A DNA stretch of 64,000 nt from the NCBI GenBank assembly GCA_937976305.1, contig CALJSB010000040.1, positions 1-64,000 on the forward strand, read 5' to 3'. Each line of letters begins with the position of its first letter. The first letter of the stretch is position 1. A program made the position numbers and the translations under genes. The DNA comes from an uncultured Acidimicrobiales bacterium. Lineage in GTDB: Bacteria; Actinomycetota; Acidimicrobiia; Acidimicrobiales; SZUA-35. Positions 1 to 64,000 of this stretch are shown here, one piece after another. The notes beneath the pieces were generated by a model. That model saw only the letters and a program-made list of their open reading frames with translations. It searched no databases and was not told the DNA's origin.

Positions 1-25
1 CGATGTGGGACAGAACGTGGGACAC
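1..25 (+). repeat. Partial copy A of 109-bp island repeat
   Basis: The first 25 bases match the last 25 bases of the repeats at 1543-1651 and 3407-3515, with the paired GTGGGACA half-units spaced by 4 nt. The copy continues to the left of the window. As at 3407-3515, it is followed directly by a toxin-antitoxin operon. Confidence 0.75.
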
Positions 26-66
26 TCCTTCCGGTGGATGGCATTGGCAAACTTTGCCATTGGTTC

Positions 67-72
67 TACGGT
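67..72 (+). promoter_or_regulatory. Leaderless -10 box of parD
   Basis: TACGGT, with 6 nt to the ATG at 79. The same hexamer serves the genes at 36030 and, on the minus strand, 46538. Confidence 0.5.
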
Positions 73-78
73 GTGGTG

Positions 79-309
79 ATGACCACGATGAATGTGTCGT
101 TGCCGGATGAGTTGAAGGACTTCGTCGACGAGCGCGTCGATCGGAGTGGGTATGGGTCGACGAGTGAGTATGTGCGAGATCTGATTCGTCGCGATCGTGA
201 GCGGCAGCAGTTGCGTGAGTTGATTGTTGAGGGGCTTGGATCTGAGCAGGTTGGTCCTGCTGACGAGGCGTTCTTTGCTGGGTTGCGTTCCAAGATCTCT
301 GGTAGCTGA
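79..309 (+). CDS. parD: ParD-like ribbon-helix-helix antitoxin
   Basis: A 76-residue protein with the ParD/CopG fold. The N-terminal strand MNVSLPDEL is followed by a helix ending in GSTSEYVRDLIRRD, the usual ParD signature, and an acidic C-terminal tail that in the family wraps the toxin. It should bind its own promoter as a dimer and neutralise the toxin encoded 1 nt downstream. ATG 79 is chosen because it lies 6 nt after a TACGGT box; ATG 88 is an alternative. The reading frame stays open upstream to 34 but without a plausible start signal. It follows repeat copy A, so it reads as the first gene of a mobile toxin-antitoxin unit. Confidence 0.85.
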   Translation: MTTMNVSLPDELKDFVDERVDRSGYGSTSEYVRDLIRRDRERQQLRELIVEGLGSEQVGPADEAFFAGLRSKISGS

Positions 310-310
310 G

Positions 311-625
311 GTGCCTGAAGCGCGACTGCGGGCCAAGGCGGTCGATGATGTTGAGGGCGCGGTTGATTACTACGTCGCTGAGGCTGACCGTCAGGTGGCT
401 GGCCGGTTCGTTGATGGGTTAGAGCAGGCGATTCGCACCTTGGAGCGGCATCCTGAGGTTGGGTCGTTGCGGTTCGCGTTTGAACTTGGTGTGCCTGGTC
501 TGCGGACGTTTGGTATCGAGTCGTTTCCGTACACGATCTTCTATGTGGTGCGCAGCGATCATCTCGATGTTGTGCGGTTGCTTCATTCGAGTCGTGACAT
601 TCCCAACACACTGGGAGATGTCTGA
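311..625 (+). CDS. parE: ParE/RelE-family toxin
   Basis: A 104-residue protein read from GTG 311, one base after the antitoxin stop. The order is typical of ParE: an N-terminal helix pair (AVDDVEGAVDYYVAEADRQV, then a helix through EQAIRTLERHPEVG), and a C-terminal sheet with SFPYTIFYVV and VVRLLHSSRD near residues 73-97. ParE toxins of this group act on gyrase, while RelE relatives cut mRNA; the sequence alone does not settle which. No frameshift or missing core element is seen, so this pair looks intact. The frame is open upstream inside parD, and the start is chosen from spacing. Confidence 0.82.
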   Translation: MPEARLRAKAVDDVEGAVDYYVAEADRQVAGRFVDGLEQAIRTLERHPEVGSLRFAFELGVPGLRTFGIESFPYTIFYVVRSDHLDVVRLLHSSRDIPNTLGDV

Positions 626-715
626 GCGATTCGTCGCTTAGCGCGTGAGACGCATTCGCGAAGAGCGTCAGGAGTGTTGATGTACTTCCGAAATCCTGCG
701 CTGCGTCATTCGCTA

Positions 716-721
716 TAGAAT
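716..721 (+). promoter_or_regulatory. Leaderless -10 box, small protein/NTase operon
   Basis: TAGAAT (inside TATAGAAT), with 6 nt to the GTG at 728. Confidence 0.5.
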
Positions 722-727
722 TCTTCC

Positions 728-934
728 GTGACCACGAGCAAAGCACTATCTGATGCCGACATCGCTCGTTATCGCGCGTTGGCGGAACGTTCGCTCGAAG
801 ACCATCGTGGTGTCGATCTGACTCAGGTGCGAGAGCGTCTGAGACTCACGCCGGCTGAGCGGGTCTCCCGTCTGGTTCACGAAGTCGAGATGTACACCCA
901 GATTCGTGCGTCCGTCAACGCGAACCCGGCGTAG
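728..934 (+). CDS. Small protein paired with a nucleotidyltransferase
   Basis: A 68-residue, charged, predicted all-helical protein. It contains LTQVRERLRLTPAERVSRLVHEVEM in two pieces around residues 31-55, a form seen in short partners of toxin-like nucleotidyltransferases. I do not recognise a named family. It starts at GTG 728 behind a TAGAAT box, and its TAG overlaps the next gene's GTG by one base, so the two are translationally coupled. By position and size it could be the antitoxin of the pair. That is inference from context only. Confidence 0.65.
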   Translation: MTTSKALSDADIARYRALAERSLEDHRGVDLTQVRERLRLTPAERVSRLVHEVEMYTQIRASVNANPA

Positions 935-1428
935 TGTTCGATCCTCGGCCGATCTGCCAGATCCTCAATGAAGCGGGCGTCAACTATGTCGTCGTTGGTG
1001 GGCTAGCTGCGATCGTGCATGGCTCTCCATTGCCAACGGAAGATATCGATGTTGTGCCCGAGCGCACGAGTGACAATTTTGAGCGACTCGCCGCTGCGTT
1101 GAAGCGACTCGGCGCAAAGCTGCGGACAGAGGCCGGGCCCGTCGAAGCACCAATGGACGCGGCGTTCATCCAGGCCATGCCTTTGATGTTGAATCTCGTG
1201 ACCGACTATGGCGACGTTGATCTCACCTTCGAGCCGTCCGGGCCACGGGTCGGCTACGCAGCCTGGAACGAAGAGGCTTCCGACGCGACCATCGGCGATG
1301 GCATCGTGATTCGCGTCGCCAGCCTTCAGGCCGTCATTGACTCGAAGCGTGCCGCAGATAGGCCGAAGGATCACCGCGCGCTGCCGTACCTCGAGTCTCT
1401 TCTCGACGAGATCAACCGCAACTCCTAG
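934..1428 (+). CDS. Nucleotidyltransferase-fold protein, toxin-like (AbiEii/DUF6036 type)
   Basis: A 164-residue protein of the polymerase-beta-like nucleotidyltransferase fold. Near residues 19-40 it has VVVGGLAAIVHG followed by TEDIDVV: the GG loop and the first two catalytic acids in D-x-D form. A third acid may be the aspartate of DYGDVDLTFEP near residue 93. Similar stand-alone proteins occur as the toxic half of type II or IV toxin-antitoxin pairs (AbiEii-like), and as genes copied around with mobile DNA. It is coupled to the small gene before it by a 1-nt overlap. The tRNA fragment at 1466 lies 37 nt after its stop. Confidence 0.7.
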   Translation: MFDPRPICQILNEAGVNYVVVGGLAAIVHGSPLPTEDIDVVPERTSDNFERLAAALKRLGAKLRTEAGPVEAPMDAAFIQAMPLMLNLVTDYGDVDLTFEPSGPRVGYAAWNEEASDATIGDGIVIRVASLQAVIDSKRAADRPKDHRALPYLESLLDEINRNS

Positions 1429-1465
1429 ACCTGGTGAGAGCGACAGCTTGCTCGTCTGGTTGCTT

Positions 1466-1508
1466 GCGCCCTCGGCAAGAATCGAACTTGCGACGCACGG
1501 TTTAGGAA
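1466..1508 (-). other. Duplicated 3' end of tRNA-Arg, putative distal att site
   Basis: These 43 bases are identical to 4231-4273, which span the 3' end of the intact tRNA-Arg from the discriminator side to the anticodon loop, in the same orientation. Elements that integrate into tRNA genes leave just such a copy of the tRNA 3' end at their far side. The interval between the two copies is about 2.77 kb. Confidence 0.8.
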
Positions 1509-1542
1509 TGGGCCCCGGTCGGCTGATGGCGCGGGTTATGAG

Positions 1543-1651
1543 GTGCCGGGTTGTCAACGCAGAAGCGACCGAAACGCTGGTCGCTGTGTCAGCCAGTTTC
1601 GGCATGTGACACCCCGTCCAGGGGTTCGACGTGGGACAAAACGCGGGACAC
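1543..1651 (+). repeat. Copy B of 109-bp island repeat
   Basis: About 89 percent identical to 3407-3515 by eye (roughly a dozen differences in 109 positions, no gaps). It contains a hairpin with AGCGACC/GGTCGCT arms (1564-1585), an inverted GTGTCA...TGACAC pair (1586-1591 and 1607-1612), and the direct pair GTGGGACA-AAAC-GCGGGACA at its end. It begins 34 nt after the tRNA fragment. The neighbouring toxin-antitoxin genes face the opposite way here, so the repeat is not simply their promoter. Confidence 0.85.
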
Positions 1652-1665
1652 CTTTCGGCCCGGTC

Positions 1666-1993
1666 TCAGTTCGGCGATGGCGTACGGCTGATCCAGTATC
1701 GAGGGCGGCGTCGTTGGTGGGCCACGGCAAGGATCGTGATGCTGTCTGGCTCCGCTGAGATGTAGGCGAGGTAGTAAGGAAATGGACTGACGGCTGTTCG
1801 TCGTACTTGGAGGGTCTCGTCGATTCCCTCGATGAGGGTTCCGCTGTGCGGCCATCGGGTGATGTGGTCGATGGGTTCGGTCTGCCGCCGCGAGGAAGAT
1901 GAGGCCGAGTCCGGTTTGTTGTTCTTCGTACCAGCTCGTGGCGTCTTCGAGTTCGGCTACCGCTTCGTTGAGGAGGCGGACCTGGGGTGTCAC
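1666..1993 (-). pseudogene. ParE-family toxin with a frameshift
   Basis: Reading from GTG 1993 the protein opens normally for ParE (NEAVAELEDATSWYEEQQTG, then LGLIFLAAADR). The frame is then lost near 1880. The expected remainder (IDHITRWPHSGTLIEGID, then SPFPYYLAYIS and ITILAVAHQRRRPRYW) continues in another frame to a stop at 1666. A single-base indel explains this. The toxin is therefore probably dead, or the base call is wrong. Its start overlaps the antitoxin stop in a GTGA. The antitoxin is intact, a common decay state because toxins are lost first. Confidence 0.75.
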
Positions 1994-2220
1994 TCGGGCA
2001 GGTTGGTTGCTAGTCGCTGGCGTACAGCGTCCCAGTTTTGGCTGGTTGTTGTTCCAGCGATTGTTTGCCGGGCTCGTTCTTCGATTTCATTGGCCCAGGC
2101 GGTGTTCGCGCCGTTGGGTTCAGCGGTGTCGGTGTCGAGGAGTTCGGCTGCGAGCTCAGCTCGAGCGTCTTGTGGAAGTGCGAGCGCTTCGTCGCGGAGA
2201 CTGTCTGGCTGGATGGCCAT
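1990..2220 (-). CDS. Addiction-module antitoxin, RelB/TIGR02574-like
   Basis: A 76-residue acidic helical protein. It opens with RDEALALPQDARAELAAELL (residues 9-28), the pattern of the putative addiction module component family, and ends with an IEERARQTIAG segment and a tail that would thread along a ParE partner. ATG 2220 is the first sensible start, and the stop overlaps the toxin GTG by 4 nt. The partner at 1666-1993 is frameshifted, so this may now be an orphan antitoxin. It lies inside the island between repeat copies B and C. Confidence 0.72.
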   Translation of the reverse strand: MAIQPDSLRDEALALPQDARAELAAELLDTDTAEPNGANTAWANEIEERARQTIAGTTTSQNWDAVRQRLATNLPE

Positions 2221-2311
2221 GGGTTTGAGGGTAGCGGTCTGGTCGGTTGTGGTGTTTGCGGGTGTGGGGTTGTGCTTATGGAGCCTTCGCCGCTCAGCGA
2301 ACCACCGGCAA

Positions 2312-2345
2312 GCCGCTCTGCTTCTTCTTGCGGAAGCAGAGCGGC
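2312..2345 (-). terminator. Perfect 13-bp hairpin, possible terminator
   Basis: GCCGCTCTGCTTC (2312-2324) and its exact reverse complement (2333-2345) flank an 8-nt loop. It sits about 50 nt after the stop of the decayed luciferase-family gene on the minus strand, where a terminator would be. No T-run follows on either strand, so termination is only suggested. Confidence 0.45.
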
Positions 2346-2394
2346 CCGGCATTGGTTGCGAGGAGAAGTAGACCCCGCAACGCGCCACCGCCGT

Positions 2395-3372
2395 CTACGA
2401 GTTGTCTGTGGCCGCAGCCTCGAAGTGCGCATCCGTGGCGGCTTGAACTGCCTTCTCCACTCGGTTGCCAAGCTCTTTGTGCTGGCGAATCGCTCGATCT
2501 TCCGAGCGCTTCGGGCCCGTTGCAACGCCCTGGAAGTGAGGTTTCACGTATCGTGCAAAGAGCTCATAGTGGCGCTGTTGGGCTGCCGGGTTGGCCCACT
2601 CCGTGTCCATCATCAGGTAGGAGCCGAAGCCGCCGTTCGATTGCTTTTCGAGCCGCTCGATCTGTTCGATCGCATCGTCTGGCGTACCGATCACACCAAG
2701 GCCGCTCTCATTCACCCAAGCAACTCGTTCTTCGAAACTCTCACCCGCGGCACGGAAGTGGGGAGCAGCAAGGACCTTCTGGGTGTAATGACACCAATCG
2801 TTCAGTCCGAACTTCACGTCCTGGATCGCCTGTTCTCTCGTCTCTGCCAGGTGCATTGGGCCAACGAGACGCCACTGATCCCGATCGGCCGTCTGGCCGA
2901 ACTCCTTGGCGCGTTCCTCAACGACGTCCCAGTGGTAGCCGAGCGCATCGAAGCCATCTACCGATGTCGCCCCGATCGACAGCAATCCAATGCCTTGCTG
3001 TCAGGCAATGCGGGGTCCCGTCGGTGATGCGATCGCGGCCACCGTGATGTCAAACCCATCTCGGTATGGACGGTATTGCGACTCAGCCTCAAAGAGCTTG
3101 TAGCGCGAGGTTTCATGGCTGACTGGTCCCTCGGCACGAAGGAGTCGCATCAGGACGTCGGTGTCTTTTTCCAGAGCGGCCCGTTGTTCTTCGATCGAGA
3201 TGCCGATCATTGCTGCGTCGCCGGGAAGCGCGCCTGGGCCGAGGCCGAGCATGAAACGGCCCCGAGTGAGCTGGTCCGCGAAGAACGCGCGGTCCGCCAC
3301 CCATAGAGGGTTGTGGTACGGCAGCGACACCACTCCCGTACCGAGCTTGATATGCCGAGTCTGGGGTGCGGC
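2395..3372 (-). pseudogene. Luciferase-like (LLM) flavin monooxygenase, truncated and with a nonsense codon
   Basis: Homologous to F420/FMN-dependent luciferase-like monooxygenases. From 3372 down, one frame reads AAPQTRHIKLGTGVVSLPYH, then PLWVADRAFFADQLTRGRF and LGLGPGALPGDA. It stops at TGA 3001-3003 and then continues in the same frame (GIGLLSIGATSVDGF) to TAG 2395. The family has a glycine at the stop position, so GGA to TGA is the simplest change. The N-terminal 50 or so residues are missing: similarity ends near 3372, just 35 nt right of repeat copy C. Compare the intact but distant LLM protein at 51686. The gene looks inactivated when the island was assembled. Confidence 0.8.
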
Positions 3373-3406
3373 ATGGGTCTGGTGGGGTGATGGGTGAGGC
3401 TGCAGT

Positions 3407-3515
3407 GTGCCGGGTTGTCAACGTACAAGCGGCCAAAACGCTGGTCGTTGTGTCAGCCAGGTTCGGTTTGTGACACCCTGTTCAGGGGTTCGACGTGGGA
3501 CAAAACGTGGGACAC
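3407..3515 (+). repeat. Copy C of 109-bp island repeat
   Basis: Same length and layout as 1543-1651. Its hairpin arms AGCGGCC/GGTCGTT keep pairing by G-T wobbles despite base changes, which hints that the folded form matters. The GTGTCA...TGACAC pair and the terminal GTGGGACA-AAAC-GTGGGACA are both kept. Downstream is a VapBC-like operon. No tRNA fragment precedes this copy. Confidence 0.85.
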
Positions 3516-3563
3516 TTTTTGTCGTGCGGCTTTTGTGGGGCCGATCCGCTTGTCGGCTGGCGC

Positions 3564-3569
3564 TACTCT
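3564..3569 (+). promoter_or_regulatory. Leaderless -10 box of DUF433 antitoxin
   Basis: TACTCT, with 6 nt to the ATG at 3576. Confidence 0.5.
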
Positions 3570-3575
3570 CATCGG

Positions 3576-3803
3576 ATGGCGTTCACGAGGATTACGACTG
3601 ATCCAGCGCAGATGGCTGGGGTTCCTTGTATTCGGGGTCTGCGTTTCCCCGTGGCGACAGTGGTGGCGATGGTTGCGGATGGGATGACCTCGGAGGAGAT
3701 CTTGTCTGAGCATCCAGATCTTGAAGCCGAAGACATCACGGAGGCTCTGAAGTACGCGGCGCTTGCAGTTCAAGAGCGGCAGCTGCCTTTGAAATCGGCG
3801 TGA
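3576..3803 (+). CDS. DUF433 antitoxin (VapB-like)
   Basis: A 75-residue winged-helix protein of the DUF433 family. ITTDPAQMAGVPCIRGLRFPV (split across residues 5-25) is the family hallmark, followed by ATVVAMVADGMTSEEILSEHP and the terminal DITEALKYAA helix. DUF433 proteins pair with DUF5615 PIN-like toxins, and that partner follows with a 4-nt GTGA overlap. ATG 3576 is chosen over the longer frame from 3495 because the family starts here and a TACTCT box lies 6 nt before it. Confidence 0.88.
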   Translation: MAFTRITTDPAQMAGVPCIRGLRFPVATVVAMVADGMTSEEILSEHPDLEAEDITEALKYAALAVQERQLPLKSA

Positions 3804-4177
3804 AGTTCCTGCTCGATCAGAACGTTTCGCCTGCGCTGATTGATTTCTTGTCCGAGGCTGAGCACGAGGCAGAACACGTTCGGGACCTCGGCCTGAGCAA
3901 GGCATCTGATGGTGAAGTGCTTGCGGCCACCAGCGTTGCTGGAGCCGTTTTGATCTCCTCTGACACCGACTTCGGTGAGTTGCTTGCGCGTTCCAACGCC
4001 GGTGAGCCGTCGGTGATTCTGCTGCGGCGACAGGATGGTCGTCGGGCGGGCGAGGTCGCTGGGTTGATTCTTGCCAACCTCGATGCAGTTGCCCAGGATC
4101 TTGATGATGGAGTGGTCGTTGTGCTCGACGATGATCGCGTCAGGGTGCGATCGTTACCGTTTCGGCCTGCCGAGTAG
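3800..4177 (+). CDS. DUF5615 PIN-like toxin
   Basis: A 125-residue PIN-fold protein. Residues 1-9 MKFLLDQNV hold the first acidic residue of the DUF5615 family. LISSDTDFGELL near residues 51-62 holds the next acid pair, and SVILLRRQD the core strand. It is a predicted RNase partner of the DUF433 antitoxin directly upstream. No disabling change is seen, so this pair looks intact, unlike the pair at 1666-2220. It lies last in the island; its stop is 54 nt from the 3' end of the tRNA-Arg. Confidence 0.87.
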   Translation: MKFLLDQNVSPALIDFLSEAEHEAEHVRDLGLSKASDGEVLAATSVAGAVLISSDTDFGELLARSNAGEPSVILLRRQDGRRAGEVAGLILANLDAVAQDLDDGVVVVLDDDRVRVRSLPFRPAE

Positions 4178-4230
4178 CGCTTAGATGACGAACTGGTCGT
4201 GACGGTGTCGCACTCACCGGTACGTGACGG

Positions 4231-4273
4231 GCGCCCTCGGCAAGAATCGAACTTGCGACGCACGGTTTAGGAA
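4231..4273 (-). other. tRNA-proximal att site
   Basis: The 43-bp segment shared exactly with 1466-1508. It runs from one base past the tRNA 3' end into the anticodon loop, so integration would leave the tRNA intact. Confidence 0.75.
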
Positions 4274-4304
4274 ACCGACGCTCTATCCACTGAGCTACGA
4301 GGGC
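4232..4304 (-). tRNA. tRNA-Arg (anticodon CCT)
   Basis: On the minus strand the acceptor arms GCCCTCG and CGAGGGC pair, the D arm is GCTC...GAGC, and the T arm GCAAG-TTCGATT-CTTGC is standard. The anticodon loop reads TTCCTAA, giving anticodon CCT (Arg, AGG codon). The discriminator base is G, and CCA is not encoded, as is common in actinobacteria. One anticodon-stem pair (T27-T43) is mismatched. It is the integration target of the island to its left. Confidence 0.92.
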
Positions 4305-4454
4305 TGAGAACGGCAGGCAACTTCGAAGCAGCCTGTCGGTCTAGGGCCCGAAGGATAACGGGGTCCCAGCAGCAGTCGGAGCGTCAGCCGCACAGCGCAG
4401 ACACCCTCGGTGCGCATCGAAGCGACCTCTATCGAATCACCACTCAGTCACACC

Positions 4455-4460
4455 TACGAT
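4455..4460 (+). promoter_or_regulatory. Leaderless -10 box
   Basis: TACGAT, with 7 nt to the GTG at 4468. It is the first promoter right of the tRNA and is identical in sequence to the box at 5795. Confidence 0.45.
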
Positions 4461-4467
4461 CGTCCTC

Positions 4468-5154
4468 GTGGCGACCGTCTTCCTCCACCCACTACCGGTC
4501 GATGGTTGGGCCTGGAGCAAGGTCGCCGATCGAATCGACGGTCACGTTCAGGTGATTCCCTCGCTCTACGGCCTTGGCGAAACCATGGCCGAATGGGCAT
4601 CAGCCGTTGTCGACACTCTGGACAGCGGGCCTCACACGATCGTGGGCAACTCCATCGGAGCCTCCTGTGCCGCGGAGGTTGCCCACCTTGATCCTGACCG
4701 GGTTGAGCGACTCGTGATCGTGAGTGGAAAGCTTGGTCACCGTCCAGAGCCAGCACTGCTTGACGAGGCACTCCGTGTACTTGCCGAGGAGGGGCTCGCC
4801 GCAGCGTGGACCAAGTACTGGGAGCCGTTGTTTGGCCCATCAGCCGATAGCGGGCTCGTGGAAGCGGCACGACAACGCTTGCTTGCGCTTGATGTCGACG
4901 ACGTTGCTCGAGGGGTGCGGGTCTTTCATGGCCGGGCGGACCGAACCGAGTTGTGCAAGACATGGAGCGGGCGATTGGACGTGGTGAGCGGTGCGTACGA
5001 CCGTTCGCCGACACCTGCGGTTGCGAGCCGTGGCCTCGAGTGGGCTCGCGATGGTGAGTCTCACGTTGTTGCCGGTGTCGGTCATTACGTGCCTCTGGAA
5101 GCTCCGAACGAGCTCGTCGACATCTTGTTGTCCAGTGGTCCCCGCCCACAATGA
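4468..5154 (+). CDS. Alpha/beta hydrolase
   Basis: A 228-residue protein of the alpha/beta-hydrolase fold. LHPLP (residues 6-10) forms the oxyanion strand. GNSIGA (60-65) is the nucleophile elbow with Ser62. An Asp near 158 (HGRADR) is the likely acid. GVGHYVPLEAP places the catalytic His near 206. The cap region is short (about residues 90-140). The substrate cannot be told; small esterases and C-C hydrolases share this layout. It stands alone between the tRNA and the small membrane gene at 5208, with its own TACGAT promoter. Confidence 0.85.
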   Translation: MATVFLHPLPVDGWAWSKVADRIDGHVQVIPSLYGLGETMAEWASAVVDTLDSGPHTIVGNSIGASCAAEVAHLDPDRVERLVIVSGKLGHRPEPALLDEALRVLAEEGLAAAWTKYWEPLFGPSADSGLVEAARQRLLALDVDDVARGVRVFHGRADRTELCKTWSGRLDVVSGAYDRSPTPAVASRGLEWARDGESHVVAGVGHYVPLEAPNELVDILLSSGPRPQ

Positions 5155-5195
5155 GCAGGGGACATTTGCACCTGTTCGGCACCTTCGCTTCGATC

Positions 5196-5201
5196 TAGTT
5201 T
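5196..5201 (+). promoter_or_regulatory. Leaderless -10 box
   Basis: TAGTTT, with 6 nt to the GTG at 5208. Confidence 0.45.
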
Positions 5202-5207
5202 GAAGTC

Positions 5208-5695
5208 GTGACGAACCATCACCTTCCACAGGCGCCGCCGCCATCTGGCGCTGTCGGCCATGGTGACCCGCCGGCCAAGAGCTGGGCGGCCGGGTTGGGT
5301 TGGGGTGCTCTGAGCGGCTTCTTCGGAGCGCTCGGGATGGCCATCGCTTCGTCGATCGTTGTCGGGATCTTCGGCCTGTCAGAGGGCCTCGGCCCCGCAG
5401 TAGCTCTTCTGTTCATCTACCTGCTTTTCGGCACCTTTCTTGCGGCGTTCGTGGGGCCTCTCGGCGGAGGGTTACTGGGCGGCGCGTTGGTTGGCCTCGA
5501 GCGAGTCAGCTCGGCTCCGATCGTCGGTGCGCTCACACCTGCGATCGTCTTCGTGCCCGCGTCGTTGGTATGGGGTGCGATTGATGACGGGTCGAGGGTG
5601 ATCGAGGCCGGTCTGAACTCAGGAGGATTGCGCTGCTCTATGCGCCCTTCGGGTTCGCCGCAGGCAAGTTGTTCGCCCGCCAGATGCGCGTATGA
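5208..5695 (+). CDS. Small membrane protein with apparent frameshift near 5620
   Basis: I do not recognise the family. From GTG 5208 there is a short Pro-rich cytoplasmic start and three hydrophobic stretches (about residues 30-55, 60-90 and 105-120) up to about residue 138. The frame then turns into an Arg/Ser/Pro-rich string to 5810 that looks out of frame. In the neighbouring frame, from 5624, RIALLYAPFGFAAGKLFARQ continues the membrane character and ends at TGA 5695. A one-base deletion, or a -1 shift, would join the two into about 162 residues. An AGGAGG sits at 5621-5626, right at the switch. Whether this is decay, base-call error or recoding is open. Confidence 0.55.
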
Positions 5696-5794
5696 GCCGA
5701 CGCGATCTCGAGATTCTGGAGGCTCCTACGGTCCTTTCAGACGGTGGACGACTCCAGAACGGGGTGCGAGAACATTTCGAACGTCGTCATCATC

Positions 5795-5800
5795 TACGAT
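5795..5800 (+). promoter_or_regulatory. Leaderless -10 box
   Basis: TACGAT, with 6 nt to the ATG at 5807. Confidence 0.5.
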
Positions 5801-5806
5801 CCGGCG

Positions 5807-6241
5807 ATGACCGATCGGGCGCTCGTCGCCGTCGCCGGCGCCTCGGGAGGGCTCGCGCTCACCGTGGTCGGCATGTTCCTGTCGTGGTCGCGCATCGGCG
5901 GCCGCAACCGCTCGGGGTTCGAAACCGCAGACGTGGCCTTTGCGCTCTCAGACGGCGGTGTGCCCGACATTGTCGAATGGGTCGGCCGCTGGTGGTACGC
6001 CCCTCCGGCGATGCTGCTGGTGGCCTGGGCGCTCACATTCGCGGCCAGCAACCTGCCCGTGCGAGCGCTGGGAGTTGTCTTGAGCCTCCTCGCCGTAGTG
6101 CTGTGGGTGGCTTTTGTCTGGGCTGGCGACAACTACGGATTGTTCACAATCCAGTGGTTTGGGCCGATTGTTTCGCTGTGCGGTGCGCTCATGATCGCCG
6201 GGTTCGGAACCTTGCCTCGAAGGTCGGTTCTTTTTGCGTAA
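5807..6241 (+). CDS. Small integral membrane protein
   Basis: A 144-residue protein with about four membrane helices: near residues 5-27 (VAVAGASGGLALTVVGMFL), 60-80 (MLLVAWALTFAAS), 83-103 (ALGVVLSLLAVVLWVAFVW) and 112-132. A WW pair and charged residues sit in the first loop. No catalytic or transport motif is visible and I do not recognise the family; similar orphan proteins are frequent in Acidimicrobiia. The ATG at 5807 is preferred over the longer frame from 5744 because the upstream residues are polar and a TACGAT box lies 6 nt before it. Confidence 0.65.
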   Translation: MTDRALVAVAGASGGLALTVVGMFLSWSRIGGRNRSGFETADVAFALSDGGVPDIVEWVGRWWYAPPAMLLVAWALTFAASNLPVRALGVVLSLLAVVLWVAFVWAGDNYGLFTIQWFGPIVSLCGALMIAGFGTLPRRSVLFA

Positions 6242-6309
6242 ATGTCGCATTGATGTCGACTTCTGCGAACCTTTCGGGCAAGGGCGACGTCGTACACAGC
6301 ACAAGGTTC

Positions 6310-6324
6310 GTGAGCACAGCTCAC
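6310..6324 (+). promoter_or_regulatory. Short inverted repeat before the 6358 gene
   Basis: GTGAGC-ACA-GCTCAC, 33 nt before the ATG at 6358. It may be an operator or leader hairpin. The ribosome site GGAGGA lies separately at 6345-6350. Confidence 0.35.
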
Positions 6325-6357
6325 ACAAGACAGTGAACGAAGTCGGAGGAACGAGAT

Positions 6358-8640
6358 ATGAGCGACACGTCGCAGGGTGAAGGTTGGTGGGTTGCCACCG
6401 ACGGCAAGTGGTACGCCCCGGAGCTACACCCCAACTACGTGCCGCCAGCCGCCCCGATTCCTGACCCATCGGCCACGGTGATCGACCAGGCCCCAAGTGG
6501 CCAAGGATTGTCGCAAAGCCCACCGGCTACCAATCATCAAGCCGGTCCTCAGCAACAAGTCGCTCAACCCGGCCAGCAGGCTCCTCAGCACGCTCAGTTG
6601 GGGGCCGCTCCGCCGCAAACCACAGCCCAGTCCGGGGCGACCCATGCCGGGCAGGCCCAGGTGGGGGCGCAAGGACCAGAACTGATCGGCACCACCACAG
6701 CAGGTGCTCCACCAGCGAGTTCAGAGACAACCGTCAAGCGGGGCAACGGAGCGCGGTTTGCACTTCTCGGACTGCTCGGCGTCGTGTTCCTCGGCGGGCT
6801 CGGTTTTCTCGCCTGGCGCGTCACCAACTCCAACCCGGCCGGTGCCGACAGCCCCGAGGCTGCGGTGCAGCAGATGTTCGACTCATTCGATGAAAGCGAC
6901 GCAGTTGGTGCCCTTTCGATCATCGACCCCGAAGAGACCGACACCTGGGTCGGCAGCTTCGTGCCGCTCTTCGATTCGATCGAAATGGTCGACATGCAAG
7001 ACGGTGACGATCCAACCGAGGCCGTCGTCGAGAACTACGAAGACTTCCTCGGCTCGTTGTCCCTCTCGGTATCTGGCCCCAACGGCGAGGCCCCCAACTA
7101 CACCGTCGAGATGCTCGACGAGCGCCTTGCTTGGGTGACCTTCGACGGCGTCGACATCGGTTTCGATGGTGAGGCCAACGAAGGACGATCGCTCGTCGTT
7201 GGATTTGGCGGTGAAAGTGCCGCACTCGACCTCGATGCAATCGGTGCTGCCAGCATCCAGTTCCGCAGCCAGGCGGGTGGCATCAACACCACGGTCTTCA
7301 ACCCAGACGGAACGGTCAACACCACGGAGTTCACCGAAAATGCAGAGCTCGCCTTCGCCGCGATCGAGCGCGACGGCAAGTGGTATCTCTCGGTCGGTTA
7401 CTCGGTGCTCGAGCATGCCCGCCGGTCGTCCGACTCGACGATCCAGCCCGACTTTGGTGCAGGGTTCCGCTTGATCGACAACCAGGTCGGTGCTGCGTCG
7501 GCGGAGGCCGTCGTCACCGACTTCCTGACCGCCACCGAAACGCTCGACTACCGGCGCATGCGTGATCTCACCGATCCAAACGGCCTTCCGTACTTCCACG
7601 ACTACTGGCCCTTCATCCAAGCTGAGATCAATGACGCTGACGTTCGCGAAGCCGCAAACGACATCGGGCTTCGATTCGATCCACCGGTGCTCGTCACCAG
7701 TGAGTGGGAAGGGCGCACCATCGTCACCATCAGTCAGTTGTCCGGCGTGGTCTCGGGCGGAACCTTCACCATCGACGTTGCTCGCGGTTGCGCCACCGCC
7801 ACCGTCGACGGTGAAACCGAAAGCGGCTGCATCGACGAAGCCATCGGTGAGGGTCTCGACGACCTCGATGTGTTCTCTGTCGACCCACGCCGACTCGTGC
7901 CAACGCAGTACGGATTCGTCGTCGAGGAACAGAACGGGCGTTGGTATATCGATCCGATGTCGACGATCGCCTTCCACCTCGATCAGGTCGTCGACGCAGT
8001 CGATGCGGTGAGCACCGAGGTGTCGGAGACTTCAAACTTGGAGCAGTTGGGCACCGGCATCGAAGGTTTCTTCTTTGTTGATGCGCCGACTGCTCGAGTG
8101 AACGAGTCGGCAACGTCAGAACCCAACGAAGACGGCCTTGCCGGCGTAGCCATCGACCTCAGCGAGAGCAATCTCGGCATGCTCGAAGAACTCAGCATTG
8201 CCATCATTCGCATCACGCCAACTGGGCAGGCCGAGCTTGCCACGACCGACTCGGTTGGCGGGCCGCAGATCATCAACGGGCCGACATGGGGCGTTGCCAC
8301 CGATCGAATCGGTACCGACGAGGTTGCGATCCCTGGCATCGCAGCTCAGACCGAAGGCAACATCCAAGTTGACGTGTTTGGCATCACGCCTTCAGTCCTG
8401 AACGGATCGATCTCGGGTGCCCTTGATAGCGAGGCCACACCGCAGCTCTTCATCGTGCCGGACGGCGAGGCTCGTTCGGTCGACGTCTCCGGAGCCAACT
8501 TCCACGTGATCGACCCGTGGGATGCTGATCTCGTCTATCTCTTCGACCCGACCCTTTCGCCGGACACCTTTGCTGGCAGCAACTCGATCGTGGTTGTCTA
8601 CGGCGCCCCGGGTCAGGCGTTCCAGGTCACCTTGTCGTAG
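6358..8640 (+). CDS. Large membrane-anchored extracellular protein with Acidimicrobiia WWxATDGKWY motif
   Basis: A 760-residue protein. Residues 10-24 (WWVATDGKWYAPELH) form a cytoplasmic motif found at the start of many Acidimicrobiia membrane proteins. A Gln/Pro/Ala-rich linker follows to about 128, one membrane helix spans about 132-153, and a large acidic exterior has two related blocks, each opening with an AVxxF-type helix (about 165 and 380). The first block resembles NTF2-like or DUF4878-like folds by its short helix plus sheet pattern, without certainty. There are two Cys near 478 and 489. A strong GGAGGA lies 7 nt before the ATG. Its end overlaps the convergent acyltransferase gene by 14 nt. 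Function unknown, presumably surface-related. Confidence 0.75.
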   Translation: MSDTSQGEGWWVATDGKWYAPELHPNYVPPAAPIPDPSATVIDQAPSGQGLSQSPPATNHQAGPQQQVAQPGQQAPQHAQLGAAPPQTTAQSGATHAGQAQVGAQGPELIGTTTAGAPPASSETTVKRGNGARFALLGLLGVVFLGGLGFLAWRVTNSNPAGADSPEAAVQQMFDSFDESDAVGALSIIDPEETDTWVGSFVPLFDSIEMVDMQDGDDPTEAVVENYEDFLGSLSLSVSGPNGEAPNYTVEMLDERLAWVTFDGVDIGFDGEANEGRSLVVGFGGESAALDLDAIGAASIQFRSQAGGINTTVFNPDGTVNTTEFTENAELAFAAIERDGKWYLSVGYSVLEHARRSSDSTIQPDFGAGFRLIDNQVGAASAEAVVTDFLTATETLDYRRMRDLTDPNGLPYFHDYWPFIQAEINDADVREAANDIGLRFDPPVLVTSEWEGRTIVTISQLSGVVSGGTFTIDVARGCATATVDGETESGCIDEAIGEGLDDLDVFSVDPRRLVPTQYGFVVEEQNGRWYIDPMSTIAFHLDQVVDAVDAVSTEVSETSNLEQLGTGIEGFFFVDAPTARVNESATSEPNEDGLAGVAIDLSESNLGMLEELSIAIIRITPTGQAELATTDSVGGPQIINGPTWGVATDRIGTDEVAIPGIAAQTEGNIQVDVFGITPSVLNGSISGALDSEATPQLFIVPDGEARSVDVSGANFHVIDPWDADLVYLFDPTLSPDTFAGSNSIVVVYGAPGQAFQVTLS

Positions 8641-9982
8641 GCGCTGTCGCGGCACTTCCCGAAGTGTTGGCCTCGGCATCATCGCTGGAGATTTCCTCCG
8701 ATGGGGCCGGGGCCTTCAGGTCGAAATGCCAGATCAAGGTGGTGATGGCGAGGCCGGCGATGAGCTTCCACTGGCTACCGCCAGTCCAGAGCTTGACGCC
8801 GGTTGACAAGATCGCCGAGGCAATCAGCACCCGCACCATCGAGCCCCGGTAGGGAGCCTTCGGTGCGAGCAAGCCGGCCACTTCGAACCGCTTCACCAAG
8901 CTCAGCATCACAAGCAGAACAACGAAGCTGAGCCCGATCAGTGGCATCTTCTGGATCCACCAGTCAGCTGACCCCACGGGGGCGGTCGGCAACCCGTCAA
9001 CGAAGAGCAGACCGACACCGGCCAGCACGGCTGCAGTGAAGTGCCACAGGTAGACGCTCATGCCGACGCCACCGAGAACTGCCACGACTTTGAACGACGA
9101 CGCTGAGCGAGCGAGCCACTTGTTGATGGCCGGAGCAAGCAACACAGCGGTCGAGCAATAGGCAAGGCCAAACAGCATGAGAGCGATGGACGGGGGATGG
9201 GTCGGGTTGAACGTGGCCTGGCCGTCGTTCACCATCGAGGCTCGCCACGGGCCGACCTTCACAACGCCATAGGTGACAGCCCACAACACGGGAGACAGCC
9301 AGAGCAAGTGCTTCGGGGACGGGAGCAGCCCGTCCTTCCAAGCGAAGCCGAGGATCTGGAATATCAGCCAGCCGATCACCCAGTTGATGCCGTGGATCAG
9401 GGGAATGCCGAGCCAGCCCGCAACTTCGAACAACGTGAACGCCGTGCCGATGCCCAGGAAGAACAGCAACGGGTTCTTGCGGAAGATCGGAAGTGTGATC
9501 GGGGCGATCGCCGTGTCGATTGTGTAGTTGGCGAGGAACCAGAGAGGGATTGCACCGGCCGCTGCTCCCAAGAACGCAATCTCACCAACGCCGACGGCTT
9601 GGCCAACGGACAGCACGACAATCCAGAAGTAGCCGAGCACCATCGTGGGGATCATCATGCGGCGCAGGCGATTGGCGACCCAATCTTGTGGTCGTCCACC
9701 TTTGCGATTGTGCGAGTCGAGTGACACCGCCGATGAGAAGCCACCGGCGAGGAAGAACAGCGGCATCACCTGAAGGGCCCAGGTCACCCACGCCAGCGAG
9801 TAGTCAAACTCCAAGGCGTTCTTGGCGACGATCGAGCCGTCGTCATCTTTGAAGACAGCAATGGCCATCCAGTGACCGAAGGCCACCGCAACCATGGCCG
9901 CGGCCTTGTAGAAGTCGACCGCTCGATTGCGATCCGACTTCGCTCCAGCAACGAGTTCATCAACGTTCAGCGTGGTGTTCAT
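8627..9982 (-). CDS. Acyltransferase-3 family membrane protein
   Basis: A 451-residue protein with ten or more membrane helices. It has the acyltransferase-3 start: residues 17-45 (SDRNRAVDFYKAAAMVAVAF, then GHWMAI) carry the conserved Arg/Asp and catalytic-type His37. Such proteins O-acylate surface sugars, peptidoglycan or lipids using cytoplasmic acyl donors. The start is ATG 9982; the frame upstream to 10156 is Arg/Ser-rich and out of character. The cytoplasmic tail ends in an acidic Ser/Ala segment. It follows the ABC genes on the same strand after a 109-nt gap, so co-transcription is possible. Confidence 0.83.
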   Translation of the reverse strand: MNTTLNVDELVAGAKSDRNRAVDFYKAAAMVAVAFGHWMAIAVFKDDDGSIVAKNALEFDYSLAWVTWALQVMPLFFLAGGFSSAVSLDSHNRKGGRPQDWVANRLRRMMIPTMVLGYFWIVVLSVGQAVGVGEIAFLGAAAGAIPLWFLANYTIDTAIAPITLPIFRKNPLLFFLGIGTAFTLFEVAGWLGIPLIHGINWVIGWLIFQILGFAWKDGLLPSPKHLLWLSPVLWAVTYGVVKVGPWRASMVNDGQATFNPTHPPSIALMLFGLAYCSTAVLLAPAINKWLARSASSFKVVAVLGGVGMSVYLWHFTAAVLAGVGLLFVDGLPTAPVGSADWWIQKMPLIGLSFVVLLVMLSLVKRFEVAGLLAPKAPYRGSMVRVLIASAILSTGVKLWTGGSQWKLIAGLAITTLIWHFDLKAPAPSEEISSDDAEANTSGSAATAPTTR

Positions 9983-10091
9983 AGCGACCTCGACTCGTGG
10001 TATCGGTCGCTTTGCTGGCGGGCTGGAGCGCCAAGCGCAAGTCGGCTGTTCCCGGTCACGCTGCGCGCGTTGCCACGCGTTTCGTGCAGAA

Positions 10092-10736
10092 CTACCTGAG
10101 CTCGCCGTCGAGCATCGTGAATACCCGGGTTGCCTGATTGAGAATTCGGCGTTCATGGGTTGCGATCAACACTGCTGACCCTCGACGTGTGAGGCCGCTC
10201 AACATCGACATGACAGCAGCGGCTCGCTTCTCGTCCTGGTGTGCGGTTGGCTCGTCTGCGATCAAGACCGTTGGCCGCAGCGTCAGAGCGCGAGCGATGG
10301 CGGCCCGCTGCTGTTCACCGAGTGAGATCTCAGAAGGAAATCGATCGATGAGACCGGCGAGCTCGAGACCGTCGAGAAGATCGCCGCTGACCGGGGTGGC
10401 CTGACGGGCCAAGCGGCTGGGCAGGGCAATGTTCTCGCCAACGGTCAGTTCATGCATCAACCCGAGTGCCTGAGGGATAAAGGCAATGCTGTCCCACGCC
10501 ACGCTGATGTCATCGCGAAAGACGACCGATCCGTTGTCGGGCTGCTCAGCACCGATGATCAAGTTGATGAGCGTTGACTTGCCCGAACCCGATGGTCCAA
10601 CAAGGGCATCCAGGTGGCCGGGGTGCAGCTCGAGCGAAACGTTGTTCACCGCAACAATCGTCTGTCCCGCTGTTCGGTAGCGACGACTCACGCCGCGCAG
10701 CGCCACGGGTGGAGTTTCGGTCGACGTCGTTGTCAT
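10092..10736 (-). CDS. ABC transporter ATPase, degenerate signature motif
   Basis: A 214-residue ATPase of the MacB/LolD class. Walker A is GPSGSGKST (47-55), the Q-loop lies near IPQAL (88-92), and Walker B VLIADE (157-162) is followed by a His in ATHER. The signature reads SLGEQ (138-142) instead of SGGEQ, and the D-loop reads HQDEK instead of LDPA. It probably forms a heterodimer with the ATPase upstream, serving the FtsX-type permease at 11545. Its ATG overlaps the preceding stop by 4 nt. The altered signature suggests one of the two nucleotide sites is weak. Confidence 0.87.
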   Translation of the reverse strand: MTTTSTETPPVALRGVSRRYRTAGQTIVAVNNVSLELHPGHLDALVGPSGSGKSTLINLIIGAEQPDNGSVVFRDDISVAWDSIAFIPQALGLMHELTVGENIALPSRLARQATPVSGDLLDGLELAGLIDRFPSEISLGEQQRAAIARALTLRPTVLIADEPTAHQDEKRAAAVMSMLSGLTRRGSAVLIATHERRILNQATRVFTMLDGELR

Positions 10737-11548
10737 GGCTGATGCACCTCGAGAACTCGTCGCTCTGCATCCCACAAAAGGCGAGCTCGGCCGTCGGCAA
10801 ACTCCGAACGAACCGCCGGATCGAGTTGGAGCCTTCCGGAGCGGTCGATCACGGCCAGCTCTCTGCCCGCATGTGTCACCGATGCGACCGAGCCGTCTCG
10901 CAAGGTCACGATCTCATCCATCTTCGGCAGCACACGATCGTCGTGGGTTGCCACAATCACCGTTGTGCCGAGGGACGTCAGAGTTGCGATGGCTTCGAGA
11001 ACCGAAGCGGCTCCAGCTGGGTCGAGATGAGCGGTCGGTTCGTCGGCAATCACCACCTTGTGGCCCGCCACAATGGCGCGGGCGAGGGCCAAGCGTTGCT
11101 GCTCGCCACCGGACATCGCCGCTGGCAGATGGTCTCGGCGGTGAAGGAGATCGAGTTGACCCAATGCATCGTCAGGAGACGGGTTGCCATGTCGTGGCGA
11201 CAATCGGCAGAGCAGTTGATGGGCGCTGATATGACCGAGGAGGTTGTCCGAGGGGCGCTGGTAGACGTGGGTCACCAGTTGACCCCGCCGCTTCGCTCGT
11301 TCCCGAGCGGACAGCGAGAACAGGTCGATGTCGGCGACATGAATTCGTCCAGCTGTTGGTTCATCGAGGCCAGCGATCATCCGTAGGAGTGATGACTTTC
11401 CGCTGCCCGACGGCCCGACGATTCCGGTCGCTGTGCCGGCGCGCAATTCGAGGTCGACGCCGCGCACAGCTTCAACTTGGCCGGTGTTGGTCGGATAGAT
11501 CTTCACGACCTGGCGACAGCTCACTGCGGTGTTCTGATCTGCCGTCAT
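10733..11548 (-). CDS. ABC transporter ATPase (MacB/LolD type)
   Basis: A 271-residue ATPase with canonical motifs: Walker A GPSGSGKSS (45-53), signature MSGGEQQR, Walker B VVIADE, D-loop AHLDP and switch His in VATHDD. About 45 residues extend beyond the ATPase core (ELAVIDRSGRLQLDPAVR), a tail seen on several actinobacterial FtsX-linked ATPases. It overlaps the permease stop upstream and the second ATPase downstream by 4 nt each, so the three genes are tightly coupled. Confidence 0.9.
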   Translation of the reverse strand: MTADQNTAVSCRQVVKIYPTNTGQVEAVRGVDLELRAGTATGIVGPSGSGKSSLLRMIAGLDEPTAGRIHVADIDLFSLSARERAKRRGQLVTHVYQRPSDNLLGHISAHQLLCRLSPRHGNPSPDDALGQLDLLHRRDHLPAAMSGGEQQRLALARAIVAGHKVVIADEPTAHLDPAGAASVLEAIATLTSLGTTVIVATHDDRVLPKMDEIVTLRDGSVASVTHAGRELAVIDRSGRLQLDPAVRSEFADGRARLLWDAERRVLEVHQP

Positions 11549-14268
11549 GTTTGCGCCCGCACGATGGAGCCGTCCGGTTGTGCGTTGGCCAAGCGGTCGA
11601 CTGACCAGGCGCCGAGGCTGGTGAACGCCACGAGCGCAATCGCCGTGCCGCCAAGAGCAAGCCAGGGCAATCCCAGATCGAGACCTGGCGGCAACGTGGG
11701 TGCTGGGTCGAACCTCGGAAGCGATCGGCGCACGATCAGAGGCACGATGGCCAAGGCGGTTGCTGTTGCGATGCTGATCAGTACCGCAACCTCAAGGGTT
11801 GTCACGAGCGCGACCTGGCCGGGGGACAGACCCATTCGTTGGGTCATGAACGTGCCGAGCTTTCGTGTCGCCCGTTGTGAGGCAAGGTAGAACGCAAGCG
11901 ATGCCAATGCGGTCAGAACGCTTGTCACTCCGAGCCAGCGCAAATACCCGAAGGCGAAAGTCGGAACGACGTAGTCAACGCTCGCTCGACGCTCATCCAC
12001 CGTTGTCACCGATCGAGAGCGCACGTTGTTGTCGTCCAAAAAGCGTTCGATCGTGGCCCGATCTTGTTGTGAAATCAGATGCTGTCTCAAGCGTTGCGAG
12101 GGAGCGAGCGTTGTGAGTGCATCTTCGGTGCGGGACAAAGAGAACGCGTCGAGTCGTTCGCTCGAGACAATCAGCGTTGACCGAGATCCCGATGCCAAAG
12201 GAATCGTGTCGAGGTCGCCGACAACACGGTAGGGGAACGGTTCTGTGATGCCGAAGCTGCCAGTCGTGGGTAATGACTCAGACGAGATAGCAAGAACGGG
12301 AAGGTCCGTCCCGGTGTCGGATGCCAGAAGTGCGGCAGCGTCACTGAACGAGAGCGGAGCGTCGTGTGGCCAATCGAACGCATCTCTGGCTGACGTCGGG
12401 TCAATCGCAACAATGCGTACCGGCTGTTGGCCGGGCGCCGCCGTCGTCTCTTCGATTCCGACAATGGTCGATTGATTGGGCAATACGGCATTCTCTGGAG
12501 GTAGGCCGACGAGGTCGGCAACCGTTTGACCGCCAACTTCCGTGAACAACGCAGAGGACGCTGCCTCGTCGAGCTGATTGACCAAGACGGCTGAGAACCC
12601 GGCAAGGCCCAACGACACGGTTAGCGCTGCCGTCACGGCTTGGCTCGCCGAGTTCGCTCGCGTCGCCCGACGCCACGCCAAGAGTCCGATCGGTGATCGC
12701 GTCGCAAGCTGGGATGCAGTGAACGCGGAGCCGGTCTTGGCCAACGCCAAGACGAGCGCAACACCGGTGAGCAGCGCCACAACCGGCAGGGTCACGACAG
12801 AAAGGTCGACGTCGGTCCGACCCGAGCCAGCGCCCACCTCGATCCAAGTGAAAGCAGTCAGGCACAGACCAGCGCCAACCGCGACCGCTCGCTGACTTGT
12901 CGATGGCGTACCAATCAGGGCGGTGCGGAGGGCGCGCTGTCCGAGCAGGCCGGTCGCCGCCGCAGCTGTGAGCCATCCAGCCCCGCCGACAAGAACGGCG
13001 CGTCGCACATCGAGAGCTGCGATTGCCGGCCGAGCATCAAGCGACGATGCTGCGGGGCCCATCGTCGCTCCGACCACGGCAGCCAGCACGAGCCCAACAG
13101 CGACGCCAACGGCGGTCGGAGAAAAGAGCTGGAGCAGCGCACGCCCGGTGAACTGCTCCCAGCGGTCACCCTCTGAGGCAAGCAGCGCAAACTCTTGCTT
13201 GCGGCGGGCAACAGCAAGCGATGCAGCCGAGACCATGACAAACAATCCAATTGCTGCGCCGGCCAATTGCGTTGACTGGAGAGGCTGATCGAGACGTTGG
13301 AGCCGCTCGTCGACAGAGTCGAGCGTGGCGGCGAGCGAGTTCGTCACGACGGGGGCAGCTGGCTGAGGCCCAGCTTGCGCTTGCAGCGCCTCGACCACGG
13401 TGGGGTCTCTCACGATGATGCGTTCGAGTTGCGTGATCTCATCGACCAGCGAGCTGAGCTCGGCCCGAGTTGTCGGTGATGTCTCGATCGGCGCAGCCCA
13501 ACGAGCCGTGCCGCTCACGCCTAGCTGTGCCATCACAGCGTCGTCGACAAACACAAGCGAGAACGATGGTGCTTGAAAGGGGTTGATGTAACTCGGTCTG
13601 AGTTCTGCAGGCATCGATTCGAGAAAGGCCGACAGATCGATACCCCGGTCGCTCGGGGGAACGGTGCCTTCCTCGTTCCACAGTTCTTCGTAGATCCCTA
13701 CGACGAGAATCTCTGCGCTGTCGCCGCCGCCGGGAGCGAACTCGGCGCCCGGTTCCTCGGGCTCAGCGTCAGAGAAGTACGTGAGAGTGTCGCCAAGGTC
13801 GACGTCGAACCGCTGGGCCATCCAGCCCGAGATCCAGGCACCCTCGAACTCATCGGGCAGATGTCGCACGTAGTCGACCGTCTGTATGGCGGTGTCGTGG
13901 TTCACGAGGCGGACCGGAACGGAGAGCGCAGTTGAGTCCTGGCCATTTGCGACGAGCCCTCGTGGCGTCGACAAGGTTCGGGTCGATGATCCAACGGCAT
14001 CGATGTCGGCAAGCCGAGCGTTTACTGCCCGATCGGCCATAGCAATGCCTGCTTCGTTGAACAGGACATTCGATTCGATGGCAACGACACGGTTCGAGTC
14101 ACGACCGTCGCTCACGAGCAGTTCGGAGATGACATCGCCAGCCCCTGTTCGCCACAACCCGGCAGTCGAGACCAGAAACACCGGAGTAGCAGCGGCACAA
14201 ACGAGAGCAACAACAAGCGTGACGTTGCGCCAGGGCACCAAAAGCCAACGCAGCCATGCTGCGCTCAT
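11545..14268 (-). CDS. FtsX/MacB-like ABC permease, two FtsX domains
   Basis: A 907-residue permease with an N-terminal membrane helix (residues 8-35) and a long extracellular region to about 330. Three helices from about 340 to 460 (LAGAAIGLFVMVSAASLAVA, then GVAVGLVLAAVVGA) form the first FtsX core. A second external domain sits at about 560-730, and a second FtsX core lies at about 760-890. This doubled layout fits mechanotransmission exporters or lipoprotein movers rather than a pore. ATG 14268 is chosen: the longer frame from 14487 is Ser/Arg-rich, and MSAAWLRWL is a natural start. The gene starts 10 nt after the ankyrin stop. Confidence 0.88.
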   Translation of the reverse strand: MSAAWLRWLLVPWRNVTLVVALVCAAATPVFLVSTAGLWRTGAGDVISELLVSDGRDSNRVVAIESNVLFNEAGIAMADRAVNARLADIDAVGSSTRTLSTPRGLVANGQDSTALSVPVRLVNHDTAIQTVDYVRHLPDEFEGAWISGWMAQRFDVDLGDTLTYFSDAEPEEPGAEFAPGGGDSAEILVVGIYEELWNEEGTVPPSDRGIDLSAFLESMPAELRPSYINPFQAPSFSLVFVDDAVMAQLGVSGTARWAAPIETSPTTRAELSSLVDEITQLERIIVRDPTVVEALQAQAGPQPAAPVVTNSLAATLDSVDERLQRLDQPLQSTQLAGAAIGLFVMVSAASLAVARRKQEFALLASEGDRWEQFTGRALLQLFSPTAVGVAVGLVLAAVVGATMGPAASSLDARPAIAALDVRRAVLVGGAGWLTAAAATGLLGQRALRTALIGTPSTSQRAVAVGAGLCLTAFTWIEVGAGSGRTDVDLSVVTLPVVALLTGVALVLALAKTGSAFTASQLATRSPIGLLAWRRATRANSASQAVTAALTVSLGLAGFSAVLVNQLDEAASSALFTEVGGQTVADLVGLPPENAVLPNQSTIVGIEETTAAPGQQPVRIVAIDPTSARDAFDWPHDAPLSFSDAAALLASDTGTDLPVLAISSESLPTTGSFGITEPFPYRVVGDLDTIPLASGSRSTLIVSSERLDAFSLSRTEDALTTLAPSQRLRQHLISQQDRATIERFLDDNNVRSRSVTTVDERRASVDYVVPTFAFGYLRWLGVTSVLTALASLAFYLASQRATRKLGTFMTQRMGLSPGQVALVTTLEVAVLISIATATALAIVPLIVRRSLPRFDPAPTLPPGLDLGLPWLALGGTAIALVAFTSLGAWSVDRLANAQPDGSIVRAQT

Positions 14269-14278
14269 GATCGATACG

Positions 14279-15148
14279 TCATGACTGGCGAGGCGAGTCG
14301 CTCTCGATGAGTAGGGCAAGTGCCTCGTCGATTGACAGGCCTGACAAGCGGATGGTCTCGCCGTTCGAGGTCTCGGCATTGGCTCCGGCGTCCGCAAGCA
14401 GGCTGATGAGCTGGCGGGCAACGCCATCATCTGGACTCGTGTCGATTGTGTCGAGGGCGTAGCGAACGACAGGACGACCGGTTGCATCGATCGCGTTCAC
14501 GTCGGCACCCGACTCGATCAGAACCTCGATCGCTGGAACGTGGTTGTGGCCAACGGCAATCATGAGCGCAGTCGAGCCGAATCGATTGTTGGTCTGTGCC
14601 TCGGGGTCGGCACCGGCGCGCAGTAGGGCCTCGATCGCAGCGACGTTGCCGCTTCGCGCTGACAGATGCAGTGCGGTGTGGCCCGACTGGCTGACCGGGG
14701 CAAGGTCGGCTCCGAGCCCGACGAGGAATTCGATCGTGTCCGGGTTTCCACGGATCGAGGCGATCATCAGCGGTGTAAAGCCAAAGTCGCCCGCCTCATC
14801 CACGTCGGTCCCGGCAGAAATCAGTACGGAAACGGCGGTGAGGTCATCGTTGCGAATGGCCTCAGCAAGCACGTCGAAGGACGGAACCCCTTCTTGGCTC
14901 AGCGTTGCGATCGGATCCCCCTCAGACCGGGCTTCGATCGCCACGCTCTGCCCCGTGCTCAGTCGGCCGCTCGCAAACGCCCCAAGGCTCGCAGAAGCGA
15001 GCGCAAACACGATGGCCACCCCAGCTCGGGTTGTTTGACGTCGGCGCCGAAACCGCGTCGCCAGCAAGCGAGTCTCGGTTGCCGATATGCGGGTGTCAGC
15101 CGGTCCAGCGATGCGAGCCAGACCCCGTTCGAGCTCATCAACCCTCAT
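14279..15148 (-). CDS. Membrane-anchored ankyrin-repeat protein next to an ECF sigma factor
   Basis: A 289-residue protein. Residues 1-37 are a charged, helical cytoplasmic segment, followed by RRRR and one membrane helix (about 42-60). The exterior holds about five ankyrin repeats (residues 85-270), with hallmarks GFTPLMIAS, GHTALHLSA and STALMIAVGH. Its start overlaps the sigma gene by 11 nt. This is the gene position and the single-pass topology of an anti-sigma factor, yet no zinc-binding HxxxCxxC motif is present. An anti-sigma role with an ankyrin sensor is inference from context; a simple surface-anchored scaffold is the alternative. Confidence 0.75.
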   Translation of the reverse strand: MRVDELERGLARIAGPADTRISATETRLLATRFRRRRQTTRAGVAIVFALASASLGAFASGRLSTGQSVAIEARSEGDPIATLSQEGVPSFDVLAEAIRNDDLTAVSVLISAGTDVDEAGDFGFTPLMIASIRGNPDTIEFLVGLGADLAPVSQSGHTALHLSARSGNVAAIEALLRAGADPEAQTNNRFGSTALMIAVGHNHVPAIEVLIESGADVNAIDATGRPVVRYALDTIDTSPDDGVARQLISLLADAGANAETSNGETIRLSGLSIDEALALLIESDSPRQS

Positions 15149-15782
15149 GGTGCTCCCCGGTGTCGGTCTCGACGTCGGCATCGAGCGATACCCGCAATGC
15201 TGCGAGGGCGCGATGGTTGAGAGTCTTCACCGTGCCGGGCGTGACGCCGAGAGTTTCTGCGGTCTCGGCAACGGTCATCCGCACGAAGTGACGAAGAATG
15301 ACGACCTCTTGTTGCCGTCCCGTGAGCCCGGCGATGGCCTCCCGAAGCGCTAGGTGTTCGACGGCGAGAATCTCAGGGCTCGGGGTGGTCAGCGAGGTAT
15401 CGGCACTGCTGCGATGCTCGGCTCTTCGTCTGGATCTCAGCTTGCGCCAGTGCGATGTCGAGAGATTGAACGCAACGCGGAAGACCCAACCTCTCGGGTT
15501 GGTCATCACTGAGACAGCTGGCCAGTCGGCCCACGCACGGGCTATTGCTTCCTGCGCGATGTCTTCGGCAAGCGCTCGGCTGCCGGTTCGAATGACGAGG
15601 GCGCCGACGAGCGGGTTCTTCACCTCGGCAAAGAACCTCGACGCGTCGGTCTGAAAGTCGAGCGGGCTGGTGGCGCGATGCGACGCGTCGGTGTTGAGTC
15701 GGTCAGCAGCTGAAGCTGCATCCCAACGACGGGTCATGCGGGCATCGCCTCCCGCCGAGCTTCGACTCAGAAATTCCTCCAT
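15138..15782 (-). CDS. ECF (extracytoplasmic function) RNA polymerase sigma factor
   Basis: A 214-residue protein from ATG 15782; TTG 15794 is an alternative. Region 2 spans about residues 50-115 (LVIRTGSRALAEDIAQEA, then ARAWADW and NPRGWVFRVAFN). Region 4 spans about 150-200 (LTGRQQEVVILRHF, then TVAETAETLGVTPGTVK), with the helix-turn-helix that reads -35 elements. It has the SigE/SigM-type layout without extra domains. It is the first gene of a run through the ankyrin protein, the FtsX permease and two ATPases, so it may control that exporter. Confidence 0.9.
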   Translation of the reverse strand: MEEFLSRSSAGGDARMTRRWDAASAADRLNTDASHRATSPLDFQTDASRFFAEVKNPLVGALVIRTGSRALAEDIAQEAIARAWADWPAVSVMTNPRGWVFRVAFNLSTSHWRKLRSRRRAEHRSSADTSLTTPSPEILAVEHLALREAIAGLTGRQQEVVILRHFVRMTVAETAETLGVTPGTVKTLNHRALAALRVSLDADVETDTGEHHEG

Positions 15783-15949
15783 CGGGAACAACAACGCTCA
15801 CCAAGCCGTCTTGGTTGACACGGCTCTGGCGGAAAAATGAACATTTCGGGCCCGATCCACCAATCTCGGGTCGTCTCCCTAAGATCGCTGCCGCTGATCT
15901 CGTGCCTATTGGGGAGAGTGGGTACGAGATCAGCTACCAATGCGTCCGG

Positions 15950-16513
15950 CTACGGGGTCCAGTTGGGATCGCGACCCACGAGACCAAGGTATTGATCGAC
16001 CACGTTGGCGCTATCGATCGCAATTGCATCGGCGGTGCGGCCCGACTCGGCGAGCATCGACGACATGGGTTGCAGGACCTCCATGCTTGCTTGCACGAGG
16101 CCTTGGTCCATCGCTGCCTCTTGTCCGGTGGCCTTGGCCAGGTCCCATGAATGCACGAGCGGATCCCACGTGACAACGCCGATCATGTCGTCGACCGTTG
16201 CTGCGTTGAACCAGAACGGGCCCTCTTGGCCGAGGGTGCCCGCTGAGTCGAGAGCGGCGAGCAGGTTGTCTCGTGTCTCACACCATGCGGCAGCTGGGTC
16301 TGACATGTCCGCGGGCGGATTCGGCTTTGCCATGGCGCCGCTCGTTGCGACATCGGTGACGCCGCGCAGCACTGCACACTGGTGTTCCACGAGTGCTCGG
16401 GCGTCCCACTCCTCACACGGTGTTTGGTTTCCCCATGCAGAAGCGTCGACTCTGTTGACGACAGCATCGAAGGCGTACACGGCTTTGGTGAACTGACGAA
16501 GGTTCTTGCTCAT
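15950..16513 (-). CDS. TIGR03086/mycothiol-dependent isomerase-like (DinB fold) protein
   Basis: A 187-residue four-helix protein. Residues 30-45 (NQTPCEEWDARALVEHQ) match the WTPCSEWDVRDLVNH signature of actinobacterial TIGR03086 proteins, with a metal-binding His, and WDPLVHSWDLAKATG near 130 supplies the second metal His. Relatives include maleylpyruvate isomerase N-terminal domains; many members have no known substrate, though mycothiol is a likely cofactor. ATG 16513 has TATGTT 6 nt upstream. It is divergent from the redox gene at 16542 with only 28 nt between. Confidence 0.8.
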   Translation of the reverse strand: MSKNLRQFTKAVYAFDAVVNRVDASAWGNQTPCEEWDARALVEHQCAVLRGVTDVATSGAMAKPNPPADMSDPAAAWCETRDNLLAALDSAGTLGQEGPFWFNAATVDDMIGVVTWDPLVHSWDLAKATGQEAAMDQGLVQASMEVLQPMSSMLAESGRTADAIAIDSANVVDQYLGLVGRDPNWTP

Positions 16514-16519
16514 GCTTTG

Positions 16520-16525
16520 AACATA
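16520..16525 (-). promoter_or_regulatory. Leaderless -10 box
   Basis: TATGTT on the minus strand, 6 nt before the ATG at 16513. The 28-nt divergent gap leaves little room for a leader on either side. Confidence 0.45.
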
Positions 16526-16541
16526 GTGACAATGTGAGGAG

Positions 16542-17180
16542 ATGTACGAGGACGTTCTCAATCTCCGCCGCAGCACGGGCGCCATCATCTTGATGACCTA
16601 CCGAGGAGATTGGTGACCGTATTGCTGCGCCCAGCTCGTGCGGCTGGAATCACAAATCGCAGACATCCACGGCGCCGGCGCTGAAGTCGTTGCCCTTTCG
16701 GTGAACGATGATGTTCGCCAGGCCGGCATGGCCGAGCGGTGGAAGTTGAACAACATCAAGATGGCGTCCGACGCCGGCGGCGAGTCAATCCTCCAGCCAC
16801 TCGGCTTGTTCGACCCCGATGATCGCGGCGGCATCGCCCTGCCAGCGATGATCGTCGTCGGACCAGACGGCACCGAGGCCTATCGCTACAACGGGCGTGA
16901 CTTCGCTGACCGCACGACCGACGACGATGTCATGGCGGCGGTGCGCGGCTTGAACCTCGACGGCATTGATCCTGACCCGTGGGTGCCAACGGCATCGGTA
17001 CCCGATGACCTCAGTGGGTTCTTCCCCGTCGGGCGCTACGCGGCGTACTTCGCAGGCAACAAGTTCGCCGCCATCGCCATCGGCGGACGTCTGCCGGACA
17101 AGGAGACGGCAGGGATCGCTCGAGAGCACCGGTTGATGGCCGAAGCAAGCCTCGAGGCGTTTGAACAGCTGAATTCGTAA
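16542..17180 (+). CDS. Thioredoxin-fold redox protein, candidate selenoprotein (in-frame UGA in UxxC motif)
   Basis: One frame runs from ATG 16542 to the stop at 17180 except for TGA at 16614-16616, codon 25 of 212. Around it the protein reads TYRGDW-[UGA]-PYCCAQLVRL. In peroxiredoxin-like proteins this is the RGxWCPYCxxQL redox motif, so UGA stands exactly at the first catalytic Cys, giving a UxxC. The fold continues normally: GAEVVALSV, then LFDPDDRGGIALPAMIVVGPDG with the cis-Pro segment, and a C-terminal extension of about 80 residues. Without readthrough, only a fragment from GTG 16638 remains, lacking the active site. No selA, selB, selD or tRNA-Sec is in this window. A nonsense mutation is the alternative. 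GAGGAG directly abuts the ATG, so the exact start is uncertain. Confidence 0.72.
16614..16647 (+). promoter_or_regulatory. Candidate bacterial SECIS region after the UGA
   Basis: Downstream of the UGA two competing hairpins can form. One is CCAGC/GCTGG (16631-16635 with 16643-16647) plus a T-G pair and a CGTGC loop, with a G 22 nt after the UGA. The other is a 7-bp stem GCTGCGC/GTGCGGC (16624-16630 with 16638-16644) with two wobbles. Bacterial SECIS elements lie just after the UGA and are poorly conserved in sequence, so this is a candidate only. Confidence 0.4.
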
Positions 17181-17286
17181 AGCGAGGGAAAGTTGCCTAG
17201 CCACAGGCATTTTCCATGGGCCGAACGGCTCATTTCGAGAGCTGATGTTATCCACACCTCAAGATTGAGGGGCGCTTTCGCCGTAG

Positions 17287-17317
17287 TTCAGAGTGCGGTT
17301 CTTACCACCACTCTGAA
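17287..17317 (+). promoter_or_regulatory. 9-bp perfect inverted repeat covering a start codon
   Basis: TTCAGAGTG (17287-17295) pairs exactly with CACTCTGAA (17309-17317); the loop is 13 nt. The last arm base is the A of ATG 17317. It could hide that start in mRNA or act as an operator on DNA. Confidence 0.5.
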
Positions 17318-18357
17318 TGAAAGTTCTCAAGCGAATGCGGCGACATCCCCTCAACCCAATGCGAGCGTTGCTCCGGATCACCATGGTCCTGTCGCTCCTG
17401 GCGGCAACGCTGATGACGGTCACGCTTTCACCGGCACCCGCAGAAGCCACCCCCAACTACGCCGCCATGTCGAGCGAGGTGTTCGCTCAGATCAACGCCG
17501 AGCGTGCCGGCCGAGGTATGGCTCCGCTCGAGCGTCTTGCGCTCGCGGATGGTCACGCCACCACCGTCGCCAACCACTTGCTCAACCTCGGCCAGCTCGA
17601 CGGACATGCGCTCTTTTCGGCCAACGTCAACGACTGGTACTTCTCGGGTCAAGGCATCTGGGGCGCTGGCGAGAATCTCGCGTTCAACAACGGCACCACC
17701 AACCAGGCCGTCGTCAACCTCATGAACTCGGCCTCGCACCGAGCCAACATCTTGAGCACTGGCTTCACGCACGTCGGTGTCGGCCTCGCATGCTCGTCAT
17801 CGGGACGCCTCTACACCGTGATGCACTTCACCTCTGACGACTACGTCGCCATGAGCAGCGCTGGCGGCTCGACGCCAGCCAATCCCATCGTCACCGATCC
17901 CACCCAGGGATCGACCTGCGATTCGGCCAGCCAGCCTGATCCGGTTCAGAACACCGGCTGCACGTTCTTCACCCCGCAGCACGCAGCGCACCTCGGTGCA
18001 CAGACCACCACCGATGTCGGTGGCCAGGTGTTCCGACTCTACGTCGCCTACTTCTCACGAGTGCCTGACACCGCCGGCTTCAACTACTGGCTCAACCAGG
18101 TCGACACCGGGCAGATGACGATGCGTGAGATCAGCGCCTTCTTTGCCAACAGCACCGAGTTCCGCACCACCTACGGCCCGATCTCGAACTACTCGTTCAC
18201 CAACCTCGTCTACCAGAACGTGCTGTGTCGCAACCCTGACGCCACTGGCTACGGGTTCTGGCTGAACAACCTCGACCTGGGTGCCATGAATCGTGGCGAG
18301 GTCATGTTGTTCTTCAGCGACTCGACCGAGTTCCGGACCCAGACCAAGACGGCGTAA
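17317..18357 (+). CDS. Secreted CAP/SCP-domain protein with DUF4214 repeats
   Basis: A 346-residue protein. A basic start and a hydrophobic helix (about 17-37, RITMVLSLLAATLMTVTLSP) end in APAEA, a signal peptide with cleavage near 43. A CAP domain covers about 48-175 with its metal-type His residues (DGHA, LDGHALFS) and GENLAF and SHRANILS. Two DUF4214 units follow (about 225-340), each with the RLYVAYFSRVPDTAGFNYW-type core and SxEFRxxY. Fusion of CAP with DUF4214 is typical of Ilumatobacter-like genomes; DUF4214 is thought to hold proteins at the surface or in S-layer-like material. ATG 17317 is partly covered by an inverted repeat; ATG 17335 or 17359 are alternative starts. Confidence 0.82.
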   Translation: MKVLKRMRRHPLNPMRALLRITMVLSLLAATLMTVTLSPAPAEATPNYAAMSSEVFAQINAERAGRGMAPLERLALADGHATTVANHLLNLGQLDGHALFSANVNDWYFSGQGIWGAGENLAFNNGTTNQAVVNLMNSASHRANILSTGFTHVGVGLACSSSGRLYTVMHFTSDDYVAMSSAGGSTPANPIVTDPTQGSTCDSASQPDPVQNTGCTFFTPQHAAHLGAQTTTDVGGQVFRLYVAYFSRVPDTAGFNYWLNQVDTGQMTMREISAFFANSTEFRTTYGPISNYSFTNLVYQNVLCRNPDATGYGFWLNNLDLGAMNRGEVMLFFSDSTEFRTQTKTA

Positions 18358-18530
18358 CCCCGGGTCCGACTCGGGTATCCCAGGCATCCAAAATCGGTCA
18401 TGCCCAACTGGTGACGGCACGACGTTTTGTGCCGTTCGTTGCGCCATCCGGAACGATCACTACGCTGAGTGTTCACAGGCGGCAGAATGAGGGGTCGGTG
18501 CCCCCGTGTCTGGGAAAGGGATGATCGCTC

Positions 18531-18974
18531 GTGGCTCAGTGGCCGAATCTGTCGTGTGGACCAATCGGAGAGGGTTCGTACTTCGTTGCGTACCAAACCC
18601 CAGGCGACTTTCACTCGCCCACCTTCGATGAAGGGACCCAGTTCGAATCGCTCGAGCCGTCGATCTTCGGACCCGAAGGCGCCCTAGCGATTCTGACCGG
18701 CGACTATCAACCCGAACCCGATCGTGGGCTCCCCTCACATGTCGTCATGTACATGCACGACCCAGAAGAGAAGCGCGTTGCCTTGGTCGTCGAGGCTCCG
18801 CTGGGCAAGGCAGTCGACTTCGACATCGCCCTGTTCGATCGGCCTGATCTGCCGCCCTCGACCTTCGTGGGCATCTCACCGCCCCGCCCCGGATCGCTCA
18901 TCGAAGACCGGTGGGACCAGGCAAAGGCCCACGCCAGCATCATGGCTGACGACATCAGCAGCTTTCCGGGCTAA
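18531..18974 (+). CDS. Hypothetical protein, 147 residues
   Basis: I do not recognise the family. The protein is soluble and acidic, with no signal peptide or membrane helix. It opens with NLSCGPIGEGSYFVAYQTPG and ends in a likely helix (WDQAKAHASIMADDISSF). The pattern of short strands with Pro/Gly turns suggests a beta-rich fold. GTG 18531 is used: GGAAAGGG lies 8-15 nt upstream as a weak ribosome site. It stands alone between the CAP protein and a convergent small gene. Codon use and G/C at third positions match its neighbours, which supports real coding. Confidence 0.55.
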   Translation: MAQWPNLSCGPIGEGSYFVAYQTPGDFHSPTFDEGTQFESLEPSIFGPEGALAILTGDYQPEPDRGLPSHVVMYMHDPEEKRVALVVEAPLGKAVDFDIALFDRPDLPPSTFVGISPPRPGSLIEDRWDQAKAHASIMADDISSFPG

Positions 18975-18983
18975 AGAGCCGGC

Positions 18984-19334
18984 CTAGCCCCAGCCTTCGT
19001 CGCCCCGCTCGAGAAAGTCGACTCGGGGCGTCGACACAATGAGCCGAAGGAAGTCGTGGTCGACGAGGTCGACCACGTAACCGGTTTGGTCGCGGTAGAT
19101 GGCCACGAACTCTTTGTCGTCGCCGTGGCGCCACGTCCCGAGCTGAAGCCGGGTCGGAATCGACGTGCCCGGCATCCGCACCCCGCGTAGTTCGTGGCGC
19201 AGGTTGCTCGACCGGCGGGCCCGCGCCACCGACGTGTGCGGGATCACCAGATCCTTGCGCCTCAGCGCGCCGAGCCGTTCCAGGCCGCTGAGCGCGACGA
19301 CAAAGCCTCCGTCGTTTTCAACTAGCTCGGCCAC
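18984..19334 (-). CDS. Hypothetical protein, 116 residues, PH-like
   Basis: A small soluble beta-rich protein. The order LVIPHTSVARARR, then GVRMPGTSIPTRLQLGTWRH and EFVAIYRDQTGYVVDL resembles short bacterial PH-like proteins in which an LxxPxxxI strand opens the barrel; the match is by pattern only. Start GTG 19334 is supported by GAAGGAG 6 nt upstream on the minus strand. It is convergent with 18531-18974 (9 nt apart) and divergent from the amidase. No catalytic motif is visible. Confidence 0.6.
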   Translation of the reverse strand: MAELVENDGGFVVALSGLERLGALRRKDLVIPHTSVARARRSSNLRHELRGVRMPGTSIPTRLQLGTWRHGDDKEFVAIYRDQTGYVVDLVDHDFLRLIVSTPRVDFLERGDEGWG

Positions 19335-19415
19335 GTCTTGCTCCTTCGCCCATCCCGAGGTTTGGTTGGGATCGTGAGGCTAGCGGGCGACATGGCCCCG
19401 GAAGAAAGCGCCGCG

Positions 19416-19421
19416 TACTGT
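19416..19421 (+). promoter_or_regulatory. Leaderless -10 box of amidase
   Basis: TACTGT, with 6 nt to the GTG at 19428. It helps fix the start inside the longer frame that opens at 19338. Confidence 0.45.
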
Positions 19422-19427
19422 GCGTTC

Positions 19428-20855
19428 GTGACCATCTCAAACGACCAACATGATCTCGCCCGTATGGACGCCGTCGGCCAAGCAGAGCTGGTGCGGGCGG
19501 GCACGGCGTCGCCGCTCGAACTGGTTGATGCCGCCATCGAGCGCATCGAACGTCTCAATCCGATGGTCAATGCCGTCATTCACACCGACTTCGAACGGGC
19601 GCGGGAGACCGCAGCCAACCACGATCGCACCGGTCCGTTTGCGGGCGTGCCGTTTCTGCTGAAAGACATTGGCGCCACCCAGGCCGGGTTGCCCCATTGG
19701 CTGGGCAACCGAGCGCTCAAGGATGTCGATCGTCAAAGTGACGGTGACACCGTGCTCGGGAGCCGCTTCCGCAAGGCCGGGCTCATCACGATCGGCAAAA
19801 CCAATCTGCCCGAGTTGGGCAGCTGCCCGACGACGCAGCCCCTGAGCTGTGGCCCGACGAACAACCCGTGGGACCTGGAGCGGTCGCCGGCGGGGAGCAG
19901 CGGGGGAGCGGGAGCAGCGGTCGCAAGCGGCATGGTGCCGATGGCGCACGCAAACGACGGGGGCGGTTCAACCCGATTGCCGGCGGCGTGGAATGGCCTG
20001 GTCGGCCTCAAGACATCTCGAGGCCGCGTGCCCAACCGCGGCAACATCTCGCGGCTGTTGTCCGAACTCGTCGTGAGCAAGTCGGTTCGCGACACCGCAA
20101 CGCTTCTCGACGCAGTGCAGGGTGCGACCTCCGTCGATCTCTTCCAGCTGCCGGCCCCAGCCCGCCCGTATGTCGAAGAGCTGACGGCGTCGCCAGCCAG
20201 ATTGCGAGTCGCCGTGCTTTCCGACGGTGGCACGCGCACGATTGATCCCGACTGTGTGGAAGGGGCCAACGTCACGGCTCGCCTCCTCGAAGAGATGGGT
20301 CATGAGATCGTGCCGGTGACTGGCGAGGCGCTGTTTGGCGGAGACGCTTCGGTGAATGGCCGGCTGTGGATGGGTGGCATTGCGAGACGAGTCGACGGCC
20401 TTGGCGAAGTTCTTGGCCGGCCGCTCACCGCAGATGAAGTCGAGCCCTACAACTGGACCGCAGCTGAACGCGGTCGATCGATCACCGCGTCAGAGTGGGC
20501 GGCTGCGCAGGAACAACAGCAGCTCTGGGCCGCCGATCTGATGACGTGGATGGACGACTTCGATGTGTTGGTCACGCCAACCGCCGGTTGCCCTCCCATG
20601 CGCACTGACGAGTTGTGGCCACCAGCGGACAAGCCGTGGAAGATCGCGTCGACCTACGCATTGATCGGGCTGTTCACGTTGCCGTTCAATGTCACCGGAC
20701 AGCCGGCGATCTCGCTCCCGATCCACGAGACACCGACGGGCCTTCCAGTTGGCGTGCAGCTCGTCGCTGGTCTCGGCCGAGACGACCTGCTGCTGCAACT
20801 GGCCGCGCGTCTCGAAGAAGCCGCTCCTTGGGCTGACCGTTACCCGCAGCTGTGA
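19428..20855 (+). CDS. Amidase signature family hydrolase
   Basis: A 475-residue protein with the full Ser-cisSer-Lys triad: Lys79 in LLKDIG, the cis-Ser at 157 in SPAGSSGG, and nucleophile Ser181 in NDGGGSTRLPA. GLVGLKTSRGRVP follows as in the family. Members hydrolyse amides or esters of small acids; the 6-aminohexanoate cyclic-dimer hydrolase/fatty-acid amidase branch is closest by motif wording, but the substrate cannot be assigned. There are no gatB or gatC genes nearby, so it is not GatA of the tRNA amidotransferase. It is a single transcription unit. Confidence 0.9.
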   Translation: MTISNDQHDLARMDAVGQAELVRAGTASPLELVDAAIERIERLNPMVNAVIHTDFERARETAANHDRTGPFAGVPFLLKDIGATQAGLPHWLGNRALKDVDRQSDGDTVLGSRFRKAGLITIGKTNLPELGSCPTTQPLSCGPTNNPWDLERSPAGSSGGAGAAVASGMVPMAHANDGGGSTRLPAAWNGLVGLKTSRGRVPNRGNISRLLSELVVSKSVRDTATLLDAVQGATSVDLFQLPAPARPYVEELTASPARLRVAVLSDGGTRTIDPDCVEGANVTARLLEEMGHEIVPVTGEALFGGDASVNGRLWMGGIARRVDGLGEVLGRPLTADEVEPYNWTAAERGRSITASEWAAAQEQQQLWAADLMTWMDDFDVLVTPTAGCPPMRTDELWPPADKPWKIASTYALIGLFTLPFNVTGQPAISLPIHETPTGLPVGVQLVAGLGRDDLLLQLAARLEEAAPWADRYPQL

Positions 20856-20887
20856 TGGCGCTGTTGGTTCCGGTCCGGGAGTTGGCC

Positions 20888-22288
20888 CTATGACCCGGTC
20901 GTTGACCAGTGCCACGCCTCGCTCGGAAGGTTGATGAGCCCGTAGAGGTGAGCGTTCTGTTCGAGCCACGCAAACTCTGGGCTGCCCCAGGTGAGGATGC
21001 TTCCGGAGCTGTCTGAAAAGTCGATCGCAAGGCCGAGCTGGTGTTCGCTTTGTCCGGGTTTCGCCGTTGGTGGTGAACAAGAGCTCGCCGGTGCTTCGTA
21101 GATGACCCAGTGGCGGTAGGCGGCCCCCCTTGCTTCTCTCGCTGCGGCTTCTTCGGGTGACTCCGCAAACGCTGCTGAGGCTGGTGGTGTCCCATCGGGG
21201 CTGGAGTCGGCCTCGGTCGAGTCCGGATCGGCATCGACCGGATCGACAGGAGCGGGCTCGACTGGCACAGCGTCGGCGGCCGTTGAGTCATCAGCGATCA
21301 TGCCGCCATCGGCACCCTCGTCAGATGCATCAGGGTCGACATCGTCTGGCGAAGCACCGCCGCAGTGGGCAATGCGAAGCTCGATCTGGGACTCGACGGT
21401 GCGGTATGACCCTCCACCAAACTCCAGACCGTCGGCTCGGGCATGGGCGATGAGGGCGTCGAGCTGTTCCTCGATCTGCACGTTGACTTTGAAGACGCCG
21501 GCGACGGAGGTCAGCTCCACATCTGCGTTCACAACGAGCTGGCCCGCGGCGGGCTCGCGGGCGGCGAAGGAGTTGCCAAGCGCTCGGGCCGCTTCATCCT
21601 TGGCTTCGTCGATCTCAGCGTGTTCGAGCACACGCACTTCGAAGACCTGAACCACTCCTTCGGCCTCTGAGACCAGCAAGGCAGCGTCTCGGCGAGCGAG
21701 TTCGGCATCTGCGACGACGGCCTCTGCCGAGGCAACGTTCTCTTGGGCTTCGCCCACGGCGATCTCGGCTTCGCCTCGTCGTCGAAGGATCTCGTCGGTG
21801 GTAGCGACAGAGAGCGAGGTGGCAGCGAACGTTTCGAGATCGGGGGCCAGGAGATCGTCGAGGCCGCCGGTGTGGTTTCTGAGAAACCCGGCAACCGCAG
21901 CGGAAGAGAAGGTCTCGGCAAGGTTCCCGAGGTGGATGTTTGCTGCTTGGAGTTCTGCTCGGCGGTCTGCCAACTCCGAACGGGCGTGGTTGAGATCAGC
22001 GATGGCAAATGCCTCGCGCACGACCGCCTTCGTCACACTCCGCTCCAGCCGGTCGCGCATCCAGCCGATCTCGGTGAAGGTCGTCCGTTCGAGATCGAAA
22101 GCAAGAGGATCAACGTCGTAGTTCGACAAGTCGACGTCGACGTATTCGAGCACGAACGGCTCGTTCTGATCGTCGGTCTTGGTTGGCAACAAAACGTCGT
22201 CGTCGGCATCTTGGGCCGCGCTCGGACTGTTCGTCACAAGCAAAGAGGCCGCCAGCACGGTTGCGGAGGCACGACGAAGACACTTCAC
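20888..22288 (-). CDS. Secreted D-Ala-D-Ala carboxypeptidase-like (peptidase M15B) with coiled coil
   Basis: A 466-residue protein. A signal peptide (RRASATVLAASLLVTNSPSAAQ after a basic start) leads into a long charged helical region (about 60-240, rich in AEVAVADAELARRDAALL-type heptads). A Pro/Asp/Ser linker follows, then a C-terminal VanY-like domain with zinc ligands in SEHQLGLAIDF (His and Asp) and the closing WHW. The C-terminal Cys pair may form a disulfide. The likely role is trimming peptidoglycan stem peptides. GTG 22288 is used because the upstream frame is Arg/Pro-rich. It is divergent from the protease at 22390. Confidence 0.82.
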   Translation of the reverse strand: MKCLRRASATVLAASLLVTNSPSAAQDADDDVLLPTKTDDQNEPFVLEYVDVDLSNYDVDPLAFDLERTTFTEIGWMRDRLERSVTKAVVREAFAIADLNHARSELADRRAELQAANIHLGNLAETFSSAAVAGFLRNHTGGLDDLLAPDLETFAATSLSVATTDEILRRRGEAEIAVGEAQENVASAEAVVADAELARRDAALLVSEAEGVVQVFEVRVLEHAEIDEAKDEAARALGNSFAAREPAAGQLVVNADVELTSVAGVFKVNVQIEEQLDALIAHARADGLEFGGGSYRTVESQIELRIAHCGGASPDDVDPDASDEGADGGMIADDSTAADAVPVEPAPVDPVDADPDSTEADSSPDGTPPASAAFAESPEEAAAREARGAAYRHWVIYEAPASSCSPPTAKPGQSEHQLGLAIDFSDSSGSILTWGSPEFAWLEQNAHLYGLINLPSEAWHWSTTGS

Positions 22289-22377
22289 CTCGGTCCAGTC
22301 GGCAGATTGAGGCGATTTCCTAACCCGTCCACCTGTATTGGGCCGGATGGTGGATCGCCTGCCCTCGGTTTTCGGCC

Positions 22378-22383
22378 TACCGT
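22378..22383 (+). promoter_or_regulatory. Leaderless -10 box of serine protease
   Basis: TACCGT, with 6 nt to the GTG at 22390. Confidence 0.45.
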
Positions 22384-22389
22384 GGCGAC

Positions 22390-24420
22390 GTGAGCGATGC
22401 ATGGGATGCCGATAACGAGCCGGAAGAACCTGCAGCGCCGACCCGCCCGACAAAGCGATCTCGAGGTGGTGCGGCAACACCACCAATGCCGCCGGGCGGC
22501 CCCGGCCAGGCCCCGCAAGCGCCGACGCCGGCACCTCCCCCGGCCGCTACGCCGCCGCCTGCCACCACTCCGCCTCCTGCCACCACTCCGCCTCCGGCAG
22601 CCACGCCCCCTCCGGCGGCCCCACCGCCTCCTGCGCAGGCTCCGCCTCCGGCCCAAGCGCCACCGACGGCAGTCCCGTCACCTGCCTCGCCAACACCCCC
22701 GCCGTCGTTCAGCCCTTCGAACCAGACCGGTGCGCCGGTAGGTCCGCCTCCTCAGCAACCCGCATTTAGCGGTCAGCCGGCCAGCGCTACGACCGGCTAC
22801 TCGGCGACCCAGCCGGGTGGCGGGTCGCAGAAGAGTCGGAAGGGTCTCCTGATCGGCGGTGGTTTTGCCGCACTCCTGCTGGTTGGTGCCGGGGCGTTCG
22901 CCCTTGGTCGGGGCGGCAACGACACCGAGGCGACCGCACCAACCACCACTACCGTCGCGGAAGCGACAACAACCGCGCCGGGCACGGATCCGACGACAAC
23001 TGAGCCATCCGGTGAAGCTCCAGGAACTGACGAATCGCCAACCGTCGACATGCTCTCCGCGTCGACCGTGCAGATTCAGCTGCTCGATGCCGATGGCCAA
23101 CCCGTGTGCTCCGGTTCGGGAACTGTCGTTGACAGCGACGGGACGATCCTGACCAATGCTCACGTCGTGGTGCAGAACTCGTTCTGCCCCTTCACCACGA
23201 TCGGCGTTGCCGTCACCGAAGACTCTGGTCGACCACCCGTTCTCAACTTCGAAGCCGACATTCTCGTGTCCGATGCTGAGCTCGACCTTGCCGTCCTGCG
23301 AATCTCCCGGACCACAGACGGAGCGGCAGTCAGCGACCCAGGCATTCCAGCGCTCCCACTGGGCGACAGTGATGCTGTTGTGATCGGCGACAACCTACGC
23401 ATTCTCGGTTACCCGTCGATCGGCGGCGACACCATCACCTTCACCAATGGTTTCGTCTCGGGGTTCACTGCTCAGGCTGGGGTCGACGAGCGTTCATGGA
23501 TCAAGACGGATGCCACGATTGCCGGTGGCAACAGTGGCGGTACTGCTCTGAACGATCTTGGCGAGTTGGTTGGTGTTCCCACCCAAGCCTCGGCGACGAG
23601 CGATGGGCCGATCGTCGACTGTCGAGTGATCACTGACACGAACGGTGATGGCCGAATCGACGACGACGATCAGTGCACTCCCATTGGTGGATTTCTCAAC
23701 GGCATTCGCCCTGTCAATCTTGCCCTGCCGCTGCTCGAAGAAGCTCGGACCGCGACTCCGATGGAGTTCGAAGACGCGGTGCCGCCGACGCCAGACGAGT
23801 CGTTTGAGCCTTCAAGCGTCGTCGCGTTCAACCCGTCGTTCAGCCTCGGCGTTGCCGACCCCATCGAAGACACCACCTTCGTCGTCAGCGCCACGTCCCA
23901 AGAAACCGAGATTTGCGCCTGGTTCAACTGGATCGGAGTTCCGGAAGGTGCCTTGTGGGATGCCGTGTGGTTGGTCGATGGGGAGATCAACGAGGGATTC
24001 AGCATCTTTGGTGAGTTTTGGGATCTGGGCACGAACGGCTCGGACTACTGGGTGTGCGCGACCGATCCCGATGGACTCGACCCTGGGCTCTACGAGATGG
24101 TGTGGTTCGTTGAAGGAGAGCTGGTCTTCGCCGAGGGAATCGAGATCACCGCCGAACCGGTCCCGGTGTACACGGTCACGTTCGATAACCAGAGTGACAA
24201 TCAGGTGTGTTTCTTGCTGTTCAATCCAGCCGAGTCGGTCGACCTCGGCATCGACGAACTTGCTTCTGACGAAACCATCCCACCCGGCACCAGCGTCGAG
24301 CGCCGGATTCCTGCCGGGTCAATCATTTGGGAGGGCCTCGACTGCGATGGGCAGACCGTCGACTTCAACGTCGACGGCGTCGAGATCAACACTGAGGGTC
24401 AGGTCATCGCCATCGGCTAA
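22390..24420 (+). CDS. Membrane-anchored trypsin-like serine protease with Pro-rich arm
   Basis: A 676-residue protein. The cytoplasmic arm (1-150) is mainly Pro/Ala/Thr repeats, one membrane helix follows (about 153-173), then a Thr-rich spacer. The trypsin-like domain (about 218-450) carries the triad His258 (TNAHVV), Asp299 (ELDLAVLRI) and Ser382 (GGNSGG), as in the HtrA/MarP group. An EF-hand-like loop (DTNGDGRIDDDD, coded by 23635-23670) is inserted after the nucleophile. There is no PDZ domain; instead the last 200 residues look like beta-sandwich modules with paired Cys. It likely acts in the envelope in stress or maturation proteolysis. Confidence 0.87.
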   Translation: MSDAWDADNEPEEPAAPTRPTKRSRGGAATPPMPPGGPGQAPQAPTPAPPPAATPPPATTPPPATTPPPAATPPPAAPPPPAQAPPPAQAPPTAVPSPASPTPPPSFSPSNQTGAPVGPPPQQPAFSGQPASATTGYSATQPGGGSQKSRKGLLIGGGFAALLLVGAGAFALGRGGNDTEATAPTTTTVAEATTTAPGTDPTTTEPSGEAPGTDESPTVDMLSASTVQIQLLDADGQPVCSGSGTVVDSDGTILTNAHVVVQNSFCPFTTIGVAVTEDSGRPPVLNFEADILVSDAELDLAVLRISRTTDGAAVSDPGIPALPLGDSDAVVIGDNLRILGYPSIGGDTITFTNGFVSGFTAQAGVDERSWIKTDATIAGGNSGGTALNDLGELVGVPTQASATSDGPIVDCRVITDTNGDGRIDDDDQCTPIGGFLNGIRPVNLALPLLEEARTATPMEFEDAVPPTPDESFEPSSVVAFNPSFSLGVADPIEDTTFVVSATSQETEICAWFNWIGVPEGALWDAVWLVDGEINEGFSIFGEFWDLGTNGSDYWVCATDPDGLDPGLYEMVWFVEGELVFAEGIEITAEPVPVYTVTFDNQSDNQVCFLLFNPAESVDLGIDELASDETIPPGTSVERRIPAGSIIWEGLDCDGQTVDFNVDGVEINTEGQVIAIG

Positions 24421-24429
24421 CTGCCCGGC

Positions 24430-24876
24430 TCAGTCGCGAGGAGCCGGCACCCACTTTGAGCCGTCTTGGGTTGCTTCGACGTCGAGCCCTGCTGCTTCCC
24501 AACCGGCGAACCCGGTCTCGAGATGGCCGACGTCGGTGTAGCCCATGTCCTTCATTGTTTTTGCCGCCAGCGCTGATCGACCTCCGGCGGCGCAATACAA
24601 CACGTAGCGCTTGGCGGGATCGAAGACGTCTCGGTAGTACTCACTTTGCGGGTCGATCCAGAACTCGAGCATGCCACGAGGCGCGTGTACCGAACCCGGG
24701 ATCTTTCCCTTGAGGTACAGCTCACGAAAGTCGCGGATGTCGACCAACACGGTGTCGCCACCATCGGCTTCGGCTTTGACCTCGTCTGCCGAAAGATTGT
24801 CGATGCTGCGCATGGCTTCTTCAACCATGTCCCATGCCTTTGTCACCGGTTGGTTGCTCGTGGCTGAGTCGCTCAT
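24430..24876 (-). CDS. Rhodanese-domain sulfurtransferase
   Basis: A 148-residue single-domain rhodanese. VLVDIRDFREL (43-53), IPGSVHAPRGMLEF (59-72) and the active loop YCAAGGRSALAA with Cys95 are all present, so persulfide transfer is plausible. The N-terminal 20 residues are a polar extension. The segment EFWIDPQSEYYRDVFDP is typical of the actinobacterial PspE-like type. ATG 24876 has TACGAC 6 nt upstream, close to the leaderless pattern. It is convergent with the protease gene and divergent from 24967. Confidence 0.85.
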   Translation of the reverse strand: MSDSATSNQPVTKAWDMVEEAMRSIDNLSADEVKAEADGGDTVLVDIRDFRELYLKGKIPGSVHAPRGMLEFWIDPQSEYYRDVFDPAKRYVLYCAAGGRSALAAKTMKDMGYTDVGHLETGFAGWEAAGLDVEATQDGSKWVPAPRD

Positions 24877-24966
24877 TGCACCGTCGTAACACACCTGGGT
24901 GATTCGCGAAAACTTGGGGGCGGACGTCGCACAAAGTGATTTGTCCTGCAAACTGTGATCGTTGTG

Positions 24967-25716
24967 ATGGAAAGATTGCGCTCGCGGCGGGCCAGGACTG
25001 CCCTTCTTTCGCTCCTTTTTCTCGGTCTGATCAACCTGATCGGCGTTGGGGTTCTGTTTGCGTTCAGTTCAGACGATGGTGGTCCGACCATTGTTGATGT
25101 GCAGGGTTCGACCACTCTGGCTGAAACCACAACGACCGAACCTGAGCCGTCCACCACTCGTGCGGCGGTTGCAGCTGACGACAGCTCAGAGGCCGACGAA
25201 CAGGCAGAAGAAACCGTCACAACGGCAACGAGTTCGACCACGGAAGCAACAACGACAGAGACGACGCTCGCCCCGGCGACGCAGCGCCCCGCCACGACCC
25301 GTCGTACGGTCACCACTCGACGCACAGTCACCACTCGGCGGGTTGTCACCACTCGGCGCACCACCACAACGGCATCAACTACAACAGCCTCGGTCGGCTT
25401 CACGCTTCCGTCAAGCACCTCTCCGCCAACCACGCGTTCGACCACCACGTCACCACCGACGACGGTGGCCCCACCGACTCCGGCGCCAACCAGCGCAGCG
25501 CCGACCACCACAACTCCGGTGCCAACGTTCACGGTGCCGACCTTCACGACACCGCCGCTCCCCACGATCCCGCCGGTGACGCTGCCCTCGGTTACGAGCC
25601 CGCTTCAGACGAATGCGCCGGCGACCGATCCGCCAGCTACCGCAGCGCCCGTCACGGATCCGCCCGTGACGGATGCACCAGCGACCGAAATACCGGTCGA
25701 GATCATCATCGAGTAG
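24967..25716 (+). CDS. Membrane-anchored Thr/Pro-rich protein
   Basis: About 249 residues. A basic start (RLRSRRARTALL) and one membrane helix (about 12-35) are followed by an extracellular part of low-complexity Thr, Pro, Ala and Glu. Four 6-residue units of the form RRTVTT/RRVVTT/RRTTTT sit at 25300-25371, and the tail repeats DPPATAAPVTDPPVTDAP. Such mucin-like stretches are often glycosylated and act as surface stalks. There is no catalytic domain. GTG 24955 is an alternative start; neither has a clear ribosome site. The coding frame is supported by third-position GC despite the repeats. Confidence 0.65.
   Translation: MERLRSRRARTALLSLLFLGLINLIGVGVLFAFSSDDGGPTIVDVQGSTTLAETTTTEPEPSTTRAAVAADDSSEADEQAEETVTTATSSTTEATTTETTLAPATQRPATTRRTVTTRRTVTTRRVVTTRRTTTTASTTTASVGFTLPSSTSPPTTRSTTTSPPTTVAPPTPAPTSAAPTTTTPVPTFTVPTFTTPPLPTIPPVTLPSVTSPLQTNAPATDPPATAAPVTDPPVTDAPATEIPVEIIIE
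25300..25371 (+). repeat. Four tandem 18-nt coding repeats
   Basis: The units at 25300, 25318, 25336 and 25354 encode RRTVTT, RRTVTT, RRVVTT and RRTTTT. Only this basic stretch breaks the otherwise neutral, Thr/Pro-rich stalk. Confidence 0.75.
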
Positions 25717-25721
25717 CGCGT

Positions 25722-26498
25722 TTAGCGGTTGTCGCCTGCAGCGCCGCCGAGGCTGTCACTCAGCGAGCAGCTAATGCCTTCGGTGTCGACGGTCATGTCG
25801 ACTTCGCCCATGTCGGGGCGAGGCGAGTCGATGAAGTTCGGTTTGCCATCGATGCGCACGGTGAGTTCAGAGGGATCGGCGCCGTTGGCGAGGAACTGCT
25901 CGGTGTAGGCATCGATCAGGACCTGTTCGGTGACGTCGTAGGCCGCCGCCATACATTCACTCGAGCCGATCACACTCTGGGCATATGCGTAGGCGAGTGG
26001 GGTCAGACCGAGATCATCTGAGACCCACGGGGCGACGTCGGTGACCTTGCCAACGAGGCCCTTGTTGACCTCGACCGTTGAGGCTGACTCGACCGCATCA
26101 ACTCGCGGCCGAACAAACAGGATCGATTCGCCGGGGATCACGACTTCGGTGCGACCATCCCGGTGATAGGTCACGTTGGTCGAGGTTCCTTCGACGCACG
26201 TATCGACATCGCCGTGTGCGGTCATCGTGACAGTGTCGGTGCGGTAGACGCGGCCAAAGGCTGTGTGCTCGCGCCGACCTTCGACCGGTACCTCGGCAAA
26301 GATCCTGGCTCGACAATCGAGTGCAATGGGCTCGACGGCAACGATGCGGGCTTCTTCGGGAAGGCTCACCTCGACCTCGACCTCGGTGAAATCGGGGAGG
26401 ACCTGCCATGGGAACTGGACGGCGACCACGCCACTCCACAATCCGAAGCCGGCAATTGCCAGGGCTCCGATGACGGCACCCGCAAAAAGGCGCTTCAT
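25722..26498 (-). CDS. Membrane-anchored DUF4230-like protein
   Basis: A 258-residue protein. A short basic start and one helix (about 3-28) are followed by an exterior with alternating strands. The layout (VDCRARIF-type strand, TVTMTAHGDVDTCVEG, HRDGRTEVVIPGESIL, then a long helix ending in a C-terminal sheet) resembles DUF4230 proteins, though I would not claim the family firmly. Four Cys could form two disulfides. ATG 26498 is preferred over the upstream frame to 26612. No enzyme motif is seen. It is convergent with the Thr-rich gene, whose stop is 5 nt away. Confidence 0.6.
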   Translation of the reverse strand: MKRLFAGAVIGALAIAGFGLWSGVVAVQFPWQVLPDFTEVEVEVSLPEEARIVAVEPIALDCRARIFAEVPVEGRREHTAFGRVYRTDTVTMTAHGDVDTCVEGTSTNVTYHRDGRTEVVIPGESILFVRPRVDAVESASTVEVNKGLVGKVTDVAPWVSDDLGLTPLAYAYAQSVIGSSECMAAAYDVTEQVLIDAYTEQFLANGADPSELTVRIDGKPNFIDSPRPDMGEVDMTVDTEGISCSLSDSLGGAAGDNR

Positions 26499-26538
26499 GC
26501 TCCTCACGACCTCTCGGTTTGAATCTGGACGGACTGAC

Positions 26539-26554
26539 CCCCTCTTGCGAGGGG
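26539..26554 (-). promoter_or_regulatory. Small GC hairpin upstream of 25722-26498
   Basis: CCCCTC-TTGC-GAGGGG, 40 nt before the minus-strand start at 26498. It may be a leader hairpin or an operator; nothing more can be said. Confidence 0.3.
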
Positions 26555-26631
26555 CCCACGTTTTAGGGACGTTTCCGGAGGTCAGAAAGTCGCGATAAAC
26601 CCGACCAGACAAGTCATCTATTGGTGTTTGG

Positions 26632-26647
26632 TGTCAGCGGGGTGACA
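26632..26647 (+). promoter_or_regulatory. Inverted repeat TGTCA-N6-TGACA
   Basis: A perfect 5-bp dyad (26632-26636 and 26643-26647) between the divergent genes at 26498 and 26674, 26 nt before the latter. It is a plausible operator. The same half-sites occur, more widely spaced, in the island repeats. Confidence 0.35.
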
Positions 26648-26673
26648 ACGCGTCGCGGTTTCGTGACGGTCTG

Positions 26674-27078
26674 ATGACGAACCTCATGAGTGTCAGCTCG
26701 CCGACGTTACGTCGCCATCTCGTCGTGCTAAGAACAGAAGTGCGGAACAAGGATGTCTTGAGGGCGACATCCGTCAGACACAAAGGGCAGATTGTGGTAG
26801 CGGCAGTAAAGCAAGGCGCTCGCCTTGCAGGATTTCAAAGTGGTACCCGTCAATCAGTAGATGAGCGGCGTGGATTTCAGGTTGTGGCAGTCTTTGCAAC
26901 GTTGCTCGTAGCGTTTGCTACGGTCCAGGGAGCAATGCTGGTCGGCGTCGCGATTGCTGCGCTTCTCGTGGTGGGATCAGCGTTGGTCGCCGCCGGTGGT
27001 GAGCCGTTGGCCGTGAGGTCAGCGACGGTGATGGGAACGATTCACGTCGCTGCTGTCGCACTCCTCACCCTGGCGTAA
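26674..27078 (+). CDS. Small membrane protein, 134 residues
   Basis: I do not recognise the family. A basic, polar N-terminal half (to about 68) with many Arg and Lys is followed by two or three membrane helices (about 70-92 VVAVFATLLVAFATVQGAM, 93-108, and 116-133). This resembles small actinobacterial proteins with a positively charged cytoplasmic head. ATG 26674 or ATG 26686 could be the start. Bases 26755-26880 are less GC-rich than the flanks, so codon support is weaker in the first half. Confidence 0.5.
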   Translation: MTNLMSVSSPTLRRHLVVLRTEVRNKDVLRATSVRHKGQIVVAAVKQGARLAGFQSGTRQSVDERRGFQVVAVFATLLVAFATVQGAMLVGVAIAALLVVGSALVAAGGEPLAVRSATVMGTIHVAAVALLTLA

Positions 27079-27133
27079 CCTCGAACCAACCCTCCCGGTT
27101 GGCCACCCATACGTTGAAGGAGCCGAGCGCAGA

Positions 27134-27139
27134 TAGCGT
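27134..27139 (+). promoter_or_regulatory. Leaderless -10 box of GH3 gene
   Basis: TAGCGT, with 8 nt to the ATG at 27148, the widest spacing in the set. Confidence 0.35.
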
Positions 27140-27147
27140 GCGCTCGC

Positions 27148-29616
27148 ATGAGTGAGAACGCACTATCGAGCACCGTTGCGAGCCTGATCGCCGAGCTGGA
27201 AATCGATGAAAAGATTGCTCTGCTGTCTGGTAGCGACGTCTGGCGCACGGCGGCAGTACCCCGGCTGGGCATCGGCACGGTCAAGGTCACCGATGGGCCG
27301 AACGGGGCTCGCGGTGACAGTACGACAGGCGCCCGAGCGGTGTGCCTGCCTGCCTCGATTGGCATGGCTGCGACGTTCGATACCGAACTCGTTGTAGAAA
27401 CCGGTCGGCTGCTCGGCCGCGAGACAGCACGCAAGGGCGCTGGTGTCTTGCTGGCGCCGACGATCAACATGGCCCGCCACCCACTCGGTGGACGCAACTT
27501 CGAGAGCTTTGGCGAAGATCCACAGCTCACCGCTGACATGGCGGTTGCCTACATCACGGGCGTTCAAGATGAAGGTGTTGGTGCATGCGCCAAGCACTTC
27601 GTGGCCAACGACGTCGAGGACAACCGTCTTACGGTCTCGTCTGAAGTCGACGACCGCACCTTGCGAGAGATCTATCTCCGGCCATTCGAAGCCGCTGTTG
27701 ACGCTGGCGTATGGACGATCATGGCTGCCTATCCCAAGCTCAACGGTGCTCACTGCACCGAACACGACTGGCTCCTCACGTCGCTGTTGCGCGACGAGTG
27801 GGGCTTCGACGGTCTTGTGATGTCTGACTGGGGTGCCACTCACCACGCCACGAAGCCCATCGTTGCCGGTATGGATCTTGAGATGCCCGGCCCGCCGCTT
27901 GCCCTCGGAGCCAAGCTGCGCGCCGCCTTTGATCACGGTGAGATCTCTGAGGAAGCCATCGACGCCCGAGTCCAGCGAGTGCTCGAGTTGGCCCGACGAG
28001 CCGGTCGTACGATTCCGATGGCTGATGCGATAGCGGGTGGGCGGGTCGACGACGAGGAGCCCGAGCAGAGTGTCGACCTGCCAGCCGAACAGGCTCTGGC
28101 CCGACGGCTTGCCGCCGACTCGATGGTGTTATTGAGAAACGAAAGCTCGACCCTGCCGCTCGACGACGTCACCACCGTCGCCTTGATCGGGCCAAATGCG
28201 GATCCCGGCGTGATCCAGGGCGGCGGCTCGGCGCAATTGCCAGCACACCACATCACGTCGCCCCGCGCCGGTCTGCAAGAGGCGTTCGGCGACGACGCAG
28301 TGAGTCACGCCATCGGGTGCCTCGCCCACCGCTACCTCCCCGATGTTGAGCCAGCGAGCTGGGTGGGCTCCGATCGTCCACTCAACCTCGAGATCTTTGG
28401 CTCAACCGACCTGAGTGGTGACCCCGTCATCACCCGCACAGTCCGCTCGGCCACCGTGATGATTGCCGGCGGCATCGACGAGCTTCCGAACCCGATGCAG
28501 TGGTCACAGCGTTGGACAGGCCAGCTTCGCATCGAGCAATCGGGCACCCACCAATTCGGTGTCATGGCGGTTGGCCCGTCGCGTGTTCTGATCGACGGCG
28601 TCGAGGTCGTCGACAACTGGACGGCCATGACTCCCGGCGACGCCTTCTTCCAGAAGTCGTCGGCCGAGGTGGTAGGCGAGATCGATCTCGAAGCCGGAGC
28701 GGTGGTTGAAGTCGTTGTCGAGTGGTCACGGGGTGACGATGAGCTGCTCGCTGGGGTTGCGTTCGGGCACCTTCCCCCGGTTGATGAAGACGCGCTGCTC
28801 GATGACGCTGTCGCCGCGGCCGCATCCGCCGATGCTGCCGTCGTTGTGGTCGGGCTCGATGCGTTCTGGGAAACCGAAAGCCACGATCGGCCCATGTTTG
28901 GCTTGCCAGGTCGCCAAGATGAGCTCGTTCGACGAGTGGCTGAGGCCAACCCTCGAACGGTCGTGGTGTTGAATGCTGGCGGGCCGGTGGATCTTCCCTG
29001 GCTCGATGAGGTTCCGGCGACCGTCATGGCCTGGTATCCCGGCCAAGAGTTCGGCAGCGCCTTGGCCGACGTGCTCACAGGAGCCGCCGAGCCAGGTGGA
29101 CGTCTTCCCGTCACGTTCCCCGCTGCGATCGACCAGACCCCGACCGTCGGCCTCGTCCCCGGAGACGGTCAACAGCTGCACTACGGCGAGCAATCACTCG
29201 TCGGCTACCGCTGGTATGACCGTGAGGACGTCGAGCCGCGCCGCCCCTTTGGCTACGGCGGCTCGTATGCCTCGTTCGAGATCGGGAGCCCCAGCATTGT
29301 TGCCCTCGGTTCGACCGGCGGGTCGGTTGAAGTAGAGGTGCTGGTCACCAACACCAGCAACCGGGCCGGCAAGTGTGTGGTGCAGGCATATGTCGAACCG
29401 CCCCCTGGTGATAATCGACGGCCGGCCCGCTTGCTCGGTGGGTTTGGTGTTGCTCGTCTCGATGCCGGGGTCGAGTCCGTGGTCAAAATCACTGTCGCCG
29501 CCCGCACGTTCGAAGTGTGGAGCGACGACGGGTGGGCGTTGCCACCCGGCGAGTACGGGATTGCGGTTGGAACCTCGAGTCGCGAGCTCACACACCGCCT
29601 CTCCGTCATTCGCTGA
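27148..29616 (+). CDS. bglX: Beta-glucosidase, glycoside hydrolase family 3, with PA14 domain
   Basis: An 822-residue GH3 enzyme. The TIM-barrel domain (about 15-310) has TDGPNG (48-53), RNFESFGEDP (116-125), KHF (149-151) and nucleophile Asp227 in VMSDWGA. The alpha/beta domain and its acid/base region follow, with a PA14-like insertion at about 400-560 (QWSQRWTGQL, then SGTHQFGV and SRVLIDG). A fibronectin-III-like domain ends the protein. There is no signal peptide, so it should act on imported beta-glucosides in the cytoplasm. PA14 in this position usually shapes the substrate pocket. The gene symbol is by analogy. Confidence 0.9.
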   Translation: MSENALSSTVASLIAELEIDEKIALLSGSDVWRTAAVPRLGIGTVKVTDGPNGARGDSTTGARAVCLPASIGMAATFDTELVVETGRLLGRETARKGAGVLLAPTINMARHPLGGRNFESFGEDPQLTADMAVAYITGVQDEGVGACAKHFVANDVEDNRLTVSSEVDDRTLREIYLRPFEAAVDAGVWTIMAAYPKLNGAHCTEHDWLLTSLLRDEWGFDGLVMSDWGATHHATKPIVAGMDLEMPGPPLALGAKLRAAFDHGEISEEAIDARVQRVLELARRAGRTIPMADAIAGGRVDDEEPEQSVDLPAEQALARRLAADSMVLLRNESSTLPLDDVTTVALIGPNADPGVIQGGGSAQLPAHHITSPRAGLQEAFGDDAVSHAIGCLAHRYLPDVEPASWVGSDRPLNLEIFGSTDLSGDPVITRTVRSATVMIAGGIDELPNPMQWSQRWTGQLRIEQSGTHQFGVMAVGPSRVLIDGVEVVDNWTAMTPGDAFFQKSSAEVVGEIDLEAGAVVEVVVEWSRGDDELLAGVAFGHLPPVDEDALLDDAVAAAASADAAVVVVGLDAFWETESHDRPMFGLPGRQDELVRRVAEANPRTVVVLNAGGPVDLPWLDEVPATVMAWYPGQEFGSALADVLTGAAEPGGRLPVTFPAAIDQTPTVGLVPGDGQQLHYGEQSLVGYRWYDREDVEPRRPFGYGGSYASFEIGSPSIVALGSTGGSVEVEVLVTNTSNRAGKCVVQAYVEPPPGDNRRPARLLGGFGVARLDAGVESVVKITVAARTFEVWSDDGWALPPGEYGIAVGTSSRELTHRLSVIR

Positions 29617-29618
29617 AC

Positions 29619-30389
29619 ATGGCGAATGCGTTCACCGAGCGTCGCCGCTTTCGCTGGCGCTGGGCTCTCGGGGCACTCGTCTTCGTCGCGCTCGTTGTCG
29701 GCCTTGCCGATCGCTCTGCCACAACCGTGATCGAGCTCGGCACCCCCCAGCGGTTGATTGTGGTGAACGGAGCTGGGCCGATGGAGGTGCGAGCCGGTGA
29801 TGTCGCTCGGGTTGAACACCGCGACAGCTGGATCATCAGCCGGCCGGTTGTCGAGCAGGCCGTTGTTGGTGCCGATGTGGTGGTGCGCGTGAGTTGTCCC
29901 GGTCGAGGACCCTGCCGATCCTCGGTGATTGTCGATGCACCAGCTGGTGTCGAACTGGTGGTCGTGAGCTCTGGCGTGATGTCGGTGACTTCCTTCGATG
30001 GTTCGTTGGCGATCCTCGCCCCCAGCGGTGACGTTGCCCTCGGCCCGATTCGTGGCTCTGCTCGCGTTGTTGCCAACGACAACGTCACTGGCACCGCAAT
30101 CGCAGCCACAGAGTTCGACGTGTCGACCGTCGATGGCGAACTCATGCTCGACTTTGCCGAGGCCCCATTGCGGACCCTGATCGTCGGCTCAACCAGGCAA
30201 ATCGTGGCTGCGTTTCCCGACGATCGAACCTACGACGTGACGATTGAGGCGGCCGGAGGTGACGCAATTGTCGACGTTCCCGAGCCTTCGGGCGATGAAG
30301 AACCCGCGATTGTGGTGGCCCGCACTGCGGGTCCGGTCACGATTGAACGTAGACAACTGCCGGAGACGCCGCTAGATGTTGACTCGTGA
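29619..30389 (+). CDS. Membrane-anchored beta-helix protein, DUF4097-like
   Basis: A 256-residue protein. An Arg-rich start (TERRRFRWRWAL) and one membrane helix (about 14-31) precede an exterior of repeated short strands (VVNGAGPMEVRAGD, then VELVVVSSGVMSV, VSTVDGELMLDFAE). This resembles DUF4097 adhesin-like beta-helices. A Cys pair near 93 and 98 may bridge. It begins 2 nt after the glucosidase stop and overlaps the HD gene by a GTGA, so three genes are coupled. Function unknown. Confidence 0.65.
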   Translation: MANAFTERRRFRWRWALGALVFVALVVGLADRSATTVIELGTPQRLIVVNGAGPMEVRAGDVARVEHRDSWIISRPVVEQAVVGADVVVRVSCPGRGPCRSSVIVDAPAGVELVVVSSGVMSVTSFDGSLAILAPSGDVALGPIRGSARVVANDNVTGTAIAATEFDVSTVDGELMLDFAEAPLRTLIVGSTRQIVAAFPDDRTYDVTIEAAGGDAIVDVPEPSGDEEPAIVVARTAGPVTIERRQLPETPLDVDS

Positions 30390-31156
30390 GTCTCACTGAA
30401 GCCCGGGAACGCCTTGGAACCGTCCTCATGGAGGACGACCCAACAGACGCGCTCTGGGAGTTCTGCGACTCTGGCGACGCGGCCAAGATCGTGCCGGAGT
30501 TGCCAGCGCTGCAACTGGAGCAAGATCCAATCCACCGCCACAAGGACGTGCTCGCCCACACCATCGCGGTGACAGCCCGAACTCGACCCGATCTGACCTT
30601 GCGCATGTCGGCGCTGTTTCACGACATCGGGAAGCCCGCGACCCGATCGTTTGAGCACGGCGGCGTGACCTTCCGGCACCACGAGGCTGTTGGCGCCAAG
30701 ATGACCAAGAAGCGGCTGCGGGCGCTCGAGTATGAGAAACAGACCGTGCGCGATGTGGCCGAACTCGTGCGTCTGTCCGGTCGATTCAAGGGGTACGGCG
30801 ATGGGTGGTCCGACTCGGCCGTGCGTCGGTATGCCCGCGACGCCGGCCACTTGCTCGGCCACCTCAACGAACTGGTTCGAGCCGATTGCACCACTCGAAA
30901 TCGATCGAAGGAAGCCCGCCTTCATCGCCAGATCGACGAGCTCGAGGAGCGCATCATCGAGCTCGCAAAAGCAGACGCGATGGCAGCAGAGCGTCCGCAG
31001 ATCGACGGTCGAGCCGTGATGGAACGGTTCGACGTCGGCGGTGGGCCCAAGATCGGCAAAGCCCTCGATCACCTGCTCGAGATCAAGCGCACCGAGGGCG
31101 AACTCGCTCACGAGGAGCTACTTGTTCGTCTCGATGCGTGGTGGGCTGCAAACTAG
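30386..31156 (+). CDS. HD-domain protein resembling the C-terminal part of CCA-adding enzymes
   Basis: A 256-residue protein. Residues 47-85 carry EQDPIHRHKDVLAHTI and SALFHDIGKP, the HD metal motif in the HxxxH...HD form seen in the phosphohydrolase domain of bacterial tRNA nucleotidyltransferase (PcnA/Cca type). FRHHEAVGA and RFDVGGGPKIGKALDHLL repeat that family's wording. The nucleotidyltransferase head is absent, and no long frame upstream provides it, so this is a stand-alone HD piece. A free-standing phosphodiesterase or a decayed cca are both possible. GTG 30386 overlaps the previous stop. Confidence 0.75.
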   Translation: MSLTEARERLGTVLMEDDPTDALWEFCDSGDAAKIVPELPALQLEQDPIHRHKDVLAHTIAVTARTRPDLTLRMSALFHDIGKPATRSFEHGGVTFRHHEAVGAKMTKKRLRALEYEKQTVRDVAELVRLSGRFKGYGDGWSDSAVRRYARDAGHLLGHLNELVRADCTTRNRSKEARLHRQIDELEERIIELAKADAMAAERPQIDGRAVMERFDVGGGPKIGKALDHLLEIKRTEGELAHEELLVRLDAWWAAN

Positions 31157-31162
31157 GTCTCG

Positions 31163-31453
31163 ATGCCCGGCAAGAGTCACGATGAACTGACGGCGTTCGA
31201 ACGAGCCGTGGTTGAGGTGTTGGCGAAGACGCAGAAGGGCGAGGTGATGACCTACGGCGAGGTCGCAGGCGAGGCGGGCTATCCGGGCGCGGCCCGGGCG
31301 GTTGGGGGCGTGCTTCGCCGAGTCGATGATCTGCCGTGGTGGCGAGTGGTGGCGGCCAGCGGACGGTTGATCCCTCACGATCCGAAGCTGCAGGCCGAGC
31401 TCCTCGCCGGCGAAGGTGTGAAGACGGTGAAGGGCCACGTCGTTTTCACGTGA
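31163..31453 (+). CDS. atl: Alkyltransferase-like protein (ATL, MGMT family without the Cys)
   Basis: A 96-residue protein homologous to the DNA-binding domain of O6-alkylguanine transferase. TYGEVAGEAGYPGAARAVGGVL (30-51, split here) is the HTH with the Arg finger. The active-site PCHR is replaced by PWWR (58-61), so alkyl transfer is impossible. This is the definition of ATL proteins, which bind O6-alkylguanine and hand it to nucleotide excision repair. The start 6 nt after the HD gene suggests shared transcription with it. Its length equals other ATLs. Confidence 0.88.
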   Translation: MPGKSHDELTAFERAVVEVLAKTQKGEVMTYGEVAGEAGYPGAARAVGGVLRRVDDLPWWRVVAASGRLIPHDPKLQAELLAGEGVKTVKGHVVFT

Positions 31454-31477
31454 ACGGATCTCGCTCCTGCGAGGCCC

Positions 31478-32455
31478 TCAGGGTTTGTAGCCGTAGCGGC
31501 TGAGCACTGGTCGAGTGATGCGGGTGACAGTTGCTCGCGCCTTGGGGTCGAGCTTCTCTCGCCACGCATCATCAAGCCGAAGCGTGATGTCGTCGCCGCC
31601 GAACCGCAGCGGGTTGCCTGCGACGGAGTGCATCGCTGTCATCAAGCGAACCTCGTTGCCGTCGAGGAACGGGATGTCGAACTCCCCGGTGGAATCGGTG
31701 AGGCCAGCGAAAGCGGCCACGTCGTTCAGTCGCTCGGCGGGGTGGGCGAGCATGTCTTCGTAGCGAAGGTGCAACGTCGGCACGCCAAGTTTGGCGAGGC
31801 TGTCGAACCCGAGGTTGTCGGTGACCCACCGGGTGGCGGTGCGAGACGGCTTGTAGGTCGGCATCAGCGAGCCGTCAGCCTCTGGTCGATCAACCTGCTT
31901 TGTCCACGAGTAGGCAACGCCGCGCGGGTCCCGCGTGACGTGCAGAACGCGAACGTCAAGGGTCGGGTCAAGAGCGAGCAAAGCCGCTGTCGACAGGTGC
32001 TTTGAAGAATCGAGCAACACTTCCGCGCCACTGATCTCGGCCGAAGCGAGGAGCACGGGGCGGAGGTAGTCGAGATACTCACGTTGCTCAGCGTCGAGCT
32101 CTGGCTCGGCCCCTCGGTGCTTGGCCAGGATTGCTGGCAACCGTCTGCTTCGATCAATCTTCCAGCGCAGGTTGATGACCCGATCGGTGTCGACGTTGTC
32201 CCAGCCTCCAAAGGCCATGTCGCCAACCTTCGACCAGTGAGGGCAAGAGGCAAAGGGCTCACCGCAGCCGCACCGCTCTTCGTCACGAACACCGCGTTCC
32301 CACAGGTGCAGTGTTTCGCCGACCGCAAACGTGCCGGGAAGCTCGTTGAGCATCTTCTCGATCAGCGTCGTGCCAGAACGGCCGAGGCCACCGATGAACA
32401 GGATGCGCTGAGGTTCGGTGGTTGTCTCAGAGCCAGACACGTCAGAACCAACCAT
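31478..32455 (-). CDS. Sulfotransferase family protein
   Basis: A 325-residue protein. RILFIGGLGRSGTTLIEKML (residues 17-36) is the PAPS 5'-phosphosulfate loop. HVTRDPRGVAYSWT in the middle is the 3'-phosphate site. DSSKH and the C-terminal Lys/Arg fit sulfotransferase family 3-type enzymes. A Cys cluster (RCGCGEPFASCPHW, about 63-76) may bind a metal. It lies directly after a second, different sulfotransferase gene (1 nt between), so both probably modify the same surface carbohydrate or lipid. The acceptor is unknown. Start ATG 32455. Confidence 0.85.
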   Translation of the reverse strand: MVGSDVSGSETTTEPQRILFIGGLGRSGTTLIEKMLNELPGTFAVGETLHLWERGVRDEERCGCGEPFASCPHWSKVGDMAFGGWDNVDTDRVINLRWKIDRSRRLPAILAKHRGAEPELDAEQREYLDYLRPVLLASAEISGAEVLLDSSKHLSTAALLALDPTLDVRVLHVTRDPRGVAYSWTKQVDRPEADGSLMPTYKPSRTATRWVTDNLGFDSLAKLGVPTLHLRYEDMLAHPAERLNDVAAFAGLTDSTGEFDIPFLDGNEVRLMTAMHSVAGNPLRFGGDDITLRLDDAWREKLDPKARATVTRITRPVLSRYGYKP

Positions 32456-32456
32456 C

Positions 32457-33389
32457 TCAGGACCAGTGCATCGACCGGCCGAGCAGCGTCTCGACCTCGG
32501 CGATGTCGGGGGCGAGGCGCTCTCGCAGTTCGGCCTCGAGGCCGGCATCGAATGCTGCCTTTGGCTTGGTGTTCCACGACTTGAACGACGCCGGTTCGTA
32601 GTCGGCGAGGTCGAGAAAGTTCAGGACCGCGCCGTAGATCTCGGCTGGGTCGGCGTACATGTCTTCGCTGCGCAGTGTCAGGATCTGACTCGCCGGAAAT
32701 GCCCCGTACCAACGGGTCAGGCCGCGGGCGTAGCGCCCTTGGTCGACGTAGCTGAAGTGCTGATGGCCGAAGCTCGTGTACGACGGGTCGTCGATCATGC
32801 GCTGTTCTTCGCCGTCGACTCGCTCGTGTTCGGCTGCGATCGCCTCAGGGAACGACAGCGTCTCGACATCGTTGCGTGAACGTTCCATCCAGTGGCTGTG
32901 CGCACGCTGGACGGGGTCGCGCAGCAGGATGATCACCTTCGTGTCCGGCGCAAAGGCTCGTGCTCGTTCTGCGGCATGCGGGTGATAGAGGTAGTACGGC
33001 GTGGCTTCGCCGACGATCTGTTGGCGACCGACCTTCGCGGTGCGACGGTCGAGTGAGCTTTGGGTGGGGAAGTGCGATCGATACCAGTCGTCGCCTCGCT
33101 CAAAGTTGACGTCGAAGTAGTAGGTGCCCTTGCGGGTCTCACGCGACGGGAACAGCGATGCGACGTCGGGATGCTCGAGCAACCAGCGAGCCATCGATGT
33201 GGTGCCGCCGCGCTTGGTGCCGATTACGAGATAGTCGGGTGTGGCCCGCATGCCTGCGGTTGCTTGGCCGAAGCTTCGCAGCGCCTCTCTGGCCTTGGCC
33301 ATGGCGACGCGCTTGATCCCCTCGGGGCGCCGATACGGAGCACCGTAGGGAGTCATCTCAGGATGGGAGGGCCTGGTGGGAGTGGCCAT
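32457..33389 (-). CDS. Sulfotransferase domain protein (heparan-sulfotransferase-like)
   Basis: A 310-residue protein. YLVIGTKRGGTTSMARWL (about 53-70) is the 5'-phosphosulfate site with the catalytic-type Lys. VIILLRDPVQRAHSHW (about 150-165) is the 3'-phosphate site, and the substrate loop with EATPYYLYHP is present. The layout resembles NDST-like sulfotransferase-1 proteins acting on polysaccharides. It is the first of a two-gene unit with 31478-32455. Start GTG or ATG at 33389; no clear ribosome site. The gene is divergent from short non-coding frames to its right. Confidence 0.85.
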   Translation of the reverse strand: MATPTRPSHPEMTPYGAPYRRPEGIKRVAMAKAREALRSFGQATAGMRATPDYLVIGTKRGGTTSMARWLLEHPDVASLFPSRETRKGTYYFDVNFERGDDWYRSHFPTQSSLDRRTAKVGRQQIVGEATPYYLYHPHAAERARAFAPDTKVIILLRDPVQRAHSHWMERSRNDVETLSFPEAIAAEHERVDGEEQRMIDDPSYTSFGHQHFSYVDQGRYARGLTRWYGAFPASQILTLRSEDMYADPAEIYGAVLNFLDLADYEPASFKSWNTKPKAAFDAGLEAELRERLAPDIAEVETLLGRSMHWS

Positions 33390-33447
33390 TAGTGAGCAAT
33401 CGGCCTGATTGGACGGGTTCTGAGGAATCGACCAACAACGAGGGGTC

Positions 33448-34437
33448 TCAACCGTTGATTGGGCCTGATGAGTCTGTCAGCCGGCCGGCGGTTCGACCTG
33501 CTCTGTTGGCGAGAAACTCTGCAGCGATGGCGACGGCGGTTTCAGCTGGATTGCGAGAGCCCAGATCGAGACCGATGGGGCCGTTGATGCGTGATTGGTC
33601 GGCGTGGCCGAGGTCGGTGAGAGCGTTGCGTCGGGCCGTTTGCGTGCCACGCGAACCCATGCCGCCGATGTAGCCAACCGCTGAGTTGAGAGCGGCATCG
33701 AGCAGCGGCACGTCGACAGCTCGATCGTGACTGAGGATCACCAGGCCATCGGCTGGACCCGCGCTTGCGAGGAACGTGATGCCGTCGGCGACGCTCTCGT
33801 TGATCTCGACGCTCCACCCCATCAGTTCGCCCTGGGCCTTGATGGCATCGGCCATCGGGCCCGAACCGGCGATGACCACCCGAGTGCTCGGCACGATCGT
33901 GTTGATGAGGTACTCGACGGCGCCAACCTTTTCGACCGTTGCCGTCGTTCGCCCACCGCTCAAGGCAGCACGTCCGAGTTCGATCACAGCGTCGTCGTCT
34001 GGATTGTCAGCGCCGTCGGCCGCGATGGCCGTCTTCTTGGTGACGACGACCTCACCGCCCGATCCATCGGCGGCAGTGACGATGGCAAGCGGAATCGCCT
34101 GTTGGAGAAGCTGGCTCAGCTCGGCTGGGAGATCGCTCACCGGGGTGAGCAACAGGTGGGCTGTGCCTCCGCACACCATGCCGGCTGCATCCGCATCCGC
34201 GTCGGTGACTCGCGTGGACATTGCCGCTCGATTCGTTGGATCGAGCCCGGCGAGTTCGTCGGCAATGGCCTGGTCGCAGAGGCCTCCAAGCACCTGCCCA
34301 GTGAGACCCTCGGCGTCGATGATGGCGCCGTCGGCGTCGTCCCGCAGACCGAAGCCCGACAGGCCAACCACCCGCACCAGGTGGCCCGGTAATGAGGCGT
34401 CGATGCGAGTAATCAGTTCTGGGACAACGGCATCCAT
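33448..34437 (-). CDS. XdhC/CoxI family protein
   Basis: A 329-residue protein with a C-terminal Rossmann-like domain (VVIAGSGPMADAIKAQGELMGW) and the family mark YIGGMGSRGTQTARR near residue 275. The N-terminal half has the CGGTAHLLLTP motif. XdhC inserts the sulfurated molybdenum cofactor into xanthine-dehydrogenase-type enzymes. No such dehydrogenase is within this window, so the target enzyme lies elsewhere. The start is ATG 34437. The preceding 81-nt gap carries a 15-bp tandem repeat. It could also be a CoxI relative for a CO-dehydrogenase-like enzyme. Confidence 0.83.
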   Translation of the reverse strand: MDAVVPELITRIDASLPGHLVRVVGLSGFGLRDDADGAIIDAEGLTGQVLGGLCDQAIADELAGLDPTNRAAMSTRVTDADADAAGMVCGGTAHLLLTPVSDLPAELSQLLQQAIPLAIVTAADGSGGEVVVTKKTAIAADGADNPDDDAVIELGRAALSGGRTTATVEKVGAVEYLINTIVPSTRVVIAGSGPMADAIKAQGELMGWSVEINESVADGITFLASAGPADGLVILSHDRAVDVPLLDAALNSAVGYIGGMGSRGTQTARRNALTDLGHADQSRINGPIGLDLGSRNPAETAVAIAAEFLANRAGRTAGRLTDSSGPING

Positions 34438-34448
34438 CTCATCACTCT

Positions 34449-34493
34449 GCCAGCAAATCGACGGCCAGCAATCTCGCTGCCAGCAATCTCGCG
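34449..34493 (+). repeat. 15-bp tandem repeat, three units
   Basis: Units at 34449, 34464 and 34479. The second and third (GCCAGCAATCTCGCT/G) differ at one base and the first is diverged. It lies between the thioesterase stop and the XdhC start, on the strand opposite the genes. Confidence 0.7.
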
Positions 34494-34518
34494 GCCATCC
34501 ACCACAAGGCGGGCGCCG

Positions 34519-35196
34519 TCAGGAGTCTGCGTCGAGCGCGGGCATCTCGTCGATCGTCAAGAAGAGGGCGTCGCACGATGTCAACAGCTCGCCCTCTGGA
34601 TCTTCTGTCCCGATCCGGCACTCGCCTCGAAGAAACAGCTTTCGGCCCTCCGTCCGCTCTACCCACGCCGAGAACGTGATGGGTTGATGCAGTGGAGTGC
34701 CCGCGTGGTAGTTCACGGTGAGATAGGCCGTGAACGCAATGTTCTTGTCGAAGGTCAGCAAGAAGCCGCAGAGATCATCGAAGATGGCGGATACCACTCC
34801 GCCATGTGACCGCTGAGGGGCGCCCTGGAAGCCGGCGCCGAGCTCGGTGGTGGTCACTGCTCGATCGCCACGGCGGTAGACCTCGAGCGGGATGCTCCAC
34901 GGGTTGGCGGGCCCAGAGACCGGCCGGCTTGCCCCGCTGAAGAGCTTCGCGTTGTCGGCTGGTATGGCGATTTCCGTGCGGTCAGCCCACTTGCCCATGT
35001 CGAGCACGGCGGGCGGTGCATCTTCGAGGGGCGCCAGCACCGTGTCGAGAACAGCGGCCAACTCGATGAGTGCCTCGGTATCGTGATCACCGCCGACAAG
35101 GCCGTGCAACCCTCGGCGAAGCTGGTCGGCGACGGCGATACGAGCAACCTCGTTTTCGGTCCATCCAGACAGGTCGTTCTCGGCCTTCGATTCCAC
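34519..35196 (-). CDS. PaaI-like thioesterase (hotdog fold)
   Basis: A 225-residue protein. The C-terminal hotdog domain (about 105-215) has the PaaI signature GAPQRSHGGVVSAIFDDLCGF, with the catalytic Asp/His region, and AYLTVNYHAGTPLHQPI. The N-terminal 100 residues form a helical and strand extension usual in actinobacterial members. It likely hydrolyses acyl-CoA, with unknown chain. GTG 35196 has TAGGTT 6 nt upstream, supporting this start. It shares a 67-nt divergent promoter region with the DUF3499-like gene. Confidence 0.82.
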   Translation of the reverse strand: MESKAENDLSGWTENEVARIAVADQLRRGLHGLVGGDHDTEALIELAAVLDTVLAPLEDAPPAVLDMGKWADRTEIAIPADNAKLFSGASRPVSGPANPWSIPLEVYRRGDRAVTTTELGAGFQGAPQRSHGGVVSAIFDDLCGFLLTFDKNIAFTAYLTVNYHAGTPLHQPITFSAWVERTEGRKLFLRGECRIGTEDPEGELLTSCDALFLTIDEMPALDADS

Positions 35197-35202
35197 GGCG
35201 GG

Positions 35203-35208
35203 AACCTA
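35203..35208 (-). promoter_or_regulatory. Leaderless -10 box of thioesterase
   Basis: TAGGTT (minus strand), 6 nt before the GTG at 35196. Sequence and spacing equal the box before surE. Confidence 0.5.
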
Positions 35209-35250
35209 CATCTGCCCACTGGGATCCACCACTTTCGGGGGACCAATCGC

Positions 35251-35256
35251 TACGTT
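35251..35256 (+). promoter_or_regulatory. Leaderless -10 box of DUF3499-like gene
   Basis: TACGTT, with 7 nt to the ATG at 35264. It favours that ATG over GTG 35255, which would fall inside the box. Confidence 0.5.
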
Positions 35257-35263
35257 GAGTCAC

Positions 35264-35956
35264 ATGGAACTGCTGTGTGCGCGCCTGAGTTGCCGCCATG
35301 AGGCGGCCGCGTCTCTCCAGTTCAACACTGACCAGGCCGAGGTCATCATCATCGACCTCACCGATCCAACGGGCGGAATCCCGCTCTGCCAGGACCACGT
35401 GAAGACCCGCACCGCACCCATGGGTTGGACCATGGTCGATCAGCGGCTTGGAATCCCAGCGCGTCGGCATCTCGAGAGTGTTCCCCAGCCGGAGCGGTCG
35501 ATGTCGATGTCGGCCCCGACTACTACCGACCTGGATCTCACGGCGAATCACCCGGCCGGCGGATCGGTCTCCGACCGCGTGTCGGCCGACATTGTCACGC
35601 CAGCCGTGGTCGGTCCGGAGGCTCGGCCGAGCCAGCGACGCCCGGTCGAACGTGGCTTTCCTTGGGAGTGGGCCGGCGCTGAGACCACCAGCTCTGATGA
35701 GGCAGAGGCCGAAGCGGCAGACTCTGTCCTCACCGACTCTGACCAGGCAGGTACGGCGTCGTCTGATGAATCACGACCTGAGGGCGAGTCGGCGACTGAC
35801 GACGAACAAATCGAACTCGCCGTTGTCGAAACGGACGACGAAGACAAGACCGATGGCGTCGGGCCGTCCGGTGTCGACACCTCAGCAAAGCCGTCGACGC
35901 CTCTGCTTTCGCGGGCGTTTCGCAACAACCCGATGGACCCAGACGAAGCCAGTTAG
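35264..35956 (+). CDS. DUF3499-like zinc-binding protein with acidic tail
   Basis: A 230-residue protein. Residues 4-50 (LCARLSCRHEAA, then IPLCQDHVKTRTAPMGW) have the paired CxxxxC and CxxH ligands and the TAPxGW mark of actinobacterial DUF3499 proteins. The rest, from about 60, is disordered and strongly acidic (Asp, Glu, Ser, Thr), with the short PWEWAG insertion. Function is unknown; DUF3499 genes are nearly universal in actinobacteria and often sit near cell-wall or sugar-nucleotide genes. It is divergent from the thioesterase. Confidence 0.75.
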   Translation: MELLCARLSCRHEAAASLQFNTDQAEVIIIDLTDPTGGIPLCQDHVKTRTAPMGWTMVDQRLGIPARRHLESVPQPERSMSMSAPTTTDLDLTANHPAGGSVSDRVSADIVTPAVVGPEARPSQRRPVERGFPWEWAGAETTSSDEAEAEAADSVLTDSDQAGTASSDESRPEGESATDDEQIELAVVETDDEDKTDGVGPSGVDTSAKPSTPLLSRAFRNNPMDPDEAS

Positions 35957-36016
35957 CTCGAGGTCCTGACACCGTTGGGCAGTTCAATCTCGCGGGACGT
36001 CGGCCGATTGTCGTTC

Positions 36017-36022
36017 TACGGT
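36017..36022 (+). promoter_or_regulatory. Leaderless -10 box
   Basis: TACGGT, with 7 nt to the ATG at 36030. The promoter is intact even though the gene behind it looks cut down. Confidence 0.45.
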
Positions 36023-36029
36023 TTGAGCG

Positions 36030-36299
36030 ATGGGAATCACGGTGCTTGTCGTCCAGCACGGCGAGAAGGTTTCGTCGCCTGGCGATCCCGCGCTGACGGA
36101 ACGGGACACGCGCAAGCTCGGCACGGTCGACACTCTCCGTACGCTGCTGGGGGACGAAGCGGTTGTGCAGGCCGACCCAGAACTGATCCCAAGCGGCTTA
36201 CCCAACTGTGCCATCACGACGTTGGCCGTCGACCGAGGCCACGTCACCGTCGGGGCCCTTCCGGATACGTCACACTTGGTTGGCTCTGGGCACAGTTAG
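36030..36299 (+). pseudogene. Histidine phosphatase remnant with internal deletion
   Basis: The 89-residue frame starts like a phosphoglycerate-mutase-type enzyme: VLVVQHGEKVSSPGDPALTE stands for the RHGE motif (Arg replaced by Gln). It jumps by about residue 50 to what looks like the C-terminal end of the same fold (GLPNCAITTLAVDRGHVTV, then DTSHL, which matches the usual NDTSHL). The middle 100 or more residues with the second catalytic His are absent. So an internal in-frame deletion, or a strongly reduced protein, is likely. It keeps its TACGGT promoter and is followed after 79 nt by the GNAT gene. Confidence 0.6.
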
Positions 36300-36378
36300 A
36301 ACAGATCAGCGCGACCCGGGAAAAGGGGCTGGCTCTCATTGCCCGAGGTAGTACGTTCGTCGACGTCCAGGGGGATTC

Positions 36379-36876
36379 GTGAAGATCAACATCCGCGTCG
36401 CCACACCGAACGACGCCGAACACATCAAACACCTCGCACTTGTCAACGGCATGTTCCAGCCAGAGGAGATGGGCGAGTTCGATCAGATGCTCGCCGGCTT
36501 CTTTGACGGCTCATTGGAAGGGCATCGCTGGCTTGTTGCCGCCGATGACTCCGAACCCAACGGGATCGCTGCGGCCGCGTACTACGCACCAGAACCGTTC
36601 TCTGATCGGATGTGGAATCTCTACTTCATCGCCGTTGATCCGAATCAGCACGGCAGTGGGGCAGGGACGCTACTGATCGAGCATGTCGAGGCTGAGTTGC
36701 GAGCTTCGGGCGAAGACGTCGCTCGAACGTTGATTGTCGACACGTCGAGCCTCGACGACTACGAGCAGGCCCGCTCCTTCTATGAGCGGCGAGGGTTCGT
36801 CGAAGAGGCCCGGCTCCGTGACTTCTATGGACCAGGTGACAACAAGGTCACCTTCTGGAAATCGCTTGTTGACTAG
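36379..36876 (+). CDS. GNAT-family N-acetyltransferase
   Basis: A 165-residue single GNAT domain. LYFIAVDPNQHGSGAGTLLI (about 81-100) is motif A with the acetyl-CoA loop Q/RxxGxG/A, and YEQARSFYERRGFVEEAR is motif B. The N-terminal IRVATPNDAEHI is standard. The substrate is unknown; members acetylate amines of small molecules or protein N-termini. Start GTG 36379, with GGGGGA 3-8 nt upstream. It lies between the phosphatase remnant and CopC-CopD without evident operon ties. Confidence 0.87.
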   Translation: MKINIRVATPNDAEHIKHLALVNGMFQPEEMGEFDQMLAGFFDGSLEGHRWLVAADDSEPNGIAAAAYYAPEPFSDRMWNLYFIAVDPNQHGSGAGTLLIEHVEAELRASGEDVARTLIVDTSSLDDYEQARSFYERRGFVEEARLRDFYGPGDNKVTFWKSLVD

Positions 36877-37006
36877 CTGAAATGATTGCGCCTCGGCTTG
36901 GCATGGTCGAGCCCGAGCTAGTGGGGCCCTAGATCATCGCTTGCTCAACGCGCTGAGTCAGGCACGGGAATCGAGTTTTGCGGCGGCGCCCGCGTCTGCG
37001 CTGTCG

Positions 37007-37012
37007 TACGCT
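37007..37012 (+). promoter_or_regulatory. Leaderless -10 box of copCD
   Basis: TACGCT, with 7 nt to the ATG at 37020, setting the start inside a frame that is open from 36978. Confidence 0.45.
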
Positions 37013-37019
37013 AAGCGGT

Positions 37020-38630
37020 ATGCACGTCTCTGCCGGTCGGCTTCGAGCGCAGGTGGGAGGCGCCCGCCGTTCGATTGTCGCTGCTCTGTCGGTTGTCGTT
37101 TTGGCCGCCATATTGATGCTCGTCGGAGCTTCGCCTGCGTCGGCCCACACTGGTTTCGAGTCGTCAACGCCGGCTGCCCTGGCCATTGTCAACGAGCCGG
37201 TGGAGTTCGTCACGATTTCCTTCACTGGACCGGCCACGCCGGTGGGCGATGGCTTCATCGCCCTCAACGCCAGCGGGGTCTTGCAAGAACCCGTGTCGAT
37301 CTCGACTCCCGACGATTTGGTCTTCACGATCCGCTTCGATCCGCCACTCGCGGGAGGTGAGGTCGGAGTCCGCTGGAATGTGCAAGCGGTCGACGCCCAC
37401 CCCATCGAAGGGGCGTTCTCCTTCACGGTCACAGCACCACCGCCGGCCGCCGTTCCCGATTCGTCGGATAGCGCCACGACCCCGGCGACGACGGCGGCCG
37501 AATCGGACATTGCTACGCAGGACCCGGCAACCTCGATGGGGTCGGTACCGACCGGGCCAGACGCTGAAGCTGCGAGCACGGTTGAAGTCGACGACGGCAA
37601 TGCCGGCGGTGGCTCGGCTGCGCCGGCCCTGACACTCGACGAGTTCCTCGCCCCCGATGAGGCCGGTGTCGCCGACACCATTGCGTTCGTCGGTCGCATT
37701 CTCGGGTTGCTCGGCACCACGTTGGCGCTCGGCGCCGTGGCTTTCGGCCTTGGTACGCTGCGTGGTAGTCGAGCAGAGGTGCGCACGCTTCTTGTGGCTT
37801 CGGCGGTTGCTGCCGTCGCACTGACCGCGGGCGGGGTGATCGAGTACCTCGGTGTCAGTGGCCTCAGCGATGAGTCGATTTGGTCTGCATGGTCAACATC
37901 GGCTGGGTTTGCGACGGTGCTTCGCGTCGTCGGCGGGCTCGGGCTCGTTGCCGGCCTGCGGACTTCGTTACGACTCGGAGAGGTCGCTCCCGTCCGAGCG
38001 GCACGCTTGGTATCTGTGGGCACCGTCGACGATCCAACTGCCGGTCCGGATCGGGCCGAGGAGGCCGAAGAGTTCAGCTGGACTCCCAGTGGCAGTGCCT
38101 GGCTGGCGGGTGTAGGCGTTCTTGCCGTCCTGCTCAGTTTCTGGTTTGACGGGCACACGGTCAGCAGAGGATTCCGGCCGCTGCACGCATTGGTCAACAC
38201 CGTGCATGTCGCTGCTGGAAGCGTGTGGGTCGGCGGTGTCGTAGCGCTGTGTGCCATCGGATGGCGTCGGCATCGCCGGGGGAGTCATGCCCGTGTTGCC
38301 GAGTTGGTCGTACGGTTCTCGCGGGTGGCAACCTTGGCGCTTGGTCCTGTCATGCTCGCCGGAGTTGTGATGGGGTTCATCGTTCTTGAGTCGTTCGGCG
38401 ACCTCACGGCAACGGAGTGGGGCCTGACCCTGCTTCTTAAGATGGCTGTCGTTGCCGTTGCGGTCTCCATCGGGGCGTACAACCACTTCCGGCTGGTTCC
38501 GGCGCTCGATGCCGAGCACGGCTCTGACCCACGGGCCTCGCAGCTGCGACTCATTTTGACCGCCGAGGCGATTGTCCTTGTCGCCGTGGTGATCGTTACG
38601 GCGTCCCTCGTCGCCGCCGCCACCACATGA
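37020..38630 (+). CDS. copCD: CopC-CopD fusion, copper resistance/uptake membrane protein
   Basis: A 536-residue fusion. After a signal segment (residues 15-40) comes the CopC domain, with mature N-terminal HTGFESSTPA (copper-ligand His) and VDAHPIEGAFSF (second His). A Pro/Ala linker leads to the CopD domain with about eight membrane helices (about 205-530). Copper ligands there include HTVSRGFRPLHALVNTVHVA and NHFRLVPAL. CopC binds Cu(II) outside and CopD is thought to move it inwards. The gene is convergent with gcvP, whose end is 3 nt away. Confidence 0.88.
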   Translation: MHVSAGRLRAQVGGARRSIVAALSVVVLAAILMLVGASPASAHTGFESSTPAALAIVNEPVEFVTISFTGPATPVGDGFIALNASGVLQEPVSISTPDDLVFTIRFDPPLAGGEVGVRWNVQAVDAHPIEGAFSFTVTAPPPAAVPDSSDSATTPATTAAESDIATQDPATSMGSVPTGPDAEAASTVEVDDGNAGGGSAAPALTLDEFLAPDEAGVADTIAFVGRILGLLGTTLALGAVAFGLGTLRGSRAEVRTLLVASAVAAVALTAGGVIEYLGVSGLSDESIWSAWSTSAGFATVLRVVGGLGLVAGLRTSLRLGEVAPVRAARLVSVGTVDDPTAGPDRAEEAEEFSWTPSGSAWLAGVGVLAVLLSFWFDGHTVSRGFRPLHALVNTVHVAAGSVWVGGVVALCAIGWRRHRRGSHARVAELVVRFSRVATLALGPVMLAGVVMGFIVLESFGDLTATEWGLTLLLKMAVVAVAVSIGAYNHFRLVPALDAEHGSDPRASQLRLILTAEAIVLVAVVIVTASLVAAATT

Positions 38631-38633
38631 CCC

Positions 38634-41492
38634 CTACTCGTAGGCGCTCAAGGGTGCGCACGAACAGTTGAGGTTTCGATCGCCGTATGCGTTGTCGACT
38701 CGGCCCACAGCGGGGAAGTACTTGTCGGTGGTCGGAATCGGGAACGCTGCGGTGTGCCGGGTGTAGGCCCGGTCCCACTCGTCGTCGAGGAGCACAGCGG
38801 CGGTGTGCGGGGCGTGTCGAAGCGGGCTGTCGTCGATGGCAACAGCTCCGGAGGCGACATCGTCGATCTCGCTCTTGATGGCGATCATCGCATCGCAGAA
38901 TCGATCGAGCTCGGCGAGCCCTTCGCTCTCGGTCGGCTCGATCATGAGCGTGCCAGCAACCGGGAACGACATCGTGGGGGCGTGGAAGCCGCAGTCGGCG
39001 AGGCGCTTGGCGATGTCGTCGACGCTCACGTCGGTGTCGTCTGAGATCTGACGCACGTCGATGATGCACTCGTGGGCCACGAGCCCTTCCGGGCCGGTGT
39101 AGAGCACGGGGTAGTGCTCGCGCAGTCGCTTGGCCACGTAGTTGGCTGCCAGAACGGCGCCTTCTGTTGCCCGTCGCAGACCCTCGGGCCCCATGAGCTT
39201 GGTGTACATCCACGAGATAGGCAGGATGCCGGCCGATCCGAACGGGGCACCAGACACGGTGCCGGAATCGCCAAGCGCGTCGTCGAGCGGATGGCCCGGG
39301 AGGAACGGGGCAAGATGCTCGCGCACGCCAATGGGCCCGACGCCGGGCCCGCCTCCGCCGTGGGGGATGCAGAAGGTCTTGTGCAGGTTGAGGTGGCTCA
39401 CGTCTGAGCCGAACTGGCCCGGCTTGGCCACACCGACGAGGGCATTGAGGTTGGCGCCGTCGGTGTAGACCTGACCGCCGGCCTCGTGGATCTTCTCGCA
39501 GATCTCGACGACGGTGTGCTCGTAGACGCCATGAGTTGATGGGTAGGTGATCATCAGCGCAGCCAGGTTGGCGCCATGCTCATCGATCTTTGCGGTGAGG
39601 TCGTCGACGTCGACGTCGCCCCGGTCATTGCAGGCCACCACAACGACTCGCATGCCTGCCATCACGGCGGACGCGGCGTTGGTGCCGTGGGCCGATTGCG
39701 GGATCAGGCACACATCTCGGTGCGCTTCGCCAAGGCTGGCGAGGTAGCCGCGGATGGCGAGCAGTCCGGCGTACTCACCTTGGCTGCCGGCATTCGGCTG
39801 TAGCGATACTCGGTCATAGCCAGTGATCTCGGCGAGGGTGTCTTCGAGGTCGGTGATCAGCTCGCGGTAGCCGGCGCTTTGCTCAGCAGGAGCAAACGGG
39901 TGGACATGGGCAAACTCGGGCCAGCTGATCGGCTCCATCTCGGCCGCTGCATTCAGCTTCATCGTGCACGAGCCGAGCGGAATCATCGTGCGATCGAGGG
40001 CCAGGTCGCGATCGCTCAGCCGGCGAAGCCAGCGCAGCATCTCGTGTTCGCTGTGATACCGGTGGAAGCGGTCGTCGGTGAGGAACTCCGACGTGCGTTG
40101 GTTCGGTATCGATGTAATGACGGGTGCGAAACCCTTGGCGAGACCGAAGGTCATGGCCTGTACGCCGAACACGCCCGCAACGGCCGCCACTGTTTCGGGT
40201 GTTGTGGTTTCATCAAGCGAGATGCCGACTCGATTGTCGTCGACCAATCGCAGATTGATGCCTTGATCGCCCGCCCGCTGCACGACTGCTGCGGCCTCAC
40301 CGTTTGTCGTCACGGTGATCGTGTCGAAGAAGGTGTCGTTCACCCCGGCGCCGGTGCCTTTAATCGCGGCAGCGAGTTGGCTGGTGAGCGAGTTGATCCG
40401 GCCGGCGATCTGCGTGAGCCCTTCTGGTCCGTGCCAGCAGGCGTAGGCGCCGGCGACGTTGGCCAGCAACGCTTGCGCAGTGCAAATGTTCGAGGTCGCC
40501 TTCTCGCGGCGGATGTGCTGCTCACGAGTTTGGAGGGCAAGCCGGTAGGCGGGTCGGCCGTTGGAGTCGACCGAAAGGCCGACGAGTCGGCCGGGAAGGG
40601 AGCGGGCCATCTTCTCTCGAGTTGCCATGAAGCCGGCGTGTGGACCGCCGAAGCCCATCGGCACGCCAAAGCGCTGGGCAGATCCGACGACAACGTCGGC
40701 CCCGACTTCGCCAGGAGATGTCATGAGCGTGCAGGCCAGCAGGTCGGTGGTGACGGCGACGCCAGCCTTGGCTTCGTGGAGCTGTTCGATGATCGGTGCG
40801 ACGTCGAGGATGCGGCCACTCGAGCCCGGGCTGGCGAGGATCGCTCCGTAAACGTCGTCGGCCACGAGGTCGGCTGAGGCAGGGTCGCCGATCATGAGCT
40901 CGATCCCAAGCGGCTCGGCTCGGGTCTGTAGCACGGCAATCGTCTGGGGGTGGCAATCGTCGTCGACAAAGAAGCTTGCTCGCTTGGTCTTGTCAGCCCG
41001 TCGCAGCATCGTCATCGCCTCGGCGGCTGCCGTCGCTTCGTCGAGCATCGAGGCGTTTGCGATCTCGCATCCGGTGAGGTCGGCAACCATCGTCTGGTAC
41101 ACCGCAAGCATCTCGAGCCTGCCCTGGGAGATCTCGGGCTGATACGGGGTGTACGCGGTGTACCAGGCCGGGTTCTCGATCATGTTGCGACGGATCACCG
41201 CTGGCGTGATGCAGTTGTTCCAACCGGTGCCGATCAGCGACGTAGCAACCGTGTTGCGACTGGCCAACTCAGCAAGCCTGCTGAGCGCTTCGGTTTCGGT
41301 GTGTGCTGGGTCGACGGCGAGCGGCTCGTTGGCGTGAATCACGTCTGGCACGGCGGCCTCGAGCAGATCGCTCGCTGATGCGTAGCCGAGATCGGCGAGC
41401 ATCTTGGCTCGCTCGTCGTCGGTGAGCGAGATGTGACGGTGGGCGAACTCGTCGGTGTCCTGCATGGGGTTCTCTCTTGTTGGTTGGCTCAT
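38634..41492 (-). CDS. gcvP: Glycine dehydrogenase (decarboxylating), P protein
   Basis: A 952-residue full-length P protein with both halves fused, as in most actinobacteria. The PLP lysine is in [18 protein letters not shown] (second half). The N-terminal [17 protein letters not shown] and the [13 protein letters not shown] motif are present. It decarboxylates glycine and passes the aminomethyl group to GcvH. Its ATG overlaps the gcvT stop by one base, so both are made from one transcript under the glycine riboswitch. gcvH and the L protein gene are not in this window. Confidence 0.95.
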
Positions 41493-42601
41493 CAGTTCGT
41501 TGTTGAGGTGGGCTTTGGGGCTCGGAGGTAGCGGTGGGGGGCGAAGGGGAGCGGGGCCACGGTGATCGGCACCTCTTTGCCTCGAACGTCGGCGACAAGG
41601 TTCGTGCCGACCTCGGCCAGATCTGGCCGCACAAATCCCATGGCAACGGGCCGATCGACGGTCGGGCCGAAGCCGCCAGAGGTGACCTCACCGACGGCCT
41701 CGCCATCGAGTGAGAGCACGCTGTGTTCGCGCACTGGCCGTTTGCCATCGGCGGCAAGCCCGACTCGAACGCGGCTCGGACCGTTCTCGAACTCGTCGAG
41801 GATGCGACCAGCCCCAGGGAAGTCGGCCGCCTCGCGGCGTCGCTTTGGGATAGCCCAACGGAGATCGGCCTCGATCGGCGAGATGGTCTCGTCGAGGTCG
41901 TTGCCGTAGAGGCAGAGTCCGGCTTCGAGCCGGAGCGTGTCGCGAGCACCGAGCCCTGCGGGGTTCACCTCAGGCTGGTCGAGAATCAGCCGGGCCACGG
42001 CGTCGGCAGCGTCGGTTGGCACCAGCAGCTCGTATCCGTCTTCGCCGGTGTAGCCCGATCGCGAGACGACAACCTCGACGCCCGCCATGGTGAGGGTGTT
42101 CGATTGAAGGAAGAACAGATCGGCGGCGCCGGGAGCGATCCGGTCGATCGCATCAACGGCCTTTGGGCCCTGCACGGCGAGGATGGCCACATCGGTACGT
42201 TCGACCACATCGATGTCGGCGAGCCGCTCTCGCAGGTAGGCAACGTCGACATCTCGACGCGAGGCGTTGATCACGGCGCTGAGATGGGTGCCAGAGTTCG
42301 TGACCATCAAATCGTCGATCACGCCGCCGTCGTCGTTGAGGAGAAAGCCGTAGCGGATGGCACCAGGTTTCAGCGTGGTGAGCCCGGCGGGGTTGACTCG
42401 TTCGAGCGCAGCGGCCGGGTTGTCGCCATGCAGTTCGATGAGGCCCATGTGGCTGACGTCGAAGAGCGACGCTGAGGAGCGGCACCACGTGTGTTCGGCG
42501 ATGACTCCTTCGTATTGGATCGGCAGATCCCATCCGGCGAAGTCGACCATCCGGCCGTCAAGCTCAAGATGCAGACCGTGAAGCGGTGTTTGGTTGGACA
42601 T
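41492..42601 (-). CDS. gcvT: Aminomethyltransferase, T protein of the glycine cleavage system
   Basis: A 369-residue protein with an N-terminal folate-binding core: [23 protein letters not shown], and the tetrahydrofolate loop around [13 protein letters not shown] and [16 protein letters not shown]. The catalytic Asp in the MVDFAGW neighbourhood is kept, and the C-terminal GCV_T domain is complete. ATG 42601 is 40 nt from the riboswitch. It forms methylene-THF and ammonia from the GcvH-bound intermediate, in the complex with GcvP. Confidence 0.94.
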
Positions 42602-42640
42602 GGGCACCTCGAAGAAGATTCGATCGATGCCCCCTCTGTC

Positions 42641-42827
42641 TGGCTACCTGAGAGTTTGTTCACCGTCGGTGGCTGGAGTTGTGACCCAAGCGGATCGATC
42701 CAGCTCTTTCCAGAGTGGTCAACACCCTGCGGTACAGGTGCCTGAGAGATTCCGGGGCGGTTGCTCCTTCGGCGGATCCGATCGCTGCACATCACTGTGC
42801 ACCGCTGATCGCTCTCCCACATGGTGG
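42641..42827 (-). promoter_or_regulatory. Tandem glycine riboswitch
   Basis: On the minus strand the first aptamer runs GGGAGAG...GCCGAAGGAGCAA...AATCTCTCAGGCA. It is joined by a short linker to a second aptamer CACTCTGGAAAGAG...ACCGACGG...CTCTCAGGTA. These are the hallmark blocks of two gcvT-type aptamers in series. It precedes gcvT-gcvP and should switch their expression on with glycine. The end reaches to within 40 nt of the gcvT start, and no separate terminator hairpin is obvious in that gap. Confidence 0.93.
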
Positions 42828-42890
42828 TAAGACCTTGTGGCACCTTACCGGGTACGGCTGGCCCATGCAGGGCTCGGCATTGAGATGCTG

Positions 42891-43421
42891 TTAGGCAGAT
42901 GTTGATGTTGGGCGGATGAACTCGGTGTAGCGCTCGATGCTCAGCGGCTCTTCGGTGAAGGTTTCGGGATGGAACAGCGAACGTTCGACGGTGCTGATCG
43001 ATCCGAGGTAGACGTGGATCGCTCGGCATTGTTCTGGTCCGAGTGCCGCGATTGCGTGCACTGCGTCGGGTGTCATTGAGAGCACCTCGCCTGGTCCGAT
43101 GGTGCGGCCCTTGGTCGGTGCGAGGTCGGTGTCGGTTCGGTGGAAGAAGCGATGGACCTCGGCTCCGTCGACGATGCCGATCATGGTGTGGAGCTGATGA
43201 TCATGTGGAGGCTGGTCGGTGCCCGGCGATGTCTCGCAGAGCATGATCGTGAGGCGGTCGTCCTCGTGGAAGACCTGATCGACATCGGCCCCGTGCAGCT
43301 CGAGTTGGTCGGCCAATGCCGCCCGGTCGGCGACGAGTTCGCCGAGTGCTGCCCGGATGTCGGTCAGGGCGGTTTCGGTGGTTGTTGCAGCCCGGCAACG
43401 GGCAATGAAGTCGTCGAGCAT
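42891..43421 (-). CDS. Cysteine-dioxygenase-type cupin
   Basis: A 176-residue cupin. SPGTDQPPHDHQLHTMIGIV (65-84) carries two iron His residues (73 and 75). DAVHAIAALG (119-128) gives the third (His122). The length, and the position of the first motif after a helical start, fit the cysteine dioxygenase type I fold, though many actinobacterial members act on other thiols. ATG 43421 overlaps the stop of the next gene upstream (TAATG), so the pair is coupled. It is convergent in neither direction: the riboswitch-driven gcv genes follow on the same strand after 63 nt. Confidence 0.78.
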   Translation of the reverse strand: MLDDFIARCRAATTTETALTDIRAALGELVADRAALADQLELHGADVDQVFHEDDRLTIMLCETSPGTDQPPHDHQLHTMIGIVDGAEVHRFFHRTDTDLAPTKGRTIGPGEVLSMTPDAVHAIAALGPEQCRAIHVYLGSISTVERSLFHPETFTEEPLSIERYTEFIRPTSTSA

Positions 43422-43831
43422 TAGGGAAGGGCCTCGATCATGCGGTCGGTGTCCAGGTCGAGTGCGAGCCACAACGGCTGATGTGTCGCCGCCTCTTCCG
43501 GGGGAGTCGTGGCGATCACGAGTTGCCCCTGCTTCGCCGCATCCTCGAGAGCCTCCCGGTGCGCTGGCAACGAGAAACCGATGGCAAAGGCACAGGTGAC
43601 GGGCGTGGTGATGCGGACGCCGAGAAGAAACAAATGCCCCTCAGCCCACGGAATACAAAGTGCCTCGGTCGTGATGTCGCCGACGCCCTCGACTGCATGA
43701 ACTCGGGCCAAGTCGGCAACCTCGGGATTGTCCATCGCATCGATGACGGCGGTGGGCCACGAGGTGCCGTCGGCATCGATGGTTGTCCCGACGTCGATGA
43801 CGGGGAGGACAGGAGGTTCGTTCACGCTCAC
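43421..43831 (-). CDS. Hypothetical protein coupled to the cupin
   Basis: A 136-residue soluble protein I do not recognise. It has SWPTAVIDAMDNPEVADLARVHAVEG (residues 24-49, shown in pieces), then CIPWAEGHLFLLGVRITTP and AFAIGFSLPAHREAL. The mix of beta strands with one helix near the end resembles small alpha/beta proteins without motif. A Cys at about 59 lies in an otherwise hydrophobic strand. The start GTG 43831 is uncertain. The 1-nt stop/start overlap with the dioxygenase gene suggests a linked job, for instance in thiol metabolism, but this is inference only. Confidence 0.55.
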   Translation of the reverse strand: MSVNEPPVLPVIDVGTTIDADGTSWPTAVIDAMDNPEVADLARVHAVEGVGDITTEALCIPWAEGHLFLLGVRITTPVTCAFAIGFSLPAHREALEDAAKQGQLVIATTPPEEAATHQPLWLALDLDTDRMIEALP

Positions 43832-43852
43832 AGGATGCCTGACTTGCAGGCG

Positions 43853-44284
43853 TCAACCGTTGACCGTGGCGAGAGTGGCTGCTGAGGGGCAGACCGATTC
43901 GTCGAGCGACTCAGCAACGGGCGCAATGTTGTCCGTGGTCAGAAACACACCGTCGGGATCATTCTGCATGGCGTCGCACACCTGAAAGGGCTGGGCCGCA
44001 ATCAGGAGCTGGATCTTCTGCACATTGGCCATGGCCCGAGACGGGTCGGCTTCGGCTTCGGCCTTCAGCTCATCGATCTGATCTTGGAGCGCTTCGGGTA
44101 GCTCGTCGGCATCAAAGGACACCACCTGGCAGTCGGTGCCTTGGTACACCACGATCCCGTTGTCGCACTCAACGAAGGCTTGCTCAGCCGCGGAGTCCTC
44201 GCTTGCAGCATCATTGGTTGAGCTCGCACCGCACGCACCAGCCAGGGCGGCGACGGCAAACAGGGCAAGGCAGCGTTGCAACAT
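43853..44284 (-). CDS. Small lipoprotein
   Basis: A 143-residue protein. Residues 1-17 form a lipoprotein signal (LQRCLALFAVAALAGAC) with Cys17 as the lipid-bearing residue in the LAGAC lipobox. A Ser/Asp-rich spacer and a small domain follow, with four more Cys (FVECDNGIVVY, TDCQVV, FQVCDA, DESVCPSA) that would pair in disulfides. Its function is unknown. ATG 44284 is preferred over GTG 44293. It lies after surE on the same strand with a 40-nt gap. Confidence 0.65.
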   Translation of the reverse strand: MLQRCLALFAVAALAGACGASSTNDAASEDSAAEQAFVECDNGIVVYQGTDCQVVSFDADELPEALQDQIDELKAEAEADPSRAMANVQKIQLLIAAQPFQVCDAMQNDPDGVFLTTDNIAPVAESLDESVCPSAATLATVNG

Positions 44285-44324
44285 CTCTGGCACAAACCCG
44301 ATGGCCTGCTCGCAGATTCCGGCG

Positions 44325-45158
44325 TCAACCCAGCAGGTCGCTCATGGCGAGATCGGTCGCGGCGTTGGCAGCATTGAGATCGCCGATGCGGCTCAGCCAC
44401 GTGAGCGAGACCTTGCCGTCGATGATGGCCTGCGTGTCGCTGTTAGCCGGCTGATCGACGGAGTCGCCGTAGACGAACTCGACAGAGTGTGTGCCCGTGT
44501 GACCCGGCTTGGGGGTCAGCTTCACCTCGGTCATCGATCGAGGCGGACTCTGACCGACCGTGGTCCAGGCCCAGCCCTCGAGCTTGTCGAGTTCACGGTC
44601 GGGCACATTGATGTTGAGCACCCGAGCATCGTCGGTTGGCGGGGCTTCGATGATGGCCTTCACGGCGGCGGCAGCAACCGTGGCTGCGGTTTGCCAGGGC
44701 AGGCTCGCGATCACGTCGCCCCAGGCTTGACCCTCGACACCGAAGTCGGTCACCGCTTGGCTCACGGCAACGCTGTGGATCCCGCCGTTTCGTGCGGTGA
44801 GGGCTGCGCCGATGGTGCCTGAGTGATACACGCTGCGGCCGACGTTGGCACCGGGGTTGATGCCACTCACGACGAGATCGGGCGGTGGCCCGAAGGCACC
44901 CAGACGGGCGAACAATACGCAGAGGGCGGGTGGCCCCGAGACGGCCCAGCAGGTTTCGAATCCCTCGACGTGGGCCTCGTGAACATCTGGCATGTTCTCC
45001 CAGATGGCCCCAATGGCTGCCCCGGCCCCGGAGAATTCCTGGTCGGGAGCAATGATCGTGACATCGCCGAACTGCTGCATCTCTCGAGCCAAGACATGCA
45101 GACCGACCGAGTCGATGCCGTCGTCGTTGGTCAACATGATGCGGAGAGGGTCGGCCAT
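44325..45158 (-). CDS. surE: 5'/3'-nucleotidase SurE
   Basis: A 277-residue protein. MLTNDDGIDSVGL (8-20) gives the metal Asp12 and Asp13, and DLVVSGINPGANVGRSVYHSGTIGAA gives the conserved Asn/Ser site of SurE. It dephosphorylates nucleoside monophosphates and related substrates in the cytoplasm. The C-terminal LTWLSRIGDLNAANAATDLAM is longer than in E. coli but usual in actinobacteria. TAGGTT lies 6 nt before ATG 45158 on the minus strand. It is divergent from the AlaX-like gene. Confidence 0.9.
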   Translation of the reverse strand: MADPLRIMLTNDDGIDSVGLHVLAREMQQFGDVTIIAPDQEFSGAGAAIGAIWENMPDVHEAHVEGFETCWAVSGPPALCVLFARLGAFGPPPDLVVSGINPGANVGRSVYHSGTIGAALTARNGGIHSVAVSQAVTDFGVEGQAWGDVIASLPWQTAATVAAAAVKAIIEAPPTDDARVLNINVPDRELDKLEGWAWTTVGQSPPRSMTEVKLTPKPGHTGTHSVEFVYGDSVDQPANSDTQAIIDGKVSLTWLSRIGDLNAANAATDLAMSDLLG

Positions 45159-45164
45159 CGTCCG

Positions 45165-45170
45165 AACCTA
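45165..45170 (-). promoter_or_regulatory. Leaderless -10 box of surE
   Basis: TAGGTT on the minus strand, 6 nt before the ATG at 45158. Confidence 0.5.
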
Positions 45171-45252
45171 TCCCCGCCGCAACGGTCCGCCGTACGCCGA
45201 CGGATTACTGTCGATTGAATAGTCAGCGAACACCCTCGCGAGGTGAAGGCCC

Positions 45253-45996
45253 ATGACAACTCAGCTCTACTTGACCGACCAGAACGCCCAGAGTTTCAGC
45301 TCCGCGGTGGTAGCCGTCGAGCCAGCAGATGACGGCGATGGAGGACGTGTCCAGCTCGCCGAAACTGCCTTCTACGCCACCGGCGGCGGTCAGCCGCATG
45401 ACACCGGCACGATTGCATGGGACAACGGAACATCGGTGACGGTGACCAACGTCCGCAAAGAAGGGGCAGTCATCTGGCACACGGTGGACGGTCCGCTGCC
45501 AGCCGTGGGGGAGACAGTCTCCGGCTCGATCGATTGGGGTCGCCGCTATGAACTCATGCGTACACATACGGCGATGCACATTCTCTGCGGTGTGATCTGG
45601 AACGAGTACGGCGTGGCGGTCACTGGCGGAAACATGGAGCCGTTGAAGGCTCGGATGGATTTTGCGTTCGATCCTTTGCCCGATGGATTTGCCGAGACCG
45701 TTCAGGCCGCAGTCAATGCAGAGATCGAGGCCGGTCGTTCGATCGAAGTCTCGTTCCTGCCGCGCGACACCGCCGTCGTCGATGAGGACCTCATCCGAAC
45801 CAAGGTCAACATGATTCCCGAGTCGGTCACCGAGATTCGCGTGGTCGACATCGTCGGGTTCGACAAGCAAGCAGACGGCGGAACCCACGTGGCCTCGACC
45901 GCGGAGGTCGGCACGTTCACCGTCACCAAGACAGAATCGAAGGGCAAAGGCAACAAGCGCCTGCGCTTCGAGCTCTCCGCCAGCGCCGCCGACTAG
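45253..45996 (+). CDS. AlaX-like alanyl-tRNA editing protein
   Basis: A 247-residue protein of the trans-editing AlaX type: an N-terminal beta barrel (AFYATGGGQPHDTG, 39-52), then the zinc editing domain with HTAMH (His105, His109) and DGGTHVASTAEVG. In most family members the last metal site is C-GGTH; here Asp takes the Cys place. The C-terminal 20 residues are a basic KGKGNKRLRF tail. It should deacylate mischarged Ser/Gly-tRNA(Ala). GAGGTGAAGG lies 4 nt before the ATG. Its end overlaps the convergent CGNR gene by 4 nt. Confidence 0.86.
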   Translation: MTTQLYLTDQNAQSFSSAVVAVEPADDGDGGRVQLAETAFYATGGGQPHDTGTIAWDNGTSVTVTNVRKEGAVIWHTVDGPLPAVGETVSGSIDWGRRYELMRTHTAMHILCGVIWNEYGVAVTGGNMEPLKARMDFAFDPLPDGFAETVQAAVNAEIEAGRSIEVSFLPRDTAVVDEDLIRTKVNMIPESVTEIRVVDIVGFDKQADGGTHVASTAEVGTFTVTKTESKGKGNKRLRFELSASAAD

Positions 45997-46538
45997 GAAC
46001 GCTGACGGGCTCGGTGGTCGGCGGTATGGGTACGGCTGGCGCACCGCGGATCGTCGCAGAATCGTCGGGACCGGTTGCGGGTGCGATCGTAGAAGAGATC
46101 ACCACAGTCGTTGGCCCCACACCGTCCGAATCGGATGGTGCCGTTGGTGACGATCTCTTCGGCCAGCGCCATCAAGATGTCGGCAATCACCTGAACATCA
46201 AAGGTGGCAGTACTTGCCGTCCAATGCATATGGGCTTCGGTCCCGTCGTGTTCGACGATCGAAGGTGAGATTGGCATCTCGTTGAGTTCTTCGTTGATGC
46301 GAGCCCGAATGGCGAGCTCGTCGCCTCCCGCCAGTGACGTCAGCAGCGGTGCGAGTTCCCGCAAGCGTTCTTTGAGTCGATCGATGGAGGCTGCTGAAGC
46401 GGCAACAGCGCGGGGAAAGCCCTTGTCGTCGAGTGTTGCTCGCACGTCTGCGTCTGGTTGGTCGAGCTCATTCATCAGAGTCATCGCGACTTCGAGCGTG
46501 AGGTGAAGCTCGGAGATGTTCGACGAGGCAATCTGCAC
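45993..46538 (-). CDS. CGNR zinc-finger (ABATE-type) regulator
   Basis: A 181-residue protein. The N-terminal helical ABATE-like domain is followed by a C-terminal CGNR zinc finger (about 139-177): RCGANDCGDLFYDRT with two Cys, then RFCDDPRCASRTHTADHRAR with two more. In the family the motif reads CGNR; here the corresponding tract is DRTRNRSRRFC. Members are predicted stress or ligand-linked transcription regulators. GTG 46538 has TACGGT 7 nt upstream. It is divergent from the PQ-loop transporter, with a palindromic element between them. Confidence 0.82.
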   Translation of the reverse strand: MQIASSNISELHLTLEVAMTLMNELDQPDADVRATLDDKGFPRAVAASAASIDRLKERLRELAPLLTSLAGGDELAIRARINEELNEMPISPSIVEHDGTEAHMHWTASTATFDVQVIADILMALAEEIVTNGTIRFGRCGANDCGDLFYDRTRNRSRRFCDDPRCASRTHTADHRARQRS

Positions 46539-46545
46539 AGGTTCG

Positions 46546-46551
46546 ACCGTA
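46546..46551 (-). promoter_or_regulatory. Leaderless -10 box of CGNR gene
   Basis: TACGGT on the minus strand, 7 nt before the GTG at 46538. Confidence 0.5.
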
Positions 46552-46592
46552 GCAAAGATATCGGTTGCGACGAGAGCTAAATCGCTATAGAA

Positions 46593-46630
46593 CCTTACGT
46601 GTAAGGAGCGTAGAGTTTTAAGATCCTTAC
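46593..46630 (+). promoter_or_regulatory. Palindromic operator-like element with a second half-site
   Basis: CCTTAC-GT-GTAAGG (46593-46606) is a perfect 6-bp dyad with a 2-nt spacer. A further CCTTACGT half lies at 46625-46632. It sits between the CGNR regulator and the PQ-loop gene, just after a TATAGA box (46586-46591) that could serve the transporter. This is the usual location for an operator. Confidence 0.55.
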
Positions 46631-46670
46631 GTCACTCAGGTTGGGTGTGCGCTTGTTGTCAGGAGCCGAC

Positions 46671-47297
46671 ATGACGTTCTTGCTTGCTATTGCCACGATT
46701 GCTGGCGTCGGGATGATCGTGCCTCAGGTTGTCCGGATTCACCGGACTCACTCGCTTGCTGGCGTGTCGGTGGATTGGATCGGAGTAGGTCTCGCACTCA
46801 ACGTGTGGTGGTGCGTCTACGCCGTCGCCACTGCGCTTTGGGGTGTGCTCGCAGTGTCGATCGGCGGCATGGTCCTCTATGCTGTCATGGCGGCCCAGAC
46901 GAACCGGATTGATCGACCGGGTTTCCGACGGTTGGGGAGGGCCTCGGCGTTGACAGCGAGCGTGATGCTTGCTGCGTTGCTCGTTGGTGGCTGGACGGGA
47001 GCAGGGGTGGCGATTGGTTTGGCGTATGCCGTGCAGTTCTCGCCCGCCACACTCACGGCGATCCGCTCAACGAGGCTCGACGGACTCTCGCTTTCGACGT
47101 GGGTGCTCGCTGCCATCGAGGCGATGATCTGGCTTCTCTACGGTGTGATTGAGGTCGACCCGGCGCTCATCATCGGTGGTGCTGGTGGAGTGATTTGCTC
47201 GACGCTCATCGTGGCGAGGATTCTGTCGTCTGGTCGACCCCGGCCCGAAGCAATGCCGGCAGCTGGCCACGATCCCCTGCGTCCGGCTGGAGTGTGA
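46671..47297 (+). CDS. PQ-loop (SWEET-like) membrane transporter
   Basis: A 208-residue protein with about seven membrane helices and two PQ-loop-like motifs: GMIVPQVVRIHRTHSLAGVS (near 15-35) and YAVQFSPATLTAIRSTRLDG (near 122-142), where Pro-Gln has become Val-Gln/Phe-Ser in the second. The layout 3+1+3 fits SWEET sugar or related small-molecule carriers. Start ATG 46671 has AGGAG 5 nt upstream. The preceding region carries a palindrome and is shared with the divergent CGNR regulator, so substrate-linked control is plausible. Confidence 0.78.
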   Translation: MTFLLAIATIAGVGMIVPQVVRIHRTHSLAGVSVDWIGVGLALNVWWCVYAVATALWGVLAVSIGGMVLYAVMAAQTNRIDRPGFRRLGRASALTASVMLAALLVGGWTGAGVAIGLAYAVQFSPATLTAIRSTRLDGLSLSTWVLAAIEAMIWLLYGVIEVDPALIIGGAGGVICSTLIVARILSSGRPRPEAMPAAGHDPLRPAGV

Positions 47298-47307
47298 GGG
47301 CAGTCGG

Positions 47308-48372
47308 TCAGCGAAGCAGCGCAAGCGCGTCTGTGGCCAAGCCTTCGACTCTGACCTTGTGCTGATCGGTATCGACGGAGTCGTCGCCCATCACACCCTT
47401 GAGGTACCTCGCCAATACACCCTCGACGATGGCAGCAAGACGCCACGACTGGAAGGCTCGGTAATACTCGACGTTGCTCACCTCGAAGCCGGTCCGTTCG
47501 CAGTACGCGTCAACCATCTGCTCGCGAGTCCAGAACCCACCGGCTTCGGTGGCAGCTCCGGCCGGCCCGTCCTGGGTGGCTTCACCTGGCTGTGCCCAGT
47601 TGTTGAGCAAGTAGCCAACGTCAGCGAGAACGTCGCCAAGCGTGCAGAGCTCCCAGTCGAGCACCCCTTCGACTGATCCAGTGACCGGGTTCGACAACAT
47701 GTTGCCGAGCCGGTAGTCGCCGTGGACGATGCCGGTGTAGTGCTGCTCGGGTTTTGCTTCGACGAGTAGCTCGTAGGCCTCTTCCATCGGTGAGAGTTCT
47801 CGTGTTTTGGACTTCTCCCACTGGGTACGCCAGCGCTTGAGTTGGCGGTCAAGGTACGCCTCTTTGCGGCCGAGTTCGCCAAGACCAACGTCGTCGGGAT
47901 TGGTCTTATGGAGGTCGGCGAGCACCTTCACGACCGCTTCACTGAGCGTCGAGCGGATGTCGCCCTCGGGAAGGCTGGCGTCGGTGTCTTCTGAGGTGTG
48001 CAACACCACGCCGTCGACATACGACATCACGTAGAAGGGTGCTCCGTTGACGGCCTCGTCTTCGCAGACGCCGAGCGCTCGAGGCACTGGCACCGAGGTC
48101 TTGCCGACGCCCGAGATGATTTTGTATTCACGGGCCATGTCGTGCGCTGTGGCCAACACCGCGCCGAGCGGAGGTCGGCGCAAAACGAAACGGGCGCCGT
48201 CTTCACCCGTCACTGCAAAGGTGAGATTCGAGTGGCCACCGGTGATGAAGTCGAAGCTGAACGGGCCCTGGGCGCCCTCGACGTTGGCCGTGAGCCAGTC
48301 GCTGACGGGGTCGACGTCGATCGCTCGGGTCGGGTCGTTCAGCGGTGCTTCTCCGCCATCGTTTGTGCTCAC
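47308..48372 (-). CDS. Aminoglycoside-phosphotransferase-like kinase (ACAD10 N-terminal type)
   Basis: A 354-residue APH-fold kinase. GGHSNLTFAV (P-loop), RFVLRRPP (ATP-binding Arg/Lys), IVHGDYRLGNML (catalytic loop, with the Asp of HGDxxxxN) and VLDWELCTLGD (metal Asp) are all present. This version occurs beside, or fused to, acyl-CoA dehydrogenases and ligases, where it phosphorylates hydroxyacyl-CoA. It overlaps the acyl-CoA synthetase stop by a GTGA, which supports a joint role in lipid or side-chain degradation rather than antibiotic resistance. Confidence 0.87.
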   Translation of the reverse strand: MSTNDGGEAPLNDPTRAIDVDPVSDWLTANVEGAQGPFSFDFITGGHSNLTFAVTGEDGARFVLRRPPLGAVLATAHDMAREYKIISGVGKTSVPVPRALGVCEDEAVNGAPFYVMSYVDGVVLHTSEDTDASLPEGDIRSTLSEAVVKVLADLHKTNPDDVGLGELGRKEAYLDRQLKRWRTQWEKSKTRELSPMEEAYELLVEAKPEQHYTGIVHGDYRLGNMLSNPVTGSVEGVLDWELCTLGDVLADVGYLLNNWAQPGEATQDGPAGAATEAGGFWTREQMVDAYCERTGFEVSNVEYYRAFQSWRLAAIVEGVLARYLKGVMGDDSVDTDQHKVRVEGLATDALALLR

Positions 48373-49877
48373 GTACCTGCTCCGGTGCTGTCGTTGATGC
48401 GGTCGGCCCGCAGCTGCTTGCGTCGAACCTTGCCCGCGTCATCACGCAGCGGCTCGTCGACAAACTCGAATGTTCTGGGGATCTTGTAGCGCACGAGTCG
48501 CTCGCCCAGGAACTCCAGAAGCTGCGACTCGAGGTTGTCGAGCGCCGCTCCCTCGGCTGGTTGCACCACGGCGTGCACTCGTGACCCTTTGTCCTCGTCT
48601 GGCAGGCCGATGACGGCGGACGACTGCACCAGCGGGCTTTCACCGAGGGCAGCCTCAATCTCAGCCGGATACACGTTGGCGCCGCCGACAAGGATCATGT
48701 CGCTGCGGCGGTCGGCCAAATAGAGAAAGCCGTCTTCGTCCATCCAGCCGATGTCGCCCAGGGACTCCCAGTCACCCATCGTCTCGGGCTCGGCACCGAG
48801 GTAGCGGTAGGTCGGTGTGTCTCGCCCAACCGGCCGCATCCACACACCACCGACATCTCCGGCGGGCAGCTCGTTTCCGTCGTCGTCGAAGATCTTGATC
48901 TCGCCCGAGCTCGGTTTGCCGACCGACCCCCGGTGGGCCAGCCATTGGGTTCCCGACAGCATGGTTGCGGCCTGGCCCTCGGTGCCGCCGTAGAGCTCCC
49001 ACAACACCTCCGGCCCGATCCAGTCCATCCACACTTCCTTCAACCACGGCGGGCAGGGCTCGGCAAGGTGCACGGCTCGTTCGAGCGACGACAGGTCGAA
49101 CGCGAACTTGGTGTCGTCGTCGAGCTTCCACATGCGCTGCATCATCGTGGGCACGAGATACATCGCTGTCGCCTTGAAGTCTTGGATCGCGGCAAGGGTC
49201 CCTTCCGCATCGAAGCGTGGCAACACGACCGTGTGGCCACCGGCGAGCAGGTTGGTCAGCGACCAGATGAGGGGGCCGTTGTGGTAGAGCGGCCCGGGGA
49301 TGAGCATCGTGCCTCCGGGGCGCACGCCGAACCCCGCCCCGAGCTCGTCCTGGGGAACCAGCAGGCGGGAAGGGTCACCCGACACGATCAGCTTTGGACG
49401 CCCGGTGGAACCTCCCGATGTTGGTGCCTTCCACGCCGGCGACTCGATGTCCGGCAGCGGGCTGCTGTCCACATCAGCCTCGGGTCGAAACCCCAGCGGG
49501 ACGGTATGGCGATCGCCCGCTTCGTCGACCCCGACCACGACGACGGAGTTGGCCAGGTCGATGATCGCATCGAGTTCGCGTTGAGGTAGCCGTGACGACA
49601 CTGGCTGAGGGACTGCGCCGACCTTCCAACACGCGGCGAAGGCCACGACAAACTCGATCGAGTTCGGTTCGGCGATGGTGACAAAGTCGCCTTGGACAAC
49701 GCCGATCCCTTGGAGATGACGGGCCATCCGGTTGGCCGCAGCATCGAACTCAGCGAAGGTCAGGGTCTCGGACTGATCGGTGGTGCCAACCGTGAGCGCA
49801 GGCTCATCGCCGACGGTGTCAGCCAAAAAGGTGAGGTGTGCGGCATGTGTTCGCAGCGCGGGCGGTTGGTCCGTCAT
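48369..49877 (-). CDS. AMP-binding acyl-CoA synthetase
   Basis: A 502-residue ANL-superfamily enzyme. APTSGGSTGRPKLIV (about 150-164) is the P-loop (A3), ELYGGTEGQAATMLSG near 300 is the A5 motif, GDIGWMDEDGFLYLADR near 375-391 is A7-A8, and the hinge and C-terminal Lys region (DDAGKVRRKQLR) completes the A10 motif. It activates a carboxylic acid as acyl-AMP and joins it to CoA; the chain is unknown. ATG 49877 lies 6 nt after TAACGT. The APH-like kinase follows with a 4-nt overlap. Confidence 0.9.
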   Translation of the reverse strand: MTDQPPALRTHAAHLTFLADTVGDEPALTVGTTDQSETLTFAEFDAAANRMARHLQGIGVVQGDFVTIAEPNSIEFVVAFAACWKVGAVPQPVSSRLPQRELDAIIDLANSVVVVGVDEAGDRHTVPLGFRPEADVDSSPLPDIESPAWKAPTSGGSTGRPKLIVSGDPSRLLVPQDELGAGFGVRPGGTMLIPGPLYHNGPLIWSLTNLLAGGHTVVLPRFDAEGTLAAIQDFKATAMYLVPTMMQRMWKLDDDTKFAFDLSSLERAVHLAEPCPPWLKEVWMDWIGPEVLWELYGGTEGQAATMLSGTQWLAHRGSVGKPSSGEIKIFDDDGNELPAGDVGGVWMRPVGRDTPTYRYLGAEPETMGDWESLGDIGWMDEDGFLYLADRRSDMILVGGANVYPAEIEAALGESPLVQSSAVIGLPDEDKGSRVHAVVQPAEGAALDNLESQLLEFLGERLVRYKIPRTFEFVDEPLRDDAGKVRRKQLRADRINDSTGAGT

Positions 49878-49883
49878 GAGTCG

Positions 49884-49889
49884 ACGTTA
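49884..49889 (-). promoter_or_regulatory. Leaderless -10 box of acyl-CoA synthetase
   Basis: TAACGT on the minus strand, 6 nt before the ATG at 49877. Confidence 0.5.
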
Positions 49890-50003
49890 CGGCGGCCCGT
49901 CGGGTGCGAACAAAAGGACCGCATTGACGCCACGATTGTTGGTGGCGGCTAGGACGCCTGACGCCACGAGTCGACTCTGCATGCCCTACCGTCGAGACCA
50001 CAA

Positions 50004-51503
50004 ATGACCAGCCATCAGAGACAACGAACAGCCAGGGGGGTGCGGCCGCGACTCGTGTTCGTGCTGCTCGTTGTTGCTGCGCTCGTGGCCTCGGCATGTT
50101 CGATCTCAGACTCACTCACGCTCGAAGATCCAAACGACACTCGACCAGAGCGCCTCGAAGAGAGTCTCGATGGCGACGCTGACTCCGGCACTGATCCGGA
50201 CGCCGCCGATGAGCCGGGCGGCCAGGCCGAAGAAGACGTGCTGCCGAACAACCCAGCGCCTGGGCAAGGCTTTCAAGTGCCAGGGCCGCATCCGGCCCTT
50301 GCTGAGTTGGGTGGTCAACTGGCCATCACCGACCAGGCCGACGTTGTCGTTGCCCGACCAAACGGTACGGAGCGACGCATCGTCGACGGTTCGTCGCTGC
50401 GTGAAGTCATCGCCAGCCAGCCCGTGTGGTCAACCGGCGGGGCGTTCCTCGCGTGGAGTGCCTTTGGCCCAGACGAACAAACCGTGGTTGTGCTCGAGGC
50501 GACCGAGGCAGAGCCGATGGTGAGCGAGGCAACTGGCTCGCCGGTCTACTACTTGCAGTGGCGGCCCGATGATCTCGGGCTTGTGTTCCTGCGCAATGGC
50601 TCGACCGGCGGTGTCGAAGCGGGCACCCTTTCGCCCGGCGAGCCGGTCGTGCCGTTCTCGGGTGGTCAACCGTTCTTCGTTTCGTGGGGCCCCACAAGTG
50701 AGCGTCTCGCTGCTCACGTCGGTTCACGGGTGATGCCCAGCACGCTCTCGCTCTTCGAGCCCGAGTTTGGTGGGGCAAGCACGGTGCTTTCTGAAACCGT
50801 CCAGTTCAGTGCCCCAGATTGGCTCGACGACACGACGCTGATTGGTGCCACCGATGACGGTCTGGTCAGCATCGACACCGAAACGCTCGAATCGACAGTT
50901 CTCGTATCGCTCGGTGCGCCAATCCAGTTCGTGGTGAGTCCGGATGGCACACAGGTGGCCTATCGAGGGTTCGACGCTGCTGCAGCCATCGGCGAAGAGC
51001 CGCCGCTTCTCGTGCTCGATATCGCAAGCGGCGAGACTTCGGTTGTGCTTGAGAGTGACGCCGTCGCGTGGGAGTGGAGCCCAGATTCACAACGCCTCGC
51101 CGTGCTGACCACTGCAGCATCACTGGCGGGCGGTGGCATTTCTGAGATCGGGATCGTCCCAGCCCAGACCGAGGAGGACGTCACCGGTTTTCAGTGGGCG
51201 TTCTGGACTGCCGAGGGCCAGGCGCCAGGGTTCTACGGAGCGACTCCCGCCCACGAGCCCTCTTCGCTCGAGGTGACCTCGTATCTGCCATTCTTCGAGC
51301 AGTACGCGCAGAGTCACAATCGCTGGTCACCCGACAGCTCAGCGTTTGCGTTCGCTGGAACACTCACCTCGCCTGATGGTGAGATGTTCAGTGGGATCTA
51401 TGTGCAGATCGCAGACGATCCGTCGACGTTTTCGCTTGTCAGCGAGGGTCAGCACGTCACCTGGTCGACGAGCGGACTTGCCGCCGGGGTCAGCCCTGCC
51501 TGA
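50004..51503 (+). CDS. Lipoprotein with WD40/TolB-like beta-propeller
   Basis: A 499-residue protein. The lipoprotein signal (residues 16-32, ending in VASAC) gives a lipidated Cys. An acidic Asp/Glu spacer follows, then repeated blade-like segments through the rest (SQPVWSTGGAFLAWSAFG, then YYLQWRPDDLGLVFLRNG, FFVSWGPTSERLAA, WEWSPDSQRLAVL). These give W-S-P-D-type ends, as in TolB/WD40 propellers. It is probably a surface-exposed or periplasm-like binding scaffold with unknown partner. The next gene (57 aa) lies 12 nt on, and an LLM oxygenase follows. Confidence 0.78.
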   Translation: MTSHQRQRTARGVRPRLVFVLLVVAALVASACSISDSLTLEDPNDTRPERLEESLDGDADSGTDPDAADEPGGQAEEDVLPNNPAPGQGFQVPGPHPALAELGGQLAITDQADVVVARPNGTERRIVDGSSLREVIASQPVWSTGGAFLAWSAFGPDEQTVVVLEATEAEPMVSEATGSPVYYLQWRPDDLGLVFLRNGSTGGVEAGTLSPGEPVVPFSGGQPFFVSWGPTSERLAAHVGSRVMPSTLSLFEPEFGGASTVLSETVQFSAPDWLDDTTLIGATDDGLVSIDTETLESTVLVSLGAPIQFVVSPDGTQVAYRGFDAAAAIGEEPPLLVLDIASGETSVVLESDAVAWEWSPDSQRLAVLTTAASLAGGGISEIGIVPAQTEEDVTGFQWAFWTAEGQAPGFYGATPAHEPSSLEVTSYLPFFEQYAQSHNRWSPDSSAFAFAGTLTSPDGEMFSGIYVQIADDPSTFSLVSEGQHVTWSTSGLAAGVSPA

Positions 51504-51515
51504 GACTCCCTGGCG

Positions 51516-51689
51516 ATGAGCGAAGCCGACCCCACGAACAAGTACGAGTCGCTGGTGTGGTGGCTCTTCCTGGGCAGCTCGATCTTCTTCGTCGCTGTCG
51601 CCGTCCGTGATGGCGATGCGCTGTCGATCCTCGGTGCGGTGCTGTTCTTTGCCGCCGTCGCCGTCTACCTGGTAGGAGAGCGGACGTGA
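51516..51689 (+). CDS. Small membrane protein, 57 residues
   Basis: ATG 51516 to TGA 51689. Two membrane segments: residues 13-30 (LVWWLFLGSSIFFVAVAV) and 36-53 (ALSILGAVLFFAAVAVYLV), joined by RDGD. It has a charged start (EADPTNKYES) and the short tail GERT. It sits between the lipoprotein and the LLM gene, and its stop overlaps the next GTG by 4 nt, so coupling is likely. Third-position GC is high throughout. It has no recognisable family; stress-linked or complex-stabilising roles are common for such proteins but unproved here. Confidence 0.7.
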   Translation: MSEADPTNKYESLVWWLFLGSSIFFVAVAVRDGDALSILGAVLFFAAVAVYLVGERT

Positions 51690-52993
51690 TTCATCTCGCA
51701 CAGTTCTTGATTCACGGGCCGACCTATCACAGCCATGCGATGTGGCGGCACCCAAGGACCGATTGGGACAACACCACGTGGGCCCGCCCTGAGCTCTACC
51801 AACACATCGCACAGGTCTGTGAGCGGGGCCTGTTCGACATGGTGTTCTTCGCCGATCTCAACTACATCTCCGACACCTACACCGGCACGCTCGACCCAGC
51901 GCTTCGGTATGCATCGCAAGCACCCGAGCACGATCCAATCCCGCTGCTGTCGTTCATGGCCGCTGTCACCGAGAAGATCGGATTAGCCGCAACGTTCTCG
52001 ACGAGCCACCACCACCCGTTCTACGTGGCTCGATTGTGGGCCACGATCGATCACCTCACCCGAGGGCGAGCCGGCTGGAACGTCGTCACCTCGCTCAACC
52101 ACAACCAGGCAGCGAACTACGGCGAGGAACGAGAAGACAGTGACCGCCGCTACGACAAGGCCCACGAGTTCGTCGACGTCTGCAACAAGCTGTGGGGCAG
52201 CTGGGACGACGACGCCGTCGTAATGGATGCCGAAGCCGGCGTTTTCGTCGACTCGTCCAAGGTGAAGCGGATCGAACACGAGGGCGAGTTCTACAAGTCT
52301 CGCGGGCCGCTGAACGTGGTGCGCTCGCCTCAGACCGGCCCGGCGATTCTTCAGGCCGGAACCTCACCCAAGGGCAAGGAGTTCGCGGCCCGCCATGCGG
52401 ACGCCATCTTTGCCATTCAGCCCCGTGCCGTCGATGCCGCGGCATTGCGTACCGACATTCGGGAACGAGCGGCAGCAGCCGGGCGAGACCCCGATCACTG
52501 CAAGTTGCTATTCGGCGCCCAACCGATCATTGGTGAGAGCGAGCAACATGCAGCTGAATTGCTCGACGAGCACAACGAACTCGTCCCGCTCGACGCGGGC
52601 ATGACGATTCTGTCCGCCCATCTCGATTTCGATCTCTCAAAGCTCGATCCTGATGAACCGATGGCAGAACGCACCGAGCCCGAACTGCAGCGCATGCGCA
52701 CTCGTTACCTGCACCCCGATGGCTCGTCGATGACGGTTGCCGAGGTGGCCCAGAAGCATGGTCAGAGCGTCGGCATTCCGCAGTTCGTCGGCACCGCTTC
52801 AACCGTGGCTGATCAGATGGAGGCCTTTGTCGATGAGGCCGGCGGTGACGGGTTCATGTTGTCGCCCATCTCGTGCCCTGGAGCAATCGAAGACGTGGTT
52901 GATCTCGTGGTGCCGGAGCTGCAGCGACGGGGCCGCTACCGAACCGAGTACACCGGCTCGACCCAGCGAGACCATCTCCGCCAGGCAACCTGA
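51686..52993 (+). CDS. LLM-class flavin monooxygenase (NtaA/SnaA/DszA family)
   Basis: A 435-residue enzyme of the TIM-barrel luciferase superfamily. LAQFLIHGPTYHSHAMWR at the start, MVFFADLNYISD, TFSTSHHHPFYVARLWATID and GWNVVTSLNHNQAANYG match the NtaA/SnaA/DszA branch, which oxidises nitrilotriacetate, pristinamycin IIA precursors, or dibenzothiophene sulfone with FMNH2 from a partner reductase. The substrate is unknown. No reductase gene is adjacent. It differs clearly from the decayed LLM gene at 2395-3372, which belongs to another subfamily. The GTG start overlaps the 57-aa gene. Confidence 0.88.
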   Translation: MIHLAQFLIHGPTYHSHAMWRHPRTDWDNTTWARPELYQHIAQVCERGLFDMVFFADLNYISDTYTGTLDPALRYASQAPEHDPIPLLSFMAAVTEKIGLAATFSTSHHHPFYVARLWATIDHLTRGRAGWNVVTSLNHNQAANYGEEREDSDRRYDKAHEFVDVCNKLWGSWDDDAVVMDAEAGVFVDSSKVKRIEHEGEFYKSRGPLNVVRSPQTGPAILQAGTSPKGKEFAARHADAIFAIQPRAVDAAALRTDIRERAAAAGRDPDHCKLLFGAQPIIGESEQHAAELLDEHNELVPLDAGMTILSAHLDFDLSKLDPDEPMAERTEPELQRMRTRYLHPDGSSMTVAEVAQKHGQSVGIPQFVGTASTVADQMEAFVDEAGGDGFMLSPISCPGAIEDVVDLVVPELQRRGRYRTEYTGSTQRDHLRQAT

Positions 52994-53015
52994 TCATGCT
53001 GTTCGCTGAGCGACG

Positions 53016-54086
53016 TCAGTCGGCGGAACCCACCAGGGCATCAGGGTTCTCGGCCAGCCAGGTTGCAGCATCAACGGCCTCGGTCTCTTCGTAGCCCGCC
53101 GGCATGCGGATCAGTCCGGAGGCCGAGAGGAAGTAGACCTCCCAGGCGTGGTAGCCCCGATAGGCCAACGGATCGTCGACCATGACTTGGGCGTAGGCGC
53201 TGACGGCATCGACGTAGCGCTGGGAGTTGTTGTAGCCGAACAACGCAGACTGCATATCAGCCGGCCCGCCCCGCTGTCGGAGATACACGCCAGCGCCGAT
53301 GATGGCGTCTCGATCGACGGTTGGATCGCCCTGGCAGCACTCGTTCCAGGTGGTGGGCAGGAACTGCATCGGGCCGGTGGCGCCAGCGGTTGACAAGCCT
53401 TCGATTCGGCCCATTCGAGTCTCGACCAAGTTGATCGCGGCGATATAGGTCCAATCGACCCCGGAGTTCGCCGCTGATTCCTCGTAGTAGCCAACGAGTT
53501 CGGCGACAGGGAGAGGGTCGCGAATACGCCATGCCGGCAGCGTCGTGCTCAGGTTGTAGTTGCGCACCAGGGCCGAGAGGTCTTGCCTGGCTGCCCAGTT
53601 GAGCTCGACCGCTGACCTGATCGCGGGATCGACGTCAGCGATGACATCGGGTGCCCAGTCGGGGTTCGCGGAGATCAGGCGATACATCTGCTGCTGGCGG
53701 CGGCCGTACGGGCCGATCTCGTCGTCGGCAATCGATGGGTCTCGTACGGCGAGTTCGAGAAAGGTCAGTTCTTCGGCCACGCCGCTGGCATCGGTGGGAA
53801 GCGGCTGTTCGTCGATGGCAAGTGTCGTTGTCGTTGCCTCGGTGGTTGTGGTGGCTTCAGTTGTGGTCGGGGCCTCGGTGGTGGGAGCTTCGTCTTCGGT
53901 CGTCTCCGCCAGGGTCGACTCGGTGGTCGTAGTGGCTTCTTCGACGTCTGCAGAAGAGAGCGTTGAAGGCGCGCTGTCGCCTGAGGCGGAGGTGTCGAGT
54001 TCGACCTGGCTGCAGGCTGCGGCCAGCAGGGCCAGGAGGACGGCGATGACGACGATCCACGTGCCGCCGCTTTGTTGTGATCGCAT
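53016..54086 (-). CDS. Lytic transglycosylase lipoprotein
   Basis: A 356-residue protein. The lipoprotein signal (residues 9-25, LLAAAC lipobox) is followed by a long Thr/Glu/Ala-rich spacer (about 40-105), then an SLT-like domain with AAINLVETRMGRIEG (the Glu is the likely catalytic residue), STAGATGPMQFLPTTW, AIIGAGVYLRQRGG and LFGYNNSQRYVDAV. It cleaves peptidoglycan between MurNAc and GlcNAc at the outer face. A Cys pair (NECCQGD) is unusual for the family. Start ATG 54086 overlaps the GNAT stop by one base. Confidence 0.85.
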   Translation of the reverse strand: MRSQQSGGTWIVVIAVLLALLAAACSQVELDTSASGDSAPSTLSSADVEEATTTTESTLAETTEDEAPTTEAPTTTEATTTTEATTTTLAIDEQPLPTDASGVAEELTFLELAVRDPSIADDEIGPYGRRQQQMYRLISANPDWAPDVIADVDPAIRSAVELNWAARQDLSALVRNYNLSTTLPAWRIRDPLPVAELVGYYEESAANSGVDWTYIAAINLVETRMGRIEGLSTAGATGPMQFLPTTWNECCQGDPTVDRDAIIGAGVYLRQRGGPADMQSALFGYNNSQRYVDAVSAYAQVMVDDPLAYRGYHAWEVYFLSASGLIRMPAGYEETEAVDAATWLAENPDALVGSAD

Positions 54087-55252
54087 CAAAAACCAGTTCG
54101 TAAGTGCGCCCGGGGTTCCCAACCGAAGAAGGCATCCGCCCGGTGCAATATCTCAGGGGTAGATGAGGTGAGTTTCCCAGCCCGGGCGAGCTCGGTGGCT
54201 GATACACCGCCGAGCAGCAGCGAGCCTGCGCCGGCCCGGGTGACCTGCAGATCGTGGGCGTCGCTGGTTTCGGTCGCCCCATCTTGCGAGATGCGATAGC
54301 TCGTGCTGTCGATGGCAACAACGAGACTGTCGTCGATCCGGTAGTCACGAGCGCCGAAGGTCGCGACGGGATCGGCCGGATTGAGCCACAACCCATCGTT
54401 GAGTTCGACGGTTCGCACGAGTCGAGGGTCGGTCAACAGATGGGGGAGCGGATCAGTTGGGGCAACGCCGAACACCGTTCGGGTTTCACCGACGAGATCG
54501 ACGCTCAAGACCGTCTTCCAAAGATCCTGGTAGGCCTCGGGAGTTGTTGCCACCAGCTCGTGCAGGTTGAGCTCATGAGCCGGGTGCCCATCGTTCCACT
54601 TGTTGGCGACCGTCCACACGGCGTGGCCGTGTTCGTGGAGGGCCGCGACGATCGTCTGTTTCTCGTGGACGTGCGACAGCTCGTACCACGCCTGCGAGCG
54701 TTGGATCTCGCCGACGGCGCCAACTCGGAACGCTTCCCAGCTCTTCAAGATCTCTGGTATCGCCTTGCGGCCATCGACAAGCCGAATCGAGCCCGGTTCG
54801 GGTGCTGACGCCTCGATGAACTCGGCCCGCCGCTGATCGATCGAAACGACCCAGATCTTCGTGGCGACGCCATAGCCGAAGCGCTCGTAGATCCCGCCTT
54901 CACTGGCGCCCAAACCCAACAGTGGCTCGCCTCGTTCGGCTGCGTCCGCGTGGAGCGACTCCATCAGTTGCCGCAGCACGCCACGCCGGCGATGGGTGAC
55001 GGCGACCGAGATCCACGTGACGCCCGACATCGGTATCTGATGGCCACCAGGCAGGGTGAGCTCGAGGGCGAAGCTGCCGCCGATGCCAACGACCTCGCCT
55101 TCGGATCGGACGACCCGAAAGCGCGACAGATCCATGATGGCTCGTGCCGCCGCGGTCTCTTCTGGCGTCGGCGTGAACGCAAAGGCTCGGGCGTCGGCCT
55201 CGATGATGGCTTCGTAGTCGTCGTCAGTTGCCGTTGTGATGGAGAGATCCAC
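54086..55252 (-). CDS. Eis-like GNAT acetyltransferase
   Basis: A 388-residue protein built of three parts as in mycobacterial Eis: an N-terminal GNAT (residues 1-150, VTWISVAVTHRRRGVLRQLM and EPLLGLGASEGGIYERFGYG), a second degenerate GNAT (about 150-290), and a C-terminal SCP2-like domain (about 300-388). Eis enzymes acetylate amines on drugs or proteins and form hexamers with the free C-terminus in the active site; here the tail reads RTGF. GTG 55252 is the start. It is coupled to the transglycosylase gene by TGATG. Confidence 0.86.
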   Translation of the reverse strand: MDLSITTATDDDYEAIIEADARAFAFTPTPEETAAARAIMDLSRFRVVRSEGEVVGIGGSFALELTLPGGHQIPMSGVTWISVAVTHRRRGVLRQLMESLHADAAERGEPLLGLGASEGGIYERFGYGVATKIWVVSIDQRRAEFIEASAPEPGSIRLVDGRKAIPEILKSWEAFRVGAVGEIQRSQAWYELSHVHEKQTIVAALHEHGHAVWTVANKWNDGHPAHELNLHELVATTPEAYQDLWKTVLSVDLVGETRTVFGVAPTDPLPHLLTDPRLVRTVELNDGLWLNPADPVATFGARDYRIDDSLVVAIDSTSYRISQDGATETSDAHDLQVTRAGAGSLLLGGVSATELARAGKLTSSTPEILHRADAFFGWEPRAHLRTGF

Positions 55253-55300
55253 CGGAGCAGTCTGGTCGAGGTGACGCCGCGATGTTGCGGATTTCGGCGG

Positions 55301-56149
55301 TCAGCCGGTGGCGACAGGACGGTCTGGGTCAGTCGACCAACCGGACCACGAGCCGACATAGAGCCGGGCTCGACCCAAACCGACCGACTCCATCGCCAGC
55401 AGGTTGTTGCAAGCACTCACGCCTGAGCCGCAGTAGATGATGGCCTCGCTGTCGATTCCGAGATCGGTAAAGCGCTTGGTCAGATCATCAGCAGGCAGAA
55501 AGCGGCCACCCTCACCGAGGTTCTCGGCAAACGGCAGGTTGATGGCTCCGGGAACGTGGCCGGCCTGTGGGTCGACGGGTTCGGTTTCGCCTCGATAGCG
55601 CTCGGGGCTGCGGCTGTCGGCAACGACGCCACCGGCACCGATGTGAGCGACGACTTCGTCGGCACCCACGAACACGCCGTCAGGCCACGGCAAGGCTGTG
55701 CGCTCGACGGCATCAACCGAGACGTTGCCTCTGTCGATAGCGCCCTTCCAGGACTGGAGGCCGCCGTCGAGCAACGCTGCCGGCTGGCCGATCTGGCGCA
55801 ACATCCATACCAGGCGTCCGGCAACCATGCCTCCAAGGTCGTCGTAGACGACGACGGTTGCTTCGTTGCCGATGCCAAGCTCGGCCAGGCCGTCGGAGAA
55901 CACCTCGGGTGTTGGCAGCGGATGACGTCCGACCACCGGCCCGGCCGTCGCGGCAAGAACGGTCTTCATGTCGACGAACCGGGCGCCAGGCAGGTGGCTC
56001 TCGAGATAGGCGGTGTAGCCATCACGGCCATCGAGGTAGGAACGGACATCGCACACGATCACGACGTCGTAGTTGGCGCCAAGCCAGTCGGCGCTGACGA
56101 TCGGGTCGATCAGGCCGGGAGTTGATTGACCTTGTTTGGCGTTTGGCAT
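55301..56149 (-). CDS. sseA: Two-domain sulfurtransferase (thiosulfate/3-mercaptopyruvate type)
   Basis: A 282-residue protein of two rhodanese domains. The first (about 10-130) lacks a Cys. The second ends in YCGSGVSACNNLL with active Cys240, where CGSGVTA is typical of mercaptopyruvate sulfurtransferase and CRxGx[RT] of thiosulfate enzymes; Ser replaces Thr. The linker has DSRSPERYRGETEPVDPQAGHVPGAINLP. Its start overlaps the response regulator end by 40 nt, an unusually long overlap. The gene symbol is by analogy. Confidence 0.87.
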   Translation of the reverse strand: MPNAKQGQSTPGLIDPIVSADWLGANYDVVIVCDVRSYLDGRDGYTAYLESHLPGARFVDMKTVLAATAGPVVGRHPLPTPEVFSDGLAELGIGNEATVVVYDDLGGMVAGRLVWMLRQIGQPAALLDGGLQSWKGAIDRGNVSVDAVERTALPWPDGVFVGADEVVAHIGAGGVVADSRSPERYRGETEPVDPQAGHVPGAINLPFAENLGEGGRFLPADDLTKRFTDLGIDSEAIIYCGSGVSACNNLLAMESVGLGRARLYVGSWSGWSTDPDRPVATG

Positions 56150-56535
56150 GCCGCCATGTTGCCCCGAAGATGCTCGGAGACCACCCGCTCGAGTTCACTG
56201 CTCGACACCGGTTTGGTCAGGTACGCAGCGACGTCGCGCACTCGCTCGTCATCGAGATCATCCCGGCGAAGCTCACCGGTGAGAAGTACGAACGGGACAA
56301 CTCGGTCTTCGCTGGTCGTCGCGAGGTACGTCTCCAACAGGTCGAGGCCGTTGCGGGAGGGCATCACGTAGTCGCACACGATCATGTCGAATGCCTGACC
56401 GGTTCCGGTGTCGAGGACCTCGAGGGCGGCGTTGACACGGTCAGCATCCACGACCGAGTGATCTTGTCGCTCGAGCATGTGGCGTAGCAGCAGACGCGAC
56501 ACTGGGTCGTCGTCGACGATCAGGATGCAGGCCAT
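56110..56535 (-). CDS. Response regulator, receiver domain only
   Basis: A 141-residue single receiver: ILIVDDDPVSRLLLRHML with acidic pair Asp8-10, phospho-acceptor Asp55 in MIVCDYVMPSRNGLDLL, then FVLLTGE and AYLTKPVSSSEL with the conserved Thr and Lys. There is no output domain, so it must act through protein contacts, as CheY-like or partner-switch inputs do. It follows the STAS gene by 3 nt. The only histidine kinase in the window is in the same gene cluster (62432), making it the natural phosphodonor candidate. Confidence 0.9.
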   Translation of the reverse strand: MACILIVDDDPVSRLLLRHMLERQDHSVVDADRVNAALEVLDTGTGQAFDMIVCDYVMPSRNGLDLLETYLATTSEDRVVPFVLLTGELRRDDLDDERVRDVAAYLTKPVSSSELERVVSEHLRGNMAACQTPNKVNQLPA

Positions 56536-56538
56536 CGC

Positions 56539-56877
56539 CTAACGCCGGTTGAGAAGGGTTTCGACGTCGAGGCCCATCGTGAAGACCTTGTCGAACTTGG
56601 TGAGTTCAAAGACTCGGACGGCGTCCGCGGCCTTGGGGGAGACCAATCGAACGTCTCCGCCCGCTCGGCGTGCATCTTTCATGGCCTTCACCAACGCTGC
56701 GAGCCCTGCTGAGTCCACGAACTCGACGTTGCTGAGGTCGATGATGATGTCGATCTGGCCATCGATGATCGCGTCGGTGAGGATGGCCCGAAGCGGCGCA
56801 GCCTCGAGAGCGTCCAGGCGGCCGTCGAGCGTCACCGTCATCAGCGAGCGCTCGTGGCGTGCAGTCAAGATGTCCAT
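56539..56877 (-). CDS. STAS anti-sigma factor antagonist (SpoIIAA/RsbV-like)
   Basis: A 112-residue STAS protein with phospho-Ser56 in VEFVDSAGLAALVKAM. Starting at ATG 56877 it reads MDILTARHERSLMTVTLDG. In the family, the dephosphorylated form binds an RsbW kinase. The longer frame to 56976 is polar and Arg-rich and is not used. It is the last of the partner-switch run, beside the receiver protein, and a paralogue of the STAS gene at 58593 (about half the positions alike around the Ser). Confidence 0.9.
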   Translation of the reverse strand: MDILTARHERSLMTVTLDGRLDALEAAPLRAILTDAIIDGQIDIIIDLSNVEFVDSAGLAALVKAMKDARRAGGDVRLVSPKAADAVRVFELTKFDKVFTMGLDVETLLNRR

Positions 56878-56920
56878 GCTTGTCTTTCGACCGGAATTCG
56901 GGCCAGCTTGAGGGCGGGGG

Positions 56921-57337
56921 TTAGCCCGCTGGCGCCGGTTCGATGTTGAAGGTGGCCGTCCACAGGTTGCGCCCATCGGCGCGGCAGTAGTCGATGGTTT
57001 GTGCGACCTGTTCGACGATCATCAGCCCGTAGCCACGGACCTGAGGAGCGTCCTCGCCGGGCATCGAGTGATCATTGGCATCAAAAGGCGTGCCCTTGTC
57101 GGCTACCTCGATGTGCAACGCGCACTCTCCTGGCGTGGCATCGATGCGGATCTTGCCGTCTGGCGGAGCGGCATGGTCGACGACGTTGGCCGCAATCTCA
57201 TGGATCGCGAGTTCGATGGCCCCTCTACTCGCCGAGCCAGACCATCCGGAACTCTCGAACAGCTGGTCGAGCCAGCCTGCGATGTCTCGAAGGCCAAGAT
57301 GGGTCGCCTCGAGTTCGAGCTGCGTCACTTGTGTCAC
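56921..57337 (-). CDS. RsbW/SpoIIAB-like anti-sigma Ser kinase
   Basis: A 138-residue GHKL ATPase. The N box is AIHEIAANVVDHA (Glu47, Asn51), the G1 box VADKGTPFD, and GYGLMIVEQVAQ the G2/G3 segment. It should phosphorylate one or both STAS proteins, and hold a sigma factor or another target. Its GTG start overlaps the PP2C gene by 4 nt, so kinase and phosphatase are made together. No sigma-B-type gene is in this window, so the final target is not known. Confidence 0.88.
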   Translation of the reverse strand: MTQVTQLELEATHLGLRDIAGWLDQLFESSGWSGSASRGAIELAIHEIAANVVDHAAPPDGKIRIDATPGECALHIEVADKGTPFDANDHSMPGEDAPQVRGYGLMIVEQVAQTIDYCRADGRNLWTATFNIEPAPAG

Positions 57338-58554
57338 GGGTCAGCCCTTTCTTGCTTCGCGTCATCTCGAATTGTGAGAATCAAAACGGTGCGATCGTCT
57401 CCCTGCTGGGCTCCATCAGCGTAGGTTTCAATCTCGTCGTAGAGCAGTGATCCGAGCTCTCCGCTCGAACGATGTGGGTTGGCCGAAAGGGTTGCCACGA
57501 GTCGTTCTTCCCCGAACATCTCGCCGCCCGGACTCGCTTGTTCGGAAAAGCCATCTGAGGCAACCACGAGGCGACCGGCCGGATGGGCATCGAGCACGAC
57601 CTCTTCGATGGAAGGACCTACGTTGAGAGGCAGCACGCCGATCGGTGGCACATTGGCCTCGATCAGCTCGAAAGCCCCGTCGGCTGACCAGAACACCGGG
57701 CTGTGACCCGCATTGGCCAGGCGCAACCGGTTTGTCGTCTGGTCAAAGGCCCCGACCACGAGCGTCACAAACAGGCCCGCATCGGACAGGAACTCATACA
57801 ACCACGAGTCGATCTGCGACAGCACTGCGGCGGGGCCGGTATGCCCTGACCCGTGAAAGGCAGCAAGCGAAGCCGAGATCACGTTGGTCATCATCATCGC
57901 CGCGGGGAGACCCTTGCCGGACACGTCTCCGACAACAAAGTGCAGGGTGTCGCCCACCTCGGCATAGGTGAAGAGGTCACCGCCGGCGGCTCGGGCTGGG
58001 TCGGATCGGGCGAAGAGATCAACCGAAGCCATGTCGGGTTGCCATGTCGGGAGCGCCCGAACGGCCAGCTGCGATGCGGTGTCGTGGTCACGAGCGACCA
58101 CTGCTTGATCGATTGCCTCTCGATGCAATCGGCTGGTGTGCAGGGCACCAAGCGCCATGTTGGCCACCGCGGTGAGGAGCTTGTGGTCTGCAGTGCCAAA
58201 GGGCTGATCGGCGCGCCGCGCCGTGAGGTTCACCTGGCTGCCACTCTCGTTTGTGACCGAGACCGATGCGGTCGTTGGAGCGAGCGGCGAGTTGGAGTTC
58301 TTGGCGACCGGTCGTTCGCTGGCGTCCGAAGTGCCGACGGCGACAGACAGGCCCTCCGGTTCGTCCAGAATCAGGGCATCTGCTCGGAGCAGAGTCTGCG
58401 CCTGTTGCAGAATTTCGCGCACTGCGGTCTCACCATCGAGCGAATCGGTGGTGACCTCGGTGAGCGCATACATCGCGAGGAGCTGATCGTTCGCGTCAAC
58501 GAGCGCGCTGGTGATCGACGTGATCGGTGAGTCAGCGTTCTCTGTTGGATTCAC
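57334..58554 (-). CDS. GAF-PP2C (RsbU/SpoIIE-type) phosphatase
   Basis: A 406-residue protein: a GAF-like sensor domain (about 20-155, DQLLAMYALTEVTTDSLDGETA onward) followed by a SpoIIE-type PP2C domain (about 165-395), with AAGGDLFTYAEVGDTLHFVVGDVSGKGLPAAMMM near 188-222 (split by helix) giving the metal Asp residues and VVASDGFSEQASP the later pair. It should remove phosphate from the STAS proteins and so free the kinase partner. The GAF ligand is unknown. It is the centre of the partner-switch operon. Confidence 0.89.
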   Translation of the reverse strand: MNPTENADSPITSITSALVDANDQLLAMYALTEVTTDSLDGETAVREILQQAQTLLRADALILDEPEGLSVAVGTSDASERPVAKNSNSPLAPTTASVSVTNESGSQVNLTARRADQPFGTADHKLLTAVANMALGALHTSRLHREAIDQAVVARDHDTASQLAVRALPTWQPDMASVDLFARSDPARAAGGDLFTYAEVGDTLHFVVGDVSGKGLPAAMMMTNVISASLAAFHGSGHTGPAAVLSQIDSWLYEFLSDAGLFVTLVVGAFDQTTNRLRLANAGHSPVFWSADGAFELIEANVPPIGVLPLNVGPSIEEVVLDAHPAGRLVVASDGFSEQASPGGEMFGEERLVATLSANPHRSSGELGSLLYDEIETYADGAQQGDDRTVLILTIRDDAKQERADP

Positions 58555-58592
58555 GGCAGCCTGGGTGTGCTGGTTCTTCGACCGATGTCGGT

Positions 58593-58901
58593 TCAGACGA
58601 TGTCGAACGCGGCATCGAGCTTGGTGAGCTCGAGGATGACTCGCACCGGGTCTGACGGATGAACGAGCACCAGATCACCGCGTTGCTCGCGGCACCGCTT
58701 CATACCTCGAACCAGCTCGGCGAGCGCCGTCGAGTCGACAAACTCGACGTTGGCGAGATCGACTCGAATCTGGACGTTGTTGTTGTCGATCGCTTGATCG
58801 ACCGCCGCCCTGAACATGTCGGCCTCGTGGGCATCGAAGCGCCCTCTGAGCTCGAGGCTGATCGTTGTTTCGGTTGGATTCTCTTGCGTGATGATGTCCA
58901 T
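58593..58901 (-). CDS. STAS anti-sigma factor antagonist, second copy
   Basis: A 102-residue STAS domain with Ser57 in VEFVDSTALAELVRGM. The N-terminal DIITQENPTETTISLELRG is slightly longer than in the 56539 copy. The two paralogues share one RsbW-like kinase and one PP2C in this cluster, so they may compete or report separate inputs. It lies 38 nt upstream of the phosphatase start and 44 nt downstream of the GT2 stop, which suggests it belongs to the same transcript. Confidence 0.88.
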   Translation of the reverse strand: MDIITQENPTETTISLELRGRFDAHEADMFRAAVDQAIDNNNVQIRVDLANVEFVDSTALAELVRGMKRCREQRGDLVLVHPSDPVRVILELTKLDAAFDIV

Positions 58902-58945
58902 GTCGGGACCTCGCTTCGTTTGAGATTCTTGATGAAGGGCGAACG

Positions 58946-59764
58946 TCAGCCAGCAGCGCTGGCTTGGTGGTTGTCACTCTCGTATCGGCCGCGAAGGTCG
59001 TTCCATCGAATCACGGCGAGGTCTCGGATGAACTCGACAGCGACTTTGGCGGCGTCGACCTTCGAGCCAGGGGCGTCGATCCATGTCACGGGAACCTCCG
59101 CCGTGGATAGCCCGAACTTGCCGGCGAGATAGAGGATCTCCAGATCGAAGGAGAACTCGTCAACCAGTTGGCGACGGAAGAGCAGGTCTGCCGCGTCGGC
59201 GGTGAACAGCTTGAAGCCACACTGGGTGTCGGCCACAGGGATTCGGAACAGGCCACGCACGATGAACCCCAACCCGGAGCTGAAGATCTTGCGGCTGAGC
59301 GACTTGTTCGCAACTTCTGCCCCCGCTGCAGCTCGTGATCCAACGACCACGTCGTGACCAGCGTTGATCTGGTCGACGAGAGATTCGATCTGTTCGATGG
59401 GCGTCGATTGATCGGCATCGGCGAAGAGAATGAGTTCGCCGCTGGCGGCCAGCATTCCCCGGCGCACAGCGCTGCCCTTGCCACCGTTCTTCTCGGCAAC
59501 GAGCAGAGTGAGATTCACGAGGTCGAGATCGTCGACGAGCTCGACGGTTGTGTCGGTGCTGCCATCGTCCGCAACGATGAGTTCCCACGGCTCGCCCAGT
59601 GAGCTCATGTGGGTGGCAATAGCTCCGATGGTCGGGACAATGCGCCACTCTTCGTTGTAGGCCGGGATGACCACCGAGTAGCGGGGCCGGCTTTCAATTG
59701 GTGTCGTCGACCAGGCCCGATAGGCGTCGAGCTTTGAGCTGTTGAGTGTGCTGAGTTCTGTCAT
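58946..59764 (-). CDS. Family 2 glycosyltransferase (dolichyl-phosphate glucosyltransferase-like)
   Basis: A 272-residue GT2: YSVVIPAYNEEWRI, IVADDGSTDTT, LILFADADQSTPIEQIE with the DxD-type metal site, and GSRAAAG. The RIPVADTQCGFKLF segment is the mark of ALG5/dolichyl-P-glucosyltransferase-type enzymes. It likely charges polyprenyl phosphate with a sugar for surface glycans. It overlaps the flippase stop by an ATGA, forming a glycan triad with the genes at 59761 and 61146. It has no membrane helix. Confidence 0.87.
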   Translation of the reverse strand: MTELSTLNSSKLDAYRAWSTTPIESRPRYSVVIPAYNEEWRIVPTIGAIATHMSSLGEPWELIVADDGSTDTTVELVDDLDLVNLTLLVAEKNGGKGSAVRRGMLAASGELILFADADQSTPIEQIESLVDQINAGHDVVVGSRAAAGAEVANKSLSRKIFSSGLGFIVRGLFRIPVADTQCGFKLFTADAADLLFRRQLVDEFSFDLEILYLAGKFGLSTAEVPVTWIDAPGSKVDAAKVAVEFIRDLAVIRWNDLRGRYESDNHQASAAG

Positions 59765-61143
59765 GCGCTGACCTTGCTCTGGGGCGATGTTGATGACGTG
59801 GGCTTCTTCAGCCCGAAGACGTGGCTTGCGGCGACGGCGATCAGGAGCACGGCCATGGCGGTGACCTGGGCGGAGATCAGTGAGTCGATGCTCGATCGAC
59901 CGACGAAGAGAAATGTGGTCTGCACAATGGCGCCACCGACGAGCACGATCGACTCACGCCGTCGCCCCATCGACAGATGGTGGCTCACAATCAGGTTGGC
60001 CATGGCAAACATCGACGTTGCGAAGGCGTACCAAGCGAGTGGGTTCGACACGTCGGCATACTCCGGGCCGAACACGCGGCCAAGAACGGCTCCGCCCAAG
60101 AACCGTGCGCCGACGACGAAGGCCACACCCATCAGAGCCACAACCCCGAGCCCGGCATACAGCAGATGGTCTGTTTCTTCGCCCATCTCGTCACGCTGCG
60201 CGGCTGCAGGGAAGAGGGTGGTTGCGACGGACCACGAGAGGAAGAACACGGCGCGTCCAACGAGTGCGATGGCGGCGTAGACGCCGGCTGTCTCGGGGTC
60301 CAAGAAGCGCTTTGCGATCAGCACGTCGCCGTTGTTGATGACGATCTGGCCGAAGAGAAGCACAGCCACAGGGCTGGCATAGCTCACGACTGCGGCAACC
60401 GCGCTCCGACTCATTTGCGTGCCACGGGACTGATCGGTGAGCAGGCGAACGTGGATCCATACGGCAATGAAGGAGACGGTCAGGCCGATCGTTGCGCCCT
60501 CGACCCCGAAACCGGCAGCGACGAGGGAAACGCCGACGATGACTCTCACGAGCATCTCGACAACGAAGGTTGCAGCCAGCGGCGTGAACGTGAGCTGGCC
60601 TTGCAGGACGCCACGGCCGACAGCTTGAACAAGGTAGAAGGGCATGCCGAGCCCGAGGATGACAAACGGCCATGCTGACGCTGAGTTGAAGAACTCCCGC
60701 CAGAAGTCGGCGCCGACAACAAGGACGGCTGCGGTGATGACACCGGCAACCGCGGCTCGGCGTTCGAGCCAGCGAGCGAGGGCGATGGTCTGATCTGGCT
60801 CGCCAGCCACGGCGTGGATTCCAGCGAATCGGGCCGCCATCAGCTGCAGCGCGATGGCGATCGCGGTAACGAGCAGCATGATTGTCACCATGAGATTCGC
60901 ATCGGCGAACTCTGGCGGCGTCAGCCAACGACCCAGGAAGACATTGAGCAGGTAGTTGCCAGCGTTGGCAATGATCATTGCAATGCCGAGAACTGCGCCG
61001 CCGGTCGCGAGTTGCTTCCCGTCAATTGCTGAGGCGGAAGCGTTGGTCTCTGAACTCTGCTGCGCCGAGTGTTCCTGGGCGCGCTCCGATGCACCGTCGC
61101 TTTGCTTTGAGGATGCGTCCTCGCGAACGGCCGGAGCGGGCAT
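59761..61143 (-). CDS. Wzx-like polysaccharide flippase (MOP superfamily)
   Basis: A 460-residue protein with 12-14 membrane helices beyond a polar Ser/Ala/Glu-rich start (1-40). GGAVLGIAMIIANAGNYLLN and LVTAIAIALQLMAARFAG lie in the first helices, and LLFGQIVINNGDVLIAKRFL mid-protein is typical of oligosaccharide flippases. It presumably moves lipid-linked sugars across the membrane for assembly. It starts 2 nt after the GT4 stop and overlaps the GT2 start. Confidence 0.87.
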   Translation of the reverse strand: MPAPAVREDASSKQSDGASERAQEHSAQQSSETNASASAIDGKQLATGGAVLGIAMIIANAGNYLLNVFLGRWLTPPEFADANLMVTIMLLVTAIAIALQLMAARFAGIHAVAGEPDQTIALARWLERRAAVAGVITAAVLVVGADFWREFFNSASAWPFVILGLGMPFYLVQAVGRGVLQGQLTFTPLAATFVVEMLVRVIVGVSLVAAGFGVEGATIGLTVSFIAVWIHVRLLTDQSRGTQMSRSAVAAVVSYASPVAVLLFGQIVINNGDVLIAKRFLDPETAGVYAAIALVGRAVFFLSWSVATTLFPAAAQRDEMGEETDHLLYAGLGVVALMGVAFVVGARFLGGAVLGRVFGPEYADVSNPLAWYAFATSMFAMANLIVSHHLSMGRRRESIVLVGGAIVQTTFLFVGRSSIDSLISAQVTAMAVLLIAVAASHVFGLKKPTSSTSPQSKVSA

Positions 61144-61145
61144 TG

Positions 61146-62384
61146 TCAGTCGGCCTTACCGAGGTTGCCCAGATGTAGGAGATGCCAGTCGACTACCTCG
61201 GCCATCGGAATTCCGGTCGCGGCCAGGTAGTTCCGCTCTCCGTGTTCGGCGTTGAGACCTGGGTCGTCCAGGAGCTTGGCGAGAGCATCAGCAAGGCTGT
61301 CCGCATCGCCTGGCTCGAAGTACTGGCCGATGAAGCCTTCCTCTTCGATCACTTCAACGAAGTCACCAATGGCAGGCAGGACGGCACTACGACCGTACGA
61401 ACCCGCTTGATGCAAGACCCCCGAGCTGCCGGTCGTTGAGGTATACGGGAACGCAGTGACGGCTGAGCCCATGAACAGGTCCGGCACGTCCTCTTCGGCG
61501 ACGTAGCCAGTGAAGACAACGTTGTCCATGTCGCGGCAGGATCGTGCGACTCCCTCGAGGTATCCCACCGAGTTCGGGCTGTCGGTGCCAGCAATCACCA
61601 ACTCGAGATCGTCATAGCCGCGAGTGACGAGCTTGCGTACTGCGTCAACGAGGACATCAACGGTCTTGTAGGTACCCCACTTGCCGAACGCAAGGATCTT
61701 TCTCGGGCCATCCTCTGGGGGTCCGAACGATGGCTCTTCGATCTCTTCGAAGCTGCCGTGAGGAGCGAGGATCACGTTGTCGGCGCCATAGCTGTCGCGA
61801 AGCAACTCGACGTAGCGGGGAATGGTGAGCGCAACGTAGTCGGCGCGAAGAATCGCTCGCGTCAGCAGCCGACCAGCGCTGTTCATTACCCACGCTGCAG
61901 CCTTCGAATCGGCGAAGCCGGCGTCTTGCATATCGACGTTGTCGGCGAGGTTGTGCAGAATCACACCAGTTGGAACGCCGGCGGCTCGAAGCATCGCGGG
62001 GATGAGGAGACCGAGCCCACCAGGCACTCGCTGATCGCCGAAGGTTGCAAACTGGAGGTTGACGAGAACGGCGTCGACGTTGGCCTTCTTCACTGCCCGA
62101 ATGAGCCGAATCGGGTTCGTCACATCGTTGAACTTCCACGACACGACGGCCTGCACCTTGTCGGCATTGGTTTCGGGCTCGACCGGTTGCCCAGCGTCGG
62201 TGTCGTCAGCAAAAACGACGATCGATTCGACGTCGTCGTTGGCCGCGAGATGGTTCACGAGGTGAAATCCAAACTCGTTGAGGCTGTTGCGACCGGGAGG
62301 AAACGCGGTGATGACTCCCACTCGATGGACGGTCGTCCACGTGTCGCTGTGTTGTTGGCTTTGGTGACTACTGGGCTCTGGCAT
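61146..62384 (-). CDS. Family 4 glycosyltransferase
   Basis: A 412-residue GT-B glycosyltransferase. The N-terminal Rossmann part opens with VGVITAFPPGRNSLNEFG. The C-terminal part has KILAFGKWGTYKTVDVLVDAV, ELVIAGTDSP, and the nucleotide-sugar segment VFTGYVAEEDVPDLFMGS followed by SSGVLHQAGSYGR with the usual Glu-like region. Start ATG 62384 with AGGAG 9 nt upstream; the upstream frame is not used. It stands first in the glycan triad, just downstream of the histidine kinase. Confidence 0.88.
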   Translation of the reverse strand: MPEPSSHQSQQHSDTWTTVHRVGVITAFPPGRNSLNEFGFHLVNHLAANDDVESIVVFADDTDAGQPVEPETNADKVQAVVSWKFNDVTNPIRLIRAVKKANVDAVLVNLQFATFGDQRVPGGLGLLIPAMLRAAGVPTGVILHNLADNVDMQDAGFADSKAAAWVMNSAGRLLTRAILRADYVALTIPRYVELLRDSYGADNVILAPHGSFEEIEEPSFGPPEDGPRKILAFGKWGTYKTVDVLVDAVRKLVTRGYDDLELVIAGTDSPNSVGYLEGVARSCRDMDNVVFTGYVAEEDVPDLFMGSAVTAFPYTSTTGSSGVLHQAGSYGRSAVLPAIGDFVEVIEEEGFIGQYFEPGDADSLADALAKLLDDPGLNAEHGERNYLAATGIPMAEVVDWHLLHLGNLGKAD

Positions 62385-62431
62385 GTTGCTACTCCTGCGT
62401 ATGTAATCGGCAGCTGTTGCTAGATGCTTGA

Positions 62432-63367
62432 TCATTCGTCGGGCCACGAGAGCGCAGTGACGGTCAACGTCGCGGTGGTGTACGAGGTGCCGTCGCTTTC
62501 GAGTCGAAGGTTCCCCCCGAGGGCTGCTGCGATTCGCCGGCAGAGCCCGAGACCAAGGCCGAGACCTTGTTGTGCCCGCGCGGTGGTGTCGTCCAGCATC
62601 GAAAAGTCGTCGAATAGTGAATCGATGTGGTCCGAGTCGATTCCCGGCCCGGTGTCGCGCACCTCAATCGTCAGCTTGTCGTCGGCGAGACGAAGCACGA
62701 CATGGACGGCGCCAGCCGAGCTGTGGGCCAAGACGTTGTCGAGCAGTTCGTCGACGATTTGGCCGATTCGCCCTTGGTCGATCTCGAGAACGTGTCCTCC
62801 GAGAGAGGAGTCGACAGTGAGCAGTTGACCGTTCTTGAGCAGTGGCCGTGCCCATCGTTCGCGGATTGACTCCCCGACTTGTCGACCGGGCACCGGCCGG
62901 TAGACCGGTTCGAGCTTGCCCGTCTCGAGTTCAACGAGGTCGAGCAAGCGAGCGAGCAGTTGATGTAGTCGTTCGGCCGACTCCCGAGCGGTGTCGAGGT
63001 AGGTGAGTGGCCGGTCTTCGTGAAGGTGTGGCCCGAGGAGCTCGAGCATGCCGAGGATGCCGTTGAGCGGCGTGCGCATCTCGTGGCTGAGCGTGGCCAA
63101 GAACCGTTCGCGGGCCGACGACGCAACACGAAGTTGGTCCAAGGTGTTTTCAAGGTCTGCTGTGCGCTCGCTGACTCGGGCATCCAGCATCTGGTTCGTG
63201 AGCCAGAGTTCTCGCATGCCGCGCTCGGCGATCTCTTCGGCATCGCGTCTGGCCTTGCGTTCTCGATCAAGGCGTCGTTGGAGGCGCGCGATGTCGACCT
63301 CAGCCTGCTGCGCTGAGTCCTCTCGTCTGCCAGTTCCAGCCGAGGCTGGATCGATCCCGGTGGCCAT
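62432..63367 (-). CDS. Soluble sensor histidine kinase
   Basis: A 311-residue kinase with no membrane helix. A coiled coil (about 18-85) leads to the HisKA box with His95 in SHEMRTPLNGILGML, then the GHKL ATPase: N box IVDELLDNVLAHS, G1 RDTGPGIDSD, and G2 GLGLGLGLCRRIAAALGG. It lacks any sensor domain of its own. Encoded 8 nt after the H-NOX stop, it is the expected signalling partner of that gas sensor. A receiver protein lies at 56110. A hybrid or PAS domain is absent. Confidence 0.92.
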   Translation of the reverse strand: MATGIDPASAGTGRREDSAQQAEVDIARLQRRLDRERKARRDAEEIAERGMRELWLTNQMLDARVSERTADLENTLDQLRVASSARERFLATLSHEMRTPLNGILGMLELLGPHLHEDRPLTYLDTARESAERLHQLLARLLDLVELETGKLEPVYRPVPGRQVGESIRERWARPLLKNGQLLTVDSSLGGHVLEIDQGRIGQIVDELLDNVLAHSSAGAVHVVLRLADDKLTIEVRDTGPGIDSDHIDSLFDDFSMLDDTTARAQQGLGLGLGLCRRIAAALGGNLRLESDGTSYTTATLTVTALSWPDE

Positions 63368-63375
63368 GTCTGCTG

Positions 63376-63927
63376 TCAGGAGCCGGTCGGCGCCAGACGA
63401 GTTGCTTTGACGTCGAAGACGGTGACGGCTTCACCGTGGCCGCTCACGACTGTCACTTCGACATGTTCATTGAAACGGTCTCCGGCGCCCAGAATGAGTC
63501 CTTCGGCCAGGGCCCCCAGCCGCCGTTCGGAGCGGTAGGTGACTCTCAGCACGTTGTCTGGACGGTCTTCGAAGTCAAAGGCAGGCGGGCGGGCATCGGG
63601 GTGAAGCTTGAGTACCTCGGGATGGATAATGTCGTTCACCTGGCGCAGGAAATCGTGGGTGCTGTCGGCGTCGGCGATGAGTTCTGGGTAACGCCCTGCA
63701 AGGTGCGGGAAGGCATGTCTGCCGAGCACCCTCACGAGCTCGTCGGGTTCGTGGCCTGTCATCGGGCAAGCGGCAGCGACGAGGGCTGAAAGGTCGGCGT
63801 CGTCGTAGTTGCCGAGCGAGGTGTAGTGGCCATCCAGTTGGGCAGCTTCGAGGAGATCGTCCCACACGTCCTCGCTGTACAAGTCGACGACGGCGTCCTC
63901 GACCGCGTTGAATATCACGCCTTTCAT
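63376..63927 (-). CDS. hnoX: H-NOX (heme-nitric oxide/oxygen binding) sensor
   Basis: A 183-residue H-NOX. The proximal heme ligand is His102 in NDIIHPEVLKLHP, with Pro115 following. The propionate-binding YxSxR reads YRSER (131-135). Position 140, a Tyr in oxygen-binding members, is Leu here, so a five-coordinate NO sensor is more likely than an O2 sensor. MKGVIFNAVEDAVVDLYSED is the usual start. It is the first complete gene of the cluster; in other bacteria H-NOX inhibits or activates an adjacent kinase. It overlaps a gene running in from the right by 4 nt. Confidence 0.92.
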   Translation of the reverse strand: MKGVIFNAVEDAVVDLYSEDVWDDLLEAAQLDGHYTSLGNYDDADLSALVAAACPMTGHEPDELVRVLGRHAFPHLAGRYPELIADADSTHDFLRQVNDIIHPEVLKLHPDARPPAFDFEDRPDNVLRVTYRSERRLGALAEGLILGAGDRFNEHVEVTVVSGHGEAVTVFDVKATRLAPTGS

Positions 63928-64000
63928 GGCGTCTTCCTTTCCTCGGTGTCAGGGCCGGTCGCCTCTCGTCCGGCTTCGACAGCGAGTTCTGATTGAACGG
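63924..64000 (-). CDS. C-terminal end of an unidentified gene
   Basis: The minus strand has an open frame from the window edge to TGA 63926-63924 with an ATGA overlap onto the H-NOX start. It codes for 24 residues (QSELAVEAGREATGPDTEER and a few more), hydrophilic and acidic. Nothing can be said of its function; the overlap suggests that it is the operon's upstream gene. Confidence 0.45.
   Translation of the reverse strand, partial: VQSELAVEAGREATGPDTEERKTP

Follow-up and report, generated by a model that had tools for sequence, protein, structure and literature searches.

Is the TGA at positions 16614-16616 of the window (the whole stretch of 64,000 nucleotides of Acidimicrobiales DNA that was analysed) the end of a very short reading frame, or is it a codon for selenocysteine (Sec) in the active site of a redox protein? 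The frame in question (16542-17180, forward strand) runs from an ATG through 23 more codons to the TGA at codon 25, which stands in the context Y-R-G-D-W-U-P-Y-C, and then through 187 sense codons to a TAA. An earlier note on this DNA had claimed that the frame is continuous across the TGA, and this is what we find: that codon is its sole internal stop. Further stops shortly upstream of the ATG close the frame, and ATG 16542 is therefore the natural start of a complete coding sequence for a predicted 212-residue protein. The note had also foreseen that automatic gene calling would begin at GTG 16638 and lose the active site; indeed, the mechanical list of open reading frames gives exactly 16638-17180, of 180 amino acids, and nothing else in this frame. 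We argue that this is a working gene for a selenoprotein, whose UGA is read as Sec, a reading to which we assign a probability of about 0.96. From the sequences we can show that the frame is intact, that the UGA is conserved, that SECIS-like RNA, Sec machinery and Cys homologues are all present, and to which fold family the protein belongs; Sec incorporation itself, the substrate and the reductant we infer.

How widely is this TGA shared? Among 60 relatives we found 17 orthologues, with identities of 56-78%, and when 298 genomes of the order were searched two further homologues came to light, one of 66% identity over residues 3-133 and one of 44%. TGA occupies the identical codon in 20/20 homologues of the order, the window included (19 other genomes, 44-78% identity over the aligned part). 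Across the phylum, where a profile search covered 397 genomes, the active site could be read in 47 sequences, with TGA in 40 and TGC in the other 7, which answers the question raised in the note as to whether homologues carry Cys or UGA at codon 25. The partner residue, Cys28 (TGC, 16623-16625), is invariant in the orthologue alignment. Coding constraint is found on both sides of the UGA: in comparisons with the four closest relatives (NG86), dN/dS is about 0.09-0.22 before the TGA and 0.09-0.16 after it, the pattern of substitutions is reversed in shifted frames, and both the first 24 codons and those between the UGA and Cys28 are constrained at the amino-acid level just as the rest is. The coding character that had been claimed for the 187 codons past the TGA is thus borne out by purifying selection, and a private mutation with downstream decay, which had been named as what would overturn the selenoprotein reading, is not what we see, since the UGA recurs in 19 further genomes and nothing decays downstream.

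Bacterial SECIS elements present a hairpin whose loop carries a G among its first bases, about 16-37 nt past the UGA. Downstream of this UGA, at +15 to +31 nt (16631-16647), we predict an apical hairpin in which six pairs (16631-16636 with 16642-16647) close the five-base loop CGUGC (+21 to +25; 16637-16641), with its early G. RNAalifold, run on 18 orthologues, yields exactly this helix; 100% of cells are paired, two pairs have changed on both sides (G-C to A-U and C-G to U-A), and in slid controls, where the partner was moved by 1-3 columns, pairing falls to 3-49%. Synonymous variation is suppressed over codons +6 to +10, which coincide with the hairpin: their excess identity is 0.42-0.84, and 65 other codons average 0.04 (p=0.0002). 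The GTG at 16638 sits inside the hairpin loop. Folded alone, the 21-nt hairpin of the window copy is moderately stable (z -1.74), and the optimum for a 50-nt RNA is another structure (z -0.54), one that, we infer, draws in large part on bases near the UGA, which would be covered by the ribosome. It is on the comparison across orthologues that the predicted SECIS rests, and in compensatory pairs and synonymous constraint the check for such an element, as proposed in the note, came out positive.

Can the organism decode UGA in this way? The assembly (4.42 Mb in 160 contigs, 91.6% complete) contains SelA (337 bits, contig C137) with SelB directly after it (267 bits, cut-off 242), SelD (363 bits, contig C102) as well as a 92-nt tRNA-Sec whose anticodon is TCA (contig C110; Rfam 71.3 bits, gathering 47). 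The absence of Sec machinery, on which the selenoprotein reading would have foundered, is therefore not the situation in this genome, and the genes it holds support the claim that the organism would decode UGA as Sec. The gene and the machinery also tend to occur together: SelA is present in 8/8 genomes with the gene against 183/298 overall in the order sample (p=0.02), and, at E<=1e-50, in 28/31 genomes with the UGA form against 230/397 overall in the phylum sample (p=5e-5), with relatedness ignored in both tests. Three drafts with the UGA form (G574, G584 and G668) yielded neither SelA at E<=1e-50 nor a SelB match above its cut-off; G584 and G668 each also hold a Cys copy beside the UGA copy, and the three may be incomplete drafts or may carry relic UGA genes.

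Other loci in these genomes also draw the eye. The selD gene itself (C102:11932-12855) has an in-frame TGA at the usual place (HGAG-U-ACK), followed by a stable hairpin with the loop GGUUC, and SelD, the selenium donor enzyme, is thus itself a predicted selenoprotein. A second probable selenoprotein of the same genome (C3:8538-8566, reverse strand) combines a redoxin domain (RSAVWUPPCMTQLV) with a C-terminal region of about 200 residues and a hairpin after the UGA, GCAGCU-GGUCG-AGCUGC; three of its relatives have UGA at the same place. Two genomes of the same family encode a small Prx-like UGA protein of about 180 aa (FYRGHWUPYCRQQLVDF) that is distinct from the family in the window, and another genome of the order (G048) encodes, at about position 1380 on the reverse strand, a UGA redoxin with a long C-terminal region (RSADWUPYCRNQLVEL).

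Other explanations of the TGA have to be weighed against this background. Could it be a nonsense mutation in a pseudogene, or a miscalled TGC, TGT or TGG in a normal Cys protein? A lone in-frame stop in a draft would fit by itself, but the TGA shared by every homologue of the order in independent genomes, the selection that continues past it and a hairpin conserved with compensatory changes make this exceedingly improbable; as far as sequences can speak, the conserved TGA in independent assemblies has already refuted it. Nor do we consider it at all likely that the UGA is a genuine stop, with translation ending at residue 24 and restarting at GTG 16638 to give a protein of 180 residues, even though that is the only reading frame called mechanically. 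The codons ahead of the UGA, and those from there to Cys28, are constrained like the rest; the product of a restart would, according to the structure model, begin past the whole active site and midway through the first helix after it; and the Cys found in place of the UGA in seven relatives would go unexplained. If UGA had been reassigned throughout the genome, to Trp or Cys for example, the frame would likewise be open, but the same gene ends at TGA in six of the orthologues, so TGA still terminates, and both the dedicated tRNA-Sec with SelA, SelB and SelD and the conserved, site-specific hairpin speak for Sec recoding instead, which renders reassignment so improbable that it can practically be set aside.

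What kind of protein would a Sec-containing product be? Read through the UGA, it matches PF00578 (AhpC-TSA) with 46.4 bits (cut-off 26) and PF08534 (Redoxin) with 39.2 bits. The AhpC/TSA domain, of Prx/thioredoxin fold, spans residues ~12-119 (16575-16898), with the Pfam match at residues 13-111. Our AlphaFold model is a modest one (mean pLDDT 56) and served for the N-terminal fold only; in it the N-terminal two thirds take up a Prx/thioredoxin fold in which the first long helix past the first strand opens with the UPYC motif, and its Foldseek matches are peroxiredoxins. Residues 136-212 (16947-17177) form a C-terminal region with a conserved YFxGNxFxAxAI, modelled at low confidence, and this YFxGNxF region has no match in Pfam.

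The position of the Sec within this fold is where the earlier claim, of a Sec at the active-site redox Cys of a UxxC thioredoxin-fold protein, needs to be revised. The active-site UxxC stands (WUPYC, in place of TxxC or TxxU); the idea that Sec replaces the peroxidatic Cys finds no support, because alignment with the Bcp of Aeropyrum pernix (2cx3) pairs Cys28 with that Cys, and the Ser/Thr of TxxC with Sec25. As Cys28 and not Sec25 holds the peroxidatic position in this alignment, the UxxC arrangement points to the Prx-like thiol:disulfide oxidoreductases, and not to a peroxiredoxin with a peroxidatic Sec (TxxU). A true peroxiredoxin with Sec as its peroxidatic residue would accord with the AhpC-TSA and Redoxin matches and with the Foldseek matches, but we deem it unlikely given the 2cx3 alignment, given that known Sec peroxiredoxins are TxxU with UxxC members listed separately as Prx-like, and given that the peroxiredoxin models of NCBIfam reach 11-13 bits, which falls far short of their cut-offs. 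We also considered, and rejected, membership of the classical peroxiredoxins, whose PxxxTxxC/U motif is not present here, Sec25 taking the position of the Thr and Cys28 that of the peroxidatic Cys, and of the SelL-related redox proteins (NF040769), for which the window protein reaches 14.4 bits against a cut-off of 120.

Taken together, we posit the following mechanism. SelB carrying Sec-tRNA(Sec), bound to the hairpin 15-31 nt downstream, would have UGA 16614 read as selenocysteine, and the product would be a protein of 212 residues with the AhpC/TSA fold and the active site W-Sec25-Pro-Tyr-Cys28. Sec25 would most likely be the nucleophile that attacks a peroxide or a disulfide, Cys28 may then resolve it as a selenenylsulfide, and a cellular thiol system would reduce this in turn.

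The surroundings of the gene offer little guidance on the substrate: we sought an operon or a neighbour from which to argue, but synteny extends only to the closest relatives, with no conserved partner, and no conserved neighbour indicates a peroxide or a disulfide. Next door and divergent lies a gene for a mycothiol-maleylpyruvate-isomerase-like protein (15950-16513, reverse strand; PF11716), which has an 81% identical neighbour in one close relative (L010) and is not conserved further out. Directly downstream, a CAP-domain protein with DUF4214, probably secreted (17317-18357, forward strand), is conserved as the gene's neighbour in L010 and L011, the closest relatives. Further off on the reverse strand (11545-15794) are an ECF-type sigma factor (15138-15794), an ankyrin-repeat protein (14279-15181), an unusual neighbour for such a factor, and an FtsX-like permease (11545-14487).

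The Cys homologues may tell us something of the history of the family. All seven TGC forms fall within one family on the tree (f77), whose other members keep UGA. Further afield, a scan of genome contigs had as its sole match one distant relative in Azospirillum, which is a Cys form at the Sec site (RGDWCPYCCAQL), and a plasmid search gave only distant 'peroxiredoxin-like family' matches of 24-39% identity. The loop GU is found in 39/40 UGA forms, L049 being the one without it, against 1/7 Cys forms, a comparison for which the tree provides only two well-supported independent Sec/Cys contrasts. Six of the seven Cys forms lack it because they have Ala instead of Val at codon +8; nearly all UGA forms read QLV, and the Cys forms mostly QLA. 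Tentatively, and at somewhat less than even odds, we speculate that this subfamily (AhpC-fold proteins with RGDWUPYC and a C-terminal YFxGNxF, in several families of one phylum and with no database model yet) was ancestrally a Sec one, that Sec later gave way to Cys in one family with the SECIS loop decaying afterwards, and that it was the RNA rather than the protein that kept Val conserved at codon +8. Cys forms beside UGA forms within one family offer a natural series for the study of Sec-to-Cys conversion, and QLV versus QLA a natural experiment on the limits that an RNA hairpin within a coding sequence sets on amino acids.

There are practical implications, too. As the family lies outside all curated NCBIfam models, standard annotation of these genomes would yield a protein of ~180 residues that lacks its active site; the set of sequences makes a clean case for improving Sec-aware annotation. 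Whilst about 60% of the sampled genomes of the lineage carry SelA, we found almost no selenoprotein literature for it, and a Prx-like enzyme can now be proposed as an addition to its selenoproteome. The claim that the family member is unannotated holds in part: the window protein scores below the cut-off of every NCBIfam model, but UxxC Prx-like selenoproteins as such have been described since 2005, when a Sargasso Sea study distinguished them from Sec peroxiredoxins with TxxU (PMC1088965), and they appear in published catalogues (PMC13188914, PMC9312934, PMC2398784, PMC1794560).

How, then, does this protein compare with known systems? By its sequence it belongs to the known 'Prx-like UxxC selenoprotein' kind (PF00578), within which it forms a subgroup marked by a C-terminal region of its own. 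With the Prx-like thiol:disulfide oxidoreductase selenoproteins (UxxC/UxxU; WP_010940744.1, PMC13188914 Table 1; 'Prx-like protein' in PMC1088965, 'Prx-like 1' in PMC2398784) it shares the AhpC-TSA domain, UxxC in place of TxxU and the existence of Cys homologues; the members of the group found here share RGDWUPYC and a C-terminal YFxGNxF, by which it may be a different subgroup from that of WP_010940744.1. The UxxC selenoproteins of the Redoxin family (PF08534; MBA3499694.1 and HEU0032618.1; PMC9312934, PMC13188914), probably related to 'Prx-like 3' of PMC2398784, are alike in the PF08534 match and in UxxC, but by domain score PF00578 ranks higher for the window protein. The SelL-related redox model is the nearest in NCBIfam over the 18 orthologues (best E 2e-8). 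With the Bcp/PrxQ and AhpC peroxiredoxins (2cx3, 3hjp) the protein has its fold and the position of Cys28 in common, and it differs from them in the extra Sec at the Thr/Ser of TxxC and in a C-terminal region outside Pfam. As for decoding, the components of the E. coli type are all present, namely SelA, SelB, SelD, tRNA-Sec and a hairpin just 3' of the UGA; the loop here is CGUGC, whereas the other UGA genes of the same genome have GGUCG (contig C3) and GGUUC (selD), and the part common to these loops is therefore N-G-U.
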